From positions 62,001-126,000 of the IMG/VR virus record IMGVR_UViG_3300020198_000887: a DNA stretch of 64,000 nt; one strand, 5' to 3'. The notes beneath the pieces were generated by a model. It was not told the DNA's origin. It saw only the letters and a list, made by a program, of their open reading frames with translations, and searched no databases. Source of the DNA: a virus. This document shows positions 1-64,000 of this stretch, piece by piece (the first letter of the stretch is position 1; each line of letters opens with the position of its first letter). The translations under genes were made by a program, and so were the position numbers.

Positions 1-2
1 AC

Positions 3-845
3 CACGTAGTGGTGTGTTTGGAAGGACGGAGCTGGCGAAAAGATTTTTATGACCCATACAAACGAAACCGGGACGTATTAAGAGCAGCAATGACCGTAAA
101 AGAGAAAGAAGAAGAAGAATTGTTCTGGGAAGCATATGCCCAATTTAACTCATTTCTGATTGAAAAAACTAATTGTACCGTCTTACAACACCCATTACTA
201 GAGGCAGATGATTTAATTGCTGGCTTCATTCAACAACACCCTACATCAACCCACGTTATCATTAGTACTGATAGTGATTTTCAACAATTAATTAGTGAAA
301 ATGTCAGTCAATACAACGGTGTTGATGATATTCATATAACTAATATTGGGTATTTTGATGCAAAAGGAAAGCCAATTAACGATAAAAAGACTGGTAAAAT
401 AAAAATGCCAATTAATCCAGAATGGATGCTTTTTGAAAAATGCATACGCGGTGATAAAAGTGATAATGTGTTTTCCGCATATCCAGGTGTTCGAACAAAA
501 GGCACAAAAACCAAGGTTGGATTAACCGAAGCATTTGCTGACAAACATAATAAAGGGTATGCGTGGAATAACTTAATGTTGCAACGATGGGTTGACCACA
601 ATGACGACGAACATCGAGTTTTAGATGATTATGAAAGAAATAGACGATTAATTGATTTATCATACCAACCAGATGAGATAAAAGAAATAATCAAAGAAAC
701 AATTAACACGAATGCTATACCAAAAGATATTTCACAAGTTGGTATTCGTATGTTAAAATTTTGTCAATCGTTTGATATGAAACGAATGATGGATAACATT
801 CAGCAATTCGCTGAACCGTTACAAGCAAAATATACAGGGGAATAA
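3..845 (+). CDS. rnh: RNase H-like 5'-3' exonuclease (5' end outside window)
   Basis: Member of the T4 RNase H / flap exonuclease (FEN, PIN-like) family, which removes RNA primers and flaps during lagging-strand synthesis. The reading frame is already open at the first bases, so the N-terminus lies outside the window; the GTG at 9 is not the true start. Visible family features are the CLEGRSWRKDFY...YKRNR segment near the visible start, the acidic site EADDLIAG, the STDSDFQQLI motif and CIRGDKSDNV followed by a helical C-terminal half. The four acidic clusters are in the usual order, so the nuclease looks active. It is followed two bases later by a small gene. Confident family call; the length cannot be compared because the start is missing. 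Confidence 0.88.
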   Translation, partial: HVVVCLEGRSWRKDFYDPYKRNRDVLRAAMTVKEKEEEELFWEAYAQFNSFLIEKTNCTVLQHPLLEADDLIAGFIQQHPTSTHVIISTDSDFQQLISENVSQYNGVDDIHITNIGYFDAKGKPINDKKTGKIKMPINPEWMLFEKCIRGDKSDNVFSAYPGVRTKGTKTKVGLTEAFADKHNKGYAWNNLMLQRWVDHNDDEHRVLDDYERNRRLIDLSYQPDEIKEIIKETINTNAIPKDISQVGIRMLKFCQSFDMKRMMDNIQQFAEPLQAKYTGE

Positions 846-847
846 CA

Positions 848-1045
848 ATGAAAATAACAGTACCAAGTGACAAATTGACAAAAGTAGAAGAATCATTAAC
901 ATTATACAAATATGATAATGGATACATGATTGAAGTAAGCGGTCGGGACGCGGATGATGAATGGGTAGTATCCAAAATTATCGTGTCTTCATTGGATGAA
1001 GTATTTGAAATCATCAAAAATGTAGATTCATTACCACGATCTTAA
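848..1045 (+). CDS. Small acidic protein of unknown function (65 aa)
   Basis: Not recognised. It starts two bases after the RNase H stop, behind a good ribosome site (AGGGGAA about 6 bases before the ATG), so it is very likely translated from the RNase H message. The protein is soluble-looking and acidic, with an alternating beta pattern around YKYDNGYMIEVSGRD and a C-terminal helix (SSLDEVFEIIKN). No membrane segment or metal motif is seen. Its job is not deducible beyond being an operon partner of a replication nuclease. Confidence 0.7.
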   Translation: MKITVPSDKLTKVEESLTLYKYDNGYMIEVSGRDADDEWVVSKIIVSSLDEVFEIIKNVDSLPRS

Positions 1046-1046
1046 T

Positions 1047-1649
1047 ATGACATCCCTATTAACATCACGAACATACAAAATTGAAATTAGCGGCAATGGC
1101 GGTGAAATTGTTGTAGGCAAGGTTAATCGGGCAGCATACGATTATCTTGACAAATATGAAATTGACATCACTGAGATGGTTGATGACGCCCATAATGAGT
1201 TAGAAATCCCAGCAGAATATTTGATTATCAAGAATGGTGTATGGGAAGAATGTGATAATATTGCACATGAAAATGGCGCAACAATGGATGCGTTAAGTAC
1301 CATCACAGTTTACGATGAAATGGGTGATAAAGTGTGGACTGCGCCGTTGGACATTGACTACTTAACAACCAATAACATTGAATGTGAAAAAATAGCAGAA
1401 CAGTATATTCATGGCCTCATTGATTTAGACGCTGTTTTCAAAGGGCAGTCAACTGAAAAAGGTTTATTTTTTGGTGGTACGTTTACTTCATTAAGTGAAT
1501 TTATCCCATCACAATTAAAATTTGAATACAGTAATATTGACGGATGGGTAATATTCGCAAGTATTCAATATGATGGTGATTATGTTGATAATTACGAATA
1601 TGATACTAAGATAACTGATATGTTTTTTGACCTTATTTTAATAAAATAA
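1047..1649 (+). CDS. Acidic protein of unknown function (200 aa)
   Basis: Not recognised. The ATG lies one base after the preceding stop and has no clear ribosome site of its own, so translation is probably coupled. The product is strongly acidic with many Asp/Glu/Tyr residues (for example YDGDYVDNYEYDTKITD near the end). It looks like a mixed alpha/beta soluble protein without membrane segments. The acidic surface would fit a DNA-mimic or a protein-binding accessory factor, but that is only a thought. It is the last gene before a new promoter at 1656. Confidence 0.7.
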   Translation: MTSLLTSRTYKIEISGNGGEIVVGKVNRAAYDYLDKYEIDITEMVDDAHNELEIPAEYLIIKNGVWEECDNIAHENGATMDALSTITVYDEMGDKVWTAPLDIDYLTTNNIECEKIAEQYIHGLIDLDAVFKGQSTEKGLFFGGTFTSLSEFIPSQLKFEYSNIDGWVIFASIQYDGDYVDNYEYDTKITDMFFDLILIK

Positions 1650-1655
1650 TATTAC

Positions 1656-1684
1656 TTGACACATTGTACAATGTGTGTTACAAT
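1656..1684 (+). promoter_or_regulatory. Sigma70-type promoter
   Basis: TTGACA (1656-1661), a 17-base spacer and TACAAT (1679-1684), lying just after the stop of the 200-aa gene and about 50 bases before the ATG at 1734. The match to the host housekeeping consensus is nearly perfect. It should drive the run of small genes from 1734. The spacer is almost filled by an 18-bp perfect palindrome. Confidence 0.85.
1659..1676. promoter_or_regulatory. Perfect 18-bp palindrome inside promoter spacer (candidate operator)
   Basis: ACACATTGTACAATGTGT is a perfect palindrome that overlaps the end of the -35 box and covers most of the spacer. A dimeric repressor bound here would block RNA polymerase. It is not followed by a T-run and lies at a promoter, so a terminator role is unlikely. 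No repressor gene is recognised in the window. Confidence 0.6.
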
Positions 1685-1733
1685 ATCCTTGTTTTTTAAA
1701 TAATACTTATTTCAACTTTATAGGAAATTTAAT

Positions 1734-2222
1734 ATGACCGATATCATTACAAATGAAATTGCATCTGGTACACGAGATAAAAAACCTGGACATAAACATC
1801 AATTATCAACTGTTCCGTCTTTTCTTGATAAATTAAATATCAGAGGAAAATACGAAAATCATAAATTAGCAAAAGCATGGGCTTGGCGAAACTATGACCA
1901 CGGGGAAGTATTTGCCAATTCATTAGAAGTTGAAAATATTACATTTAATCAAAATATTTTTATTGAAGATACGACAGACCTTTATGCAAAACTTATCCGA
2001 ATTGGATTTGTCGAGCAAACTGGGTTTCCCGATGAACATCTTTTTAAAAGTTTTTCGCGTGCTATGTATCATAAAAAGCATAATATTACAATTACATTGT
2101 ATCAATCAAAATATAAAAATGCGATTGATGTTGCATATAAAATTATGATGAAAACTGAAACAACTGGAGATACGGCAATGGCAATTTTTGTATCTGCAAT
2201 TGCCGTATTAATAGCCAACTAA
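1734..2222 (+). CDS. Protein of unknown function (162 aa)
   Basis: Not recognised. First gene of the transcript from the promoter at 1656, with a ribosome site AGGAAA about 6 bases before the ATG. The N-terminal third is basic and polar (HKHQLSTVPSFLDKLNIRGKY), the middle is mixed, and the C-terminus is hydrophobic (AMAIFVSAIAVLIAN, roughly residues 148-162). That tail could be a short membrane anchor or a buried helix. Being first under an operator-bearing early promoter, it could be an early host-takeover protein, but that is inference. Confidence 0.7.
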   Translation: MTDIITNEIASGTRDKKPGHKHQLSTVPSFLDKLNIRGKYENHKLAKAWAWRNYDHGEVFANSLEVENITFNQNIFIEDTTDLYAKLIRIGFVEQTGFPDEHLFKSFSRAMYHKKHNITITLYQSKYKNAIDVAYKIMMKTETTGDTAMAIFVSAIAVLIAN

Positions 2223-2238
2223 TTTAAAGGTATAACCA

Positions 2239-2457
2239 ATGGAATGGTTTAAAAATATACCTAAAGATGGTATTTTATGTAAATGCAAATCTAACAAATA
2301 TAGCGAACAATATAAAATCGACGTAATTACTAGATATAATGAACACCAGTTGTCTGACTATAAATTTAGAAATAATGTCAAGCATTACCAAGATGCAATC
2401 CCAGTATCGTTGACTGAAGTTATGAATATGATTTATTTGGAGAGTTTACATGAGTGA
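2239..2457 (+). CDS. Small protein of unknown function (72 aa)
   Basis: Not recognised. The ATG has an AAAGGT ribosome site at about 9 bases and follows the previous gene by 16 bases. It has two cysteines close together (LCKCKSN, residues about 13-19) but no second pair, so a zinc site within one chain is unlikely. The end overlaps the next gene by 8 bases, which implies one operon and coupled translation. Confidence 0.65.
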   Translation: MEWFKNIPKDGILCKCKSNKYSEQYKIDVITRYNEHQLSDYKFRNNVKHYQDAIPVSLTEVMNMIYLESLHE

Positions 2458-2920
2458 AATTTATGCTAAACCTATCGTCACTGATAAATTATGGATCATA
2501 GAAAAAAATGGCGAGAAAGTTGGCACCCTTCAAAAACAAGAAAACAATAAATTCATGTTTTGCAATCACGGTGCCAGTGTATGGTTTAGTAAGCAAGATG
2601 AACTTAATCAATTCTTTGGAAATGATTTTTTTCTGTTCAACGATAAATTAAATATTAAACCATCTACCATATATGAATGCAATGGATTTTTAACAAAATC
2701 CATTGCATATAATGCAATGTATGATATACGAAAAAAACTCTCATTGTATACAAAACAGCCACATAGTACGTGTTTTCATTGTGCTGGGTGGTTCCTGGTC
2801 AAATTTAAAAATTGGGTTATTTTAGATTGTCCAAAACTAGTCACCGTTGAAAAATACGAAAGTCATGGGCCATTTTATTCAAAAAAAGACGCGAGTAACT
2901 TTAAATGCACCATCAAATAA
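2450..2920 (+). CDS. Conserved T4-superfamily protein of unknown function (156 aa)
   Basis: The opening (AKPIVTDKLWIIEKNGEKVG) and the later CAGWFLVKF...NWVILDCPKL...GPF pattern resemble a hypothetical protein I recall from T4-like cyanophages. The resemblance is from memory and was not searched. The protein seems to be a beta-rich soluble domain with repeated aromatic residues. It overlaps the genes on both sides (8 bases upstream, 16 downstream). A GGAGAG ribosome site lies inside the preceding gene. Function unknown. Confidence 0.72.
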   Translation: MSEIYAKPIVTDKLWIIEKNGEKVGTLQKQENNKFMFCNHGASVWFSKQDELNQFFGNDFFLFNDKLNIKPSTIYECNGFLTKSIAYNAMYDIRKKLSLYTKQPHSTCFHCAGWFLVKFKNWVILDCPKLVTVEKYESHGPFYSKKDASNFKCTIK

Positions 2921-3153
2921 ATCTTTCACCAGTAACACAGTTTATACAACTACTGCGAGCCGCAGAACTTGGTCAACAAAAAGAAGTTAAATTGTCAATA
3001 CAACAGGCAAGGTTATTAAATCTAGCATTAACCGAAATGCTAGATAAAATAAATAAAGATTTTGAAACAATGCTGAACGAGTTTAAAAAATCATCAGACA
3101 CCGAAGTTATTTCTGTATCAATGGATGGTGGTGAATTCGGGGACAGCAAATAA
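2905..3153 (+). CDS. Conserved small helical protein (82 aa)
   Basis: A short, mostly helical protein. The block VTQFIQLLRAAELGQQKEVK followed by QQARLLNLALTEML matches the style of a small conserved protein of T4-like environmental phages (recalled, not searched). The ATG lies inside the end of the preceding gene, so translation is coupled. Heptad-like spacing of Leu/Ile in residues 8-55 suggests a helical hairpin or coiled coil that mediates an oligomer or partner contact. Function unknown. Confidence 0.7.
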   Translation: MHHQINLSPVTQFIQLLRAAELGQQKEVKLSIQQARLLNLALTEMLDKINKDFETMLNEFKKSSDTEVISVSMDGGEFGDSK

Positions 3154-3182
3154 GCTAAATACATGTAGTTAATGGAGATTGT

Positions 3183-3467
3183 ATGGCCAGACCAAAACCA
3201 CATGTATTATTAGAAAGTATTAATAAAAAATCATACAACATTGTCCAAGTATTAGCGGCAGATGCAATTTGGGCAGTTTTTTACAAAAATGAAGCATTTA
3301 ATTTAAAAAGTTTCAATACGTTAGTAAGTCGTCCGGGTCCAAAATATAAAAAAACAAGTTTTTCAAACCCAGGTCATGCATACAACTTGGCTGAAAAATT
3401 GAATCACCAATTCAAGTGCAACGATTTTACGGTTGTAAAACTTATGGCTGGTACTGTAATGCGATGA
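3183..3467 (+). CDS. Conserved basic protein of unknown function (94 aa)
   Basis: Begins with MARPKPHVLLE and contains the distinctive block SRPGPKYKKTSFSNPGHAYN, a pattern I associate with a small conserved protein of T4-like phages. That association is from memory and no function is known to me. The protein is basic and may bind nucleic acid. A GGAGA ribosome site lies 7 bases before the ATG, and the gene shares an ATGA overlap with the next one. Confidence 0.72.
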   Translation: MARPKPHVLLESINKKSYNIVQVLAADAIWAVFYKNEAFNLKSFNTLVSRPGPKYKKTSFSNPGHAYNLAEKLNHQFKCNDFTVVKLMAGTVMR

Positions 3468-3844
3468 TCGAACGGGACACATTAACAAAAATATTTTTAA
3501 CGCAATGGAACGTTAGTACTGATGATGTCAATGTTCGGTTTTACTCCAGAAAATGGTGGGTTACTAATCGTGCAACCTCATATAGATTAACCAATGATGG
3601 TCATGAGTTTTTAACAAAAATACTCGAGGTCAAAGCATATACCATCCCATTTACAGAAAGTATTGACAAGAGTCCACAAACGTTGGTATACTTATCTCGA
3701 TTTATTGATTCACCGTTTTATTTAACAAATCAAAGTATTACGGTTTTTTCTGAAATGAAGAGTTTTGAATTACATTTATTTTCTGATGACATTAGAAAAT
3801 ATGGTATGATAAAAGCTCTTAATGCTAGAAATAAAAATAATTGA
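3464..3844 (+). CDS. Protein of unknown function (126 aa)
   Basis: Not recognised. I start it at the ATG at 3464, which overlaps the stop of the preceding gene as ATGA, rather than the in-frame ATG at 3416, which would run 52 bases into that gene. The N-terminal half has aromatic-rich beta character (VRFYSRKWWVTNRATSYRLT), which looks like a small nucleic-acid or ligand-binding fold. The stop codon lies inside the -35 box of the next promoter, so this transcript's coding part ends here. Confidence 0.65.
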   Translation: MIERDTLTKIFLTQWNVSTDDVNVRFYSRKWWVTNRATSYRLTNDGHEFLTKILEVKAYTIPFTESIDKSPQTLVYLSRFIDSPFYLTNQSITVFSEMKSFELHLFSDDIRKYGMIKALNARNKNN

Positions 3845-3869
3845 CAGTCACACAAAAACTATATATAAT
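3841..3869 (+). promoter_or_regulatory. Consensus sigma70 promoter for the MoxR gene
   Basis: TTGACA (3841-3846), a 17-base spacer and TATAAT (3864-3869) match the consensus exactly. The -35 box overlaps the stop codon of the 126-aa gene, and the ATG of the ATPase is 48 bases beyond the -10 box. Expected to be a strong, host-polymerase-driven early promoter. Confidence 0.88.
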
Positions 3870-3916
3870 ATACCCGTAATTAACCATTTTTACCACAATC
3901 AAACGAGAAATATACA

Positions 3917-4999
3917 ATGAGTGATATTCGTAAAGCAGGGCCAAACAGCGCAAAAAAAGCCATAATCAAGGCGTTGAAAGTAAAACAACCAATCTTTTTG
4001 TGGGGACCCCCTGGAATCGGTAAATCAGATCTTATTAAACAAATTGGCGATGAAGGGACCAATGATTTAGTAATCGACGTGCGTCTTTCATTGTGGGATC
4101 CTACTGATATCAAAGGTGTTCCGTTCTATGACGAATCATCTGGCACTATGAAATGGGCTCCACCCGCTGAATTACCGGGTATGAAAACAGCAGAACAATA
4201 TGAACGTATTATTTTATTCTTGGATGAAATGAATTCTGCATCACCTAGTGTGCAAGCGGCAGCATATCAACTAGTGCTGAATCGCAAAGTTGGTACCTAC
4301 ATCTTGCCAGATAATGTTGTTCTTGTTGCCGCTGGTAATCGTGATGGCGATAAAGGTGTTACATATCGCATGCCAGCACCACTGAAAAATCGGTTTATTC
4401 ACTTGGAAATGGAATCAAAATTTGATGACTGGTTTATTTGGGCAACCGAAAATAAAATTAACAAAGATGTTGTTGGATTCTTGAACTGGTCTAAGGGTGA
4501 TTTGTACAACTTTGATCCAAAATCAAGCTCTAATGCATTTGCAACACCACGTTCATGGTCGTTTGTTAGTAATTTGCTGACTGAAAATGATTGCGACGAC
4601 GAAACATTGATGAATTTGATGGCTGGTTCTGTTGGCGAAGGGACTGCATTGAAATTTGGTGCTTATCAAAAATTATCAGGAAAACTGCCTAACCCAAGTG
4701 ATATTTTAAAAGGCAAGGTTACTACACTAGATAATAAAGAAATCTCTGCAATGTATTCACTAACAGTTGGGTTGTGCTATGAATTAAAAGATGGTGCTGA
4801 CCGGAAAGATGCTGATTGGAACAAGCAAGTTAACTTCTTTTTCCAATTTATGATGGACAACTTTGAAACTGAATTGGTTATCATGGGTACAAAAATAGCA
4901 TTGACTACGTACAGACTTCCATTCGATGTTGACCAAATTAATTGCTTTATGGATTTTCATAAAAAATATGGGAAATACATTGCAGCAGCAACTTCATAA
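3917..4999 (+). CDS. MoxR-type AAA+ ATPase
   Basis: AAA+ ATPase of the MoxR group, enzymes that remodel or insert metal into partner proteins and commonly work with a von Willebrand A (VWA) protein. Visible motifs are Walker A GPPGIGKS (residues 30-37), Walker B FLDEMN (101-106), sensor-1 region VAAGNRDGDKG with Asn141, and an arginine-finger region LKNRF (156-160). The 360-residue length fits the family. It has its own consensus promoter at 3841 and is followed by a strong hairpin at 5006. The next gene encodes a metallopeptidase-like/VWA protein, the usual genetic partner. The substrate in the infected cell is unknown. Confidence 0.85.
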   Translation: MSDIRKAGPNSAKKAIIKALKVKQPIFLWGPPGIGKSDLIKQIGDEGTNDLVIDVRLSLWDPTDIKGVPFYDESSGTMKWAPPAELPGMKTAEQYERIILFLDEMNSASPSVQAAAYQLVLNRKVGTYILPDNVVLVAAGNRDGDKGVTYRMPAPLKNRFIHLEMESKFDDWFIWATENKINKDVVGFLNWSKGDLYNFDPKSSSNAFATPRSWSFVSNLLTENDCDDETLMNLMAGSVGEGTALKFGAYQKLSGKLPNPSDILKGKVTTLDNKEISAMYSLTVGLCYELKDGADRKDADWNKQVNFFFQFMMDNFETELVIMGTKIALTTYRLPFDVDQINCFMDFHKKYGKYIAAATS

Positions 5000-5005
5000 T
5001 TGTGT

Positions 5006-5032
5006 GTTAGAACACGGAACCCGTGTTCTAAC
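5006..5032 (+). terminator. Perfect 12-bp hairpin after the MoxR gene
   Basis: GTTAGAACACGG and CCGTGTTCTAAC form a perfect 12-bp stem around a 3-base loop, 7 bases after the MoxR stop. There is no T-run on the 3' side (GTAATAAG follows), so it is not a classical intrinsic terminator. It may instead protect the 3' end of the message or attenuate read-through into the VWA gene. Confidence 0.55.
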
Positions 5033-5093
5033 GTAATAAGAACCATCATGTATGGGAGTATACAGAAATGATGCTTCCATTTATCTTTCTATG

Positions 5094-5122
5094 TTGCCGC
5101 CGAATTAACATTTTGCTATAAT
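5094..5122 (+). promoter_or_regulatory. Sigma70-type promoter for the VWA gene
   Basis: TTGCCG (5094-5099), a 17-base spacer and a perfect TATAAT (5117-5122), 27 bases before the ATG at 5149. The -35 box is a moderate match. This promoter would allow the VWA gene to be expressed separately from the MoxR gene. Confidence 0.65.
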
Positions 5123-5148
5123 ATAGTTTTTACATACCAGGAAATAAA

Positions 5149-6348
5149 ATGTCAAACGACCCAGTATTAGATAAAGTCATTGATAACATTGTTATCGCTC
5201 GAGTTGGATTATTGTTAAAACATCCATTTTTTGGGAATTTGGCAACCCGATTAATTATCAAAGAAGGTGGTGAGTGGTGCAAAACTGCCGCCACTGAAGG
5301 AAGACATATTTTCTTTAATAAAGAATTTTTTGCACCACTTACTATTGCACAAATTCAATTTGTTCTGGCACATGAAATCCTCCATAATGCATTTGACCAC
5401 ATGGGGAGACGCGAATCCCGTATACCAAAAATCTTCAATTGGGCAGCAGATTATTGTGTAAACGGGCAAATCATTCGTGATAATATTGGTGACTACCAAA
5501 TACCGGGTATTAATATATTGCATGACACACAATATTATGGAATGGGTGCTGAAGAAATATATGACATTTTAAAAGAGCATAATGATGACATGCTTGATCA
5601 ATTAGGGGACTTGTTAGACCAACACTTTGATTGGGAGTCCAGTACTGATGATCCCGATGATGGTCGGCCACGGTATTCACAAGAAGAACTGCGGAGCATC
5701 AGGGATGAAGTCCGCGAAGCCGTAATGACCGCAGCACAAGCTGCGGGTGCTGGAAATACCCCAGGGTTAGTCCAACGATTAATTCAGGCATTAACAGAAC
5801 CAAAAATGAATTGGCGTGAAATTCTCCAACAACAAATCCAAAGTACTATCAAAGACGATTTTAGTTGGATGAAACCAAACAAAAAATCTTGGCATTTATC
5901 GGCTGTCCTCCCAGGGCAAAATCTGTTAGATACCATTGATATTGTTGTCGCAATAGATATGTCTGGTTCTATCGGTGATGCTCAAGCAAAAGACTTTTTA
6001 AGTGAAATTAAAGGTATTATGCAACAATATCAAAATTTCAATATCAAAGTATTCTGTTTTGATACCCAAGTATACAACGAAGCTGACTACGATGGATTTA
6101 ACATCGACGACTTTGACCAATACCAACCGATGGGGGGTGGTGGCACCAATTTCGATGTTAACTGGGGGTATATGAAAGAACACGACATCGTTCCTAAATT
6201 ATTCGTTATGTTCACTGATATGTATCCATGTGGTTCATGGGGTGATGAAAATTATTGTCCAACTTTGTTTGTGGCACATGGTACTACCACCATAGAAGCA
6301 CCGTTTGGCACTACTGTATATTACGAATTTTCAGATTCAGTTGTATAA
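5149..6348 (+). CDS. Metallopeptidase-like / VWA domain protein, MoxR partner
   Basis: Two-domain protein. The N-terminal half carries a zinc-peptidase-like HEILH motif (H75, E76, H79) in a context typical of the putative metallopeptidase domain that precedes VWA domains in the DUF2201 family. The C-terminal half is a VWA domain with the metal-ion-dependent adhesion motif DMSGS (about residues 268-273), a conserved GGGGTNFD segment and an FTDMY strand. The middle is an acidic, helical linker. Start chosen at ATG 5149 with AGGAAA 5 bases upstream. Neighbouring the MoxR ATPase, it probably forms an ATPase-VWA chaperone pair. Whether it cleaves protein is not shown by sequence alone. Confidence 0.85.
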   Translation: MSNDPVLDKVIDNIVIARVGLLLKHPFFGNLATRLIIKEGGEWCKTAATEGRHIFFNKEFFAPLTIAQIQFVLAHEILHNAFDHMGRRESRIPKIFNWAADYCVNGQIIRDNIGDYQIPGINILHDTQYYGMGAEEIYDILKEHNDDMLDQLGDLLDQHFDWESSTDDPDDGRPRYSQEELRSIRDEVREAVMTAAQAAGAGNTPGLVQRLIQALTEPKMNWREILQQQIQSTIKDDFSWMKPNKKSWHLSAVLPGQNLLDTIDIVVAIDMSGSIGDAQAKDFLSEIKGIMQQYQNFNIKVFCFDTQVYNEADYDGFNIDDFDQYQPMGGGGTNFDVNWGYMKEHDIVPKLFVMFTDMYPCGSWGDENYCPTLFVAHGTTTIEAPFGTTVYYEFSDSVV

Positions 6349-6635
6349 TGGCGATTAAAAACGGTCACCCAAATCCATTAAATTTTTTTGAAATGCGGAG
6401 AGTGAATTTTGCACCACCGCATTTCAATTATTTTATTATTAACAAATATAACCCATCACAAATTATTCTGTTAAATGAATGGATTTATTATAATTTAAAT
6501 GGGCGATATTATATCGGTCAAGGAATAATGCTTGACAATACAAATACCATCGTGTATAATACACGTATTGGATTTGAAAGTGAAAAAGAAATTACCTTTT
6601 TCACAATTGCTTGTCCTCATTTAAATATGAGATAA
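6348..6635 (+). CDS. Protein of unknown function (95 aa)
   Basis: Not recognised. The start at 6348 overlaps the VWA stop as TAATG, which favours it over the earlier in-frame start at 6255 that would lie deep inside the VWA gene. The product is rich in Asn, Ile and Tyr and looks beta-rich. It is probably translationally coupled to the VWA gene. A consensus promoter for the following gene lies inside its coding sequence. Confidence 0.6.
   Translation: MAIKNGHPNPLNFFEMRRVNFAPPHFNYFIINKYNPSQIILLNEWIYYNLNGRYYIGQGIMLDNTNTIVYNTRIGFESEKEITFFTIACPHLNMR
6532..6560 (+). promoter_or_regulatory. Consensus sigma70 promoter inside a gene
   Basis: TTGACA (6532-6537), a 17-base spacer and TATAAT (6555-6560), an exact consensus match, inside the 3' part of the 95-aa gene. 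The next start codon (6671) is about 110 bases downstream. It would drive the cluster 6671-8563 including thyX. Confidence 0.82.
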
Positions 6636-6670
6636 GTAATAATATAATTTAACGTTATAAGGAGATAACA

Positions 6671-6895
6671 ATGTCAGATACACAAGAAAATACAACACAA
6701 GAGCAAGTTCAACAAGAATCAGCAGACCTTACGATCAATGATTTAAATTCATTAAAAACTATTATTGATATTTCTAGTACACGTGGTGCATTCAAAGCAA
6801 ATGAATTGGAAGCAGTGGGTAAAGTTTATAACAAATTGTCAACCTTCCTAGAGCAAGTTGCTAAACAAGCAGAAGCCAATGCTGGAGCAAACTAA
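6671..6895 (+). CDS. Conserved small acidic protein (74 aa)
   Basis: A Gln/Glu-rich N-terminal tail (residues 1-20) followed by a helical domain with the block DLTINDLNSLKTIIDI...RGAFKANELEAVGKVYNKL. This pattern recalls a conserved hypothetical protein of T4-like cyanophages (from memory). A strong ribosome site AAGGAGA lies 6 bases before the ATG and a consensus promoter upstream, so high expression is likely. It overlaps the next gene as TAATG. Function unknown; the shape suggests a small helical scaffold or adaptor. Confidence 0.75.
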   Translation: MSDTQENTTQEQVQQESADLTINDLNSLKTIIDISSTRGAFKANELEAVGKVYNKLSTFLEQVAKQAEANAGAN

Positions 6896-7527
6896 TGAAC
6901 GCATTAAAACACGTTGGTCGGGTAATTGGTACCGGTAAACGGTGCCTTGTCGCGTATCGTACACTTCCGGGGGATGCGTATAGTTGCTTAATCATACCAA
7001 CTGAAAGCCTACCTGATAGCTATCATGATGCGATAATCAACCTGGTCGAAAGCAATGCTGGACAAACTGCACATGAATTTGCAGAAGCACTGGACCGCAC
7101 CCAATTCCCAGATGGGAGTCGAATGCTTCCTGCGCTACATGCGCAAGGCAGGCTAATTAAAATGTTGACAAACCAAATAGAAATGGTTCCAACCAACGCG
7201 ACTGCTATTTTATTAGCAGAACTAAATCAAATTATTGCTGATAATATGGGTATACCAGTTGATGAACTTTCTATCAAATCTGATACAAACAACAACTCGG
7301 AAACACCAGAACAATCCGTTGATAAAGACCCTACCGTCCAAGTAGATTCCCCAAATGTGGACAACTCCAACACTACAACGGCAAGTGTAGACCCGGTTAT
7401 GGACCCCACCGGTGCGGCAAAATTTTATCGCTCACAAGCTGATAAATTAGCGAAAGAAGCAGCCCAATTTAGAAGACTGGCGGAAGAACTGGTACCTACT
7501 GTTAAAAAATCAAAAGCATCAGTATGA
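6895..7527 (+). CDS. Conserved T4-superfamily protein of unknown function (210 aa)
   Basis: Residues 1-120 form the conserved part (VGRVIGTGKRCLVAYRTLPG, then an Asp/His-rich stretch and DGSRMLPALHAQGRL). A Ser/Thr/Asn-rich linker spans about 125-175, and a Lys/Ala-rich helix closes the protein (YRSQADKLAKEAAQFRRLAE). The conserved part recalls a protein common in T4-like environmental phages whose role I do not know. Both junctions are overlaps (TAATG upstream, ATGA downstream), so this is a tight translational unit with its neighbours. Confidence 0.72.
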   Translation: MNALKHVGRVIGTGKRCLVAYRTLPGDAYSCLIIPTESLPDSYHDAIINLVESNAGQTAHEFAEALDRTQFPDGSRMLPALHAQGRLIKMLTNQIEMVPTNATAILLAELNQIIADNMGIPVDELSIKSDTNNNSETPEQSVDKDPTVQVDSPNVDNSNTTTASVDPVMDPTGAAKFYRSQADKLAKEAAQFRRLAEELVPTVKKSKASV

Positions 7528-7844
7528 AAAATTTCGGGATACAATTACCCGACGAAGTCATTGATGTATGGCCTGCAATTTTTGGCGAGGTAACGCTCAA
7601 TGTGTTACCCGTCAACTATGTAGATGCAGTAGTAATAACCTTCATAGACGGCAGGACTTGGGAAATAGAAATAGCATCGGAATATAATCGCGTCAAAATA
7701 AAAGCATTTCAAGAAGGATTAGCTGAAATTTTTTCATCATACAACGAATACATTGAAACGGTTGATGTAAAACTTGACACAACTAAAATAAGAAAAACCG
7801 TTGAAAAATCTATTAAACGGATGTTACAGAGAATAAAATTATGA
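7524..7844 (+). CDS. Conserved small protein (106 aa)
   Basis: A beta-rich N-terminal half (DVWPAIFGEVTLNVLPVNYV, then VVITFIDGRTWEIEI) and a helical, basic C-terminal end (KTVEKSIKRMLQRIKL). I recall similar proteins in T4-like phages next to structural or nucleotide genes, without a known role. It overlaps both neighbours by four bases (ATGA), including thyX. A nucleic-acid contact by the basic C-terminus is possible but unproven. Confidence 0.7.
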   Translation: MKNFGIQLPDEVIDVWPAIFGEVTLNVLPVNYVDAVVITFIDGRTWEIEIASEYNRVKIKAFQEGLAEIFSSYNEYIETVDVKLDTTKIRKTVEKSIKRMLQRIKL

Positions 7845-8563
7845 CAGTAAAACTAGTATCATATTCACAACCAACAGATGAATTTAAAACAGATGGAATT
7901 GTAAATGCGCAAGATTTAATTGCGTTCTGCGCTAGAGTCAGCAATCCAACAAATCAGTTCAATACAGAAACAAGTGAAAAATTAATAAAATACTTAATTA
8001 ACCATTCACACTGGTCACCGTTGGAAATGGTGAATGCATGCTTAGAAATAAACACAACACGTGATATTGCTAGACAAATATTGCGCCATCGAAGCTTTAG
8101 TTTCCAAGAATTTAGTCAACGGTATGCAGATCCAATACAAGAATTTAATTTTTTAACACGGGATGCTAGATTTCAAGATACCGCCAATAGACAAAACTCA
8201 ATTGAGTTGGATTTATCTAATCCTGAACATCGTGAACTATCCCAACTATGGGTTGAAAAACAACAAAATGTTATTAAAGCAGCGCACGATGCATATCAGT
8301 GGGCTATTTCAAATGACATTGCAAAAGAACAAGCAAGAGCTGTTCTTCCAGAAGGATTAACAGAGAGTCGGTTATATATGAATGGCACTATTCGTTCGTG
8401 GATCCATTTTATTCAAATTAGAACCGATATTACTACACAAAAAGAAAATAGGGAAATCGCATTAGCTTGCGCAAAAGCAATCGCCGCAATTTTTCCATTG
8501 ACTGAAGAGTTTGTGTATAAAAACCAGAACCCCCGCTCCCGCCTGCAAACACTATCAACATAG
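7841..8563 (+). CDS. thyX: Flavin-dependent thymidylate synthase ThyX
   Basis: Makes dTMP from dUMP using FAD, NADPH and methylene-tetrahydrofolate, supplying thymidine for phage DNA. The diagnostic ThyX motif RHRSFSFQEFSQRY lies at residues 82-95 (pattern RHRxxSxxxxSxRY). A second family block lies near LPEGLTESRLYMNGTIRSW. The length of 240 residues is normal for the family. It is the last gene of the plus-strand block and overlaps the preceding gene by four bases. T4 itself uses the unrelated folate-type Td enzyme; ThyX is common in environmental phages. No missing key residue is seen. Confidence 0.95.
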   Translation: MTVKLVSYSQPTDEFKTDGIVNAQDLIAFCARVSNPTNQFNTETSEKLIKYLINHSHWSPLEMVNACLEINTTRDIARQILRHRSFSFQEFSQRYADPIQEFNFLTRDARFQDTANRQNSIELDLSNPEHRELSQLWVEKQQNVIKAAHDAYQWAISNDIAKEQARAVLPEGLTESRLYMNGTIRSWIHFIQIRTDITTQKENREIALACAKAIAAIFPLTEEFVYKNQNPRSRLQTLST

Positions 8564-8617
8564 CAGTTGAAACACCAACTAAAAAATCTTTTTTAGTGTC
8601 TTCAAACGAAAATAATG

Positions 8618-8648
8618 AAAAATGGCAGGGATTGTCCCTGCCATTTTT
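8618..8648. terminator. Bidirectional intrinsic terminator between thyX and the fibre block
   Basis: A perfect 14-bp stem (arms AAAAATGGCAGGGA and TCCCTGCCATTTTT) around TTG. It has T-runs on both strands, so it can stop the plus-strand thyX transcript and the minus-strand fibre transcript that converge here. The 3' arm touches the stop codon of the 2568-aa gene. Confidence 0.9.
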
Positions 8649-11600
8649 TACCACCCACCTCCTCTATTTATGGCTGGACTATATCGGATACGAACGTCTG
8701 CTTGCCCACCGGCACCACCAGCACCAGCGGCAACGGAAGTTGACTTGATGGCGCCACCACCGCCACCACCCGCACCAGGTGTTCCGCCGTGACCTCCATT
8801 AAGAGCCGTTCCGCTACCTCCTGCCCCGCCTACGGATATAGCAGTGGAAGCACCGGTTCCACCTGGTGCTGTCGTCGTATTACTATATACACCACTGAGA
8901 CCATTATTACCGACGGTAGTCGTAACAGTGGCGGACGTATTTACCACCGAGTCGAAGAATCCGTTGCCGCCTGTGCCGCCCGTCCCAGTAGTGTTCGAGC
9001 TTGTCGACCCTCCGGCGTTACCACCAGATGCAAAGATGTCGAGCATAGGGCCCTCGGGGGTCCACACCGATGCCGACCCCCCCGCATTAAGATATGCGTT
9101 TGCACGGCTACTCAGATACGAAGGAGATAATGTTCCATCGACTCTTAAGTCGGCAGACGCAACTCCTCCGGCACCACCGCCACCACCAGATCTAGCGTAA
9201 GTAGATGACCTCCACCCGCCGCTCCCTGCGCCGCCGCCGCCATAAGCATCAATAAGAACCCGCATAATACCTTGAGGAATATTCCATGTTTGGACACTGC
9301 CATACGAAAAGCCTGGTAATGATGATATAAACAGATCACCACTTGGTGGGGTTGCTACAGTAAATGTGCGTGTTATGGATATTCCTGTAAATGTAAATAC
9401 CGCGGAATAGGAGCCAGCATCGTCCGTTTTAAAGGGCGAGTTGGTATTCCGATAATCACCCCCATCAACAGTTAGGGTATACGGACCAAAGACACTACTT
9501 ACACTACTAACTGGATGTATATATGAAACAGTGTATGTCGCATTAGCCAATCCAGAAGTCACCGTCCAGGATAGCGCGTTGCCAACGTGTAATGTTGTTT
9601 GGGATAACGTTACCACTGGGACCGGGGCAGTGACCGTTAATGTTTTCGTAATAACAGCAACAGCCGTTCCATTCGATTTTTTAAATGTAAAAGTAATAGT
9701 GTTTGACCCAATTGCACTTTGGGGGAGTCCTCCAGTAGTCCAAGACCCCGACCCCGTTGCACCAATGCTTATAGGGGACGACACACCACCAGCAGTATTG
9801 TTGATAATCGTGTTGTCATATGACACCGTTCCATTGCTAGGAGCGCTCGCAAATGATATAGTTATTTGATTACCAGCTTGTGCGGAACTCGGCATGGTAA
9901 TAGTTGGTGTTCCATAAACATCTACCAGATTAACTGTGTTGGAACTAGCAAGCGTGGTCGTTCTTGCACTATCAGAATAGATAGTATACTTAACTGTTTC
10001 AGTAGATTCAGATAAATAATCGGCAGCCGCAATAATAGTTAATGCTAATTTTGGGGAATCTTGCTGACTCATAATAAATGACCCAGACATAGCAGCTGTC
10101 CCGGTATCGAAATCTGCGGCAGTTGCCGTCCCAGTTTGTGACCAATAAATCGTTTTATTAACTGGCAAATTTTCAGTAGTTAATGTAAGAGAAAAGGAAT
10201 CTCCTTCATTAATACTAGTATTTGGATAAAGTGATAATGAATAAAATGGTTCAGCATCTGTTGTTACAATATTGCCGCTATATACTGTTGATGTATACAC
10301 AACACCATTAATAGTGGCTGAACTTACTGCAGTCCCACGCCAACTCCGTGATCCAGCATAGCTTGCATTAGCCGCCCACGTTTTTGAAATACTCCCGGTA
10401 CCACCCGTCAAAGTAATAGTGGTTGGCATACCGCCGACAAAATCGGTACTCGACGGCACATAAGTTCCCCCGGAAATAGATGTTGCATTTAATGACGTCG
10501 ATGATTGTGTATTATTCGCACCAGGCGCAGAAAATTCAAACTGTACAGATTGTCCTTCTTTAATAGATGTTGTATTCGCAAGCAATGTTGGCAGAACTGA
10601 TGTTATCGATTGGGATGTTTGTGGTATAGTTACATTATTATAATGTGGGTCAGTTGATGCAAATGCATATGTCACTGTTGCAGTATGCGTACCTAGTTCA
10701 CTAAAATACACGCTTTCAGTAGTCCAGGATCCAGCCGAATCAAGCGAGGCAGTGCCTTTTGTGTCGACAATTCCAGATGGGCGTGTTACCTTCAACGTCG
10801 CCGACCCCAATGATGGGCCATTTGTAACTGTCAGATTAAACATGAATGGTGCTTGGGTAACAGTTGATGGCACAGAGACAGATGGGGTTGGTACTATATT
10901 ATTATAAACAGTCACCGTCGCAGGGGATACCGCTAACCTATTAACTGAGTTAGTTCTATCGGATGCACTCGAATATAATTCTATATTATATGGGGATGCA
11001 TAAGTTGTATACACTGCAGTACTCGAATTTGAAACAGTAATTGTATTTGTTCCACTAGCACCAATCGTAACTGTCCCACTAGTAACCGAAACCAACGATG
11101 ATGGTATGGTACCAGTTAACTTCCAATACAACGTACCCCCCGCATAATTAGCAGTCGTTACCGTATGCGAATAAGAATTATTTTGATATAATGATTGAGC
11201 AGTAGTTGGACCAACGTCAAATGTTGGTATAGGCGTGGTCGAAGTATCCGATATCGCAACGACTGAATTGGTAACAGTAACATTCGGCAATGCAATTGTT
11301 CTTGCGCTATCTTTAAACAGTGCGATAGACAATGTTTCTGCACCTTCAGTCAATAAATCAGCTTTAGCACGTAGTTGTGGTATGTTAGTTTGTGTACCAC
11401 CTGCTGCCAGTGTAATAGAGCCATTTGGTGGGGATGTTTCAGGCGGATTACCAGATGCTGAATATACATATATATCCGCAGTATTACCAGCTGTACCCTG
11501 GGCTTCCCAATAAATAGTTGTACTAGTCGTGATATTACTACCAGCAACATATATTGATATTGTATACTGCCCTTCACTTATTATACCTGGTATACTAGGA

Positions 11601-14600
11601 TGGTCTGTTAGAACATTTAATGTATATGTCGGGGTTTTATCAATAATAGTAGTTTCTACTGTATGTTTTGATACACCCCCAGACACTGCCCTAATAGTAA
11701 AATTTACTGTTTCATTCGATAAATCATTTGTATCACTCAATGTGGTAACATTCCACGTCTGAGACGTCCCAGATTTAACAAATGAATATTCATTACTATT
11801 ACCAGTAGCAGCCAAGGTTGCCCCACCGCTTACTGTATAATCTGTGTTATAGGTTGCTGTACCACTAAAATACAAATACAAGGTTGTATTATCAGCAACA
11901 TCAGTTGATGTAAAGGTAAGTGTTGTACTAGACCCTTCATTTACTGACGATGCAATTGATAATTGATATGTTGGATTTTGTGATGAATCATTAATGTTGA
12001 CCGTTTGGGTTGATTTATCAAGTCCCGCTGTGGTTTCCCGAATAGCCCATGTAATATTTTCAATAGCCCCATCAGTAAAATAATCCTGTACTATCTGAAT
12101 AGTCCAAGTCATTGTTAATGAAGTTACAACAAATGAATAAATACCACCTCCAAGTGATGTCAATGCACCCCCACTTACTGTATAGTCAGTTCCATACGTT
12201 GCTGTACCAGATATGTAAATGTATCTTGTACTATTAACATCAACATTGGTCATAACCAACGTTGCAGTGACGGTTGATGGTTCATTTTGATTGGTGTTGT
12301 TAGCACTAACCCCTGATACCGAGAATGCCAATGTATAAACTCCTGGCAGTGAAGTATCTACCAAATTAATAGACTTTGACCCCTTACCAGAACCAGTAGC
12401 ATCAGTAATAGATAACGTTATAGTTTCAGGATTCGTTTCTAATAAATGGTCATTGGCAGTGGCTATGGTCCACGACATTATCGAAGATTTAGTAAATGAC
12501 AAATTATTACCAGATACACTCAAGGTTGGGGAACCAGAAATTGTATAATCAGTCCCATATGTCGCAGTTCCGCCAACAACCATGGTAAGTGAGGTACCAT
12601 TATCAACATCAGTTGTCACCAATGTTAATGTATTATTAGTGTTTTCATCTATTGAATTATTAACAGTGAATATATATGTTGGGTCTTGTGAGGTGTCAAT
12701 TACCGTTATACTAGATGAATTATTGACATACGTCGCATTGTTATCTAATGACAATCGCACCCTAAATGATTTTCCACCACCTGTCTTGTGGTCATTCTTC
12801 AATCCAATTGGTATTGTATATGCAGTGTTTGCCCACGTAAATGACCCAGAAGTTGATGTACTGAAATCACTTGCAACTAGACCACCAAACATTTCTACAC
12901 TCCACCATATAGTAACGGTAGTAGTGTTATTACTAGTAACTGTGAAATCAATGCTACTTCCTTCACTAAGTGAAGTAACCCCAGTTGGTGGTTTTACCGC
13001 ATATGTATTTAATGAAGTATCTAAAATAGAAATAGTAACACTGTCGGTTCCAGCTTGTTGTGTACATACAGCATCAGTATATATTCGTACAGTAAATGAT
13101 TCTGCTCCCTCTGTTAACTCATCCGCGTTCGCTGTTATAACAAAGGATTTAGTATTAGTGTTAATAATAAACGAACCAGTTGTGGTATTTACCCCCTGGT
13201 ATATTAAGTCATTGGCTGTTATGTTATTACCGGTTGCTTTCCAATACAATGTGGTACCATCATCTACATCTGTGGTATTTACAGTGAATGTTGCGGTATA
13301 ATTATTTTCAGTTAAGGTAGAAGTACTCCCGGTGTAGTTGGTTACCCCGGATAATTGATAGGTTGGGGTTAACGATGTATCTGTGATATTTACAGTTCCC
13401 GTTGCTTTTGATATCCCACCAGCCGTTTGTGTTATATTCCAAATAATAGATTCGGCAACGGTTGATTCAGTTACCTTGTCAGTCAAAATAGTCACAGTCC
13501 ACACCATAGAATTACTAATCTGGAATGATGCCCCATTCGTTGAGAATATATCCCCAGTTAGTTGTGGGCCACCACTAATTGTATAATCAGCAGCGGTAGC
13601 TGTGCCACTTGCTTTTAAGTACATGGTTGTAATATTTGGATTACCACTGGTAGTGCTCCCAGCCGCAGCAGATATTTGAAAAGTTGCGGTAAAAGTTTTA
13701 CTAGTGGTTTCATTAATCCCAGTGGATGGGGAGAATAATAAAGAATAAACAGGATCTTTAGAAGTATCAGAAACTGTAACAGTAGATGATGTTCCAACCA
13801 CCGACCCATCCGACAGTTTTAACCGTAATTCAAATGATTTACCTGAATTAGTGGTATAATCATTAATTAATGTTATTGGAATAATACCAACGCCAGCTGA
13901 ACTTATAGTTATCGGGCCACCTGATGTAACACCGTTATAAAAATCTGTTGGTGAATTACTACCAACGATATCCCAATATAAAGACTCTACAATATTAGTT
14001 GTAACATCAAAGGTCACACTACTACCCTCATCTACTGAAGAAGAACGTGGTACTATAGTATAACTTGGTTGGGTGATAGATACTGTTGGACTTGGGTTGC
14101 CTAATAAAGTAGTATAACCAGCATCAGCATATAATTGAATATTAAAACTATCATTTGGTTCAGAAATAGTATCTAATATTAATGTTTTTGTAAATGAATA
14201 AGTCCCGTCATTTAACAATGTAAATGATCCAGTCAATCCCCCTGGATTAAAATCACTACTAGTTATTGTCCCAGACACATTATTTATTTTCCAATATAAT
14301 GTAGTCGATAATGGATTTTGAATATCCGTTGTTGTCACTGATATTGTAACATTTCTACTTTCTGCTATATTAATTGCAGATGATGACGCATTGATTAATA
14401 CAGTATAAGTAGGTGCTGACCTTGCTTGAACAGTAATATCTTGTACAAATGATGAATAAGTTGACCGTGATATAACAACTCTAATAACCGAGGTGGAATT
14501 TGGAAAATTAATAGCCAAATCTGTTGATGTTATTCCATTCGTCTCGATGGTATAGGTACCAGTTGATGCACCAACAAATGTTGCATCACCAGATTGTGTC

Positions 14601-16354
14601 GTTACGGTATATGTGTATGTTCCAGCAGTGTTAATTCCCAATAACCCAAATGTAATATACCGTTGGTTATTAATATTAACCCCAGCATAAATTGCTGTAC
14701 CATTAATTGGAGTCATTGATGTATCAATGATAGTTACGTCGGATGAGGTATGCAACAATGTGCCACCTTGTGATGACCACACGCGTAATTTAAAAAATTC
14801 ATTGCCTTCAGATAAAAAATCATTTGTTATTAATTTTGTAAAGGTAGTTTTTGTATTATAGAAAGTCCCAGTGCCAGTCACAATAGTCCTGGTAGTTGTA
14901 CTCAATATTGCTGTTCCTGACATGGTAGTTGTTATGTCGCTTGACCCAAACCCTGGACTGGCCGACCCAATCATTTCCCAATACACCACATTATTTTGTG
15001 AGTTGACATATGTTGATGTTATGGTTATTGTTATAGTATCGCCTTCGTTATATGAATACGCGTTTGGTGTAATGGAATAGACAGCATTTGGCGTTATCGA
15101 GGTATCTGATATCATCACACCTGTCTGCCCAGTGTGCAGTACTATTCCACCTGATAATATTCTAAGATAAAATGTTTCATCACCTTCTGTTTCAAAATCT
15201 TCTTTTAATATTTTAGTAACAGTAAACATCCCATTAGAAAGTTGGGATGTTCCAGACATACCATTGGTATCTTTAAAATCGGTATCTGTTATATAATCAC
15301 CATGTATATCCCACGAAATCAAGGCATTTGGGTCAACTAATCTACTAATTTGTGTGGTGAATGTAACAGTATTATCAATCGTTTCATCAACCAAAAGTTG
15401 ACTAGGGGTAATAGAATATATGACATTTTGATTACCAGTAGTCTCGAATCCATATTGAACTGCCGTTAATGCAGCCACATTTACATTGACCCCATATGGA
15501 CGATCTTGACGTACTATACTACTCAAAGTTCCGTCCATACTTAAATCAAGATTTGCTGAATATAAATCTGAAAAATAAATGGATAAAATTAATTGGGATG
15601 CCGCAGTATTTCGTCTAGCATATACATAATACCGATTTACTGAATATGTTCCGCTAAATACTTTTTGAAATACTAATTGATCCGATGTAGTTAGATCAAA
15701 CCACCCTATACTAGAACCGGTCCCGGCGCCGGTACAACTAGTATGGGTGTAGTCAAATAATATATCACCAATTTCAGACAAATGTGTAGTCCACGAACTG
15801 TTTTTTTCCGAGGTAGTCGTTCCGCCTGTTCTTCCAGCAGATATTCTTAGTTTACCACCAGCATTAAAAAAATACCTAAGGTTAGCAGCTGAACCATCCC
15901 CACTTGATGCCCCAGATATTGTTACGGTATGTATCACACTGTCATTCCAAGCGGTAGTTCTAGTACCAGCGATTAAGCTTTCAGTATTATATTGACTCAA
16001 TGGGGCATTGATATTTCTGTTTGCAAATAACGAGCTTGCAAAACTGGCATATCCTGATATTAAACTAGAAGTTACAACATCACCTTGTACAAATGATGGT
16101 ACGTTGGCTGCTTCTGAAGTTCCTGTTTGATGTTGTATTATTTTTAATAAATCATTTCGTAAATTGTTCCAATGGTCATATGTAATTGTTGCATCCACCG
16201 CAATTTGACTACTTGACAATATTTGTCCATATCCAAATGTTTCATCCTGTAAGTTGGTTGTTGGGTTCGTTCCCCCAGAACCCAACACCGCTGAAACATT
16301 TTTTTGAATACTATTATAGTCCGATGCTATAATTAAAGATCCTTGTCCTATCAT
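8648..16354 (-). CDS. Giant Calx-beta repeat adhesin with glycine-rich tip (2568 aa)
   Basis: Putative virion fibre/adhesin. Residues 1 to about 290 are an N-terminal module homologous to that of the 2205-aa protein in this cluster (shared ASDYNSIQ/ITEYNLIQ, GYGQ, DHWNNLR/DQWNVLR, RQHQTG/IQHQTG, FNAGG). From about 305 to 2340 comes a series of roughly 90-110-residue beta domains, most Calx-beta-like (EGSS..F.V.T..V...TLYW...G...DF, then DTS at each domain end), with a few Ig-like ones. Residues about 2345-2568 are a glycine-rich domain (AYGGGGAGSGG and many similar runs), like the sugar- or receptor-binding tips of other phage fibres. Acidic DTS/DD positions suggest calcium-stabilised rods. 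The start has an AAAGGAT ribosome site. A weak late-promoter-like CATAAATG box (16383-16390) lies upstream. Confidence 0.8.
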   Translation of the reverse strand: MIGQGSLIIASDYNSIQKNVSAVLGSGGTNPTTNLQDETFGYGQILSSSQIAVDATITYDHWNNLRNDLLKIIQHQTGTSEAANVPSFVQGDVVTSSLISGYASFASSLFANRNINAPLSQYNTESLIAGTRTTAWNDSVIHTVTISGASSGDGSAANLRYFFNAGGKLRISAGRTGGTTTSEKNSSWTTHLSEIGDILFDYTHTSCTGAGTGSSIGWFDLTTSDQLVFQKVFSGTYSVNRYYVYARRNTAASQLILSIYFSDLYSANLDLSMDGTLSSIVRQDRPYGVNVNVAALTAVQYGFETTGNQNVIYSITPSQLLVDETIDNTVTFTTQISRLVDPNALISWDIHGDYITDTDFKDTNGMSGTSQLSNGMFTVTKILKEDFETEGDETFYLRILSGGIVLHTGQTGVMISDTSITPNAVYSITPNAYSYNEGDTITITITSTYVNSQNNVVYWEMIGSASPGFGSSDITTTMSGTAILSTTTRTIVTGTGTFYNTKTTFTKLITNDFLSEGNEFFKLRVWSSQGGTLLHTSSDVTIIDTSMTPINGTAIYAGVNINNQRYITFGLLGINTAGTYTYTVTTQSGDATFVGASTGTYTIETNGITSTDLAINFPNSTSVIRVVISRSTYSSFVQDITVQARSAPTYTVLINASSSAINIAESRNVTISVTTTDIQNPLSTTLYWKINNVSGTITSSDFNPGGLTGSFTLLNDGTYSFTKTLILDTISEPNDSFNIQLYADAGYTTLLGNPSPTVSITQPSYTIVPRSSSVDEGSSVTFDVTTNIVESLYWDIVGSNSPTDFYNGVTSGGPITISSAGVGIIPITLINDYTTNSGKSFELRLKLSDGSVVGTSSTVTVSDTSKDPVYSLLFSPSTGINETTSKTFTATFQISAAAGSTTSGNPNITTMYLKASGTATAADYTISGGPQLTGDIFSTNGASFQISNSMVWTVTILTDKVTESTVAESIIWNITQTAGGISKATGTVNITDTSLTPTYQLSGVTNYTGSTSTLTENNYTATFTVNTTDVDDGTTLYWKATGNNITANDLIYQGVNTTTGSFIINTNTKSFVITANADELTEGAESFTVRIYTDAVCTQQAGTDSVTISILDTSLNTYAVKPPTGVTSLSEGSSIDFTVTSNNTTTVTIWWSVEMFGGLVASDFSTSTSGSFTWANTAYTIPIGLKNDHKTGGGKSFRVRLSLDNNATYVNNSSSITVIDTSQDPTYIFTVNNSIDENTNNTLTLVTTDVDNGTSLTMVVGGTATYGTDYTISGSPTLSVSGNNLSFTKSSIMSWTIATANDHLLETNPETITLSITDATGSGKGSKSINLVDTSLPGVYTLAFSVSGVSANNTNQNEPSTVTATLVMTNVDVNSTRYIYISGTATYGTDYTVSGGALTSLGGGIYSFVVTSLTMTWTIQIVQDYFTDGAIENITWAIRETTAGLDKSTQTVNINDSSQNPTYQLSIASSVNEGSSTTLTFTSTDVADNTTLYLYFSGTATYNTDYTVSGGATLAATGNSNEYSFVKSGTSQTWNVTTLSDTNDLSNETVNFTIRAVSGGVSKHTVETTIIDKTPTYTLNVLTDHPSIPGIISEGQYTISIYVAGSNITTSTTIYWEAQGTAGNTADIYVYSASGNPPETSPPNGSITLAAGGTQTNIPQLRAKADLLTEGAETLSIALFKDSARTIALPNVTVTNSVVAISDTSTTPIPTFDVGPTTAQSLYQNNSYSHTVTTANYAGGTLYWKLTGTIPSSLVSVTSGTVTIGASGTNTITVSNSSTAVYTTYASPYNIELYSSASDRTNSVNRLAVSPATVTVYNNIVPTPSVSVPSTVTQAPFMFNLTVTNGPSLGSATLKVTRPSGIVDTKGTASLDSAGSWTTESVYFSELGTHTATVTYAFASTDPHYNNVTIPQTSQSITSVLPTLLANTTSIKEGQSVQFEFSAPGANNTQSSTSLNATSISGGTYVPSSTDFVGGMPTTITLTGGTGSISKTWAANASYAGSRSWRGTAVSSATINGVVYTSTVYSGNIVTTDAEPFYSLSLYPNTSINEGDSFSLTLTTENLPVNKTIYWSQTGTATAADFDTGTAAMSGSFIMSQQDSPKLALTIIAAADYLSESTETVKYTIYSDSARTTTLASSNTVNLVDVYGTPTITMPSSAQAGNQITISFASAPSNGTVSYDNTIINNTAGGVSSPISIGATGSGSWTTGGLPQSAIGSNTITFTFKKSNGTAVAVITKTLTVTAPVPVVTLSQTTLHVGNALSWTVTSGLANATYTVSYIHPVSSVSSVFGPYTLTVDGGDYRNTNSPFKTDDAGSYSAVFTFTGISITRTFTVATPPSGDLFISSLPGFSYGSVQTWNIPQGIMRVLIDAYGGGGAGSGGWRSSTYARSGGGGGAGGVASADLRVDGTLSPSYLSSRANAYLNAGGSASVWTPEGPMLDIFASGGNAGGSTSSNTTGTGGTGGNGFFDSVVNTSATVTTTVGNNGLSGVYSNTTTAPGGTGASTAISVGGAGGSGTALNGGHGGTPGAGGGGGGAIKSTSVAAGAGGAGGQADVRIRYSPAINRGGGW
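9337..15442 (-). repeat. Array of Calx-beta/Ig-like coding repeats
   Basis: About 16-18 tandem beta domains of roughly 300 bases each within the 2568-aa gene. They are recognisable from the recurring LYW or YYW core, TATYGTDYT-type segments and a DTS domain boundary. They are diverged at the DNA level, so this is an old protein-domain array rather than a recent tandem duplication. Boundaries are approximate. Confidence 0.65.
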
Positions 16355-16494
16355 TACATATCCTTTTACGAAAATCCAAATCCATTTATGTTATAACTAA
16401 TGTATAACCATCTATTGTAGTTCACATGCAGTTCGTCACTAAAACTGGCTTGCTATTAATATTTAATGACTCGCATATTGCCTAGTATTAATCC

Positions 16495-16515
16495 GACTAA
16501 TTTCTGAAATTAGTC
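16495..16515 (-). terminator. Hairpin at the stop codon of the oxygenase-like gene
   Basis: GACTAATTT, a 3-base loop and AAATTAGTC make a perfect 9-bp stem that includes the stop codon of the 203-aa gene. There is no strong T-run in the minus-strand reading direction, so it is at best a weak terminator or a message-stabilising hairpin. The 155-base gap 16355-16509 holds nothing else I can support except a weak late-promoter-like box. Confidence 0.4.
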
Positions 16516-17121
16516 CAACCTAAACCCGAAACTAATGCGTGGAGCATTAGGTGAATATACACAATGCCAGAAATAACTAGAATTGGTTATTTCAAACAAT
16601 CTAACAGTCCATCCTTTATTATCCCAATCCGTTACAATAGTTTTTGTTTCGTCGTCTGACTTTATATATTTAAAATATGACCCATTTTCAATAGGTGAAT
16701 ACGCAATATATAACCGATAACACGGTGCATTGCTATTAGTGTGCCACCCCATAAATCCACCCTTCGGGTATAAAAAATTACCACTCGGTGAACGTACTTT
16801 TAATCCAGTAACTGTCTCAACATATTCCATTAGTTGTTTAGTTATTGCAACAGGTGGGAATGATATTTCGCTTAACTTAGACACTACATTAACATCAAGT
16901 ATAGATTTTCGCCAATTAAGAGAATTTAAATCATGATTCAATATAAACTCGTCGCTCACACCAGGATAAGTTTGGTCAGTTGGGTCACACAATACCCTTG
17001 AAAATTCATACTCAGTTGAATCATGTGTCGGATTTATATAAAAAATAGGTCTTGATAATACATCATCCACATAGGCAGTTAATGCAGTTTCTAATTCACC
17101 TGTCAATTGATATTTTTTCAT
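16510..17121 (-). CDS. 2OG-Fe(II) oxygenase-like protein (203 aa)
   Basis: The C-terminal half looks like a double-stranded beta-helix oxygenase. It has GGFMGWHTNSN (H127, T128, N129), a strand-rich middle, and FWHCVYSPNAPRISFGFRL with H186 and R195 in the positions of the distal His and the 2-oxoglutarate-binding Arg. The usual iron triad is HxD...H; here the acid position is Asn129, so either the metal site is altered or the enzyme is inactive. Such enzymes hydroxylate proteins, nucleic acids or small molecules. It lies between two giant fibre genes and overlaps the next small gene by four bases. The oxygenase call rests on motif order and I am moderately sure. Confidence 0.55.
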   Translation of the reverse strand: MKKYQLTGELETALTAYVDDVLSRPIFYINPTHDSTEYEFSRVLCDPTDQTYPGVSDEFILNHDLNSLNWRKSILDVNVVSKLSEISFPPVAITKQLMEYVETVTGLKVRSPSGNFLYPKGGFMGWHTNSNAPCYRLYIAYSPIENGSYFKYIKSDDETKTIVTDWDNKGWTVRLFEITNSSYFWHCVYSPNAPRISFGFRLD

Positions 17122-17435
17122 AATGCTACTTCCTCCACTGCATCCAGCGGGGTATCAGGATTTATAATCTTGTATAATTCTGAATCAACCCTATACGGGT
17201 TTGAATTATACTGTTCTTGCAATTTATTCCATAAATCATGAATGAGTTCGTCGGTTGGCTGTCCTATATTTGTTATTCTCCACTCAACAATGGCGGCATC
17301 TGAATTATATATGTATTGTCTCCCATCTGGTGCCAATGTTACCGTACAAGAAATAATCACATCACTCCCAATACGAATATTTTTATATTTACGTTCTAAA
17401 ACGTATGAAAGTTGGTCTAAAGTTAAAGTTGTCAT
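17118..17435 (-). CDS. Small fibre-cluster protein (105 aa), possible XkdW-like tail protein
   Basis: A short protein with the pattern AAIVEWRITNIGQPTDELI. The EW...QPT-E signature recalls small tail-fibre-associated or XkdW-like proteins in many phages, often chaperones or accessory factors of fibres. That is a weak resemblance from memory. It sits one base from the 2205-aa fibre gene and overlaps the oxygenase-like gene (ATGA), so it is translated together with both. A role in folding or assembling the giant fibre is a reasonable guess from position. Confidence 0.6.
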   Translation of the reverse strand: MTTLTLDQLSYVLERKYKNIRIGSDVIISCTVTLAPDGRQYIYNSDAAIVEWRITNIGQPTDELIHDLWNKLQEQYNSNPYRVDSELYKIINPDTPLDAVEEVAL

Positions 17436-17436
17436 G

Positions 17437-20400
17437 TTATCCTCCGTTATGTATTACTTTAAGCAATGCAGTTTGTGCTGTTATTTCAAATGCTAGGCGT
17501 TGTGCCTGGCCACCAAACGTAAACTTAGCACGCAATGTCCTAATCACATGTCCATCTGGCATGGTAATGTTGCATTGTGTATTATTTTTTCTGACTATAG
17601 TCTGATTAGTAAGTGGTCCATACTGAATATTACTAACACTAATTACTACTCCCGAACTATCACACATTTGAGAATACAATACTTCTAATTTATAATACGG
17701 TATTTTATTATCACTAATTTCTGGTGCTTTGGATATAACAGTAATACCATTAACCACAGCATTTACTGGCAAGTCGATGTTTACTAGCTCATTATCACGA
17801 ACTTCCATTGATACGGTAACCATTGTGTTGGCAAATGTAATATTGCGTGGATTGGTACGGAATCCTGCAACTGTACCCGCAAGACCCATATATCCAGACA
17901 TAAATGCATCGTTATCGTTATTTGCGTTACTTTCCGTATAGTGTGGAATCAGTGAAATCCCATTAATGAACGATTGTAGTTTGCCGGAATTGATAGTGGC
18001 AGACGAAAAGGTCTTGGCCCCAGCAATCAACGTTTTAACTTCTGGCAACGCAGTTGGGGTGGTTGTATTACCAACCAATGCTGTTTGGGCTTTAAACTTT
18101 GCATTAATAGGATACACCGTAGACACTGGTATTGTGCAATTTTCATCAGTATACAACTTAACAGCAAACAGCTGGTCTTCTGTAGTATTATAATCACCAA
18201 CCGTTGGTATTTGGACGTTTGCAACATTTGACATTACGGGTGCGATTCCACGTGTTAATCCACCAAACCGTGGGAACGTTTGGTTATCATATATCACTTT
18301 CCAATATACATCAGAATTAGTGGCAACTGCGGCATTGAATGATAATGTTTCACCGGCGGCGATTGCCAACGGCTTTTTCGAGCTGTCATTTATAACAATG
18401 GTATCACTAGTACATAACAACGGACCGGTCACTGATTCAGTGTGTAATTCTACATACACGGTCTCCTGGCCTTCTGTTATTAAATCCACCGTAACTAACG
18501 CAGTCCATACCATCGGACTACCAGTTACTACAAACGAACCATTATCATTAAATCCTTGTCCGGAAACCGCCAACCAATCCCCGGTGTCTGACCCTGTAGT
18601 GTATATAAATTTAGGATATACTAATGTTCCTTGTTTAAAATACTGGTTCGTAAAAGTAAATGTTACTAGATCACCCTCATTAACAACAAGTGGGGTGATC
18701 GTTAGCGTCCCACTTGGGTCAAACAATGACGTATCATTGATAGTAATTGTATTACTTGTTGCCACTGTTACCCCAGCAGTATCTTTAAACACCCACGCGA
18801 ACGTCTGACTCCCTTCTGTTGCATGATCTGCAACCACTGTATGCTTCCATGTAATAGTTGGCTGGGTAACCGTGAATGTGCCAGCTATGGCAGGAGCAGT
18901 TCCATCTGGGGATAAATCGTTATCCCCGGCTGTTCCACTATGAAAAGCAGTCAATACAGTACCAACTACAATATTTGCAACTTGAATTGTTGTTGTTATT
19001 AAGCTGCCCTCCGACGGCTTTGATGGTGAAATAGTTACTGCATAAGAAGGGGCCTTAGAGGTATCCTCTATGGTAAATGTCGAACTTCTTCGTAGTACAG
19101 GTCCACCAAGAACATCCATAACTTCAATGAATGCAGTTTCATATCCTTCTGTTTTGAGGTCTGGTGATACCTCAAATTGCCAAGTCATTGCACTTCCACT
19201 TGTTGAAAATGAGTAGATATTACCAGTTTTAGTGAGTGATGGACCTGATAATAAAGCATAATCAGTCCCATATGTCGCAGACCCACCAAATGAAAGATAC
19301 ATTGTTGAGTTTGATGCCACATTTGCAACATTTAATGTAACAGAAAATGTTTTATTTGTGGTTTCATTTATATTTCCCGATGCAGGTGAAATAGTCATCC
19401 CATATGATGGATTTTGCGAAGTGTCTAAAATTAAAATACCCTGACTTGTTTGAACTACCGGACCAGTTTTTGACCCAGTTCTAAGCTGCACCTCAAATGT
19501 TTCACCACCCTCGGTTTTATTATCAGTTAATGCAGTAATCGAAAAATTTCCTGCACCGGAACTATCAAGTATCAATTCTGCGCTTCTTTTATTCAAATCA
19601 AACTCATCCAACCCTGCCGCATCTGGAATAACCCAAAAAAGTACGGTATTTTTTGGAACATTCACTGTAGTAACAGTGAATTCAACCCCCGTTGTTCCTT
19701 CACCAATCATAGTAGCAGACTGCGCTAGGTTATAAACTTTCTGTGTTTGAGAATCATCTTTTATGATAACGCCGCTGCTTGTTTGTCTGATTGTACCATC
19801 ATACCCACCTGTTCTAACTTGCAATTCAAATGACATATCACCTTCAGTAATAACATCTGCGTTAGCAGTTAACGTTACCTTACCAACATTGTTTGTAACT
19901 GTAAATGTGCCACGAACTTTGCTTTCAACAAAATCATCCGCCGTTAATTTATCATTTGATAACGTCCAATATAAAAGTGCATTATTGGGTAAATTTGTAG
20001 TATAAATTGTAAAAGTAACCCCTTTTCCACCCTCGTTTATTTGCGATTGACTAACATCAATCGTAATAGTTGGTTCTACAAATGTATCTGTTATTGTTGT
20101 AACTTCACTCGTTTGAACAATCAGTCCAGCAAACCCACCAGTACGTAGTTGAATAGCAAATGATTCGGTATTTTCTGGAACACCATCTGCAGCGGCGGTT
20201 CTCACAATACTCGCTTTTCCAGTCGTATCGACATTAACAGTGCCGGATAATTTATTATCACTAAAATCAGTTGGTTGAATAACTCCAACTGGGGTTGTCG
20301 TCCAGTATAATGTTTCACTCGGTGAAACATTTGTTGTGGAAACTGTAAATGTTACAGTATTATTAGCTCCAGTTTCACCAATAGTTGATTTATCCCGAAT

Positions 20401-23400
20401 AATATTATAAGTTTTAACTGTTGGGATGGTTGGGGTTAATGATAGATCATTAATTTCTATTTCAGGACTGGTTCTTAATAACGTACTAGTTGGACCTGCA
20501 TCAGATCGTAATTCAATACAAAATTTTTCAGTACCTTCGGATTTATAGTCAACACTCATCACACGGGTAACCGTTGCGGTTCCATCAGATTTTATTAAAA
20601 ATGTGCCAGCATCTAAGCTATCACTAAAATCAGCTGCTACAACAGAACCTACCGTAGATTTGGTAGTCCAATACAATCGTGTATTAACTGGTATGCCTTG
20701 TGTATATACTGTGAAAATTACCCCAGATGGACCTAGAGTAGTCGGCCCTTCATATACAAGTCCGGTGTCCGCTGTAATAATATATTGTGATGGGGTTGTA
20801 GTTGATGTATCATTTATCAATATACCTGGGGCACTCGTCGCCAATAGCGACCCTGCCCCATTTCTAATTTCCACTTCAAACGATTCACCACCGGTTTCGG
20901 TTAAACTATCTGCTTTTGCAGTTATAGTAAACGATCCAGCCCCATTTGTGATTGTAACTGGCCCTGATAAGGTATTAGATGTAAAATCATTAGCGGTAAT
21001 ATTCGTACCAACTAATGTCCAATATAACGTGCCATTAACCATAGTTGTTGTAGTCACAGAAAATAATACACTAGCCCCTGCACCACTCTCATTGATGGCA
21101 GTAACCCCCAACGAGGAGACCGTTGTATTCGCAGCAACTATTGCATCAGTTATACTTGTCATTTGGCTAGTATAAACTGCTGACCCATTTTGAGTTGTTT
21201 TCAACTGAATTGCAAATGATTCAGCTGTTTCTGATGTCAAATCTATAGCTGCCGTCCGAATGATAGGTTCCGATGATTGATTGTTATAAATAACAACGGT
21301 ACCAGACAAGGTATTGTCACTAAAATCTGCTGCAGTCAATTGTGATGTTGACGCAAGAGTAGACCAATATAAAATAGTACCATCGGGGATCCCAGTTGTA
21401 TATACATCAAATGTTACGCCTTGTCCTTCTGCAATCGATGAGGTATTTCTTTCAAGTAAATACGATACGACAACTGGGGTGGTGGATAAGTCACTAATTA
21501 CAACCGCACTGCTTGTCTGTACCACGGGTCCAGCAATACTCCCAGTTCTTAACTCTATGCAGAATGTTTCTTCACCTTCAGTATACTTGTCAGGATTGGC
21601 AATTCGAATAATAGATGCAGAATTATTTTTGATTGTCACTTGCCCACTTGCCAAATAGTCAGAGAAATCAGAGCTACTTACATCCCCAGATTTCGGCAAT
21701 GTGGTCCAATACAATGTTGCCCCATTTGGAACGTTTTCAGTTATTATATTAAATGTTACACCAGTACTTCCTTCACCAATCTTGCCAATATTTTGTATAA
21801 TATTATAAGTTGGGGTTAATGGATTTGTAGTGAATGAAGTATCCTTAATTATTATACCAGCACTTGAAGTTTTTATCGGGCCAGTTATTGACCCTGTTCT
21901 GATTTGAACTTCAAACGACTCATCCCCCTCGGTTGTGATGTCCGCCCTTGCTATACGGGTAAAAGTACCAGTGTTATTTGTAATAATTACTGTACCACTA
22001 TTCAAGTTATCAGTAAAATCATTAGCAGATACATTTGCACCTGATACTGTCCAATACAAGGTAGAATCAGCAATATTCACTGTATTAACAGTAAAAGTAA
22101 CTTCTGTGGTCCCATCTTCATTGATTGTGGTTTTATTTGGTGTTACTGTATACGATGAAAGTGCATCAGTTATACTTGTCAATTCACTTGTTGCAACAAT
22201 GCTACCAGTTATACTATTAGTTCGTAGTTGTATGGCAAACAATTCTGCACCCTCGGGAGATAAATCCGACACGGCTTCCCTAGTGATTATTCCACTATTA
22301 TTATTAATTTCAACTGTACCAGATAATGTGTTATCACTAAAATCTGCTTCAGTAATCCCAGCACTTACACTGGTTGTCCAATATAATGTGGTTGGACTCG
22401 GTAATCCGGTAGTAGTTATTGTAAATACTGCACGGCCACCTTCAACAATAGCCGGTGCATTTCTTGTAATAACATATGGCGATGCACCAGCCAGATCATT
22501 TATTTTTACACTTGCGCTAGTTGCTTTAATTGGACCAGAAATAGAATCTGTCCTAATTTGTATTTCAAATACTTCCGTACCTTCTACAAGGAGATCAGCC
22601 TTTGCAATACGTGAAATTGTCCCAACATTGTTACTAATTACGACAACCCCACTTAAAGATTCATCTACAAAGTCATTTGCGGTTATCCCATTACCAGAGG
22701 TTGTCCAATATAATACAGTATTACCAGGTACATTCACTGTGTTGACAGTAAAAACAACTTGGGTTTGGCCTTCTATTATCGAATTACTAGCTGGTGTTAC
22801 CGAATATGATCTAGCAATATCTTGTATATCTGTAATTTCACTTTGTGCAACAATTGACCCGGTAGTTGAAAATGTTCTTATTTGAATAGCGAATGATTCA
22901 GTGTTTTCAACAGCTAAGTCATCTTTTGCTATTCTAGTAATAGTACCGCTTCCATTGTTGATAATAACGGTACCAGTATAGGTTTCATCACTAAAATCTG
23001 CCGGGGTTAACCCAGTACTCGTGCTTGTTGACCAGTATAATATAGTACCAGAGGGAACATTGGTTGTGGTAACCGTAAACACTACGCCAACCCCACCTTC
23101 GGTAATTGCGGTTGTGTTTCTAGTCACAGTATAGGTAGGCACAACAGCAGGAATTACTGGCGCAACAGTCACAGTGCCACCAGTAAATGTGCTAATTGCA
23201 GCTGGTCTTGCAACAGTTACATTATGCCCAGATGCCCGGCAAATCTTCATCGAACTCAACAAATTCCCATCGATGTTTGGATCACCACTACCATCTGCGA
23301 TGTCAGAAAATTCAATTGTAAATATAACTTGTGCAGAAGTTGTTCCTAATTTTGCATAAACAGCATATCTGTTAAGCTCAAATGATGGGGTAGAATCATA

Positions 23401-24054
23401 TTTTTCATATACTAATTTATTAGTTTGTGTTAAATTAGCATATCCAACTGATGTGGTAGTTGAATAATTTATATTTCTAGTTTGAAGCCTGCTAAATGAT
23501 ATGACACCAATCCCATCTAACAAATTTGTCCAAGAAGTATTTTTAGTGGTAGATGACCCACCAGTCCGCGATGCCGAAAATTCAAACGAGCTACCAGCAT
23601 TGAAATACCACCTGGCAGCATTTTGGTTTTCAAAATTCACAGTAATTGAATGAGTTAATGTATTATTCCATGCTGACGTTCTGGAAGCCGACACCAATGG
23701 TTCACGTGTTGATTGACTTAATGGTGCATCTAATGCCCTATCTCGGTGAATCAATTCAGCCATTGTTAAATATGAATTAGTTGTTGCTGCCGTAATTGAT
23801 GTATTTTTATACACCGTTGGAATATTCCCAGATTCATCAATCCCGGTCTGATGTTGGCGGACACGAAGCATATCTGAACGCAATACATTCCACTGATCAG
23901 CGGAAATCAATGGTTTTGTGCTTTCATTTATCTGTGAACTGTATACAGTTTGCCCATATCCATAATCATCCGCCCCAACCCCTAATACGTGTGCAACTTT
24001 TGATTGAATTAAGTTATATTCAGTTATAATAACTGGAGTTTTTTGTGTGGCCAT
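17437..24054 (-). CDS. Giant Calx-beta repeat adhesin (2205 aa)
   Basis: Paralogue of the 2568-aa protein. Residues 1 to about 290 form the shared N-terminal module (ITEYNLIQSKVAHVLG, DDYGYGQTVYSSQI, FNAGSSFEFSASRTGG). About 14 Calx-beta-like domains follow (about 300-1890), very regular in the first eleven: EG...VTFTV.T.NVP..T.LYWTT, DFSD..LSGTV.I.NN, TEG.ESFEVQIRTGS, DTS. Residues about 1890-2205 are a different C-terminal domain without the glycine-rich tip (VKTLIAGAKTFSSATINSGK...). It is probably a long, calcium-stabilised fibre with its own receptor-binding end. Ribosome site GAGGAG lies 6 bases from the ATG. No late promoter is seen in the 23-base gap upstream. Confidence 0.8.
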   Translation of the reverse strand: MATQKTPVIITEYNLIQSKVAHVLGVGADDYGYGQTVYSSQINESTKPLISADQWNVLRSDMLRVRQHQTGIDESGNIPTVYKNTSITAATTNSYLTMAELIHRDRALDAPLSQSTREPLVSASRTSAWNNTLTHSITVNFENQNAARWYFNAGSSFEFSASRTGGSSTTKNTSWTNLLDGIGVISFSRLQTRNINYSTTTSVGYANLTQTNKLVYEKYDSTPSFELNRYAVYAKLGTTSAQVIFTIEFSDIADGSGDPNIDGNLLSSMKICRASGHNVTVARPAAISTFTGGTVTVAPVIPAVVPTYTVTRNTTAITEGGVGVVFTVTTTNVPSGTILYWSTSTSTGLTPADFSDETYTGTVIINNGSGTITRIAKDDLAVENTESFAIQIRTFSTTGSIVAQSEITDIQDIARSYSVTPASNSIIEGQTQVVFTVNTVNVPGNTVLYWTTSGNGITANDFVDESLSGVVVISNNVGTISRIAKADLLVEGTEVFEIQIRTDSISGPIKATSASVKINDLAGASPYVITRNAPAIVEGGRAVFTITTTGLPSPTTLYWTTSVSAGITEADFSDNTLSGTVEINNNSGIITREAVSDLSPEGAELFAIQLRTNSITGSIVATSELTSITDALSSYTVTPNKTTINEDGTTEVTFTVNTVNIADSTLYWTVSGANVSANDFTDNLNSGTVIITNNTGTFTRIARADITTEGDESFEVQIRTGSITGPIKTSSAGIIIKDTSFTTNPLTPTYNIIQNIGKIGEGSTGVTFNIITENVPNGATLYWTTLPKSGDVSSSDFSDYLASGQVTIKNNSASIIRIANPDKYTEGEETFCIELRTGSIAGPVVQTSSAVVISDLSTTPVVVSYLLERNTSSIAEGQGVTFDVYTTGIPDGTILYWSTLASTSQLTAADFSDNTLSGTVVIYNNQSSEPIIRTAAIDLTSETAESFAIQLKTTQNGSAVYTSQMTSITDAIVAANTTVSSLGVTAINESGAGASVLFSVTTTTMVNGTLYWTLVGTNITANDFTSNTLSGPVTITNGAGSFTITAKADSLTETGGESFEVEIRNGAGSLLATSAPGILINDTSTTTPSQYIITADTGLVYEGPTTLGPSGVIFTVYTQGIPVNTRLYWTTKSTVGSVVAADFSDSLDAGTFLIKSDGTATVTRVMSVDYKSEGTEKFCIELRSDAGPTSTLLRTSPEIEINDLSLTPTIPTVKTYNIIRDKSTIGETGANNTVTFTVSTTNVSPSETLYWTTTPVGVIQPTDFSDNKLSGTVNVDTTGKASIVRTAAADGVPENTESFAIQLRTGGFAGLIVQTSEVTTITDTFVEPTITIDVSQSQINEGGKGVTFTIYTTNLPNNALLYWTLSNDKLTADDFVESKVRGTFTVTNNVGKVTLTANADVITEGDMSFELQVRTGGYDGTIRQTSSGVIIKDDSQTQKVYNLAQSATMIGEGTTGVEFTVTTVNVPKNTVLFWVIPDAAGLDEFDLNKRSAELILDSSGAGNFSITALTDNKTEGGETFEVQLRTGSKTGPVVQTSQGILILDTSQNPSYGMTISPASGNINETTNKTFSVTLNVANVASNSTMYLSFGGSATYGTDYALLSGPSLTKTGNIYSFSTSGSAMTWQFEVSPDLKTEGYETAFIEVMDVLGGPVLRRSSTFTIEDTSKAPSYAVTISPSKPSEGSLITTTIQVANIVVGTVLTAFHSGTAGDNDLSPDGTAPAIAGTFTVTQPTITWKHTVVADHATEGSQTFAWVFKDTAGVTVATSNTITINDTSLFDPSGTLTITPLVVNEGDLVTFTFTNQYFKQGTLVYPKFIYTTGSDTGDWLAVSGQGFNDNGSFVVTGSPMVWTALVTVDLITEGQETVYVELHTESVTGPLLCTSDTIVINDSSKKPLAIAAGETLSFNAAVATNSDVYWKVIYDNQTFPRFGGLTRGIAPVMSNVANVQIPTVGDYNTTEDQLFAVKLYTDENCTIPVSTVYPINAKFKAQTALVGNTTTPTALPEVKTLIAGAKTFSSATINSGKLQSFINGISLIPHYTESNANNDNDAFMSGYMGLAGTVAGFRTNPRNITFANTMVTVSMEVRDNELVNIDLPVNAVVNGITVISKAPEISDNKIPYYKLEVLYSQMCDSSGVVISVSNIQYGPLTNQTIVRKNNTQCNITMPDGHVIRTLRAKFTFGGQAQRLAFEITAQTALLKVIHNGG
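18385..23157 (-). repeat. Array of about 14 Calx-beta coding repeats
   Basis: Tandem domains of about 330 bases in the 2205-aa gene. The LYWTT core, the NN...TRIA segment and the ESFEVQIRTGS segment recur in most copies. They are more alike than in the neighbouring 2568-aa gene, which suggests more recent expansion or exchange among copies. Boundaries are approximate. Confidence 0.7.
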
Positions 24055-24077
24055 GTGGCTCCTCTATGTTTAAAATA

Positions 24078-25607
24078 TTATAAAATTACAGCTTCAACAA
24101 TTTTAACGTCGTCGGTTGTATTAGATTCTAATGCAATAGCAAAAACATTTTCCAGTAATCCTGCCACACAAGCTACACCGCCATTAGCGGCAACTAATCG
24201 GTCGCCTTTTGAAACTTTGCCAGCAACTTTTACGGGAACACGACCTTTCAAGGCAATATATATTCCGCCTTCTAATTCACTATTCATCATGTATGCTGGA
24301 TTTTTGGACACAGTTCCCAATGCTCTTGCCCCAAGAACGCCAGCGGTCACTTCCCGGTCACCCCCCACCATAACTACAGTACCAACATCATAATCTTCAT
24401 CTGCTAAGTATTTTTCGGCCAAGTCAGCATAATATGCAGTGGTTGCTGTACCAACAAAATAATTTGCCAGAATGGAACCAGCAGTAACATTTATCCCATT
24501 TATTGATTGGTCAGCACTTGTTCTGGCAACTATGGTACCTGATGAAACTGTTGAACTCGCAGTTTTATATGTCCCACCGACATTTAAAGAATCTGCTTGT
24601 GTTGCAGTACCTGAAAATACATTTGCAAACACCGTACTAAACTTAGATGTGATTGACCCGATATTTGATATAAGATTTTCACCGGCCAATATATCAGACC
24701 CTTTCAACTTGAATGGTGTTTTTGTTATATTGTTAACCGTTGTACTAAAAATAATGGTGTCGCCATTTGTATTAACAATTGTTGGGATTGATTGATTTTG
24801 TGGATCATTAAATACCTTCAATTTAGCAACTGGATTTCCAACTGTATAACCAACATCTGCAAAATTAACTACTGCAGTAAATGTAGCATGATTTGCTCGT
24901 ATAAACTCAGCGGCATCATATCGTACATCAGAAATGTTTAATGAATCCGCTGATGCAGAAGTTCCAAATAATCGAAATTTTGCTACCCCTCCGGCAGCAT
25001 CAGTTACACCATTTACATCAGTGTTTATAAGCGTAATACCAGAATGGACTGTCGTGAACCCAGAAATAGCAGTGGATGCATCTAAATCGAATGCCCCCCG
25101 TTTATTAATTATAAAAACAGTGGTTCCATCAACAACCGCTTCAATAATTGTATGATTTTCACCACCTGTTGCAGAAGTTGCTTTAACTGTTCTAGTTCTC
25201 ATCTCGGTGATATTGTTCCCAGATGACTGTGGGCCAACTAACACGAATTGAGATCCATTCCACGCATTAAGTTGTTGATTTGATGTGTCCCACCAAAAAT
25301 CACCCTCTGTTAATCCGGTTGGCTGTGTTGATCCAACTTCTGCACCACCGGTGGTTCTCCATTTCAAACTATCATAAAATTTTAACTTTTTAGTGCCACT
25401 ATCAAACCAAATTTGCCCGCTTATTGCCCGCGATGGCGGGGTTACATTGGCAAAATTTTCTAATAAAAATACAATATTCTCGTTTTGAGCCTCACCGTAT
25501 CCAGCATAGTTTTTACCAATTAGTTTAATATCCAGTGTTGTATCAATTGTTCCATCAGCTACTACGGTTACTTGATTTCCATTATATTTGTTGATGATAT
25601 ATGCCAT
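24078..25607 (-). CDS. Tail fibre protein with shared N-terminal anchor and C-terminal maturation-like domain (509 aa)
   Basis: Residues 1-110 are an anchor domain also found in the next two fibre proteins (IGKNYAGYGEAQNEN, LLENFANVTPP, SGQIWFDSGTKKLKFYD). The middle is beta-rich with repeated VxxTATTA/ADSLN segments typical of fibre shafts. Residues about 395-500 carry YYADLAEKYLADEDYDVGTV followed by a GGDREVTAG... block, a pattern common at the end of phage fibre and spike proteins, where it aids trimerisation or is trimmed. GAGGAA ribosome site; late-promoter-like box at 25632-25639. Likely a structural fibre in the baseplate-fibre network. Confidence 0.78.
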   Translation of the reverse strand: MAYIINKYNGNQVTVVADGTIDTTLDIKLIGKNYAGYGEAQNENIVFLLENFANVTPPSRAISGQIWFDSGTKKLKFYDSLKWRTTGGAEVGSTQPTGLTEGDFWWDTSNQQLNAWNGSQFVLVGPQSSGNNITEMRTRTVKATSATGGENHTIIEAVVDGTTVFIINKRGAFDLDASTAISGFTTVHSGITLINTDVNGVTDAAGGVAKFRLFGTSASADSLNISDVRYDAAEFIRANHATFTAVVNFADVGYTVGNPVAKLKVFNDPQNQSIPTIVNTNGDTIIFSTTVNNITKTPFKLKGSDILAGENLISNIGSITSKFSTVFANVFSGTATQADSLNVGGTYKTASSTVSSGTIVARTSADQSINGINVTAGSILANYFVGTATTAYYADLAEKYLADEDYDVGTVVMVGGDREVTAGVLGARALGTVSKNPAYMMNSELEGGIYIALKGRVPVKVAGKVSKGDRLVAANGGVACVAGLLENVFAIALESNTTDDVKIVEAVIL

Positions 25608-25631
25608 CTGATTATTTCCTCATTCTTTGTA

Positions 25632-25639
25632 TATTTATG
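25632..25639 (-). promoter_or_regulatory. T4-type late promoter box (CATAAATA)
   Basis: CATAAATA on the minus strand, one change from the T4 late consensus TATAAATA, followed by TACA. It lies 25 bases before the ATG of the 509-aa fibre gene, close to the spacing of the other boxes listed here. Expected to be read by polymerase carrying gp55. Confidence 0.6.
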
Positions 25640-25649
25640 TGGTTATATA

Positions 25650-27302
25650 TTATATGTTAGTTTGCCAAACCCATACATTAGTAATTGATAATTCATATTC
25701 CTTTATTACACCAGTATCAATGCATAATATTCTACAAATTGCACCAGATTGATGTTCTGTCGGTGGATATATTTTATTAATATACACACTAGCAATCTGC
25801 TCATTACTTAAAATTCCGTTATTTATTGTTAATCCCAACGGAGCCACTTTAACTGCTGTTGTCAATGTCACTAAGTTAACAGCATCAGTTTCATTAGTAG
25901 GTGATGCAACATTTATTAGTTTTTTATTACTAACATTAACCGACCCATTACCCTTTGGTAATAATATTATATCGCCATGTTGTATTATTGGGTTTACGTA
26001 ACTTATTGTATCTGAATTAATATTCACATAATCTACTTGCAATGATGTCAATTGGCCAATACTAGTCAACCCGGGTGCACTAGTTACTGTAATTCCCAAT
26101 GATGACAAACTTAATACATCTTGCGTTCCTATCTTGTATGATTTTCCACTTATCAACGCCATATTATCAGACGACGTCCATGCTGCAGTTTCACCAACCC
26201 AATTAAATGTCTTGTCAGTGGTCCCCTTGACAGTAATACCACCACCATCTGCAGTTAAATCAGTTGGGTTATCAACTTTGCCTAATTCAATGTTTCTATC
26301 AACTATATCAATAACGGTAGATTTAACCGTAGTTAATTCACCCTTTACGGTCAAACTTCCCTGAATTATTGCGTCTCCAGTAACATCCAACGTAGCATTT
26401 GGGGTATTTGTGAATATACCAACCCGTTGATGCAATGCATTAATATGCACCCCGGGTAATAATTGATTATTATGCCGTATATTAAATTGAATATCTTGGT
26501 CTGCCACATTTGAATTTAATTCAAACTTTAAATTACTAACTTTAATTTCGTTATTGCTAGCCGGGCCAAGTACTAATGGCGTTGAATTTATGACAGATAT
26601 TGTACCAACCGTATCAGTATCGGTGTTCGTTTTCATAAAATTTTCGGCATTATATGATGTTCCAATTGAATCTAATAGTGCTGCGGAGGTTTCAACCGGT
26701 GCTTTGAATTTTATACCAGACAAACTTCCGGAATTAAATCCAATATCTATCAATGTTCCATTATAACCAGGAATGGTCTTGGCTAATGTAAATGCAGCAC
26801 TACTAAAAATTCCCAATAATATTTTAGATACATATAATAATACTAATGTATGTTTTATTTGATGTACATCATATACTTCAGTTATAATAAATCCACTTAC
26901 ACCCTGTTGTGCAGTATATGCTGGCCCAGCCAATGATAACCCAAATCCATCGTGAAAATACATTTGTCGGCGAGTGGTATCTATCCATAAATCACCCTGT
27001 GTTAATGTGCTTGGGGCTGAACTTGCAACTACTGTTCCACTTGTTGCATTAAATCCAATACCATTGTATACTTTTAACCGTTCATCAGATGTATCAAACC
27101 ACAGCTGGCCTGCAATTGGCCTTGGTGGTGGTGTAGTATTTGCAAAATTTTCCAACAAATACACCATATTCTCATTAAACAGTTCACCATATGTACTAGT
27201 ATTTTTACCGATCAACGTTAAATCACTAGCAGTTTGGTCAATAGTTCCATCTAAGATATCAGTTAATTTTGACCCATCAGTTTTGTTTATTGTGTAACTC
27301 AT
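25650..27302 (-). CDS. Tail fibre protein with shared N-terminal anchor (550 aa)
   Basis: Residues 1-110 repeat the anchor domain (IGKNTSTYGELFNENMVYLL, FANTTPPPRPIAGQLWFDTS). The middle has the shaft-like segment PNATLDVTGDAIIQGSLTVKG and a run of short beta repeats. The C-terminal end (about 500-550) is a small beta domain with Trp residues. No collar or peptidase-like domain is seen. The ATG overlaps the stop of the upstream 707-aa gene as TAATG, so the two are translated together. A fibre of the same type as its neighbours but with a different end. Confidence 0.75.
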   Translation of the reverse strand: MSYTINKTDGSKLTDILDGTIDQTASDLTLIGKNTSTYGELFNENMVYLLENFANTTPPPRPIAGQLWFDTSDERLKVYNGIGFNATSGTVVASSAPSTLTQGDLWIDTTRRQMYFHDGFGLSLAGPAYTAQQGVSGFIITEVYDVHQIKHTLVLLYVSKILLGIFSSAAFTLAKTIPGYNGTLIDIGFNSGSLSGIKFKAPVETSAALLDSIGTSYNAENFMKTNTDTDTVGTISVINSTPLVLGPASNNEIKVSNLKFELNSNVADQDIQFNIRHNNQLLPGVHINALHQRVGIFTNTPNATLDVTGDAIIQGSLTVKGELTTVKSTVIDIVDRNIELGKVDNPTDLTADGGGITVKGTTDKTFNWVGETAAWTSSDNMALISGKSYKIGTQDVLSLSSLGITVTSAPGLTSIGQLTSLQVDYVNINSDTISYVNPIIQHGDIILLPKGNGSVNVSNKKLINVASPTNETDAVNLVTLTTAVKVAPLGLTINNGILSNEQIASVYINKIYPPTEHQSGAICRILCIDTGVIKEYELSITNVWVWQTNI

Positions 27303-29425
27303 TATAAGACCCCAGTAAAAATTATATAATTTATGGCTAGATATGGGTTCATAATATCAAATGAAGTACCAATTCTAGATGATATAACATTACCGCTATT
27401 ACCCAATCCAAACCCAGTACTTGAACTAGGCATACCATATCCAGGTCTTGCATTGTCATCATCCATTCCATCTGGAATACCGGAAGCATAATATTGTGCT
27501 TCCCCACTATTTAAGTTATGTTTATGCTCTGGTAGATTTTCGACTAATAATGTTTTGGTTTCACTGCCTGCGCTAGAACCCAATGTATCTGCTACTACTG
27601 ATGATACCCGATTTGCCGAACCGCCACCCGCATCTACAAAAATATCTGGATTATCAATGCTAGGTACAGTTATGTTGTTATCCATATTATCCATACCCAA
27701 CGCAAATCTCCCACGTAAGTCTGGGAGACAAAATGTATTAGCCCCATTTAGGGCTGAAATTCGATTATAAGTTGTTCCAATAACTTCATATAGCGCGGAA
27801 TATTCAGAAATTCTCACTTCACTCCCGTCACATAGTTTGTATCCAGAAGGGACCACTACCCCCGCAAATGGGAATATTGCACCAATCGGAACTAATGGGA
27901 TGTTTGATAAAAAATCTAACTTTGACACCTGTTTAAGACCGGGTGACACTGTGCCTGACCGATAAATCAATAACTTATCATCACTATATGCCACGGGTAC
28001 CTGTGGCTTTGATGTTATAATACTAGTGGTAACACTAGTTTGAAAAATGGCTGTTCCAGTACTAGTTTGCCCATTAAAACTTATTCCAGCACTACTTATA
28101 TCCCCGGTTAGACTGAATACTGTCGGGCTTGCCAACTTTGATGCTGACCCACTTGCGTTTCCAATCAATGTACCAGTAACCGTTCCGGAAAAATTGCCAA
28201 CAAATGAATCTGCGTACACATTTCTAAATTTTCTCGATTCTGACCCAATATCATAACTAGAAGTAGCAGTATCCGTCCCCGGTAATATTACGGCAGCAGG
28301 AGATACCTCACCAAATGAATCTAAGCTATTAACATATAAAGTACCATTACTGTTTATAGCAGAATTAAACCGTGCAGTTTTTTCTACTGAAATCCCACCA
28401 TATGTAACAATACTTAAATCATCAGTGGTTGTAACATTGATATTACCGTTGGTGGTAATATTCCCATTAACATCAAGTGCTTCCTGGGGGTTTATATTGT
28501 TCAACCCAATTCCAACTTTAGCAGATGAGGTCACCCGCATAGCAGTAATGATGTCTGAACTATTTGCTAAATTAAAATCTATGTTTTTGCCACTACTCTT
28601 TGAGTACAAAACAGAAGAATTTTCATTTGTTATTAAACTGAAACTTGAATCACCACCTATACTAATGCCATCATTGGAATTTATTTTTAATGGCACAGTC
28701 AATGGGGTGATATAATCTGTACGTACAAACTTTGTAGAATCAACCGTGACCCCATTAATAACCAATGCGTTTGCCTGACTTGCAGTTCCCCAAAATTTTA
28801 CAGGCGTAGATGTACTATCAGAATCTATATTACTTAAATTAACACCATGCTTGATTATTGGGAACCCACTTACAGTAGTTTTTGGTACAAATGTTTCTTT
28901 ACTAATTATTACCAACAAATAATTTGATGCATAAAAGCAAATTACACTATGACTTATATTACTTGTATCAATAATAATATCAATCACCGGACCAGTCTTT
29001 AATCCCTCACTAAATTGTGGGCCGACTAATAACCAATTAGATCCAGAAAATATATACAATTGATGATTTGTTGTGTCAACCCACACATCACCGGTGGTAC
29101 TACTTTCAATTGTTGGCGTACTACTGGATTTTTTTACTGACCCGGCTGGCATCCACAGCTCACCATCCCATATTTTAAGTAAATTTATTTTAGTATCAAA
29201 CCATAATTGACCAACGGTGGGTGGCGCTTGTCCAATTTGTGTACCAGGGGCAAATGGTCCAGAAAAATTTTCCAATAAATGTAAAAAGTTTTCTGCAATA
29301 TATGGGGCATACCCAGAAAAGTTTTTACCAACAAATGTCAGGGATGTTTCTTGATTAATTTGTTGGTCATTTACAGTAATCGGAGTATTGGAGTTTGGAT
29401 CTGTATGTTTAACTGTATAACTCAT
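27302..29425 (-). CDS. Tail fibre protein with phage collar domain (707 aa)
   Basis: Residues 1-115 are the anchor domain shared with the next two genes (VGKNFSGYAPYIAENFLHLL, PPTVGQLWFDTKINLLKIWD). A long beta-rich shaft follows (VGIGLNNINPQEALDVNGNI and similar). Residues about 510-580 are a phage tail collar domain (PIGAIFPFAGVVVPSGYKLC, then LPDLRGRFALGMD), and the end has a glycine-rich His-containing tip (NLPEHKHN). Collar domains occur at the ends of short and long fibres and on attachment proteins. The ATG is three bases after the 202-aa gene stop, with a GGGGGT-type ribosome site. Confidence 0.85.
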   Translation of the reverse strand: MSYTVKHTDPNSNTPITVNDQQINQETSLTFVGKNFSGYAPYIAENFLHLLENFSGPFAPGTQIGQAPPTVGQLWFDTKINLLKIWDGELWMPAGSVKKSSSTPTIESSTTGDVWVDTTNHQLYIFSGSNWLLVGPQFSEGLKTGPVIDIIIDTSNISHSVICFYASNYLLVIISKETFVPKTTVSGFPIIKHGVNLSNIDSDSTSTPVKFWGTASQANALVINGVTVDSTKFVRTDYITPLTVPLKINSNDGISIGGDSSFSLITNENSSVLYSKSSGKNIDFNLANSSDIITAMRVTSSAKVGIGLNNINPQEALDVNGNITTNGNINVTTTDDLSIVTYGGISVEKTARFNSAINSNGTLYVNSLDSFGEVSPAAVILPGTDTATSSYDIGSESRKFRNVYADSFVGNFSGTVTGTLIGNASGSASKLASPTVFSLTGDISSAGISFNGQTSTGTAIFQTSVTTSIITSKPQVPVAYSDDKLLIYRSGTVSPGLKQVSKLDFLSNIPLVPIGAIFPFAGVVVPSGYKLCDGSEVRISEYSALYEVIGTTYNRISALNGANTFCLPDLRGRFALGMDNMDNNITVPSIDNPDIFVDAGGGSANRVSSVVADTLGSSAGSETKTLLVENLPEHKHNLNSGEAQYYASGIPDGMDDDNARPGYGMPSSSTGFGLGNSGNVISSRIGTSFDIMNPYLAINYIIFTGVL

Positions 29426-29428
29426 CTG

Positions 29429-30037
29429 TTAAACCCCCACTAACCCAGTCAAACTTTGGATACGAACTGTGTAATCAATTTGTATCAATCTATTAAGAGA
29501 TTTTTGAACTGGATGAAATATAACATGGGTTAATAATAAACTTTGACCAGTTGAACTATATGACTTCAACCCAAGTTCATCGAAAATATACGAGCTATCA
29601 GAGTTTGTTGAATTGTCGAATGCACTTTGACCATCCGGCTCACCATAATCTAACAAACACGTAATAAAAACATCGGTATAATTGGTACCAGTTACATGAC
29701 GTGTTTCTATAAAATTTCTGGTAGGGTCAACATTATTACTCGATCTATCATCAACCACTTTGGTGTATGTTTGATTATACAAACTCGCATTTGCCCCAGA
29801 CCCGTTTGGTGTTAAATATGTAATTATACCAGTTGGGTCAACCGTTGTACCGCCATTTCCAAATGCCATTTCATATATAAATCCTTGCCCACTATTAGCA
29901 ATACTTTGTGCTAACCCAATACTAATATTTTCATAATGAATGGCATTTCTCTTATTAACAAATACCTCTGTAGTTTCTGGATCCCACAGTTTAATATGAC
30001 CTTCTACATGTATTCCTGTTGTTTCTTTACTCTGCAT
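29429..30037 (-). CDS. Conserved virion-cluster protein (202 aa)
   Basis: Contains the long conserved block HIKLWDPETTEVFVNKRNAI, then AFGNGGTTVDPTGIITYL and HPVQKSLNRLIQIDYTVRIQ, which I recall from structural clusters of large T4-like phages. Its function is not known to me. It has the look of a beta-sandwich attachment protein. It lies between the 4673-aa baseplate giant and the fibres, so it may join the fibre network to the baseplate (inference from position). Preceded by a GATAAATA box and a GAGAG ribosome site. Confidence 0.75.
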   Translation of the reverse strand: MQSKETTGIHVEGHIKLWDPETTEVFVNKRNAIHYENISIGLAQSIANSGQGFIYEMAFGNGGTTVDPTGIITYLTPNGSGANASLYNQTYTKVVDDRSSNNVDPTRNFIETRHVTGTNYTDVFITCLLDYGEPDGQSAFDNSTNSDSSYIFDELGLKSYSSTGQSLLLTHVIFHPVQKSLNRLIQIDYTVRIQSLTGLVGV

Positions 30038-30058
30038 GATACGCTCTCTTTATCTGTA

Positions 30059-30066
30059 TATTTATC
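30059..30066 (-). promoter_or_regulatory. T4-type late promoter box (GATAAATA)
   Basis: GATAAATA on the minus strand followed by TACAG, 22 bases before the ATG of the 202-aa gene. One change from TATAAATA. It would start a late transcript into the fibre genes. Confidence 0.6.
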
Positions 30067-30094
30067 TTATCCAATTATCTACCAAGTTATTCAC

Positions 30095-30118
30095 ATTCGC
30101 CATATCAATATGGCGAAT
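30095..30118 (-). terminator. Perfect 11-bp hairpin with the stop codon of the giant gene in its loop
   Basis: ATTCGCCATAT and ATATGGCGAAT form a perfect 11-bp stem with a 2-base loop region that overlaps the TGA stop of the 4673-aa gene. No T-run follows in the minus-strand direction, so classical termination is doubtful. It may slow ribosomes at the end of a 14-kb message, stabilise the 3' end or act as a weak terminator. Confidence 0.5.
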
Positions 30119-33100
30119 ACCAAATACCAGGGGTTGTTTTTAAGAAGGTGGCAACTTCAGATATATCAGAATTCATATCAAGCGTAACATTCCACGCTCT
30201 CCCAGTTCGTTTGACAACGGTAATATGTGTACCTGCTTCCAATTTGTTAGTTAATACAATTTCACTAGCAACCCCATCGACCGCAAAGTCCGCGTCAAAA
30301 TTAATGTCTCCCTCTGGACTATCCATATGTTTACCAACGTTATGAACTTTATATGGCGCTTTTTTCAATCTAATATTCCCTATAAAAAACTCCCATTTAG
30401 TCGAATCATCCGCAAACATCATAGAACTGGTATGTTCTGTTACGCATTTATATGTGTAACTCCCATTAACGACAAGTGTTCCAACGGTATACAATACATT
30501 GGGCACCCATGGGGTATTGTTGGCATATCCACCAACAAATACCTCAATAGAATTACATTGTCCATAATCTAATGGAATACTTGACCGATAATCCCATACA
30601 TTGGTCGATTTTTCGGGGATAAATTTCAATGGCACAATTGTTGTTCCATCTGAAACTATCTGTTCAGTAATTGTATGATCACGATATGGAATTGTTTCAC
30701 TAGTTCCAATATCCTGGACATTTGCACCAACACTATGCATTAACGGGGTTCCCGTACCTAATGTTCCACGACGCAGTTGACTCAATACATTCCCATTTTT
30801 GTTGAAATATTCAATTCGTTCACCACGTATTTCAATTATCCCAGGTCTGTTAAGCAATGGGTTTGGTTCATCAAAGTTGCTTGCATCACTTACTATTATA
30901 CTAGTATCATTCCATTTCAAATCGTGTGCTAGTGTAGTTTGTTTAGACAAACTTAGCCGTTTAAAATGTGTTCTATTCAACATATCTTTAAACTGCATAT
31001 ACGAAATACCACTTTTTAATATATTGTTACTATATGTTATAATTGTAAATGTGTCATTCACTTTAGATTTTTTACCCAATGTGATACTACGTTTATCTGA
31101 ATTCAACTTATAATCCACACTCGAAGTTAATAAACTATCATTTTTTATAACCCAGACATAACTGTCGTCCATTACTGCATTTTCAAGTGGTATCACACCA
31201 CCTTTAATATTCACATATGAATAATATGTTGGTGAATAAAGATCTACTAATATATCACTTACATTAAAACCAGTTTCGTGTGATATAATATTTTCATGTT
31301 TATATGAACTTACTATACTGATAGTTTTACCGGACTCATGCTGGTCAGTAAATTGTATTTTAGCACTTTCTGTGTGGGTGGCAGGAATATAAAAATACTC
31401 ATTATCACGTGTAATACTTACAATCATCTCTTTATTATTATATTTTTTATATACACGCTTGTTTATAGTAATACTAATACAAGACAAATCAACAGTATAA
31501 TCAGATGACACCTTCAATTTATTACCATCAACAATTACTTCGAAATCTTCGATGTTTACTGTATGTGGTTGGAACTTTATGGCATCTATTACATATGTTA
31601 AAATACTATTTTTAATAGTATAATAATTATTAACAGGAGCTTTCAATACCTTGTTCCCCACAAACACCAACATTTTAGATTCAACTGGCAATGAGTCACC
31701 AACAACACTTTGAATATTGTACGGGACCCCGGCAGGTCTACCATCCGCGATTATATTTTCTGTTTTTGTAACTGCAAATGAATACAGTTCCCCATCAAAC
31801 ACAACGTACGTCACCAATGAATCATTCGCAGGTGGTATTGCTAAATTGATTTTTACAAACCCATTTTCTTTACTAACTGTATAAGAAACATTCACCCCGT
31901 TGACATATACCATTGCATTAATATTGGTTTTATATGACACAGTTGTTAAGATTCCAGTAGTTTCACCAGTTGAAATAACCGAATTAATATCTAAAATTTT
32001 GACCCCATTTACACCAAAACTGTATATTGATACAATATGATTAATCGGTGGTGGGGTTACAAATGTTATGGAATTATTTCTTAAATTAACAATGTAATCA
32101 ACTCCTTGTTCTTTTATAGTAGAAGTAGTTCCATTTGATACCTTTACAATTACCGCCTGCGAATTGTTTATTTGATGTGTCATTGTATAAGTTTTACTAA
32201 CCCCATCAGTAATAAAATTATCTATTTTAATACTCGCCGATCCCGAATAGGATTTTTCAAATACTTTTATTGCAACCGCATCAACAACCTGCCCAGGAAC
32301 AACTTCTTCTGTAGCAGGACTAGTAGTGGGGGTAACAAATCCATCACCATCTACAATAATATCATCTGCATTAATACCAACTGCGCTTTGATATGCAAGA
32401 TCACCACCAACCAATGTGGTATCATAATCATACTCACTTGGGTTTGGGGCACCATCACTTGTAATTTTTCGTAAAATTATTTGGTCACTATTCTTTATAA
32501 CAATAGGCTGAATAATACCATCTATGTCACTATATGAATTAGGAATAGTCACAGTATGTCTAACCCCATCAGCAACCCAGGATGCCATCCTAGCATGTTT
32601 ATTGGTTTGTGATTCTGTGCCATAATATGGGTCATCAATTTTAATGCCATTATGATATACGTTTATAACCGTACCAGCTGTTGGAATGTATGGTAATGTA
32701 AATTCGTGTTCATTAGCAGATGTCATAACAATATAATCATCAAAAGTGGGATCTTTACTATCCCATCTATCTGAATAATATGGGATTGAATCCCATCCAC
32801 CAGTTTGTGCAAATCCCAACCCAGATACAATAACACCACCATAATCAACCCCTGACATCAACTGTGCCAGGTCATTACCTAACTCACCAGATGTTGGATT
32901 ATAATAATATTGTATTCTGTCTGATGCATTTAACAATGACCAATCCTTGACATATGTAACACTAATTTTAGATTTCACAGCAGGAGCACTATTAAATGTT
33001 ATAGTTCCATAATAAGAAGTATATCCACGAGTTTTAGACTTACGAATATCCATTTTATAATTAGATTTTACTACAGTTTGACCATCAACTATTACTGATG

Positions 33101-36100
33101 TATTTGTTAATATCAAGTTTGGTGCCCACGTTAATGAGAATTGTAACCGAGTTCCTGTTCCAGTAAATTCTTCTGTTTCCTGTAATTGTGTTATAAAATA
33201 TGTTTGTGTTATCCTATCAAATTTGATTTTTAGCATATTAGAACGTACAACACCATCCCCAATTGTCGCAATTGCGGTTGCAGAGACCCCATTTTCTGAT
33301 AAGCCACCTTCTATTTTTACGTGTGGTGCCTGTAAATACCCAGATCCGTTTGATACCATTACAATCCGTGTAACTTTACCGTGTGCAATATATGCTTTTG
33401 CGATGGAAGTTGATTTTGAAGCACCAACTATAGTTACAATTGGTTCATTGATATAACCAGACCCACCATCAATAATTGTGATACTAGTAACAGAAAACCC
33501 AACATTATCTGCCCAATGTCGCCATGGATATGTGTCCAACGTTTCATCATGTGTGATAGTTGAATTATTAACAGATAATAATAGATGTCTATTATACAAA
33601 GGAGGTACATCAAAATCAGTAGTGGATACCCCACCCATATCCAATTTTTCATATGAACTAATATATTCCCTAATCTGTGTTCTATATGGTTTTACTTCTG
33701 CTACGTAATCTTCAAAATTTTGAAGATTATCATTTCGATACCCAGATGGTTGATGTAATTCACCAACATTATGTTTGGCTTTTACAAAACTAGTTTTGAA
33801 AACCCAGTCAACATATGTTTGTTCGCTTAATGCATATCTAATACTTGTAAAAAACAAATTTAAATAATGGTGTTTTAAATTATCAATGAATATATTATTT
33901 TTAATAACATTGAATATAAATCTAAGTTCAATAGATGCATTATCATCATAAGTTCCACTATCAAATAATATTCCATCATATCCACTACCTGTGTTTGAAA
34001 ATTCATATAATGAAGATTTAAATTGTATAGTGCCCTGCTGACTACCAACGACTCTGTATGACATCGTCCAATCAACCGAAATTGCATCAGAATATTTTAC
34101 CAACAATACCCATTTGCCATTATTGGTTAGTCTAACTTTTACCAACTCACCAATTTTAACAGTTTTACTACTTATATCAGCAAATGTATCCACTGAATGG
34201 TGTATTTTAGTATGTTTGGTGTAATCATCCGCATACCAATCAATATATTCCCAATATTCAGATACATCATATGATTGTGACTTTACTTTTGACCATAATT
34301 TGTTAATTGGGTCATATGAATATATCCCCCATTTGTCACCAGACTGTGAATCACTGTATACCAAAATAGAATAATCCCGCACAAACAACACAGTATTATT
34401 ATCATAGCCGTTACCACCAGATATAACATCAACACCTGTTATTTGACCAGCTGAATTTATTTTAGTTTTTAACACTGCCCCCTTCCCACTACCAACTACT
34501 TCAATATATGAAACATTTTTATACCCATTTCCTTTGTTTATAATAGTTACATCAACAATTCTTCCATCGACGATAATCGGCGTCAATACTGGACGCTTAA
34601 ATAACGTAATATTAGTTAATTGCAATTCTTCATATGTATCAACAACTGAATCATATAGCCCACGGGTAGTTGATGGATAATTGTCATATCTACTTAGTAT
34701 TGAAATATCCCTAGTGTCTGTTATTAAATTGGCTTTTAATACGGCATTCGTTTGAACGATTAACTGTTTTAAAATTTCAAACCGGTTAACAAACATACTT
34801 TGTCTAGGAATAGCTTCGATACCATACCGAAGTTTTGGTGGGACCCCCATATCAGGTACTAATCTATTTGATTCGTCCTTCCCACATAAACTATCAACCC
34901 ACTTTTCTTCTATTCTTGATGGGATAATAGTCGTGGTATCACTACTAATAATTTTCCACTCAGTATGAATATTTTGGTCTGTTTTATCACCTGTCCAATA
35001 TTCAACCGATAGCACCACATCATTATCATTAAGTAATGGTTTTATGTTGGTTAGACTAAATGAATTAGTACCTGTCAATGCAAGATACTGCCGACCAACA
35101 CCACGTGGGTTCGCTATTATTGAAGATGCATCATATGATGATATCCGTCTTCCAGCTACATTCGGAATGGTTTTTTTGTTTTTAACCCAAAAATAATATG
35201 TATTTTTAAATGTTTGGCTTATGTTGTCATATTTACGAACTATACTATATGATTTATCACCATATAGTGTCATTCCACTAATATTATTAACCAACCCTTC
35301 CTCAGTATCGGCTAATTTATCCCACAAAGACGGAAGTGTCGTAGTCTCAACCCATTCATATATGTCAATGGATGCACCATATGCCAATGTGTTCCACGTA
35401 TTAGTTCTATATAAAATATTATCATCATAACTATTGACAAATTTTGCTGTTCTTAAATCCCACCATACTCGCCCAACATATGATTTAGTCCATGCCAGCC
35501 CATCATCAACCGTAACACCATCCGTTCCCTTAGAATATATAGCCGGATCATAAAATGTTTTGTAATCAATCTCTTCCTCAACTACCCCAGCAATTTTGCC
35601 TTGAATTGGATCGATTATATCAAGATAGGTAATTAATTTATTTGAATTTTTATTATACAAAAATGCTTGTTTAATTTTGGTAACGTCTGGACGTGGAACT
35701 TCTGTATGTTTCATCGTCCAAGAATATGAATTTAATGAAAGTTTTGTATATTCATATACTTTCCCTGAAATTACGGATTGATCAATTCCAAAAGGAGCAC
35801 CAACTAATATAGTATTTCTACTTACTGCAACACTTTTACCATAATATTCTGCATCATGACATTCAACTTCCAACGATTCACCAAATACCCAATTAGTTAA
35901 ATACCTATCATAGATATCAACCCGGCCACTGTTTGGCTGTTTAGTGACAAACAATGTTGTTTTATTATCAAATGTCGTATTATCATTAAACGATAATGAT
36001 TGCTTGCTATCAGAATTTTCACTGTACACAACCAATGTGTTACTACCATTCATAAAAAATACTTTACTTCCAAAATGTTGCATTGATTCTGGCAAAATGT

Positions 36101-39100
36101 TAACCAATGTGCTCGTCAATTCCCCATCCTTAGAATAGATTGAAACCTTCCCAACTTCTACCAGGTTAATGTTTTGGTCTGGGACATTCATAGAATAAAC
36201 TGCATCTGAAATAGCAACAAATTCGCCATCGCCCGATATTGATATACTATTCCCATCGGCAATCGTCTGTTCAGCAATGGTTGACCGTAAAATAATTGAA
36301 TCATCCGACACAGAATAAACTTTTACGACACCCCCAATAGACGTTGTATTTGGTGCTGCAATAACCAATGTTGAATTATCGTTGCTAAAGTGGAGTTCAG
36401 TACCAAATTTACTATTTTCGCTACCGACTAATACTTGAAGATAATCATATTGCCAAGCATATTTTATAAATTGAATTTTACCAGATGGGGTGTAATCTGG
36501 TTTAGCGCTGAGTTCTATGGTAGCTGCATCAATTATCCGCATAACAGAATGCCCATTGAACCCGGCACCAACAATAATATCACCAACTTCAATTCCAAGG
36601 GCAGATGAAATAACTAATGTTGTACCTGCACTTCCATTTGGGTTGTAGTAAGAAGTAGCATTAATAATTGGATTGAAATCAATTTTATACACACGACCAC
36701 TATTATCAGATGACCCAGGGGCACCAACATATAATGTGTCGTTTCTAAAAGCTATACTATGTCCGAAGTTTTCATTTGCACATGGTCGTGGACTCATAAC
36801 TACATGCAATAACGAATACAATTTCGTTTTTGAATCCTGTTCATAAATGGCAACTACACCATGATTTAATAAATTACTAGGTTTTAATTGTGGGGCAACT
36901 TCAAGAAGTGATATTTCCATCCATTCACTATTATATGCATCTGGTTCGTGGTGCATACCTATCTCGCCCAACGCTGTATACAATCTGTTATTATAACTTA
37001 CAACCGACCGGGCGGCATATGAATAATCCGTATTATATTCACCAAGATACGAATTATTAGAATATGAGGCAGAAGAATACCCAATTGCCACCCATTTGCT
37101 ATCACCGGAAAATACCATATCTGATATAGTCGATACAATAGAATATGTAAGTGTTATACTACCAGTGGCAGTAGTCAATTGAACTTCACCACCATTAACA
37201 GTCAATGATACTTTTATTGTGGTTGTATTTACAATAGCTGCTATATAATAGCGTGTGTCACTTATTAGTCCACCAACTGAATTTGCAAATCGTACTTCTT
37301 GCCCTACTTGAAATATAGCTGCATTAGCAATGTGTATAGTATTTACAGTAGACGTGGTTTTTAGAATTACAACAGAACTCTGTAATTTTTTCGCACTGCC
37401 AGAAAATGAATCCGAAACAGTAATTTTATTACTATATTTGTCAATACTCAATATATAATAACTACTTTTATTATCCAACCCACCAATACTATTACTAAAA
37501 GAAATCATTTCACCCACTGATAGTGGCTCGACTGTTTCAACAGATATTAAATTAGTCGTTTCCTCTGTGTAATACACCCCCATCATATCTTCACTAATGT
37601 AAGGCTGTGTCAACAATTGACTTCTCGACCATTGGTTTCTTATACCTGATTTTAAATTCAATATTATTTCGTGTGAAGCGGTTGCAACTGCGGCTATATT
37701 TGCATTATCATTTAATGCAACCCTTGTTCCAAACCCCAAGTTGTATATTTGATTTACATTTTTAATAGTATCTTTCTTATACACAGGATTATACTCAATA
37801 ACCCCCCATTTATTACTGCCAGTGTTATCAATCCATCGCATATCGCCAGGCATTGTTCTAGAATAATTTAAATCTATGTCATCAATAGTTTTTGTTCTTT
37901 TACTAACCAGTTTATATATTATAATTTTACTTTGTTCATTGAATATAGTAATATCAATGGCAGCTTTTATTATGATACTAGTTAAGTTAATATCAGATAT
38001 TTTGTAAAAACCACTAAACAAAGAAATATTATTAATGCCAATGTAATCACCGACTTGCAAATCAACTAATTTAGTTGTTATAATTTTTATAGTTGTACCA
38101 GATGATGTGACATTTAATACATCAATATTTGCATTAACTAATTGGTATACATCCCAGCTAACTGGGTCCCACGGTGTTCCACCGAATGTATTCCAAATAT
38201 AATCACCCAGTGAAAATTCTGAAATATTCTTTGATAATAATTCATCCATCGATGATATAACAAATTGTACATCCATTGTTCTAACATACCCAGGGGTTCT
38301 TAATAGAGTTTGATTTTTTGTAGTTACCGGCCAAGGATTAGAATTATATGCGGGTGGTTTTAAATAGACATCTGATTCTGATTGTCTTATAATAAAATCA
38401 AATGGGGTATTACCAGTTACGTTAGCAAGTTGAATTCCCTGTGGATTTATTTTAAATTTGTCTTCTTGTAGTACAAACTCAATATTTTCATACGCAGAGC
38501 TGGCACCGTACTGCCCAAGTCTGAGTGCCCATTCTTCATAAAATCTTAAACTTTCTTGACCATCCGAACTTAATACATCAAATAATTTATTAAGAACATT
38601 TGCTGTCCCCTTCTCAGGAAGCATCCCTTGATAAAATTTAAATTCACTAACATCATTTTGAATAATATTTTCTAGATATTGCCGCTTTTGATACCCAACC
38701 AAATGCTGTGCCATTTTTTGTTGTCCAATATCAAAATTGTCGCTATCTAAACTATAAAAATCTTCAAATTGGCTTGCTTTATAACTCCAGTTTGGTAATA
38801 AGCTAGGTTCTGGTTTTTTTGTAAGACGAACCCATCTTGCATCATCGAATGTTTCTGTTCCTGGGTTAAATTTATTTGCACTGTAGTAATATTCTTTATA
38901 TTTTACAACATCACCCATTGCATAATTTTGCCATGCAACCCATTCTTGAATATATGCTTGGTCAAATATAAATCCAGGAATAGAAAATGTCCCATTCCAA
39001 TTCATACTAACGTATCCAGATAACTTTATTCTTTCTTGCTTGTACCCACTTACTGGGTTGTAAATAGTGTCGTTAAATATTGTATTATTATCAAATATAA

Positions 39101-42100
39101 CAACATGCTCTTTTTGAACCAAATAAAAACTAGCCCCAAATATTCCATCACCATTTGTTGCTGTATATGAAACTATATTATTTTCAACATATGAATTCAT
39201 GAATTCATCTGAAATTGAAATACCATTTACATCCACTAGTTCATATTCATTAAATTGGTTTCGTATATCTTCAACAGAACTTAGGTCAGTTTTAAACTTA
39301 ATTCCATACGCACATGGACTCAATGATAATACAGAGCTACCAATAATACTCCTGCCGCCAACCTTTTCAAACAAATGAAAATCAAACTGGGCAGTGCCAG
39401 TAAATGACATACGTGCTTTATAATATTCACCACTGAATACTACTAATTCCCCAAATGAATAATCAGTATATGGTTTCCATAAAGTCCAGTTCTCACCACT
39501 AACTGCCCAGTTTTGTAATGTCCAGAACATAAATTCGTTGACACTAGTTAACCAGTTGGCAACATGTGATACCGTTGTTCTAAATTCATCAAAAATAAAT
39601 CCTACGTCCTGTAAATATTCACTATACCCCAACATAAAATCAACGACTTCTTGAACACCCCCCAAAACAGTGCCATATGGCAACACAAAAACTTCCCGTT
39701 TATCTACCTTCGTTTTTATAACTGCGTCACACCCACCAATTGATGGTAATGATGGCAATGCCACATATCGTAATGGGTCAAATTCTTCACCAGAGGTATG
39801 TGATTCGATAACCCGGTAAAATCTTCCATAATATAAAACAATTTTTCCAACAACATATTCGTTAGTAGGACCCCAAGTTGAATAACTTTCAGAAATCCCG
39901 CCAACTGTTATAGTAGAACCGCCTGGATTAAATTTATAATAATTAAAATATGGTTGTTTTTTACTATACCCGGTTATCTCATATCCAGAATCCAACTTGG
40001 TAATTATTATCCCACTATACGTTAGTTTTTTTACACTTGACGACGAGTTTAAAATAATGTCATAATTTTCTTGTGGTACAAATATACCAGATGTCGCCAT
40101 TGGATTTTTTGAATCAAGTATTAGGTTAAACTTTTCTTTACTAGTAAAGGCACCCACTCTATATGATAATTTAGCAGTGATATTTGATAAATTAAATTTA
40201 TATTTGTTATATGTTGTTACATTGTCACCACTAATATAATTAACAAGATAGTTTATTATTCCAGATGTTTTAATAGATGCGCCGTTAGCATATACACTAG
40301 GAATTTTGACATCAGATGGCTTCATTCTTACACCAGTATCTTTATACACCAGCTGTCCAGCCAAATTTCGAACTATCCTAGATCTATCAAAAATCAACCC
40401 AAATACTTTTGATGGATTCATTAATATTAACGTCAATACAACACTGAATGAATAATGTGAACTTCTTCTCCATGCAGCCTCTACCGGACCAACATCCCCG
40501 AACACATACTCACTAGATGAAACCTGTGAATAGTTCCCTGTAACTATTCCGGTTTCAAGTGGGCTTCTGATTACACCATTCTCGTCAACTGGAATATAGT
40601 CTAACAAGAATAATTTTTTATACTTTGGAAGGGTAATGATTTTCTTACCCGGTTCTTTCACTAATCCATTACGTATATCTTCCCACATTACTAAATTGTT
40701 ACTTGTATATGGCGCTGGTCCATACGCAGATTTCCACCATTGTGGTTCATCCGAAAACCCAAGCATTTCCCACGGTCTGATACCTGGTTGATCAGTATCC
40801 AACATCCACCGGTATATACCTCTCCAATACCCAGGAACTATACTTGTTTTATCAAATGTTTTGTATCCATCATAATTATAAGTTATCGAATGTTGTTTAT
40901 CATACCCGTGTTGTTTTTTATAATCTCTGCCAATATTTTGCATCCAACTATAAAAATTAGAAGACAATATGTTATTAAATTCTTGTAGACTGTAATCAGT
41001 TTTTCTATTAAAACTTGGGATAAAATCCGTTATATCAAAAATAGAAGGATCATAAGATACTTTTATATTGTTATAAATTCGTTTTTCTAATTCTAGTATC
41101 AGGTCATCACGATAATCACCATATGCCAAAATTTGGCTTCCATCATGCCCTTGAATTATACGGCGATGATATATGAATGATGTATCATCATAAATCAGTG
41201 GGTCATATGTTGGTAATATACCCAATTTTGAGGGGGTTTCTGGAATAAAACACCCATTTGTATTTTCATATTCGTAAACACTAATGATATCCCCATCTGA
41301 CATATCCGCAGAAATTACGACAAATCCGTCAGCGTCAAATTCATATTGATGTTCGTGTAATAACTGCTGATTATTCAAATAGACCAACACAGCTTTATTT
41401 GACAATTCAGTCAAATTGAATATCTCACTCAATGGATATTTTTTGATTCTATAGTCAAATACCGTGAAATCTGTTTTTATGTTTGCACCATACGGGACCA
41501 TATCACTGAAATAATACGGAGAACTTTTTGGTGAATTTTTATTCATGTCTTGTAGTATCAAGTCAACATGTTGTCTAGGTTCAGCATGAACCCCAAGGCT
41601 TGCGGCAACTGACAAAAACTTTCTTTTAAATTTATCGTAATCAGCCCTACTTTTTTCAATTGCCCGAATAATATTATGTTCAGATGATGCAATATGGTAG
41701 GTTGATAAACTGGCAGGGCCACTATGCTGAACAAATCTAGTTCCATATGGAGCAGTATTCCCAAGATCTCGCAAATTACTGACCCCTGGATATTTTCCAG
41801 TAAATGATATCAAATTATCAACTATGGTATTAACATGGTCAATAACTTCCCCTAGTGTAAATTCATAAATTTCCTCATTTAATGGGTTATTTTGTAAATT
41901 TAACGGCGGTTCATAAAACCCATTTTTATTAATTGGTTGTTTTGCAAATGCCCTAATGGTCAACACATCCGATTCGGCAAAAGTAACTAATTTGTTATCC
42001 AAAATGATTCTACCATTACTTTCATATGTCCACTCCGACGTGTCAAGTCTAATACCATTTTTGTAAACTCTCAATATTAAATCTTTCAAATCATCAATGT

Positions 42101-44126
42101 CATCATATATGTCCAATCGGAATTTGTCAGTCAATCCTGAATTTTTGTAAATTCTCACCGCAGCCTGTGTAGTATGTGATATGTTCTTCTGCCATCCATT
42201 CACATACGCAGTGTCTCCATTTGCATGTGTTTTTACAAGATATCCATCATTTATTATTTTATTAATTACGTTTTTATTTCTTTTATAATCAAACGAATCA
42301 AAAAGAATGTTGAAATTAAAAACAATATCACCAATATTGTTTATATTTTTATAAGACAGCGGGAAGCCCAATGTTTTATCATCGATACCACTTCCTACTT
42401 TATAAGAAAATAGTTTTGTTCCACTAAATGTTGTGCCAATATAGGTATTAGAATCACCAAAACTTATTTTATCAAATCCGACAATATCAAATAACGGTGC
42501 CTGATTTATTGATGTTTTTTCTTGGGCTTTTATCCAGGATTCCCCGTTGAACCAATACATAGTTCCTTTATTATGAATCCCGTCTCTGATTAACACTGAC
42601 TGATTTACGACCGGAAAATTTTCTTTTACTAATCGTATTTGTTTTTGTAATTTCCCGTTAATACTAGTTTGCGTCAAATCAATAAATTCAACTTTATAAA
42701 CATTATTTTTAACTAATACATCAGTATCCGCGGTGAATAAAATACGTTGTCCATGTACTAACTCAATACCATCAATATTGTACCCAGTCGCCCCTTCGAT
42801 AATTGAAAATACGTCAGTTGTAAACGTGTCAATAAGATCAACATCATTTCCAGCAATTGTTCCAAAATTATACAACTTCAAACTAGCTTCAAATTCTATA
42901 ATTGGTCTAGTTGCTCGTAATAAATTATCAATTGTGACAACATTATCATTAATTGATGCTGTTTTTTCAATTATGTCTTTATGAAACCATCTGTTAAGTC
43001 TAGCCCATGGGTTTTTATCAATACTTGCCCGGTTTATAACAATATAGTCTTGTTTATTAGCATAAGCGGTTGCATCATTGAATGGTGTATTATCAAATGG
43101 TGTTGTGTCGAACGGGATATTTTGTGATGTTGTATAATCACAAATCACTTCAGTATCACGTTCTGGTATTAACACAATTGCAGTACCAACACCTTCAACG
43201 TAATATTGACCAGTAGAATACTCTGCTGGTATAATATTACCACCGAATGATATCTTCATACCATTACTTAATGTAATCCCATCATGGGTTGTATATGCTG
43301 ATTTACCTATAATCTCATTTTTAACATCCAGTGAGGTGTTTTCAACAATATCATGAATATGAATAACCCCACCAACATCAATATTCACAGTGCTTTGATA
43401 ATACAAAACATCAGGAGAATCATATCCCAGTGTCAACTCTATTACCCCATCTTCCACAATTTGGGTAACTGTATCAATAATACCTGGTGTTCGTCTAGTT
43501 TTTATACAAAATGGGTTTCCTACTGCCGAAACTTCAAACCTATATGTTTGTCCCCTATATAATTTTATAAATGGGTTTTTAGTAACACCATTTGGTGTGA
43601 ACACGTATGCTGGTGTAATAGTGGTTTCATCAAGAGTTACAGTAAATACACTGACCGTTTTTTCCTTCTGTCCTCGTACAGTAATTATTTCAGGGCCATA
43701 TGGTAACCAATAATAATTCTGAAAGTTAACAAATTTATCCCAATCAATATGCGGATCCCAGCTGTAAAACTCTTGTTTGTTTAACCGTGCATGATTCGAC
43801 GTATTTGCATTAAAAATAGCCAATTGGTTAATATAATCTTGGTAATCTTTAAAAAACGTGGTATTACCATTTGTGTCTTTAATGGTGAAACCAGGTTCTA
43901 GCTGATAATTTTGTCTAGTCGGCGTGGCCGCAGCTATAAAAACATCATCACCACCCGTGGTTTTAGAATTTTGTCTGCCAATATACCCATCTACCTTCTT
44001 GACTGTTCCTGGTTGAACCATGTTATCAATGGTTGATTGTAGAAATTTTTTATTTGCTGCAGTTTTATATATATTAGGTATAAAATTTTCAGAAATACTT
44101 GATCGTTGATTTTTACTATCGGTCAT
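30105..44126 (-). CDS. Giant baseplate/virion structural protein (4673 aa)
   Basis: A 14-kb gene directly after gp6 (TAATG overlap), the place where T4 has gp7, so a gp7-like baseplate role is plausible from position only. The N-terminal part has a conserved virion block (SWDPHIDWDKFVNFQNYYWL, about 100-160), and later WRGIYRWMLDTDQPGIRPWE, both recalled from large environmental phages. Residues about 2140-2780 hold a beta-propeller-like series of FG-GAP/VCBS-type blades (for example FGHSIAFRNDTLYVGAPGSS and YYGKSVAVSRNTILVGAPFG). Further down are GSGY-type repeats (IIDGGSGYINEPIVTIVGAS). The last part has a carbohydrate-binding-like segment (TPWVPNVLYTVGTLVVNGSY). No enzyme motif was found. 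Confidence 0.75.
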   Translation of the reverse strand: MTDSKNQRSSISENFIPNIYKTAANKKFLQSTIDNMVQPGTVKKVDGYIGRQNSKTTGGDDVFIAAATPTRQNYQLEPGFTIKDTNGNTTFFKDYQDYINQLAIFNANTSNHARLNKQEFYSWDPHIDWDKFVNFQNYYWLPYGPEIITVRGQKEKTVSVFTVTLDETTITPAYVFTPNGVTKNPFIKLYRGQTYRFEVSAVGNPFCIKTRRTPGIIDTVTQIVEDGVIELTLGYDSPDVLYYQSTVNIDVGGVIHIHDIVENTSLDVKNEIIGKSAYTTHDGITLSNGMKISFGGNIIPAEYSTGQYYVEGVGTAIVLIPERDTEVICDYTTSQNIPFDTTPFDNTPFNDATAYANKQDYIVINRASIDKNPWARLNRWFHKDIIEKTASINDNVVTIDNLLRATRPIIEFEASLKLYNFGTIAGNDVDLIDTFTTDVFSIIEGATGYNIDGIELVHGQRILFTADTDVLVKNNVYKVEFIDLTQTSINGKLQKQIRLVKENFPVVNQSVLIRDGIHNKGTMYWFNGESWIKAQEKTSINQAPLFDIVGFDKISFGDSNTYIGTTFSGTKLFSYKVGSGIDDKTLGFPLSYKNINNIGDIVFNFNILFDSFDYKRNKNVINKIINDGYLVKTHANGDTAYVNGWQKNISHTTQAAVRIYKNSGLTDKFRLDIYDDIDDLKDLILRVYKNGIRLDTSEWTYESNGRIILDNKLVTFAESDVLTIRAFAKQPINKNGFYEPPLNLQNNPLNEEIYEFTLGEVIDHVNTIVDNLISFTGKYPGVSNLRDLGNTAPYGTRFVQHSGPASLSTYHIASSEHNIIRAIEKSRADYDKFKRKFLSVAASLGVHAEPRQHVDLILQDMNKNSPKSSPYYFSDMVPYGANIKTDFTVFDYRIKKYPLSEIFNLTELSNKAVLVYLNNQQLLHEHQYEFDADGFVVISADMSDGDIISVYEYENTNGCFIPETPSKLGILPTYDPLIYDDTSFIYHRRIIQGHDGSQILAYGDYRDDLILELEKRIYNNIKVSYDPSIFDITDFIPSFNRKTDYSLQEFNNILSSNFYSWMQNIGRDYKKQHGYDKQHSITYNYDGYKTFDKTSIVPGYWRGIYRWMLDTDQPGIRPWEMLGFSDEPQWWKSAYGPAPYTSNNLVMWEDIRNGLVKEPGKKIITLPKYKKLFLLDYIPVDENGVIRSPLETGIVTGNYSQVSSSEYVFGDVGPVEAAWRRSSHYSFSVVLTLILMNPSKVFGLIFDRSRIVRNLAGQLVYKDTGVRMKPSDVKIPSVYANGASIKTSGIINYLVNYISGDNVTTYNKYKFNLSNITAKLSYRVGAFTSKEKFNLILDSKNPMATSGIFVPQENYDIILNSSSSVKKLTYSGIIITKLDSGYEITGYSKKQPYFNYYKFNPGGSTITVGGISESYSTWGPTNEYVVGKIVLYYGRFYRVIESHTSGEEFDPLRYVALPSLPSIGGCDAVIKTKVDKREVFVLPYGTVLGGVQEVVDFMLGYSEYLQDVGFIFDEFRTTVSHVANWLTSVNEFMFWTLQNWAVSGENWTLWKPYTDYSFGELVVFSGEYYKARMSFTGTAQFDFHLFEKVGGRSIIGSSVLSLSPCAYGIKFKTDLSSVEDIRNQFNEYELVDVNGISISDEFMNSYVENNIVSYTATNGDGIFGASFYLVQKEHVVIFDNNTIFNDTIYNPVSGYKQERIKLSGYVSMNWNGTFSIPGFIFDQAYIQEWVAWQNYAMGDVVKYKEYYYSANKFNPGTETFDDARWVRLTKKPEPSLLPNWSYKASQFEDFYSLDSDNFDIGQQKMAQHLVGYQKRQYLENIIQNDVSEFKFYQGMLPEKGTANVLNKLFDVLSSDGQESLRFYEEWALRLGQYGASSAYENIEFVLQEDKFKINPQGIQLANVTGNTPFDFIIRQSESDVYLKPPAYNSNPWPVTTKNQTLLRTPGYVRTMDVQFVISSMDELLSKNISEFSLGDYIWNTFGGTPWDPVSWDVYQLVNANIDVLNVTSSGTTIKIITTKLVDLQVGDYIGINNISLFSGFYKISDINLTSIIIKAAIDITIFNEQSKIIIYKLVSKRTKTIDDIDLNYSRTMPGDMRWIDNTGSNKWGVIEYNPVYKKDTIKNVNQIYNLGFGTRVALNDNANIAAVATASHEIILNLKSGIRNQWSRSQLLTQPYISEDMMGVYYTEETTNLISVETVEPLSVGEMISFSNSIGGLDNKSSYYILSIDKYSNKITVSDSFSGSAKKLQSSVVILKTTSTVNTIHIANAAIFQVGQEVRFANSVGGLISDTRYYIAAIVNTTTIKVSLTVNGGEVQLTTATGSITLTYSIVSTISDMVFSGDSKWVAIGYSSASYSNNSYLGEYNTDYSYAARSVVSYNNRLYTALGEIGMHHEPDAYNSEWMEISLLEVAPQLKPSNLLNHGVVAIYEQDSKTKLYSLLHVVMSPRPCANENFGHSIAFRNDTLYVGAPGSSDNSGRVYKIDFNPIINATSYYNPNGSAGTTLVISSALGIEVGDIIVGAGFNGHSVMRIIDAATIELSAKPDYTPSGKIQFIKYAWQYDYLQVLVGSENSKFGTELHFSNDNSTLVIAAPNTTSIGGVVKVYSVSDDSIILRSTIAEQTIADGNSISISGDGEFVAISDAVYSMNVPDQNINLVEVGKVSIYSKDGELTSTLVNILPESMQHFGSKVFFMNGSNTLVVYSENSDSKQSLSFNDNTTFDNKTTLFVTKQPNSGRVDIYDRYLTNWVFGESLEVECHDAEYYGKSVAVSRNTILVGAPFGIDQSVISGKVYEYTKLSLNSYSWTMKHTEVPRPDVTKIKQAFLYNKNSNKLITYLDIIDPIQGKIAGVVEEEIDYKTFYDPAIYSKGTDGVTVDDGLAWTKSYVGRVWWDLRTAKFVNSYDDNILYRTNTWNTLAYGASIDIYEWVETTTLPSLWDKLADTEEGLVNNISGMTLYGDKSYSIVRKYDNISQTFKNTYYFWVKNKKTIPNVAGRRISSYDASSIIANPRGVGRQYLALTGTNSFSLTNIKPLLNDNDVVLSVEYWTGDKTDQNIHTEWKIISSDTTTIIPSRIEEKWVDSLCGKDESNRLVPDMGVPPKLRYGIEAIPRQSMFVNRFEILKQLIVQTNAVLKANLITDTRDISILSRYDNYPSTTRGLYDSVVDTYEELQLTNITLFKRPVLTPIIVDGRIVDVTIINKGNGYKNVSYIEVVGSGKGAVLKTKINSAGQITGVDVISGGNGYDNNTVLFVRDYSILVYSDSQSGDKWGIYSYDPINKLWSKVKSQSYDVSEYWEYIDWYADDYTKHTKIHHSVDTFADISSKTVKIGELVKVRLTNNGKWVLLVKYSDAISVDWTMSYRVVGSQQGTIQFKSSLYEFSNTGSGYDGILFDSGTYDDNASIELRFIFNVIKNNIFIDNLKHHYLNLFFTSIRYALSEQTYVDWVFKTSFVKAKHNVGELHQPSGYRNDNLQNFEDYVAEVKPYRTQIREYISSYEKLDMGGVSTTDFDVPPLYNRHLLLSVNNSTITHDETLDTYPWRHWADNVGFSVTSITIIDGGSGYINEPIVTIVGASKSTSIAKAYIAHGKVTRIVMVSNGSGYLQAPHVKIEGGLSENGVSATAIATIGDGVVRSNMLKIKFDRITQTYFITQLQETEEFTGTGTRLQFSLTWAPNLILTNTSVIVDGQTVVKSNYKMDIRKSKTRGYTSYYGTITFNSAPAVKSKISVTYVKDWSLLNASDRIQYYYNPTSGELGNDLAQLMSGVDYGGVIVSGLGFAQTGGWDSIPYYSDRWDSKDPTFDDYIVMTSANEHEFTLPYIPTAGTVINVYHNGIKIDDPYYGTESQTNKHARMASWVADGVRHTVTIPNSYSDIDGIIQPIVIKNSDQIILRKITSDGAPNPSEYDYDTTLVGGDLAYQSAVGINADDIIVDGDGFVTPTTSPATEEVVPGQVVDAVAIKVFEKSYSGSASIKIDNFITDGVSKTYTMTHQINNSQAVIVKVSNGTTSTIKEQGVDYIVNLRNNSITFVTPPPINHIVSIYSFGVNGVKILDINSVISTGETTGILTTVSYKTNINAMVYVNGVNVSYTVSKENGFVKINLAIPPANDSLVTYVVFDGELYSFAVTKTENIIADGRPAGVPYNIQSVVGDSLPVESKMLVFVGNKVLKAPVNNYYTIKNSILTYVIDAIKFQPHTVNIEDFEVIVDGNKLKVSSDYTVDLSCISITINKRVYKKYNNKEMIVSITRDNEYFYIPATHTESAKIQFTDQHESGKTISIVSSYKHENIISHETGFNVSDILVDLYSPTYYSYVNIKGGVIPLENAVMDDSYVWVIKNDSLLTSSVDYKLNSDKRSITLGKKSKVNDTFTIITYSNNILKSGISYMQFKDMLNRTHFKRLSLSKQTTLAHDLKWNDTSIIVSDASNFDEPNPLLNRPGIIEIRGERIEYFNKNGNVLSQLRRGTLGTGTPLMHSVGANVQDIGTSETIPYRDHTITEQIVSDGTTIVPLKFIPEKSTNVWDYRSSIPLDYGQCNSIEVFVGGYANNTPWVPNVLYTVGTLVVNGSYTYKCVTEHTSSMMFADDSTKWEFFIGNIRLKKAPYKVHNVGKHMDSPEGDINFDADFAVDGVASEIVLTNKLEAGTHITVVKRTGRAWNVTLDMNSDISEVATFLKTTPGIWYSPY

Positions 44127-47100
44127 TAATTACTCCAATTTGATGAACTTAATATGGTTTGTTGTGGGATACTAGAGTTCACAGTTGTACCACTTAATGA
44201 TTTTATGTTACTTGTCGTCAATCCAGCCACAATTTCAATATCATCAACGGTCGCACCATTGACAAATAATTGGTTGTTTGCTGATTTGATTTCAAACAAG
44301 TTACCAAAGGTTAACCCAGATTGCTTTGGAACTATGACAAAATTAGAAATATTAGGCGCTACTGAATTCATTACATGGGTGGATAATTCAGAAAAATAAA
44401 ACGTATCCCCAAAATCCCAATTTTCAATTGAAAAGAAATTGGTAATAGCCGTGATTACCCGGGTTTTAATGTCATTGTCAGAAATAACCACCCCCGGAGT
44501 TTTTGTCACTTTAAATGTTGCTTGTAACTCGACATCTGCCAGTGCGCCAAATAATACTTTATAGCCTACCGTATGATATATTACTTCATCTGATATTGCT
44601 TTTATTAAATTCAATTTCGGAGATAATGTGTTATACAATTCGTCGGTACTCGGCGGCAATGGTTTTGATGTAATTGCACCGCGAACCCACTGTCTGTATG
44701 CTATATCATAATCTTTCGTTAAAACATATACATCTATTAAATTACTAACCCCTGGATCTATGCGTGATTCGTAATCAGCAGTATGTGTGTACTGGAATTT
44801 TAACCCACCCCTACCAACACATACCTTGTAATCCAATGATGCAACCAATTCACCATTTGTATATTTTTTTACTACATTGGTATCAACAAAATAAAAACAT
44901 TGCCCTTCTACTTTCTCCGAATAAGCCAATGCTTCAGATTGCTTAATTATTACTACATCTGATGAATTATCAATATATCTGTATTCTTCTTGTCCGTATG
45001 AAATTAAATATTTTTCTTGAACAATATATTTGTTTTTTAATGGTATGTTTTCATTTGGTTGAACTATTTTAATAAACAATTCAGGATCATCAACCACCCC
45101 GTTGTTGTCGCTATCAGCAAACGTAATTATTACTTTTTTAGTATCAATATATCCATCTATTCCAACATACTCAGACACAATATCCCATTTCATATCAGTA
45201 GTATATGGAAGTGTTAAATTTGGCTGATTATTAATGCTCAGTACACTTATTAAATCACGAACTAATTTGTTTTTCCGGGTGTCATAAACTTTATTATTAC
45301 TATCAAAATAAAATCTTATCTCTTTGTCGCTCTCAAATACATATCTAGATTCCCGACTGGTTACTGTATAATATTCATTGTCAGTTGTGAACAACAACAG
45401 CCAACTTGCATCTTTATGCGCATTATTTGCACTACCTTGATTACCTAGACTAAATTCACTTTTATAATCTAAATTTAATTCATACACAATCTTCCATGTT
45501 TGGGTAATTGAATCATACCGCAACCCAAATGGCTTATTTGCAAATATCAAATCTATCATACCAGATATAACATCAGAACTTATAACTGTTCTCCAAGATG
45601 GTATTATTTGACTAATTATCGGTCTTACTGGGGTTGATGGCAACGTAATATTCAATAATATCGGACCTTCACCATTAGACAACACTTTCGTCCCATTTCC
45701 GGAAACCGACACAACTTCTGCCCACAACGAACTTTCTTTCCCTATTCCAGTAGTCGTAACTAATGCATTTGAATTCAATGTGTCAAAATAATACCCAGTA
45801 GGTGCATTAAATTTCACCAATGCTCCAGATTTTATATATTTTAAATTATTATTCGTGTATTTCCCAACTTGTTGAATATCATTGTTATTATCTGTGATAT
45901 ACCCAGTTACCGATGAAGGATCACTCGTAATTGTCGCCCATTCACTTCCCAAATTATCAGTAACATTGTTAATATAATTAATATAATAAAAATTTCTTAG
46001 TTCAGTCTTCTTAATAATATTAAAAATTTTATTATATATCACACCTTCAATATCAGTTTTAGTTGCATAATTAAATGATATTGAATTCACATAAACTTCC
46101 TTATAAACAACCCCATCAGTCGCAAACAAATTTGTTGAGCTATATTTTCCGGTTGGGTCAACCAAATCAAAATATCTGCTTATACCACTCGCTGACCTGT
46201 TAACTGCTTTGACTTTTAGTACTTGCTGATTTACTGATAGTGGGCCAATATTATAATCTTCGCCAGTAATCATTCTGTTTTGGGTATAATATGTTGCAGG
46301 TGCATTTGCTTTTACACTGGCGTTTGTTTCTGCAGTGGATGCATTTGATACGGAATATGTTAAACCCAAGGTCAACGTTAATGTTTCGCGCTGGCCATAG
46401 GATGATATATATGGGATTGTAAGTGAAATATTTTTTATATCTCCTGGGTTAATAGTATATGACATTCCATTACTAATTCTATAATAAACTCTAAAATCAC
46501 CAAGAGGAATGTTCCCAAAAGTTCCATCACTAAATTGCAAACTTACAGAATCACCGGTTTTTGTAATAACACTAAAAATATTTCTTACATTTTTATTTAA
46601 ACTGTTATAGATAATGTTGTTCCCTTCTAAACTAGGTACTGGGGTCCATTCTTCCGATTCATACCCATTTTTATCCAATCTATATAACCATATATCGGTA
46701 TTGTTTATTCCCTGTGTAGTAATGTCCATCGACTCGGTGGTACTAGGTTGTGAAATGTTAAAATTACCATATTTCATCACGCCCTGTGTAAAGTTAAAAA
46801 AGAATCCGGTACGAGAACTTCCGAATCCCATCCCGTCATCACGGTATATACACGCAGGTTTGTTACCTAATTTAGGTGTTTCTTCATAGATATACGATTC
46901 ACCATTGAAAGTAGTACTAGTTACTTCAAAACTCATAGACCGACCAGACACAGTTTTTGAAAAACTATACACCGGCACATCTATGTTAGATGAATTAAAT
47001 CTATATTGTTCGGTAGGAATTCCATATATGACAGCTTTATCGGCTGGATTCCCAAATTGTTGTGTGCCTAACATCGCAGCGTTCATGACTTTAATAAATT

Positions 47101-47563
47101 GGTCGTGCCAATTTGTGTTAGAGGTAGCATTCCAACCAACTACTTGGTTCGCAACATTTCTCCCATTGCTATCAATAACGGTTTGTGATGTTTGGACACT
47201 TGTGATTTTTAACAACCCAGTAGCAGCGGCATTTCGCTTGACGTTATACCCAACTAGTCTAGCTAACCGTAATATACTTTCCCGGCGTTCTGCCAACTCT
47301 AGAAAATTTTCACGTGCGTTTAAGTCAACCCGGAATGCAATGCTTTGCCCTAGAAAAGCAATTAAATCAATAAGTGCCAAATATTCAGAACTCTCAATAT
47401 AATCATTAAAATCTTCTGGATAATTTTGTCTAATATAATCAATCATAGTTCTACGCAAATTTTCAAAATCGTAACTTTGAAAATCCGCATTTCTAAATGA
47501 CTGATAAACCTTCTTCCAATCTTCAGCTACCAATAATCTATTCTGTCTGTCTAGTGCACTCAT
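44126..47563 (-). CDS. gp6: Baseplate wedge protein gp6-like
   Basis: Homologue of T4 gp6, the wedge subunit that forms the inner iris of the baseplate (gp J / Mu gp47 family). Recognised by the N-terminal block SALDRQNRLLVAEDWKKVYQ, IDYIRQNYPEDFNDYIESSE and ALIDLIAFLGQSIAFRVDLN. The 1145-residue length exceeds T4 gp6 (660 aa), with extra beta-rich insertions in the middle. It contains a long region of mixed strands and a C-terminal conserved stretch around VIYHTVGYKVLFGALADVEL and FSIENWDFGDTFYFSELSTH. It overlaps the start of the giant gene (TAATG) and is preceded by a late box. Ribosome site AGGA. Confidence 0.88.
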   Translation of the reverse strand: MSALDRQNRLLVAEDWKKVYQSFRNADFQSYDFENLRRTMIDYIRQNYPEDFNDYIESSEYLALIDLIAFLGQSIAFRVDLNARENFLELAERRESILRLARLVGYNVKRNAAATGLLKITSVQTSQTVIDSNGRNVANQVVGWNATSNTNWHDQFIKVMNAAMLGTQQFGNPADKAVIYGIPTEQYRFNSSNIDVPVYSFSKTVSGRSMSFEVTSTTFNGESYIYEETPKLGNKPACIYRDDGMGFGSSRTGFFFNFTQGVMKYGNFNISQPSTTESMDITTQGINNTDIWLYRLDKNGYESEEWTPVPSLEGNNIIYNSLNKNVRNIFSVITKTGDSVSLQFSDGTFGNIPLGDFRVYYRISNGMSYTINPGDIKNISLTIPYISSYGQRETLTLTLGLTYSVSNASTAETNASVKANAPATYYTQNRMITGEDYNIGPLSVNQQVLKVKAVNRSASGISRYFDLVDPTGKYSSTNLFATDGVVYKEVYVNSISFNYATKTDIEGVIYNKIFNIIKKTELRNFYYINYINNVTDNLGSEWATITSDPSSVTGYITDNNNDIQQVGKYTNNNLKYIKSGALVKFNAPTGYYFDTLNSNALVTTTGIGKESSLWAEVVSVSGNGTKVLSNGEGPILLNITLPSTPVRPIISQIIPSWRTVISSDVISGMIDLIFANKPFGLRYDSITQTWKIVYELNLDYKSEFSLGNQGSANNAHKDASWLLLFTTDNEYYTVTSRESRYVFESDKEIRFYFDSNNKVYDTRKNKLVRDLISVLSINNQPNLTLPYTTDMKWDIVSEYVGIDGYIDTKKVIITFADSDNNGVVDDPELFIKIVQPNENIPLKNKYIVQEKYLISYGQEEYRYIDNSSDVVIIKQSEALAYSEKVEGQCFYFVDTNVVKKYTNGELVASLDYKVCVGRGGLKFQYTHTADYESRIDPGVSNLIDVYVLTKDYDIAYRQWVRGAITSKPLPPSTDELYNTLSPKLNLIKAISDEVIYHTVGYKVLFGALADVELQATFKVTKTPGVVISDNDIKTRVITAITNFFSIENWDFGDTFYFSELSTHVMNSVAPNISNFVIVPKQSGLTFGNLFEIKSANNQLFVNGATVDDIEIVAGLTTSNIKSLSGTTVNSSIPQQTILSSSNWSN

Positions 47564-47582
47564 AAGTTTGTCCTAATAAGTG

Positions 47583-47590
47583 TATTTATT
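47583..47590 (-). promoter_or_regulatory. T4-type late promoter box (AATAAATA)
   Basis: AATAAATA on the minus strand followed by CACTT, 20 bases before the ATG of gp6. One change from the consensus. The spacing matches the other late boxes. Confidence 0.6.
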
Positions 47591-47611
47591 GAATAAAATT
47601 ATATGTGTAGT

Positions 47612-48055
47612 TTATCTTATAGATAACCCAGCAGTTTGATCAAACTGCAATTGCATTTTTTGTGAAATATTATATTGTAAAAACCTAAGAGTACATTCAA
47701 TCCGAATACCAAATTCGTATCCAGTAACCATTACCCGTTCGGTTTGCAAACGTGGATCAGAATTCATTATTTTATTAACATTTTGAATAATTAATGCCTT
47801 TGTTTGGTCGGTTAATGGTTCAAAAATTATATCCCAAATAATCGCACCAAAGGTAGGTTGCATCAATCGTTCACCTTGTCTTATTTGAAAATGATTTAAT
47901 AAATCTTGCTTTATCAATTCAAAATCATATAATTTAAAATTTTCGGTGTTTGCATTCACTGTGCTAAACCCTTTATACATTTTAGGAACTACTTGATTTT
48001 TGACATTTGATGCTTGTAATGATATCTTATTATATAAATTTTGATTAGAACTCAT
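47612..48055 (-). CDS. gp25: Baseplate wedge protein gp25-like
   Basis: Member of the GPW/gp25 family, which connects wedge and hub in contractile tails. Diagnostic block: FQIRQGERLMQPTFGAIIWD, IFEPLTDQTKALIIQNVNKI and the C-terminal TLRFLQYNISQKMQLQFDQ. At 147 residues it is slightly longer than T4 gp25 (132). An SD GAGGAA lies in the overlap with the end of the gp5-like gene. It is followed downstream by a small gap before gp6, the normal gp25-gp6 neighbourhood. Confidence 0.93.
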   Translation of the reverse strand: MSSNQNLYNKISLQASNVKNQVVPKMYKGFSTVNANTENFKLYDFELIKQDLLNHFQIRQGERLMQPTFGAIIWDIIFEPLTDQTKALIIQNVNKIMNSDPRLQTERVMVTGYEFGIRIECTLRFLQYNISQKMQLQFDQTAGLSIR

Positions 48056-48058
48056 CTT

Positions 48059-49621
48059 CTATTCCTCTGTACCCTTAATTTTAGCAAATGTATCAGTAAT
48101 GGTTGAATATTTTTTCCACAACTCTGCCGCTGATTTCGTTGTTTCATTGGGGGAATCATCAGTAGATTGGACCGTGTCAAAGAATGGACTTTTGGTCGTG
48201 TTGTACCGCGTTTCACCATCCCGGTCAGTATTTGCACTAGAAAATCTTAGTGGATCTAAATTTTCATGGTGGGGGTACGGTTCCTGTGTTGGTATTCTTT
48301 TTAATATAGATGTATAATAAGCCGTTTCATCAACGTCTATATTACTTTTTGGCAATGCATATCGGGTTAACCGAGTTGCGCGGGCGGCGGTTGGTCCATT
48401 CATATGAATTTTACTCGCAGTTTCTTTATGTTCACCACCAGAATTTAAATGTAAATTATTTTTTGTAGTAATCTTCCCATCATTGCCAATTATTATGTTA
48501 ACATCACTCGCTGCTTCTACATGAAATGCCCCATCAGCATGCATATTAATATTTCGCGTTGCCTGAATATTCACATCACGCCCTGCAAAAAAATTAAAAT
48601 CTTGCTCAGTATGAATGCTGACAGAATCACTAGCATAAATGTCAATTTTCCCATTACTGGTCAATTCGATCCAAGATGTACCACGGCCATTTCCAATATA
48701 AATTAAATCTTCCGAATTATGTAGTAAAATTTGATGACCAGTTCGTGTCCTAAGTCTAATTAATTCATTATGTGGTATTGATATATCACCATCTGTGTCA
48801 TCTTGCTCAACTGCTGCATATGATGGCCCAGCTTCTGCCGCAGATGCTTTTCTCAGAAACTTGTCATCTCCATCATCCATTACAAAAGTTGACCCACCCA
48901 ATCTACTAACTGGTGCATTTCTAATTCTATGCTCCATTTTCCCAATTGGTCCGCGTCTTGCATTTTGTTTTTTATCCAACGGTCCTGGTGTACTAATACC
49001 AAACACCATGCTCGGTGTTTCTCGTCTGGCACTACTAGTTGTAATACCTCTGGTATCATCATATAATAATCCACTGTCATGTAATGCTACTGCAATTGGA
49101 TGATATGGTTTTTTTACTTTAGTAGGATCCATGGGTGTATTATTGACTTTTTTGTTATACTCTGATACTGGTGCCCTTGTATTTGGATCTATGTCATCTG
49201 GAATATTGGATATAAAATTAGTAGCAGCTAATCCAGGAACCATAAAATTCATATTCTCATCCTGAACACACCCTATCCAATAACCCATTTTTGGGTCCCC
49301 ATCAATGAATATAACGACAACGGTAGTACCTGGGTCTGGTGGAATCATCCACATACCATAACTTTTTTGTGTATTATTATGGTCGTCTGGAATATCCTCC
49401 CCTGCAACAGCATGCTCCACGCCAGTAACGCCATAAAATGGACTCATATACTTTACCTGATGTGTTTGTCCTTCCGATGAGGTATTACCAACTGGGCGTA
49501 ATATTTCAACTTCTAATATACCCATGTATGTTGGGTCTAAATGGCTCACTACCTTTGCTAAAAACGGCCCCGGCCTTGGACTTGATTGTGATTTTGGTAC
49601 GAAATCTTCATTATGCGCCAT
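48059..49621 (-). CDS. gp5: Baseplate spike/hub protein gp5-like, without lysozyme domain
   Basis: Resembles the central spike protein (T4 gp5 / VgrG type). The N-terminal OB-fold contains PGPFLAKVVSHLDPTYMGIL and GTTVVVIFIDGDPKMGYWIG. The C-terminal end is a repeating beta-helix (ISIHTEQDF, FAGRDVNIQATRNINMHADG, FHVEAASDVNIIIG) typical of trimeric spikes. T4 gp5 has a lysozyme domain between these parts; here residues about 150-300 are a linker-like segment without recognisable lysozyme residues. The tip would therefore puncture the outer membrane without degrading peptidoglycan, or use another enzyme. Ribosome site AAGGA. Confidence 0.82.
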   Translation of the reverse strand: MAHNEDFVPKSQSSPRPGPFLAKVVSHLDPTYMGILEVEILRPVGNTSSEGQTHQVKYMSPFYGVTGVEHAVAGEDIPDDHNNTQKSYGMWMIPPDPGTTVVVIFIDGDPKMGYWIGCVQDENMNFMVPGLAATNFISNIPDDIDPNTRAPVSEYNKKVNNTPMDPTKVKKPYHPIAVALHDSGLLYDDTRGITTSSARRETPSMVFGISTPGPLDKKQNARRGPIGKMEHRIRNAPVSRLGGSTFVMDDGDDKFLRKASAAEAGPSYAAVEQDDTDGDISIPHNELIRLRTRTGHQILLHNSEDLIYIGNGRGTSWIELTSNGKIDIYASDSVSIHTEQDFNFFAGRDVNIQATRNINMHADGAFHVEAASDVNIIIGNDGKITTKNNLHLNSGGEHKETASKIHMNGPTAARATRLTRYALPKSNIDVDETAYYTSILKRIPTQEPYPHHENLDPLRFSSANTDRDGETRYNTTKSPFFDTVQSTDDSPNETTKSAAELWKKYSTITDTFAKIKGTEE

Positions 49622-49632
49622 AAAAATCCTTG

Positions 49633-51960
49633 TTATTTAAATTTATCTGAAACAAAACTAGTCACGTCCTTTGTTAATTCACCAGCCGCATTTCCTATTG
49701 AATTTAGGGGGTCATCGGCAACGTCTTGTAAAAATCCGTTAATATTCTTTAGTCCATGTGCCAATCCTTCTTCGCCTTGTTTAATTACATTCCCTAAATT
49801 AAACAATTCATTAGGGGTTGATTCGACATCCGATTCCTGCAATGGTATTCGGTATCCTTGAATGGTTTGCGTGAATTTTCCTTGTTTAAAGTTATTAGTC
49901 ACTATAGTAACTCTATACAACCCACTCCACGACATAACCGGACTAGTTTTAGTTTGATTTTCAAAACTATATAAACCAGTTGTTTGATTTATATCAATTG
50001 GTGTTCTAAATTTAACAACTATGTGTACCTCGCCATTTTGATAATTAACACTACCATCTTCATTTATATTTGTATATTGCGTTGGTCTAGATGTATAATT
50101 CCCAAGTCCACTATGTGCTATAAAATATGGGTCCCCTAATATTTCCATATTTAATGCCATCATGTCACCTTCACGTGTTATGGCATCATGAAAATTTCTC
50201 GCTGCACGATTTGCGGCTCCTTGTATACCACCACCACCTTGACTTTCAGATTTAGATCCAACCGATATGTATTTTACAATTGTTGGGATGACACCCAATG
50301 TCATATCAATAATTTTACCAGGTAACAAAAATATGCTGCTCTTTCCGTCACTAGCCGCCCCCCCAGTTTTTTCTTGGGTTTTTACATCTTGGTTATTTTT
50401 TCCAGCATCTGCCTCCAATACATATGCAAATGAAGCAGAAAAGTCAATATCAAACCTTAATACATCAACATTTTTGCCAGTATACAAATACTCATAATGT
50501 TTTACGGTTTGTTTCAACAATGAATTTATCCCTGGTGCCTTAACATTTGCCGGGGCCATCGCACTCACATGGTGATTTGCTGGAAGAATACGGTAAACAA
50601 CAACCCTGGCTTTTTCCCCAGTGTTTTTTTGTTCTTTATCTGAAAGATCATATACTTGAACATCCACACGCCACCATTTTCTATATCCTTCTTCAGTCAT
50701 ATTTTCAGTTTTTAATGCTTCGGTTGGATATGCGCTCTGTAAGATAACTTGATTTATAGCATTTACAATATCGGTATTCTGCCTAAACCGCATATCACTA
50801 TTACTTTGGTCAACATTATTATTTCCACGAACATATAACTGACGTTTCTCATCCCATACAGCATTGTCCTTTGGGAATGGCGCATCCCCTTTTTTGGTTT
50901 CATCGAAACCCATTTTGGCTTTACCAATAAAGTTACAACTATCTACAGATTGCACTAATGTATCATTTATATCACTTCTGGAAACACCTAGTTTAGCTAC
51001 TACGTTACCATCTGTTTTTTCAACAGCGTGTGTTGCAGCATTACCAGACGCAGGCGCAGCTGCATCGGCTTTAGATGGGTCTGACGATACTTCTTCTGGG
51101 AATAATATTACAATCTCATCGGCTACCTCGACCAACCCGTCTTTTTTAAGCTGCTTATTGCGTTGATTCAATACAGCTTGCAGACTTTTTTCCCCGGTTT
51201 GTAATACTTCTTGCACGGTCACGCCATTAACAGACACATCGCTTTTAAAATTTCCATATTGTTCTGTATAGGCTTTTGTATTAGTTGGTACACCCTCACA
51301 AACATATACCGTACCTGTTTCTTTAATTTTTGACGAAATAGTGGAAAAATTGAATGGAATGTATCTAGTAGAGTTTTGAATATTAACTAATGCTCCATCT
51401 TCTTTATTACCCCTAAATTCAATCTTTAATAAAAATGGTGCTGACCGCCAATTATCATAATGAGAATCCCATGCGGCCTGTTGACAAGCAATAGGAAACA
51501 AACCCATGCTATATGGCTCAGTTATTTCAAATGTGAGTTTGGCTGTATTTGTGTTAGACCCATCAACATACCCAATTTGTGTCATGAATGATAAATTTTC
51601 AATAAAAAAATCAAACGACCCAAAAATAGTTTTTATTCTATTGTATGGGTCAGCATTTGCGGATTTGCATATTAAATTATCTAATGATGCTCCCTTAATA
51701 TACGAATCATCTGGATTGTTTAGTTGTTCTTTCGTCAGCGGTGCCAAACTCAGCACGTAGTCATACGTTGCATAACTATGTAATGGATTTGGTAGTGGCA
51801 AGTTTAGTTCTGGAACTTTTGTAAATTTTAAACCAACAGAAGATAGCATTTCCGAAAACGAGTCTACTACCCCAGATAAGCCAGTTACATTTCCTATATC
51901 TGATACCGTATTTGAAACAAATTCTACTGCATCAGTTGCTGCATCTGTCAATATACTCAT
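49633..51960 (-). CDS. Baseplate hub/tail structural protein (775 aa)
   Basis: Large structural protein between gp53 and the gp5-like spike, a position where T4-type phages keep hub subunits. Recognisable block: LPNPLHSYATYDYVLSLAPL, then TFEITEPYSMGLFPIACQQA and NWRSAPFLLKIEFRGNKEDG, which I recall from baseplate hub proteins of T4-like environmental phages. The middle (about 260-330) is charged and helical, the C-terminal half mixed with a GYRIP block. No enzyme motif. It may form part of the hub ring that holds the spike. The start has no clear ribosome site and follows gp53 directly. Confidence 0.65.
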   Translation of the reverse strand: MSILTDAATDAVEFVSNTVSDIGNVTGLSGVVDSFSEMLSSVGLKFTKVPELNLPLPNPLHSYATYDYVLSLAPLTKEQLNNPDDSYIKGASLDNLICKSANADPYNRIKTIFGSFDFFIENLSFMTQIGYVDGSNTNTAKLTFEITEPYSMGLFPIACQQAAWDSHYDNWRSAPFLLKIEFRGNKEDGALVNIQNSTRYIPFNFSTISSKIKETGTVYVCEGVPTNTKAYTEQYGNFKSDVSVNGVTVQEVLQTGEKSLQAVLNQRNKQLKKDGLVEVADEIVILFPEEVSSDPSKADAAAPASGNAATHAVEKTDGNVVAKLGVSRSDINDTLVQSVDSCNFIGKAKMGFDETKKGDAPFPKDNAVWDEKRQLYVRGNNNVDQSNSDMRFRQNTDIVNAINQVILQSAYPTEALKTENMTEEGYRKWWRVDVQVYDLSDKEQKNTGEKARVVVYRILPANHHVSAMAPANVKAPGINSLLKQTVKHYEYLYTGKNVDVLRFDIDFSASFAYVLEADAGKNNQDVKTQEKTGGAASDGKSSIFLLPGKIIDMTLGVIPTIVKYISVGSKSESQGGGGIQGAANRAARNFHDAITREGDMMALNMEILGDPYFIAHSGLGNYTSRPTQYTNINEDGSVNYQNGEVHIVVKFRTPIDINQTTGLYSFENQTKTSPVMSWSGLYRVTIVTNNFKQGKFTQTIQGYRIPLQESDVESTPNELFNLGNVIKQGEEGLAHGLKNINGFLQDVADDPLNSIGNAAGELTKDVTSFVSDKFK

Positions 51961-51961
51961 T

Positions 51962-52264
51962 TTAAATACCTAATACATTTCGCAACTTACTATTTTTTGG
52001 TATGTATATGCTCACCCCTGGTTTAAAATCAAATATGGGATCTTGCAAGACGTCCAAGTTTCGCTGAATAAAAACCCACCACAACCCAGGATCACCATAC
52101 AAATCATATGCTAACAAGTCGGGACGGTACTTATATTGCGCTTCAATTGCATATAAATAATCATCTGGTTCAGAACTAACCGGACGAATTTTTAATATAT
52201 CCAAGTAATCCTGTGTAATACTGGTTCTAGACCAAGGACTGTTATTGCTGTATAATGCTGCCAT
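51962..52264 (-). CDS. gp53: Baseplate wedge protein gp53-like (100 aa)
   Basis: Resembles T4 gp53, a wedge protein. The diagnostic part is YKYRPDLLAYDLYGDPGLWW followed by VFIQRNLDVLQDPIFDFKPG and a LysM-like end (IYIPKNSKLRNV). At 100 residues it is shorter than T4 gp53 (196 aa), so this is the compact form. It begins close to the stop of the tube-cap gene and ends next to the 775-aa gene start. A good neighbour match for wedge assembly. Confidence 0.8.
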   Translation of the reverse strand: MAALYSNNSPWSRTSITQDYLDILKIRPVSSEPDDYLYAIEAQYKYRPDLLAYDLYGDPGLWWVFIQRNLDVLQDPIFDFKPGVSIYIPKNSKLRNVLGI

Positions 52265-52266
52265 AA

Positions 52267-53265
52267 TTAAATGAATCCATATGCACCGTTTAAATACCCG
52301 CCAGTGACAAATCTATCTAAACTAAACTTTCTTACACTATCACGACTATAAACAGGTTGTAACGTAACTGTAAATTGGCTGTTAGTAGGTACATGAGCAA
52401 CCCCACCAGATGTAGTTCCACCTAATCCAAGAGAGCCGAACACCCCAGCAACCTGGCTTACACCGCCTGCCATGTTTGTTATTGAACTTGTTATCCCACT
52501 TAACCCCGCAATCGTTTGTCCGTTTGCTGTTGCTAATCCACCAATAGTACTACTTAATCCACCAAACGAATCGGCAATTCCTGCGATTTCACCAGCCATG
52601 CTACCAGATACATTGCATCCAATGTAATCACAATCGTTTGGTAGCGTTGTAGTAAACCCAGTAACCACCACCGGGATATTTTTTAAAACATAATTTCCAT
52701 ATCCATTTAAATACACAATAGGCGGTGGATTACCAGCTTTTGCATCGGCACCAGAAAACATTTTAGTCATTGAACGCAAATAATGAACTGCAGCAATCCA
52801 GTATAATGCTTGGGTAGAATCCTCCACGGGCATCGGCGCATTGATAATAATCTTCCCAGGATCACTATTTTGATACGCGTGAAAAGAATAATTAGAATGG
52901 GTTGGTGAAACAGGATTATATTTTGCCGAATGGTCAAGTTGAACTATTGGTGTATATGGGAATATCAATCCACCTGCTGCATTTAATGGGGATAGCACTG
53001 GACTAGTTCTGAAACTAGACCATTTTGGCAAACTCAATCGCACACGCCAATCATCAGAATTGGAATCACTAAATGATGCAATTGATGACATAATATCACC
53101 AATCGCTTCACCAGCTGCTGGAATATTGATACCCCGTATTGCAGAACCAAGACTATCTGCATTTGATATATTAGATATCAAATTACTAGCAGTATTTGCA
53201 GCATTACTAAACGATGTTATTGCATTACCAACATTACCCATTGTGGTTTGTAAATCTTGAGCCAT
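52267..53265 (-). CDS. Baseplate tail-tube cap/initiator protein, gp48/gp54-like
   Basis: Contains the block IFPYTPIVQLDHSAKYNPV, then HSNYSFHAYQNSDPGKIIIN and ALYWIAAVHYLRSMTKMFSG, a pattern known from proteins that start tail-tube polymerisation on the baseplate. T4 gp48 and gp54 are the closest functional analogues. The start at 53265 is chosen over the in-frame upstream ATG at 53445. It is preceded by an AGAGGAA ribosome site and a perfect late box at 21 bases, whereas the extra 60 residues would cross the divergent promoter. Glycine/alanine-rich segments flank the fold. Confidence 0.72.
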   Translation of the reverse strand: MAQDLQTTMGNVGNAITSFSNAANTASNLISNISNADSLGSAIRGINIPAAGEAIGDIMSSIASFSDSNSDDWRVRLSLPKWSSFRTSPVLSPLNAAGGLIFPYTPIVQLDHSAKYNPVSPTHSNYSFHAYQNSDPGKIIINAPMPVEDSTQALYWIAAVHYLRSMTKMFSGADAKAGNPPPIVYLNGYGNYVLKNIPVVVTGFTTTLPNDCDYIGCNVSGSMAGEIAGIADSFGGLSSTIGGLATANGQTIAGLSGITSSITNMAGGVSQVAGVFGSLGLGGTTSGGVAHVPTNSQFTVTLQPVYSRDSVRKFSLDRFVTGGYLNGAYGFI

Positions 53266-53285
53266 TATTATTCCTCTGTATGCTG

Positions 53286-53293
53286 TATTTATA
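53286..53293 (-). promoter_or_regulatory. T4-type late promoter box (TATAAATA, exact)
   Basis: Exact TATAAATA on the minus strand followed by CAGCA, 21 bases before the ATG at 53265. It should start the baseplate operon transcript running to gp6 and possibly further. Confidence 0.78.
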
Positions 53294-53379
53294 TGTGGAG
53301 CGTAAACCGGTGGGAACTTTAGGCGTGTAGCAGTTGACCGATTTCGATTAAGTCCTAATATTATTTTTTGTTTAAGGAC

Positions 53380-53407
53380 TTGACAAAATTGCATTTTACG
53401 GTACAAT
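53380..53407 (+). promoter_or_regulatory. Sigma70-type promoter for the late sigma gene
   Basis: TTGACA (53380-53385), a 16-base spacer and TACAAT (53402-53407). The promoter is divergent from the late box at 53286. Its expected start point lies just before the ribosome site AAGGAC and the ATG at 53430, so the late sigma factor itself is made by host-type polymerase. Confidence 0.8.
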
Positions 53408-53429
53408 GATAGAACATAAGGACATTTTA

Positions 53430-54260
53430 ATGAGCATAAACCCAAGAAACTATCTTAACAACAAGGATTTACTTTTAGAGATTCATCGTTCAAAATCATC
53501 ATACTGTTTTTTTACAAAACCAGAATACCACCAATATGACATCATTTTACCCAGTTTGGATAAAATAAATATTCGGACAATAGCTGATGCCAAACGTTCA
53601 CACGCAAAACGATTAAGCGATGCAGAATTTATAAAAAGAAAAGCGTTAGGTGAAAAAACCAAACAAACAGATTGTGAAGTAAACTATAAAAAAATAAACA
53701 AAACTGATTTAATTTTTAGAATTATGTCATATGACCATATTCCAATCAATAACATCAGAAAGAAAAATCCAAAAAATGAAGCAGACAAAAGGGATAAAGT
53801 AAACTTTAAACCATTTCAACATTGGAAATTTGATGAGCATGATAATCTTGTTTGTGTTGGCAAAAGCCATTGGAAAGGTGATATAGAAAATGGTTTTTTT
53901 GATGCAAATGCAGGGAAAATGACTGATAATCTAGCAAAGATGATGTTAATGATGTGTGAAAGATATGCAACAAGAGGAAACGTGCGTGGCTATTCATATA
54001 ACGATGAAATGAAAGGTCAAGCAATACTACAACTTGTCAGTATCGGATTACAATTTGATGAATCAAAATCTGATAACCCATTTGCATATCTTACATCATG
54101 TGTTATTAATAGCTTTGTAAGAATCATCAATGTAGAAAAACGACATCGTGAAATCAGAGATGATATCCTAGAAATGAATGGACTGAATCCTTCCTTCACC
54201 CGCACAAATTCAGGTGATTACGAAGCAAATGAACGAAGATACTCCGACGATTACGATTAA
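53430..54260 (+). CDS. gp55: Late transcription sigma factor gp55-like
   Basis: Small sigma-like factor of the T4 gp55 type, which recruits RNA polymerase to TATAAATA late promoters. Conserved part: MCERYATRGNVRGYSYNDEM, then a sigma-region-2-like helix KGQAILQLVSIGLQFDESKS and DNPFAYLTSCVINSFVRIIN, closing with KRHREIRDDIL. The N-terminal 130 residues are basic and variable. I start at ATG 53430, with AAGGAC 6 bases upstream, because the ATG at 53406 lies inside the -10 box. At 276 residues it is longer than T4 gp55 (185). Presence of NATAAATA boxes at the late genes of this window supports the call. Confidence 0.9.
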   Translation: MSINPRNYLNNKDLLLEIHRSKSSYCFFTKPEYHQYDIILPSLDKINIRTIADAKRSHAKRLSDAEFIKRKALGEKTKQTDCEVNYKKINKTDLIFRIMSYDHIPINNIRKKNPKNEADKRDKVNFKPFQHWKFDEHDNLVCVGKSHWKGDIENGFFDANAGKMTDNLAKMMLMMCERYATRGNVRGYSYNDEMKGQAILQLVSIGLQFDESKSDNPFAYLTSCVINSFVRIINVEKRHREIRDDILEMNGLNPSFTRTNSGDYEANERRYSDDYD

Positions 54261-54274
54261 TCAGTTTCACCCAT

Positions 54275-54300
54275 AAAAACTGCACTACGTGCAGTTTTTT
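54275..54300 (+). terminator. Intrinsic terminator after gp55
   Basis: AAAAACTGCAC, loop TAC and GTGCAGTTTTT form an 11-bp stem ending in a T-run, 14 bases after the gp55 stop. A strong classical terminator separating gp55 from gp47. Confidence 0.9.
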
Positions 54301-54323
54301 TCGTTCATTAATTACTCTGGATA

Positions 54324-54352
54324 TTGACTTCACAGATTATCTGTGGTATAAT
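54324..54352 (+). promoter_or_regulatory. Sigma70-type promoter for the gp47-gp46 unit
   Basis: TTGACT (54324-54329), a 17-base spacer and TATAAT (54347-54352). The start codon of gp47 is 29 bases downstream. The spacer contains an inverted repeat with 7-base arms. Confidence 0.8.
54331..54345. promoter_or_regulatory. Inverted repeat inside promoter spacer (candidate operator)
   Basis: CACAGAT and ATCTGTG flank one central base, all within the spacer of the gp47 promoter. Like the palindrome at 1659-1676, it begins with CACA and ends with TGTG, so the two may be related operators for the same regulator. Confidence 0.5.
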
Positions 54353-54381
54353 GGTACTATTCATATTTTGGAGATTATCTC

Positions 54382-55395
54382 GTGTCACAATTATTTAAAA
54401 AAGCTGCGTGCTTTACCGACATTCATTATGGTGCAAAAAGTAATAGCGAAATTCACAACACCGACTGTTTAGATTTTACTAAATGGTTTATCAAAATGTC
54501 AAAGCAGCATGGATGTGACACTTGTATAATTTTAGGTGACTACCATAACAATAGGTCAACGATGAATATACGAACAATGGATTATATCCTTAAAAGTTTT
54601 GAACTTTTGAGTAACTGTTTTGAAACAGTATACCTAATTCAAGGAAACCACGACTTATTTTTCAAAGACAACCGTATTGTGTCCAGTATAAACTGGGCAG
54701 CACATATAAAAAATATAACAATTATAGATAATATAACATCAATCGGTAATGTTACATTATGCCCCTGGTTAGTTGGTGATGAATGGAAGTCATTAAAGAA
54801 AATATCTGGAAAATATATATTTGGACACTTTGAACTACCAGCATTCTTTATGAATTCATTAGTACAAATGCCAGACCACGGAGAAATTAGTCTAGAACAT
54901 TTCCAAAATTATGAACTTGGTTTCAGTGGGCATTTTCATAAACGCCAATCTCGTGGAAATATGCATTACATTGGCAACGCATTTCCACATAATTATGCAG
55001 ATACCTGGGATGATGAACGCGGAATGATGATATTAGAATGGGGTGGAATACCAGAATATTATACATGGCCTGACCAACCAACATATAGAAATGTCACTTT
55101 AAGCCAGTTAATCGACAACTCTGATTCAATATTAAAACCAAAACAGCACTTACGAGTCACATTAGATATTGATATTAGTTTTGAAGAAGCCAGTTTTATT
55201 AAAGAAAACTATATCACAGAATATAATCTCAGGGAAATGACATTGATTGCCGAACGGAAAGTATCTGAAATCAACACTGACATCGATGTACAAGCATTTG
55301 AAAGTATCGATACAATTGTCGCCAATCAACTTATTAACATCGAATCTGATACATTCAACAAGTATTCTCTATTAGAAATTTATAACGAACTATGA
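54382..55395 (+). CDS. gp47: Recombination nuclease subunit gp47 (SbcD/Mre11-like)
   Basis: Metallophosphoesterase subunit of the gp46-gp47 complex, which resects DNA ends for recombination-dependent replication. Metal-binding motifs are present in order: FTDIHYG (residues 11-17), LGDYHNN (51-57), QGNHD (87-91), FGHFE (148-151) and SGHFHKR (182-188). The 337-residue length is normal. It starts with GTG at 54382, with GGAG 8 bases upstream. Its stop overlaps the gp46 start as ATGA. An upstream sigma70 promoter with an operator-like repeat suggests early, regulated expression. Confidence 0.93.
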   Translation: MSQLFKKAACFTDIHYGAKSNSEIHNTDCLDFTKWFIKMSKQHGCDTCIILGDYHNNRSTMNIRTMDYILKSFELLSNCFETVYLIQGNHDLFFKDNRIVSSINWAAHIKNITIIDNITSIGNVTLCPWLVGDEWKSLKKISGKYIFGHFELPAFFMNSLVQMPDHGEISLEHFQNYELGFSGHFHKRQSRGNMHYIGNAFPHNYADTWDDERGMMILEWGGIPEYYTWPDQPTYRNVTLSQLIDNSDSILKPKQHLRVTLDIDISFEEASFIKENYITEYNLREMTLIAERKVSEINTDIDVQAFESIDTIVANQLINIESDTFNKYSLLEIYNEL

Positions 55396-57158
55396 TAATA
55401 ATAAAAGAACTCACTGTAAAAAACTTCATGAGTGTTGGTAATGCTGCACAAGCAGTGACCTTTACATCAGAAAATATAACACTCGTCTTAGGTGAAAATT
55501 TAGACCAGGGCGGGGATGATGCAGGTTCAAGAAATGGTACTGGCAAAACAACCATTGTAAATGCATTAAGTTTTGCATTATACGGAGTTGCATTAACAAA
55601 TATCAAAAAAGACAACCTTATCAATAAAATCAACAATAAAAATATGTTGGTGTCATTAACATTTGAAAAAGATGGGGTTGACTACAAAATAGAACGCGGT
55701 AGAAAACCTGCTATTTTTAACTTCATTAATGTCAGTAACCCAATGGCATCCAGTGTTAGTCAAGGCGAATCAAGAGATACTCAAGAAGATATCAACCATT
55801 TACTAGGAATGAGCCATGATATGTTTAAACATATATTGGCACTTAATACCTATTCTGATCCTTTTCTGTCAATGAGATCTAGTGACCAACGAGTTATAAT
55901 TGAACAACTTTTAGGCATTACATTACTGAGTGAAAAATCCGAAGCGTTGAGCAAAGAAATTAAAAAAACAAAAGATTTGATTTTTCAAGAAAATGCAAAT
56001 TTAGAAGCAACAAAAAAAGCAAACGAAAAAATTCAGAATAGCATCGATACCCTGGTACTAAGTCAACGCGCGTGGAATTCTAAGCACAATACTGACCTAG
56101 AGAAAATAGTAAAATCAATCGTTGATTTAGAAAGTCTTGACATCAATCGTGAACTCGAATTACACAGTGAATGGAAAATATATTCCGAATTTCGAACCAA
56201 ATATAATAGTTTATCAAACGAAAAAAATACACTAGCAAATGCAGTTTCACAAGGGGCAAAAAACCTGGATAAATATTCATCTGAATTAGATATATTATTC
56301 AGTAATAAATGCCCTATATGTAACCAAGAGTTGCACGATCATAAACACGATGAATTATCACAGATTGTCAACGCTAATATAACCGAATCACAAAAATATT
56401 ACAATAAAGTAATAACAGATTATGAATTAATCATTAAAGATTTAGATGAGTTAGGTATGATGTCTGAACCAACTAGTACCTTTTATAACACCATCGAAGA
56501 AGCGTTAACCCACCAAAATAACTTGCTGTCATTAACTACCCAACTCAATACAAAAGTAGTTGAATCTAATCCGTATGATGAACAAATTATCGAATTAAAA
56601 AGTGAAGCATTACAAGACCTAGACTGGGACCATATAAATGAGCTTAATAAATTAAAAGATCACCAAGAATTTTTACAGAAATTATTAACGAACAAGGATA
56701 GTTTTATTCGTAAAAAAATTATTGACCAAAATCTTGCATATCTAAATAATAGATTGACATATTACCTTGACAAAATGGGCTTACCACACACCGTTATATT
56801 CCAGAATGATTTATCGGTTGAAATAACCCAACTTGGTCAGGAACTAGACTTCCACAATCTCAGTCGTGGTGAAATGACTAGGGTAACACTTGGATTAAAT
56901 TTTGCATTTCGGGATGTTTTTGAAAGTATATATTCAACTATTAATCTATTATTCATAGATGAACTAATTGACAATGGTTTAGATGCAAGTGGTGTTGAAA
57001 ATAGTATTAGTATTATGAAACACATCAGCAGGGAACGAAATAAAAATATCTTTTTGATTAGTCATAAAGATGAACTATCAAACAGGGTCAACACCATTTT
57101 AAAAGTAATCAAAGAAAATGGATTTACTGCATATCAATATCCAGAATATAATGATTGA
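55392..57158 (+). CDS. gp46: Recombination nuclease subunit gp46 (SbcC/Rad50-like ATPase)
   Basis: ATPase partner of gp47. Walker A lies in the segment SRNGTGKTTIVNAL near residue 50, with the long GENLDQGGDDAG insert in front that is usual in T4-like phages. Long coiled coils flank a zinc hook, NKCPICNQEL (near residue 306). The signature FHNLSRGEMTRVTLG lies near 490 and Walker B, LLFIDELID, near 518. At 588 residues it is normal for the family. The ATG overlaps the gp47 stop, so the two subunits are made together. Confidence 0.95.
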   Translation: MIIIKELTVKNFMSVGNAAQAVTFTSENITLVLGENLDQGGDDAGSRNGTGKTTIVNALSFALYGVALTNIKKDNLINKINNKNMLVSLTFEKDGVDYKIERGRKPAIFNFINVSNPMASSVSQGESRDTQEDINHLLGMSHDMFKHILALNTYSDPFLSMRSSDQRVIIEQLLGITLLSEKSEALSKEIKKTKDLIFQENANLEATKKANEKIQNSIDTLVLSQRAWNSKHNTDLEKIVKSIVDLESLDINRELELHSEWKIYSEFRTKYNSLSNEKNTLANAVSQGAKNLDKYSSELDILFSNKCPICNQELHDHKHDELSQIVNANITESQKYYNKVITDYELIIKDLDELGMMSEPTSTFYNTIEEALTHQNNLLSLTTQLNTKVVESNPYDEQIIELKSEALQDLDWDHINELNKLKDHQEFLQKLLTNKDSFIRKKIIDQNLAYLNNRLTYYLDKMGLPHTVIFQNDLSVEITQLGQELDFHNLSRGEMTRVTLGLNFAFRDVFESIYSTINLLFIDELIDNGLDASGVENSISIMKHISRERNKNIFLISHKDELSNRVNTILKVIKENGFTAYQYPEYND

Positions 57159-57185
57159 TATCATTCAACTTAATATAATAACAGT

Positions 57186-57536
57186 ATGGTAAGAAGAGTA
57201 GAACCAAAACAAGACTATGCACAAAGAATTTATAGTTGGCAATTAGAGCAGATTCCGTCCGATGATGAAACGCATGATAAATTAATCAACGCGTTTCAAC
57301 AATATTATAAAGCAAATCTACAATGGATCCAATCTGGGACAAAACGATCAGCGCAAGATGCAAGGTATTGGTTGATGGAGATTCATACCCTAACCAAACA
57401 CCAACGTAAGTTTATTTTGGGCTGGATTAAAACAATCTCTGATAAAACCAACGCCGAACGCTCGTATAAATCAACTACGAAAAAACACAGAAAACTAGCA
57501 CAAATCCAGGGTAGAGCAATCCCAGACGACGAATAA
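57186..57536 (+). CDS. Conserved basic helical protein (116 aa)
   Basis: Not recognised with certainty. It begins 27 bases after gp46 and contains TKRSAQDARYWLMEIHTLTK followed by HQRKFILGWIKTI. The protein is basic and almost entirely helical, with a Lys/Arg-rich C-terminal tail. The position next to gp46/gp47 suggests a DNA-bound accessory factor of recombination (inference only). The ribosome site is weak. Confidence 0.65.
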   Translation: MVRRVEPKQDYAQRIYSWQLEQIPSDDETHDKLINAFQQYYKANLQWIQSGTKRSAQDARYWLMEIHTLTKHQRKFILGWIKTISDKTNAERSYKSTTKKHRKLAQIQGRAIPDDE

Positions 57537-57569
57537 CTACAAAAAACCACTATCACCGTAATTTATTGT

Positions 57570-57577
57570 CCTAAATA
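57570..57577 (+). promoter_or_regulatory. Weak late-promoter-like box (CCTAAATA)
   Basis: CCTAAATA followed by TACAGGAG, 22 bases before the ATG of the GIY-YIG gene. Two changes from TATAAATA, but the downstream context matches the other boxes, so it could be a weak late promoter. Confidence 0.3.
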
Positions 57578-57599
57578 TACAGGAGTATGGAATTATGGT

Positions 57600-58304
57600 A
57601 TGGATTACGGGCATTGGTTATTCAACGTTGATTTTAATCCAGAAGATTGGTTTGGGTTTATTTATATAATCACTGAACTTGACACTGGGCGAAAATATAT
57701 AGGAAAGAAACAATTTTTTAACACAAATAGAAAAGTTGTTAAGGGAAAGAAAAATAAAAAAAAGGTAATTTCCGAATCAAATTGGAGGATTTATACTGGG
57801 TCTTCCAAAAATTTAAATTTTGAGATCTCTATTAAAGGTAACTCTAACTATATATTTGAAATATTATCATTACATAACTCCAAAGGCTCATTACATTATG
57901 CAGAAGTTGAATATCAAATTACACATAATGTTTTGCGTGAATTATTAGATGATGGTATAACCAAAAAATACTTCAATAGAGCTGTTTCAGGGGTTAAATT
58001 TATACCCCCCGCAGAAACTATGGATGAATCTAGAATATCAATTAGTAAAATTTTAGCAGGTGATGATTACACACAAGGTAAAATGACAATTGCTGATTAC
58101 GATAACTGGTTTGAAAACCATCATACCACTATTTCTGAAGAAGTGTATGGTTTTGAAAAAACTGAAAAATTAAAAAAATTATTAAAAAATTACTCAATGG
58201 CAAACACACCTGTTAGCAAAGGCACCCGCAGCAAACCATCCACCCCAACCGAAAAATCAAAACCCCCAACCACAAAAAAAGTTAATAAAAAGGTTGCAAA
58301 ATAA
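57600..58304 (+). CDS. GIY-YIG family nuclease (234 aa)
   Basis: N-terminal GIY-YIG domain: GFIYIITELDTGRKYIGKKQ (residues about 19-38), then a Lys-rich stretch, the WRIYTGSS segment and an Ala-Glu pair with TYR positions downstream. Similar proteins in T4-like phages are often annotated as Seg-like homing endonucleases. The C-terminal tail (about 195-234) is Ser/Thr/Pro/Lys-rich and unstructured-looking. The AGGAG ribosome site is rather far (about 14 bases) from this ATG, but no other in-frame start is better. Its last bases overlap the promoter of the RNA at 58329. It could be a free-standing homing enzyme or a repair/resolution nuclease. Confidence 0.72.
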   Translation: MDYGHWLFNVDFNPEDWFGFIYIITELDTGRKYIGKKQFFNTNRKVVKGKKNKKKVISESNWRIYTGSSKNLNFEISIKGNSNYIFEILSLHNSKGSLHYAEVEYQITHNVLRELLDDGITKKYFNRAVSGVKFIPPAETMDESRISISKILAGDDYTQGKMTIADYDNWFENHHTTISEEVYGFEKTEKLKKLLKNYSMANTPVSKGTRSKPSTPTEKSKPPTTKKVNKKVAK

Positions 58305-58322
58305 TGCGACTTACAGTATAAT
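58294..58322 (+). promoter_or_regulatory. Sigma70-type promoter for the structured RNA
   Basis: TTGCAA (58294-58299), a 17-base spacer and TATAAT (58317-58322). The -35 box overlaps the end of the GIY-YIG gene. No coding gene follows for 600 bases, so the expected start point (about 58329) is the 5' end of a noncoding RNA. Confidence 0.75.
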
Positions 58323-58328
58323 AATCAC

Positions 58329-58853
58329 ATTAATACATAATTATCTAAACAAAACTAATTTTTAGGCAAAGATAGGCATTACACTTCTGAAATACTCGCA
58401 CCGGTAGATTGATAGGTGCCGTTGGCAATGGAATGTTCTTCGCATTGGGCGCAACAGCTGGGCAGAAGCAGCGACTTTACTGACTACCCACACCGCGTGT
58501 TGTGGATGCTGATTGGATACGCCTTCTGTAAAACCAATTTCGGTAATTTGAATATCATGAAAAGGCTAAAAGACTGGGTAATTCCCAGACGTAATAGGAA
58601 TACGACTAGAGTGTTTTCCTATTGCCACCGTTGGAACGTAAGAAACAAAAAGCGCACTTCGAGGTAACGGCCAACCGCCTCTGTAATCAGTGTCACTCTA
58701 GGTAATGAAGTCAACTCAGATGAAATTATGTTTTTGCTCCCAATTTGGGGGCAAAAATCCAGTAAATCGTAATCTAGATGAACAGTTAAGATAATAATTA
58801 TTTTTAATATGTGACGAACGACAGTGAGGAACAGGGGAATTTATTCCCCTTTG
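58329..58853 (+). ncRNA. Large structured noncoding RNA candidate (about 525 nt)
   Basis: The only long non-coding stretch (58305-58922). Its ends pair: ATTAA (58329-58333), ATAATTAT (58337-58344) and CTAAAC (58345-58350) fit TTAAT (58804-58808), ATAATTAT (58794-58801) and GTTAAG (58785-58790), with a one-base mismatch and small bulges. Inside are hairpins: GCACC/GGTGC (58398-58402/58415-58419), CCACA/TGTGG (58488-58492/58501-58505), CTGGG/CCCAG (58574-58578/58584-58588), a 10-bp stem 58591-58600/58616-58625, CCGTT/AACGG (58628-58632/58666-58670), GAGG/CCTC (58661-58664/58678-58681), and an 11-bp stem 58731-58741/58747-58757. A short terminator-like hairpin follows (58833-58850). The middle is visibly richer in G+C than the surrounding genes. 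It may belong to the large ornate phage RNAs (GOLLD, ROOL), but no family is assigned. Confidence 0.6.
58833..58852 (+). terminator. Weak intrinsic terminator after the RNA
   Basis: AGGGGAA, loop TTTA, TTCCCCT: a 7-bp stem followed by only TT (58851-58852) before GTC. It would end the RNA at about 58853. The short T-run makes it a weak to moderate terminator. Confidence 0.5.
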
Positions 58854-58893
58854 TCAAGATCAACATACATGAAAGGAATAGTATAAAAATAGT

Positions 58894-58901
58894 TATAAAT
58901 A
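58894..58901 (+). promoter_or_regulatory. T4-type late promoter box (TATAAATA, exact)
   Basis: Exact TATAAATA on the plus strand followed by TTAG, 22 bases before the ATG of the Ala-rich gene. Same spacing as the late boxes of the structural genes, so this protein is probably made late. Confidence 0.75.
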
Positions 58902-58922
58902 TTAGATACGGAAAATGATATT

Positions 58923-59690
58923 ATGAAAATTCATGAAATAATTTATAAAACTACATTAACTGAAGCACTAGGTAACCTAGCCAAAACTGCTACTGCAGCA
59001 GCAGCTAAAAAAGCAGCAGCAGTAGCAGCTGAAAAAGCAGCCAAACCTACTGCAGCAGCAGCTGTGTTATTTAGTATGTTAAAAGCAATTGGTATATCTG
59101 CAGTTCCTATCTCTGATTATTATAATGAGATGGAAAAGGCGGAAAAAGCATTAGAAGCAAATGAGATTACTAAATCGCAATATGATAGCTATAGAATGGA
59201 ACAACTGACCATTTTAATCGAACAATTGGCAATAGGATTAAGTGGTTATTTTGTTAAAAATATTACTTATGGTAAATTACTGCCGGTTTTCAAAAACTGG
59301 ATGCCAAACCTAGCTAGATCAATGCAAACCATAAACACAATTGGTGAAGTTGCATTTGTATCTTGGTTGGCATCTGATAGAGGTAGAAAATTCATTGCTA
59401 CCTACTTAACAAATGAATATATTGTGCAATTGGTTGGTGGCGGATCTGCAAGACTATTGGATTATTTCGAAAGTTTGATTCCTGGGTTTAACACTGAACA
59501 TGCATTAAGCCCATACAACAAACCTACTAAAACCACACAACAAAATACCCTATCATATGTTCCAGCAGCTGCTGCTGCGTTGGGAACAAAAACTCCAACC
59601 GACCAATCTACTGGAAGTGATGAGTATATTGATCAAAATATGAAACGAGACCCTAAAGATTATTGGAATGTAAAACCAACATTACAATAA
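58923..59690 (+). CDS. Ala-rich protein with possible capsid-targeting leader (255 aa)
   Basis: Not recognised by family. The N-terminus MKIHEIIYKTTLTEALG resembles the short capsid-targeting leaders of T4 internal head proteins, with an L-T-E-A site (L12-E14) that fits the T4 prohead protease rule (Leu/Ile-X-Glu before the cut). Residues about 20-50 are Ala/Lys-rich with repeated GCAGCAGCAGC-type codons, and 45-65 and 95-118 are hydrophobic enough to be membrane-active. The rest is mixed, and the end is polar and disordered-looking. An exact late box precedes it. If the leader is real, it is a protein packaged in the head and possibly injected with DNA. It overlaps the convergent small gene by 9 bases. 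Confidence 0.7.
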   Translation: MKIHEIIYKTTLTEALGNLAKTATAAAAKKAAAVAAEKAAKPTAAAAVLFSMLKAIGISAVPISDYYNEMEKAEKALEANEITKSQYDSYRMEQLTILIEQLAIGLSGYFVKNITYGKLLPVFKNWMPNLARSMQTINTIGEVAFVSWLASDRGRKFIATYLTNEYIVQLVGGGSARLLDYFESLIPGFNTEHALSPYNKPTKTTQQNTLSYVPAAAAALGTKTPTDQSTGSDEYIDQNMKRDPKDYWNVKPTLQ

Positions 59691-59897
59691 TGGAAGTTGT
59701 GTGTTTTTTGTTACTTCGATATTATCATTGATAATTTTGTTAAGTATTTCTCTATCTTCGAATGTGTATCTATCATGTAAATCATTGATAGATACACCAC
59801 CTCTCATATACCAACTAATTCTGAACATATCTTCTTTCAATTTTAAAGCTTGATTATCCAGCCTAATTAAATATTCTGCTAGTTGTTCCGCTGTCAA
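59682..59897 (-). CDS. Small baseplate-hub-associated protein (71 aa)
   Basis: Directly follows the gp26-like gene (five bases). It contains FRISWYMRGGVSINDLHDRY and TFEDREILNKIINDNIEVTK, a pattern I recall as a small conserved partner of gp26 in T4-like phages, possibly an assembly chaperone. The best start is a TTG at 59897, with no stronger alternative. The end overlaps the convergent Ala-rich gene by 9 bases. Confidence 0.65.
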   Translation of the reverse strand: MTAEQLAEYLIRLDNQALKLKEDMFRISWYMRGGVSINDLHDRYTFEDREILNKIINDNIEVTKNTQLPLL

Positions 59898-59902
59898 TCC
59901 AA

Positions 59903-60727
59903 TTAGGCTTTTGCGAAAAAACTTGATTGATCTAGATCTATCATAATTTCACCTTCGGCATCGCATTCCCCACATTTTACTTTATATGGTGGAATTTGTA
60001 ATGCTTCCCGATTTTTATTGAATTTTTCTTTAATAATATCAAACACTTCTTTATCGCAATTGTTGATCCATTCTAGAATGAATGAACGATCTGTTACAAC
60101 AACATCAGATGTTTGGACTGATTCAATACTTGCGTAAATCAATTCATTCTGAAGAATCCCTAACTGTTTGAATAATGATGCAATAAGTTTCTGCTGTTCA
60201 TCTTTGTTATCATTATTATAGTGTGACAATTGTTGCTGTAATTCAAAATTTCTTAATGAAAACTCTGTACTTTGACGATATGTTAATGGTTGTAATTTTA
60301 TAGTTAAATCATTTATGACTATTTTGTTGTCATAAATGAATGATGAAAAATGGTCTATCAAGGTTGACAATTCTATATCATAATCATTTTCTTCACCACA
60401 ACTACGGCATTTTTGTGTAACTGTGAGTTTATTACCAAACGTAGCAATTCTGATTGCTGATAAAATTAAATCAGTATCTAGACTTGTTATTTCCCATGCA
60501 TCTTTGATATTTGGACAACAACTTTCTATAACTTTTACAATACTTTCGCCGGACAATAATGCATCTGGTGTTTTCATTAACAATTCATCCATTCCTGTCA
60601 TGCCAAATACTGGCATATTAGACACATCTCCAGTCAACGACCCAATCTTATTATAAACACCATTTGATGGCAGTTTAACAAAGATTTTTGGCTGTCTAAA
60701 ATATTTTTGTAATGGATTTTGGCTCAT
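59903..60727 (-). CDS. gp26: Baseplate hub assembly protein gp26-like (T4_baseplate family)
   Basis: Matches the family of T4 gp26, a baseplate hub assembly protein. Recognised by KYFRQPKIFVKLPSNGVY, MDELLMKTPDALLSGESIVK, SLDTDLILSAIRIATFGNK and two CxxC pairs (C107/C110 and C252/C255) that may hold a zinc ion. The 274-residue length is slightly longer than T4 gp26 (208). A good ribosome site AGGAG lies 7 bases before the ATG, and an exact late box 26 bases upstream. It diverges from the tape-measure gene. Confidence 0.85.
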   Translation of the reverse strand: MSQNPLQKYFRQPKIFVKLPSNGVYNKIGSLTGDVSNMPVFGMTGMDELLMKTPDALLSGESIVKVIESCCPNIKDAWEITSLDTDLILSAIRIATFGNKLTVTQKCRSCGEENDYDIELSTLIDHFSSFIYDNKIVINDLTIKLQPLTYRQSTEFSLRNFELQQQLSHYNNDNKDEQQKLIASLFKQLGILQNELIYASIESVQTSDVVVTDRSFILEWINNCDKEVFDIIKEKFNKNREALQIPPYKVKCGECDAEGEIMIDLDQSSFFAKA

Positions 60728-60738
60728 ATATAACTCCT

Positions 60739-60746
60739 GATAAATA
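60739..60746 (+). promoter_or_regulatory. T4-type late promoter box (GATAAATA)
   Basis: GATAAATA on the plus strand followed by TAACA, 41 bases before the ATG of the tape measure. It lies between the gp26 start and the opposing late box, making a divergent late promoter pair within 59 bases. Confidence 0.5.
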
Positions 60747-60752
60747 TAACAG

Positions 60753-60760
60753 TATTTATA
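60753..60760 (-). promoter_or_regulatory. T4-type late promoter box (TATAAATA, exact)
   Basis: Exact TATAAATA on the minus strand followed by CTGTT, 26 bases before the ATG of the gp26-like gene. Confidence 0.72.
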
Positions 60761-60786
60761 TACTAAAATTTCCTCGGGATTTATTT

Positions 60787-63700
60787 ATGGCAGACCTTGA
60801 CGACAGAGACAAAGAAGCATTATTACGCAGAGTTAACGAATTAGTAACGGCCAATCGAACCAACAGTAAACCAGCGGCCAATACTGGTGGACTTGGTGAA
60901 TTAGAATCGGGTAACATGATTAAAACAGTTTTTGGTGTAGCCCAAGACGGGTTAGGTAAGTTGGCAGATGGCTCGATGGGCGCTGCTGACGCATTGCATC
61001 TCACAACAGGTCTTATATCGCAATTTGGAACAGTTGCTGGGTTAGCTGGTAGTGCATTAGATAAACTTGGAACCGGAACTATAGCAGTAAATCAAGCATT
61101 GAATGAAACTGGGAAGTATGGGGTAAACCTTGGGAATGATTTAGGTCTATTCAATTCATCGGTAAAACAAGCTGGACTAACTATGCCAGAATTTACCAGA
61201 TTAGTTGAACGCAACGCTACACATCTCGCTGGGTTGGGTAGCAACATGAATAAATCAGCCCTGGCATTTCTCGAAATAGCCGAAGGCGTTAGAACATCAG
61301 ATGTAGGCAAACAATTACAAGAAGCAGGGATGAGCGCTGAGGAACTAGCAAGCGCAACTAGATCTAGTATGATTAGTCAACGTGCAATTGCACGTGATGA
61401 TGCAGCATCCAAAAGAGAAAGCATAGAATCTGCACTCAGATTCGCACAAGAACTAAACAAAACTGCGGATATATCAGGAAAAAGTAGAAAAGAAGCCGAA
61501 GAATTAGTAACACAACAACAAAAACGTTCCGAAGTGGAATCTGCTATGTTCTTAGGTGGAAAGGACTATGCCGCCGCCACAACACTCGCACAAACATCAA
61601 TGTCAAAATGGGGTAAATCCCTAATGGAAGCATATGGTGATGTTGTTACTGGTGGTCCAAAAGATGCTAGAGGCAGTAATTTACAAACCGCACTGGGCAG
61701 TGAGGTTGTTGCAGCAATGCGACGACTTGATGCAGCCAATAAAACCAATAACAAAGAAGCGCAGGAAGCAGCTAGAAAACAACTCGATGCTGCAATGATT
61801 GCTCGAACAAATTCTGTAGAATTTCATGAAACAAACCGCCAACTTGCTGGGAAATATGGCGAATATAGTCAAATGTTATCATCTTTGCAATCAGATACCA
61901 ACAGAACAGCAGCTGCCTATCAAGCAGGAATGGCTGAACTTGCGCAAGAAAAACCCGGTACAGAAATAACTCCAGAAATGGCTGTTGACACCGCTGCGTT
62001 TAAACAACAAATGGACCAAGCTGGTAAAAAAGTTAACGAGTCTGGTGAAATAGTCGACAACTCACCCGCAAAACTGGGCAGAACCATTAACGACATTGAC
62101 ATGGCATTAAAAAATGGGACAGCTATGCTAGTCGGGAGTTTCCAGGATCTTAATAATAAAATTGGGAATACTGACGGAATAAATTCTTTTCAATCAAAAA
62201 TGCGTGATTTATCATCACCTGAAGGTGTAATAACCGAATTTAATAAAAAATTATCAGACGCTTCAAAAGTAGTAGGTGTAGCAGTCGATGAATTTAGAAA
62301 GAAGTATGATATTCCGGAATATAACCCTACACCACCCCCACCAACTACGAAAGAAAGCAAAGGAGAGCGAGCATCTGGGACGTTAGGTGAGACTGGGCAT
62401 CCAGTTGAACTTAAAGATTCGATATTGAAAATTCACAAAGGTGAAACAGTTGTTACACCAGAACAGATGAAAAATCTCATGAGTAATATTTCAAATTCTG
62501 GTGCACAGCACGCAATGCGTGAATCACACGAACTATTGAAAACAATTACTTCTAATATCACACCAGGTGGTGGAAGCAATATTACTAAGATGTCAGATGA
62601 GGCACTTGCTGCGAATTCACGTATAGTCGCATCGGAAAATGAATTGCAACAAAAAATGGCGCAAACGGTCGCTGCATTAGGAAAAGAACATCCTGAAAAA
62701 TCATTGATGGAATTGGTTAAAATGAAAAATGCCGATCCAGAAATAAATCAGACAAAGGAGGATTTCAACAAACTTAACGCGGAAATTCAGGCAAGGGTTT
62801 CTTCATTATCAAAGACCATACGTGATACTGGCATAAATGAAATAACAGCCACTATTTCAGAAATGGTTAAATCTAACAATAACGTGTCCAACATGGCACA
62901 TGAACAGTACCATGTGGAACGGTTGGGCGTTCAGAAAGCTTTCAATGATAAAGAACGAGAACAATTAAAAACACACATTCAACAAGTATTATCATCACTG
63001 AAAGAGATTGTACCATCGGATTTCGGCACTAACAACGCCCTGGATGAACTTTCAAAACTGTCATCCACTTTACAAAATACTACGAATATTGGTAATTTTA
63101 CGACCGAAATATCAAAATTAACCGGGATAAATCCGGCTGAGATTAACGCCGACGATTTTAAAAATGAAATCACACAATTAAAAAATAATATTGGTGATGG
63201 TGGCAAAGATGTTAATAATGTTATTTCTGAACATTTCAAATTTTACAAAAATAGTAATATCAATTTTCACAAAGATTTAGACGCCGACAATGCCGACTGG
63301 GACCGGCAACGACTAGCAGATACACGACAATGGAAATTGGAAGAAGGTAAATCAGCCGAGCAGTTAAATGCTGAGATTTTAGCAAATAAAAAGCAAGAAA
63401 ATGCGAAACTATTTGAAGAAGCAGAACGCGCAAGAACTGTAATCGGAACATCCGTTGCCGGGATTGGTGAAGATGCAATCGCAGCAATGCTGCCAGCAGG
63501 TGACACTCTCGAACGATATTACGTTGACTTAGATGGAAAACTTCAAAATTACGCAGCAGACAATGCTAAAAAAATTGAAGAATCATCTAATGCATATAGC
63601 GAAATAAAATTACCGGACGTTACTGCGTTTTCAGAAACAACCAAATTATTGAATGATACATCCAACATAATTTCATCTAACGCCGCTGATTCACTATCGA

Positions 63701-64000
63701 ATGCCAAAGAAGAAGAAGAATCATCTCTTATGTTGTTAAGGGATGTTGGCGAATCCAAGGACTGGGTATTCTACAAGGTGATTGATACAGTTTCTGGGCT
63801 CGTCAAAGAAATAACTACCGATGAGAAATCAGCACGTGACTACATCAAAAAAAATACACATCAAAATGAGGAAGTTAGGATGTCAACCCTGTTATCTTCA
63901 CTTGCCCCACCAGGTGGTTTCAGTCATCATAGAGCGGTATCCAATGAAGTTGGTGATCTTTATGACCCCTCTAAGATTAGAGAAAAAACCCAATCTACCA
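60787..64000 (+). CDS. Tail tape measure-like protein, 3' end outside window
   Basis: An uninterrupted frame of 1071 codons that runs off the window. It starts MADLDDRDKEALLRRVNELV and is Ala/Gln/Lys-rich and mostly helical, with coiled-coil stretches (for example QEAARKQLDAAMIARTNSVE). A small hydrophobic region lies near residues 70-110, and GETGHPVELKDSILKIHKGE near residue 534 is a sequence style common in tape measures. Tape measures set tail length and form part of the injected channel. It diverges from the gp26-like hub gene with a late box between them. The start has only a weak ribosome site (GGGA). Confidence 0.75.
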   Translation, partial: MADLDDRDKEALLRRVNELVTANRTNSKPAANTGGLGELESGNMIKTVFGVAQDGLGKLADGSMGAADALHLTTGLISQFGTVAGLAGSALDKLGTGTIAVNQALNETGKYGVNLGNDLGLFNSSVKQAGLTMPEFTRLVERNATHLAGLGSNMNKSALAFLEIAEGVRTSDVGKQLQEAGMSAEELASATRSSMISQRAIARDDAASKRESIESALRFAQELNKTADISGKSRKEAEELVTQQQKRSEVESAMFLGGKDYAAATTLAQTSMSKWGKSLMEAYGDVVTGGPKDARGSNLQTALGSEVVAAMRRLDAANKTNNKEAQEAARKQLDAAMIARTNSVEFHETNRQLAGKYGEYSQMLSSLQSDTNRTAAAYQAGMAELAQEKPGTEITPEMAVDTAAFKQQMDQAGKKVNESGEIVDNSPAKLGRTINDIDMALKNGTAMLVGSFQDLNNKIGNTDGINSFQSKMRDLSSPEGVITEFNKKLSDASKVVGVAVDEFRKKYDIPEYNPTPPPPTTKESKGERASGTLGETGHPVELKDSILKIHKGETVVTPEQMKNLMSNISNSGAQHAMRESHELLKTITSNITPGGGSNITKMSDEALAANSRIVASENELQQKMAQTVAALGKEHPEKSLMELVKMKNADPEINQTKEDFNKLNAEIQARVSSLSKTIRDTGINEITATISEMVKSNNNVSNMAHEQYHVERLGVQKAFNDKEREQLKTHIQQVLSSLKEIVPSDFGTNNALDELSKLSSTLQNTTNIGNFTTEISKLTGINPAEINADDFKNEITQLKNNIGDGGKDVNNVISEHFKFYKNSNINFHKDLDADNADWDRQRLADTRQWKLEEGKSAEQLNAEILANKKQENAKLFEEAERARTVIGTSVAGIGEDAIAAMLPAGDTLERYYVDLDGKLQNYAADNAKKIEESSNAYSEIKLPDVTAFSETTKLLNDTSNIISSNAADSLSNAKEEEESSLMLLRDVGESKDWVFYKVIDTVSGLVKEITTDEKSARDYIKKNTHQNEEVRMSTLLSSLAPPGGFSHHRAVSNEVGDLYDPSKIREKTQST

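What the first reader, a model, noticed from the sequence alone, without database searches (positions are those of the whole stretch)
58294..58853. Large structured noncoding RNA with its own promoter, pairing ends and terminator-like hairpin
This is the one long stretch without a convincing gene. It carries a promoter (TTGCAA/17/TATAAT), ends that pair into a closing helix over about 480 nt, at least seven internal hairpins and a terminator-like hairpin. It is visibly richer in G+C than its surroundings. Such an architecture fits the large ornate RNAs known from phages (GOLLD, ROOL), but I cannot match it to either and it could be new. It sits between a GIY-YIG nuclease and a possible packaged head protein.
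Basis: partly seen in the sequence, partly recalled or inferred. Interest (0 to 1): 0.88.

Follow-up and report, generated by a model that had tools for sequence, protein, structure and literature searches.

The report
Large structured RNA of T4-like phages
The stretch encodes a real, roughly 470-nucleotide structured RNA that T4-like phages carry at one fixed place in their genomes; databases know only its first third, as a probable gene-control element of bacteria, and relatives also sit in bacterial mobile elements behind what look like phage late promoters, so its likely role is in phage infection.

Summary
Window 58381-58849(+) encodes a large structured non-coding RNA. Its first third (58393-58549) is Rfam RF01718, Polynucleobacter-1 (58 bits, cut-off 37), which the only paper found lists as probably cis-regulatory. 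The rest is homologous too: a profile of relatives' 3' halves, built without the window, finds 58564-58839 at E=5e-9, and a 3'-half motif retrieved 27 further contigs carrying RF01718. Covariation supports about a dozen helices and three pseudoknots; the window fits with compensatory changes. It is not GOLLD or ROOL. In uncultured T4-like phages the RNA lies between gp46 (often then a segE-like gene) and a gp26-like gene: 60/60 and 53/53 testable contigs. Copies also lie in an integrative element of Polynucleobacter and other Burkholderiales, where 33/33 have a T4-late-like TAAATA box upstream, hinting at a satellite of T4-like phages. Relatives lacking RF01718 carry other large RNAs, absent from Rfam, at the same spot with the same 3' module. 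Best reading: a trans-acting RNA of phage infection. Its biochemical function is not shown.

The parts
58381..58849 (+). Full-length conserved structured RNA (ends inferred from conservation, not from transcript data)
   Evidence: RF01718 hit for the 5' third; 3'-half HMM without the window, E 5.4e-9 over 58564-58839; CM of the 3' domain, 58644-58767, E 1.1e-5, next best hit 0.097; anchored alignment with 8 relatives
58393..58549 (+). Part covered by Rfam RF01718 Polynucleobacter-1
   Evidence: 58 bits, gathering 37, model positions 1-141/141; only such site in the 142-kb record
58384..58389 (+). PK1 5' strand CUUCUG, pairs with 58463-58468 CAGAAG in the loop of hairpin P2 (pseudoknot, not in the Rfam model)
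   Evidence: relatives: CUACUG/CAGUAG, CUACCG/CGGUAG, UCACCA/UGGUGA, CCGCCA/UGGCGG, CUACCA/UGGUAG; window CUUCUG/CAGAAG
58398..58419 (+). PKa 58398-58402 / 58415-58419 (GCACC/GGUGC); in relatives its 5' strand lies in the loop of a 3-bp stem (Pb), giving a second H-type pseudoknot
   Evidence: PKa in element clade 99% paired, 3 of 6 pairs with double changes
58426..58447 (+). P7 hairpin CAAUG/CAUUG
   Evidence: window pairing; same hairpin seen in relatives by eye, not counted
58457..58472 (+). P2 hairpin GCUG/CAGC whose loop holds the PK1 3' strand
   Evidence: p 0.001 to 0.005 in the three clades
58477..58546 (+). P3 UUACUGA (58477-58483) / UCGGUAA (58540-58546) enclosing hairpin P5 AUUGG/CCAAU (58512-58516/58534-58538)
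   Evidence: P3 p 0.0005 and P5 p 0.0005 in the window clade; 7 and 3 double-change pairs
58574..58588 (+). P8 hairpin CUGGG/CCCAG
   Evidence: p 0.001 in the window clade
58593..58623 (+). P9 hairpin AAUAGGA/UCCUAUU
   Evidence: not counted formally in the window clade
58630..58693 (+). P10/P11/P12: third pseudoknot; P10 GUUGG (58630-58634)/CCAAC (58671-58675), P12 GCACU (58654-58658)/AGUGU (58689-58693), P11 GAGG (58661-58664)/CCUC (58678-58681); contains the conserved ACCGCC motif
   Evidence: P10 100% paired in all three clades with double changes (GUCAU/AUGAC, GUUGU/ACAAC, window GUUGG/CCAAC)
58731..58757 (+). P14 hairpin UUUUUGCUCCC/GGGGGCAAAAA
   Evidence: hairpin at this place in all clades
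58834..58849 (+). Terminator-like 3' hairpin GGGGAA-UUUA-UUCCCC
   Evidence: P16 double-change pairs in all clades; not called by the terminator scan
58294..58322 (+). sigma70-like promoter TTGCAA-17-TATAAT; weak candidate, not conserved
55392..57158 (+). gp46 (SbcC-like) gene, upstream syntenic marker
   Evidence: phrog_77 E 1.8e-92
57600..58304 (+). SegE-type GIY-YIG endonuclease gene directly upstream
   Evidence: PF19835 E 5.5e-33
58894..58901 (+). TATAAATA, T4-type late promoter box of the next gene
   Evidence: 29 nt before the start codon at 58923
58923..59690 (+). 255-aa gene, unknown; not part of the RNA
   Evidence: no Pfam or PHROG match; homologue beside the locus in L182
59903..60727 (-). 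gp26-like baseplate gene, downstream syntenic marker on the opposite strand
   Evidence: PF12322 E 4.9e-18, phrog_150

Best explanation
The region encodes a free-standing, trans-acting structured RNA of about 470 nt: a divergent full-length member of the RNA whose first third is catalogued as Polynucleobacter-1 (RF01718). SHOWN: homology over the whole length; a conserved fold with three pseudoknots and a 3' hairpin; a fixed position (gp46 - optional segE - RNA - gp26 on the opposite strand) in this group of uncultured T4-like phages; a second home in an integrative element of Burkholderiales. INFERRED: it is made during phage infection and acts as an RNA scaffold or machine on a shared phage or host target rather than in cis, because it ends in a hairpin and is followed by an opposite-strand gene in most phages and by variable genes in the elements. 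In the elements a T4-late-like box stands before the RNA and before none of the four core element gene families checked, so an infecting T4-like phage may switch the copy on, as would suit a satellite of such phages. What it binds is unknown.
For: RF01718 hit. 3'-half HMM and CM made without the window. A 3' motif outside the Rfam model retrieves 27 of 40 tested new contigs that have RF01718. Covariation: 82 pairs in 20 element sequences, 91.9% paired against 86.2% shuffled and 34-42% slid, 27 double-change pairs against 14.8, 0 of 500 shuffles; three clades by own code, with compensatory changes in the window itself. Closest phage relatives carry it at the same spot (11 of 23 records). Synteny: gp46 or segE upstream 60/60, gp26 downstream 53/53. 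Elements: 20 of 186 Polynucleobacter genomes; gene set conserved in 19 loci, with the gene next to the RNA variable; clamp-loader-like AAA protein; defence cargo. TAAATA box upstream in 33/33 copies against 4.5% background and 0/77 upstream of the integrase, 262-aa, AAA and DUF6641 genes; the box is enriched upstream of genes in these phages.
Against: No transcript, protein partner or phenotype was seen. Most element copies have CTAAATA rather than the ATAAATA usual in these phages, so the late-promoter reading may be wrong. In the window no late box precedes the RNA. The 2010 paper called the short motif probably cis-regulatory (PMC2864571). GOLLD, the best studied analogue, was dispensable for phage production in one prophage (cited in PMC7567579).
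Confidence: 0.6

Rival explanations
1. Cis-regulatory leader: the RNA controls the gene just downstream (a riboswitch or attenuator), as the 2010 table suggests for the short motif.
For: PMC2864571 lists Polynucleobacter-1 as probably cis-regulatory. In the window the next gene (255 aa, 58923) is on the same strand. In the elements the short recombinase lies downstream on the same strand in 19/19 loci.
Against: In the phages with room to tell, a gp26-like gene on the opposite strand lies downstream in 53/53, and the same-strand 255-aa gene was found in only 2 of 67. In the elements variable genes of either strand come between RNA and recombinase. A hairpin closes the RNA in every clade. The window's next gene has its own late box at 58894.
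Confidence: 0.1
2. A packaged or packaging-related RNA of the virion: part of the head or motor, as phi29 pRNA is, or a GOLLD/ROOL-like nanocage, shared by helper and satellite because both use the same particles.
For: Phages and putative satellite share it. Late-type box in the elements. Location beside baseplate genes and, in the window, beside a gene with a late box. GOLLD and ROOL form homo-oligomeric cages (PMC12286853).
Against: No direct evidence. In the window no late box precedes the RNA. Terminal loops were not tested for self-pairing.
Confidence: 0.2
3. A DNA element rather than an RNA: a replication origin, packaging site or recombination site shared by phages and satellites, whose inverted repeats only look like RNA structure.
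For: Satellites often share such cis sites with helpers. A tyrosine recombinase gene and an integrase are in the elements.
Against: The conserved structure includes long-range pseudoknots with compensatory changes, ends in a 3' hairpin and, in elements, starts behind a promoter-like box on the same strand; variation through U-G and G-U pairs of this strand is tolerated.
Confidence: 0.07
4. Mobile ribozyme remnant (a group I or II intron once associated with the GIY-YIG nuclease).
For: GIY-YIG endonuclease directly upstream.
Against: No Rfam intron hit in the window. No interrupted gene. In 7 phages the RNA sits after gp46 with no segE found. The elements have no GIY-YIG gene among their recurrent genes as far as examined.
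Confidence: 0.03

Closest known systems
Polynucleobacter-1 RNA (Rfam RF01718; Weinberg et al. 2010, PMC2864571)
   Same: 58393-58549 matches the whole 141-position model above its cut-off; found in Burkholderiales and fresh water, as here
   Different: The model covers only the 5' third and omits the PK1 partner strand, the P10-P12 pseudoknot and the 3' module. It was listed as probably cis-regulatory and not tied to phages in the main table; here it is a free-standing RNA of T4-like phages and integrative elements.
GOLLD and ROOL RNAs (phage and prophage large RNAs, PMC12286853)
   Same: Large, pseudoknotted, phage-borne, non-coding, function unknown
   Different: No sequence or covariance match; no tRNAs nearby (one tRNA in 33 homologous loci); shorter; fixed gp46-gp26 locus of T4-like phages
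Abundant noncoding transcripts of phage ICP1 and its satellite PLE in Vibrio cholerae (PMC7567579)
   Same: The most abundant transcript of both a lytic phage and its integrated satellite is noncoding
   Different: There the phage and satellite RNAs are not described as homologous, and the satellite one is an inter-inverted-repeat transcript; not compared by sequence here

Membership tests
Polynucleobacter-1 (RF01718) | Covariance-model score at or above the gathering score | tested here: met
   58 bits against 37, full model length
Polynucleobacter-1 (RF01718) | Homologues in Burkholderiales or fresh water | tested here: met
   closest phage relatives L279-L289 score 68-87 bits
Polynucleobacter-1 (RF01718) | Probably cis-regulatory (2010 table) | tested here: not met
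   downstream gene is on the opposite strand or variable; this concerns the annotation, not the homology
GOLLD | Match to the Rfam model | tested here: not met
   none at gathering in window; none at E up to 5 in the locus or up to 1 in 15 homologous loci
GOLLD | Location near tRNA genes (usual, not strict) | tested here: not met
   no tRNA in the 64-kb window
ROOL | Match to the Rfam model | tested here: not met
GOLLD/ROOL | Homo-oligomeric RNA cage | not testable with these tools
   needs cryo-EM or native gels
Phage satellite (for the chromosomal element) | Integrase plus conserved gene set, patchy in related genomes | tested here: met
Phage satellite (for the chromosomal element) | Induction or packaging by a helper phage | not testable with these tools
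   only the TAAATA box and the shared RNA hint at it
Group I/II intron | Match to intron models | tested here: not met
   no hit

The most novel reading that the evidence does not exclude
RF01718 is the visible tip of a large, modular superfamily of phage RNAs that occupies one fixed locus in many uncultured T4-like phages, mostly absent from Rfam, and that has been captured by a family of chromosomal phage satellites which place it under the helper's late-promoter type, so that the RNA is part of the helper-satellite conflict. The sister (type II) RNAs, with core GACGUAGGUUGGGAAAGGUCAGAGCCC, share the 3' module and the locus but not the RF01718 part.
Probability: 0.4. Interest if true: 0.85.

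Novelty: new variant of a known kind. Interest (0 to 1): 0.62.

Why it matters
It turns a 141-position database motif of unknown role, listed as probably cis-regulatory, into a full RNA with a defined fold, a defined home in T4-like phages and a testable moment of action. The shared RNA between phages and integrative elements gives a direct experiment (does infection switch the chromosomal copy on, and who gains?). The sister RNAs at the same locus, with no Rfam entry, suggest that large phage RNAs are commoner than the GOLLD and ROOL cases.

Tried and rejected
GOLLD, ROOL and every other Rfam family for the whole RNA. Direct DNA similarity to cultured phages: none, so no named phage could anchor the family. 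Protein-coding reading. tRNA or tmRNA. Cis-regulation. Single-sequence folding as evidence: rejected, z -0.97. Sigma70 promoter: present, not conserved. First automatic helix table had several registers off by one; corrected. P9 in the element clade stayed mis-registered (40% paired) and is not used. R1 (window-clade 3' domain CM) finds 5 of 7 phage-clade loci at E below 0.006 but not the element clade: the 3' domains have drifted far. The 255-aa neighbour has no match in cultured phages. Not used as evidence: hosts named on MAG contigs outside Burkholderiales (Nitrospira, Cryomorphaceae), which may be binning errors.

Full report
WHAT IS IN THE WINDOW. The window is bases 62001-126000 of a 142,294-base virus record. 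The genes around the finding are those of a T4-like phage: a gp47-like metallophosphatase (54382-55395), gp46 (55392-57158), a SegE-type GIY-YIG nuclease (57600-58304), and on the other strand a gp26-like baseplate gene (59903-60727). Between them 58393-58549 matches Rfam RF01718, Polynucleobacter-1, with 58 bits against a cut-off of 37 over the full model. The only paper found that names it lists it as a probable RNA, probably cis-regulatory, from Burkholderiales and fresh water or estuary (PMC2864571).

THE RNA IS LARGER THAN THE RFAM MODEL. A degenerate pattern from the Rfam core found 54 viral and 38 bacterial stretches; 32 of 50 viral records and 12 of 19 genomes tested carry RF01718 above cut-off, and 20 of 186 Polynucleobacter genomes have a match (19 above the cut-off). 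Aligned, they are conserved over about 480-560 nt, far past the model's end, up to a terminator-like hairpin. The window's closest relatives, found through the gp26-like protein (51-58% identity), carry it at the same place. Three tests do not depend on the Rfam part. An HMM of the relatives' 3' halves, made without the window, hits 58564-58839 end to end at E 5.4e-9, best shuffled sequence 3.1. A covariance model of their 3' domain hits 58644-58767 at E 1.1e-5, next best in the window 0.097. A DNA motif from the 3' half fetched new viral records; of 40 tested, 27 have RF01718 above cut-off.

FOLD. On 20 element sequences the structure I propose (82 pairs, pseudoknots included) has 91.9% of cells paired against 86.2% in shuffles and 34-42% when slid, 27 pairs with double changes against 14.8, and 0 of 500 shuffles reach either value or the covariation score. 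Own counts over three clades (9, 15 and 20 sequences) give 36, 18 and 22 double-change pairs. Three H-type pseudoknots recur: the 5' end with the loop of P2 (PK1), PKa through the Pb loop, and P10 through the P11 loop. The window takes part with its own compensatory changes: PK1 CUUCUG/CAGAAG where others have CUACUG/CAGUAG, CUACCG/CGGUAG, UCACCA/UGGUGA or CCGCCA/UGGCGG; P10 GUUGG/CCAAC where its relatives have GUCAU/AUGAC or GUUGU/ACAAC. Pb and P13 are weak in the window clade, and P14 and P15 are conserved there but hardly vary. The helices were chosen on the same sequences, so these numbers support the fold but are not a blind test; R-scape was not available.

PLACE IN PHAGES. In 67 viral loci with the RNA, gp46 or segE lies upstream on the same strand in 60 of 60 with room, and the gp26-like gene lies downstream on the opposite strand in 53 of 53 with room; in seven no segE was found and the RNA follows gp46. 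So the site belongs to the RNA, not to the homing nuclease. None was found in 50,697 cultured-phage records by DNA similarity.

PLACE IN BACTERIA. Nineteen chromosomal loci share one element: a DUF6641 gene facing away, the RNA, variable cargo, a short tyrosine recombinase on the RNA's strand (19/19), two unknown proteins (19/19 each), an AAA protein resembling phage clamp loaders (18/19; phrog_168, E 4.7e-20) and an integrase (17/19). Cargo includes an AbiEi-like protein and a type III restriction system. All 33 copies with enough upstream sequence have TAAATA 31-67 nt before the RF01718 start, against 4.5% of random stretches, and none of the 77 upstream regions of the integrase, 262-aa, AAA and DUF6641 genes has it. 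ATAAATA is the T4-type late box (established knowledge of T4: TATAAATA), and NTAAATA is enriched before genes in the window (8 of 33 against 0 of 28 in-gene stretches) and in its relatives. Most chromosomal copies have CTAAATA, which is rare in the phages, so calling it a late promoter is inference.

SISTER RNAs. Phages whose gp26 is more distant or that lack RF01718 have other long RNAs in the same gap. A 27-base core of one type (GACGTAGGTTGGGAAAGGTCAGAGCCC) was found in at least 120 viral stretches before the scan stopped, with gp46 or segE upstream in all that could be tested (126/126) and gp26 downstream in 78 of 94. The window-clade profile hits the 3' module of 62 of these contigs (E down to 9.5e-18), and the reverse search hits the window clade at 2.7e-9. 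No Rfam family matches the sister RNAs sampled, nor any cultured phage. A chromosomal copy in Polynucleobacter (L153/L176) mixes the sister type's 5' end with the RF01718 middle and has DUF6641 beside it.

HOW IT MOST LIKELY WORKS. Shown: homology, fold, fixed locus, second home. Inferred: a free-standing RNA, not a leader, because its downstream gene is on the opposite strand or variable and a hairpin closes it; trans-acting during phage infection; in the elements possibly switched on by an infecting T4-like phage. Precedent for abundant noncoding RNAs in a lytic phage and its satellite exists in ICP1/PLE (PMC7567579), and for RNA-only cages in GOLLD and ROOL (PMC12286853). Which partner it has, and whether it oligomerises or enters virions, is open.

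LIMITS. Most viral loci are fragments and were found through motifs, so frequencies are not population estimates. Transcription was not tested. Ends of the RNA are inferred from conservation. The element is called a satellite only as a hypothesis.

Noticed in passing
L302-L381, L192-L198, L318, L374 and others: A widespread sister family of large RNAs (core GACGTAGGTTGGGAAAGGTCAGAGCCC, 5' motif AAGGTTnGCnGGCC) at the same gp46-gp26 locus, at least 120 IMG/VR stretches, no Rfam match in those sampled, no match in cultured phages.
   Followed up: partly
L157-L175 (Polynucleobacter and Comamonadaceae chromosomes): A family of integrative elements with an invariant gene set, a clamp-loader-like AAA protein, a short FimB-like tyrosine recombinase beside the RNA and a variable cargo slot with defence genes; may be a satellite of T4-like phages.
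   Followed up: partly
L153 / L176:9534-9689 minus: Chromosomal RNA at 25.8 bits (below cut-off) that looks intermediate between the RF01718 type and the sister type, with DUF6641 next to it and GCTAAATAAAC upstream.
   Followed up: partly
window 58923-59690(+): 255-aa late gene whose N-terminus (MKIHEIIYKTTLTEALG) resembles, from memory, the head-targeting leaders of T4 internal proteins; homologue beside the same locus in L182.
   Followed up: no
window 21285, 58894 (+), 60760 (-): TATAAATA boxes 29-33 nt before start codons; the octamer occurs 6 times against 13 expected, which fits a T4-type late promoter.
   Followed up: partly
L098/L106 (MWH-HuK1) and L099/L107 (49618_E9): Two RNA copies 9-18 kb apart in one chromosome, in neighbouring elements.
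   Followed up: no
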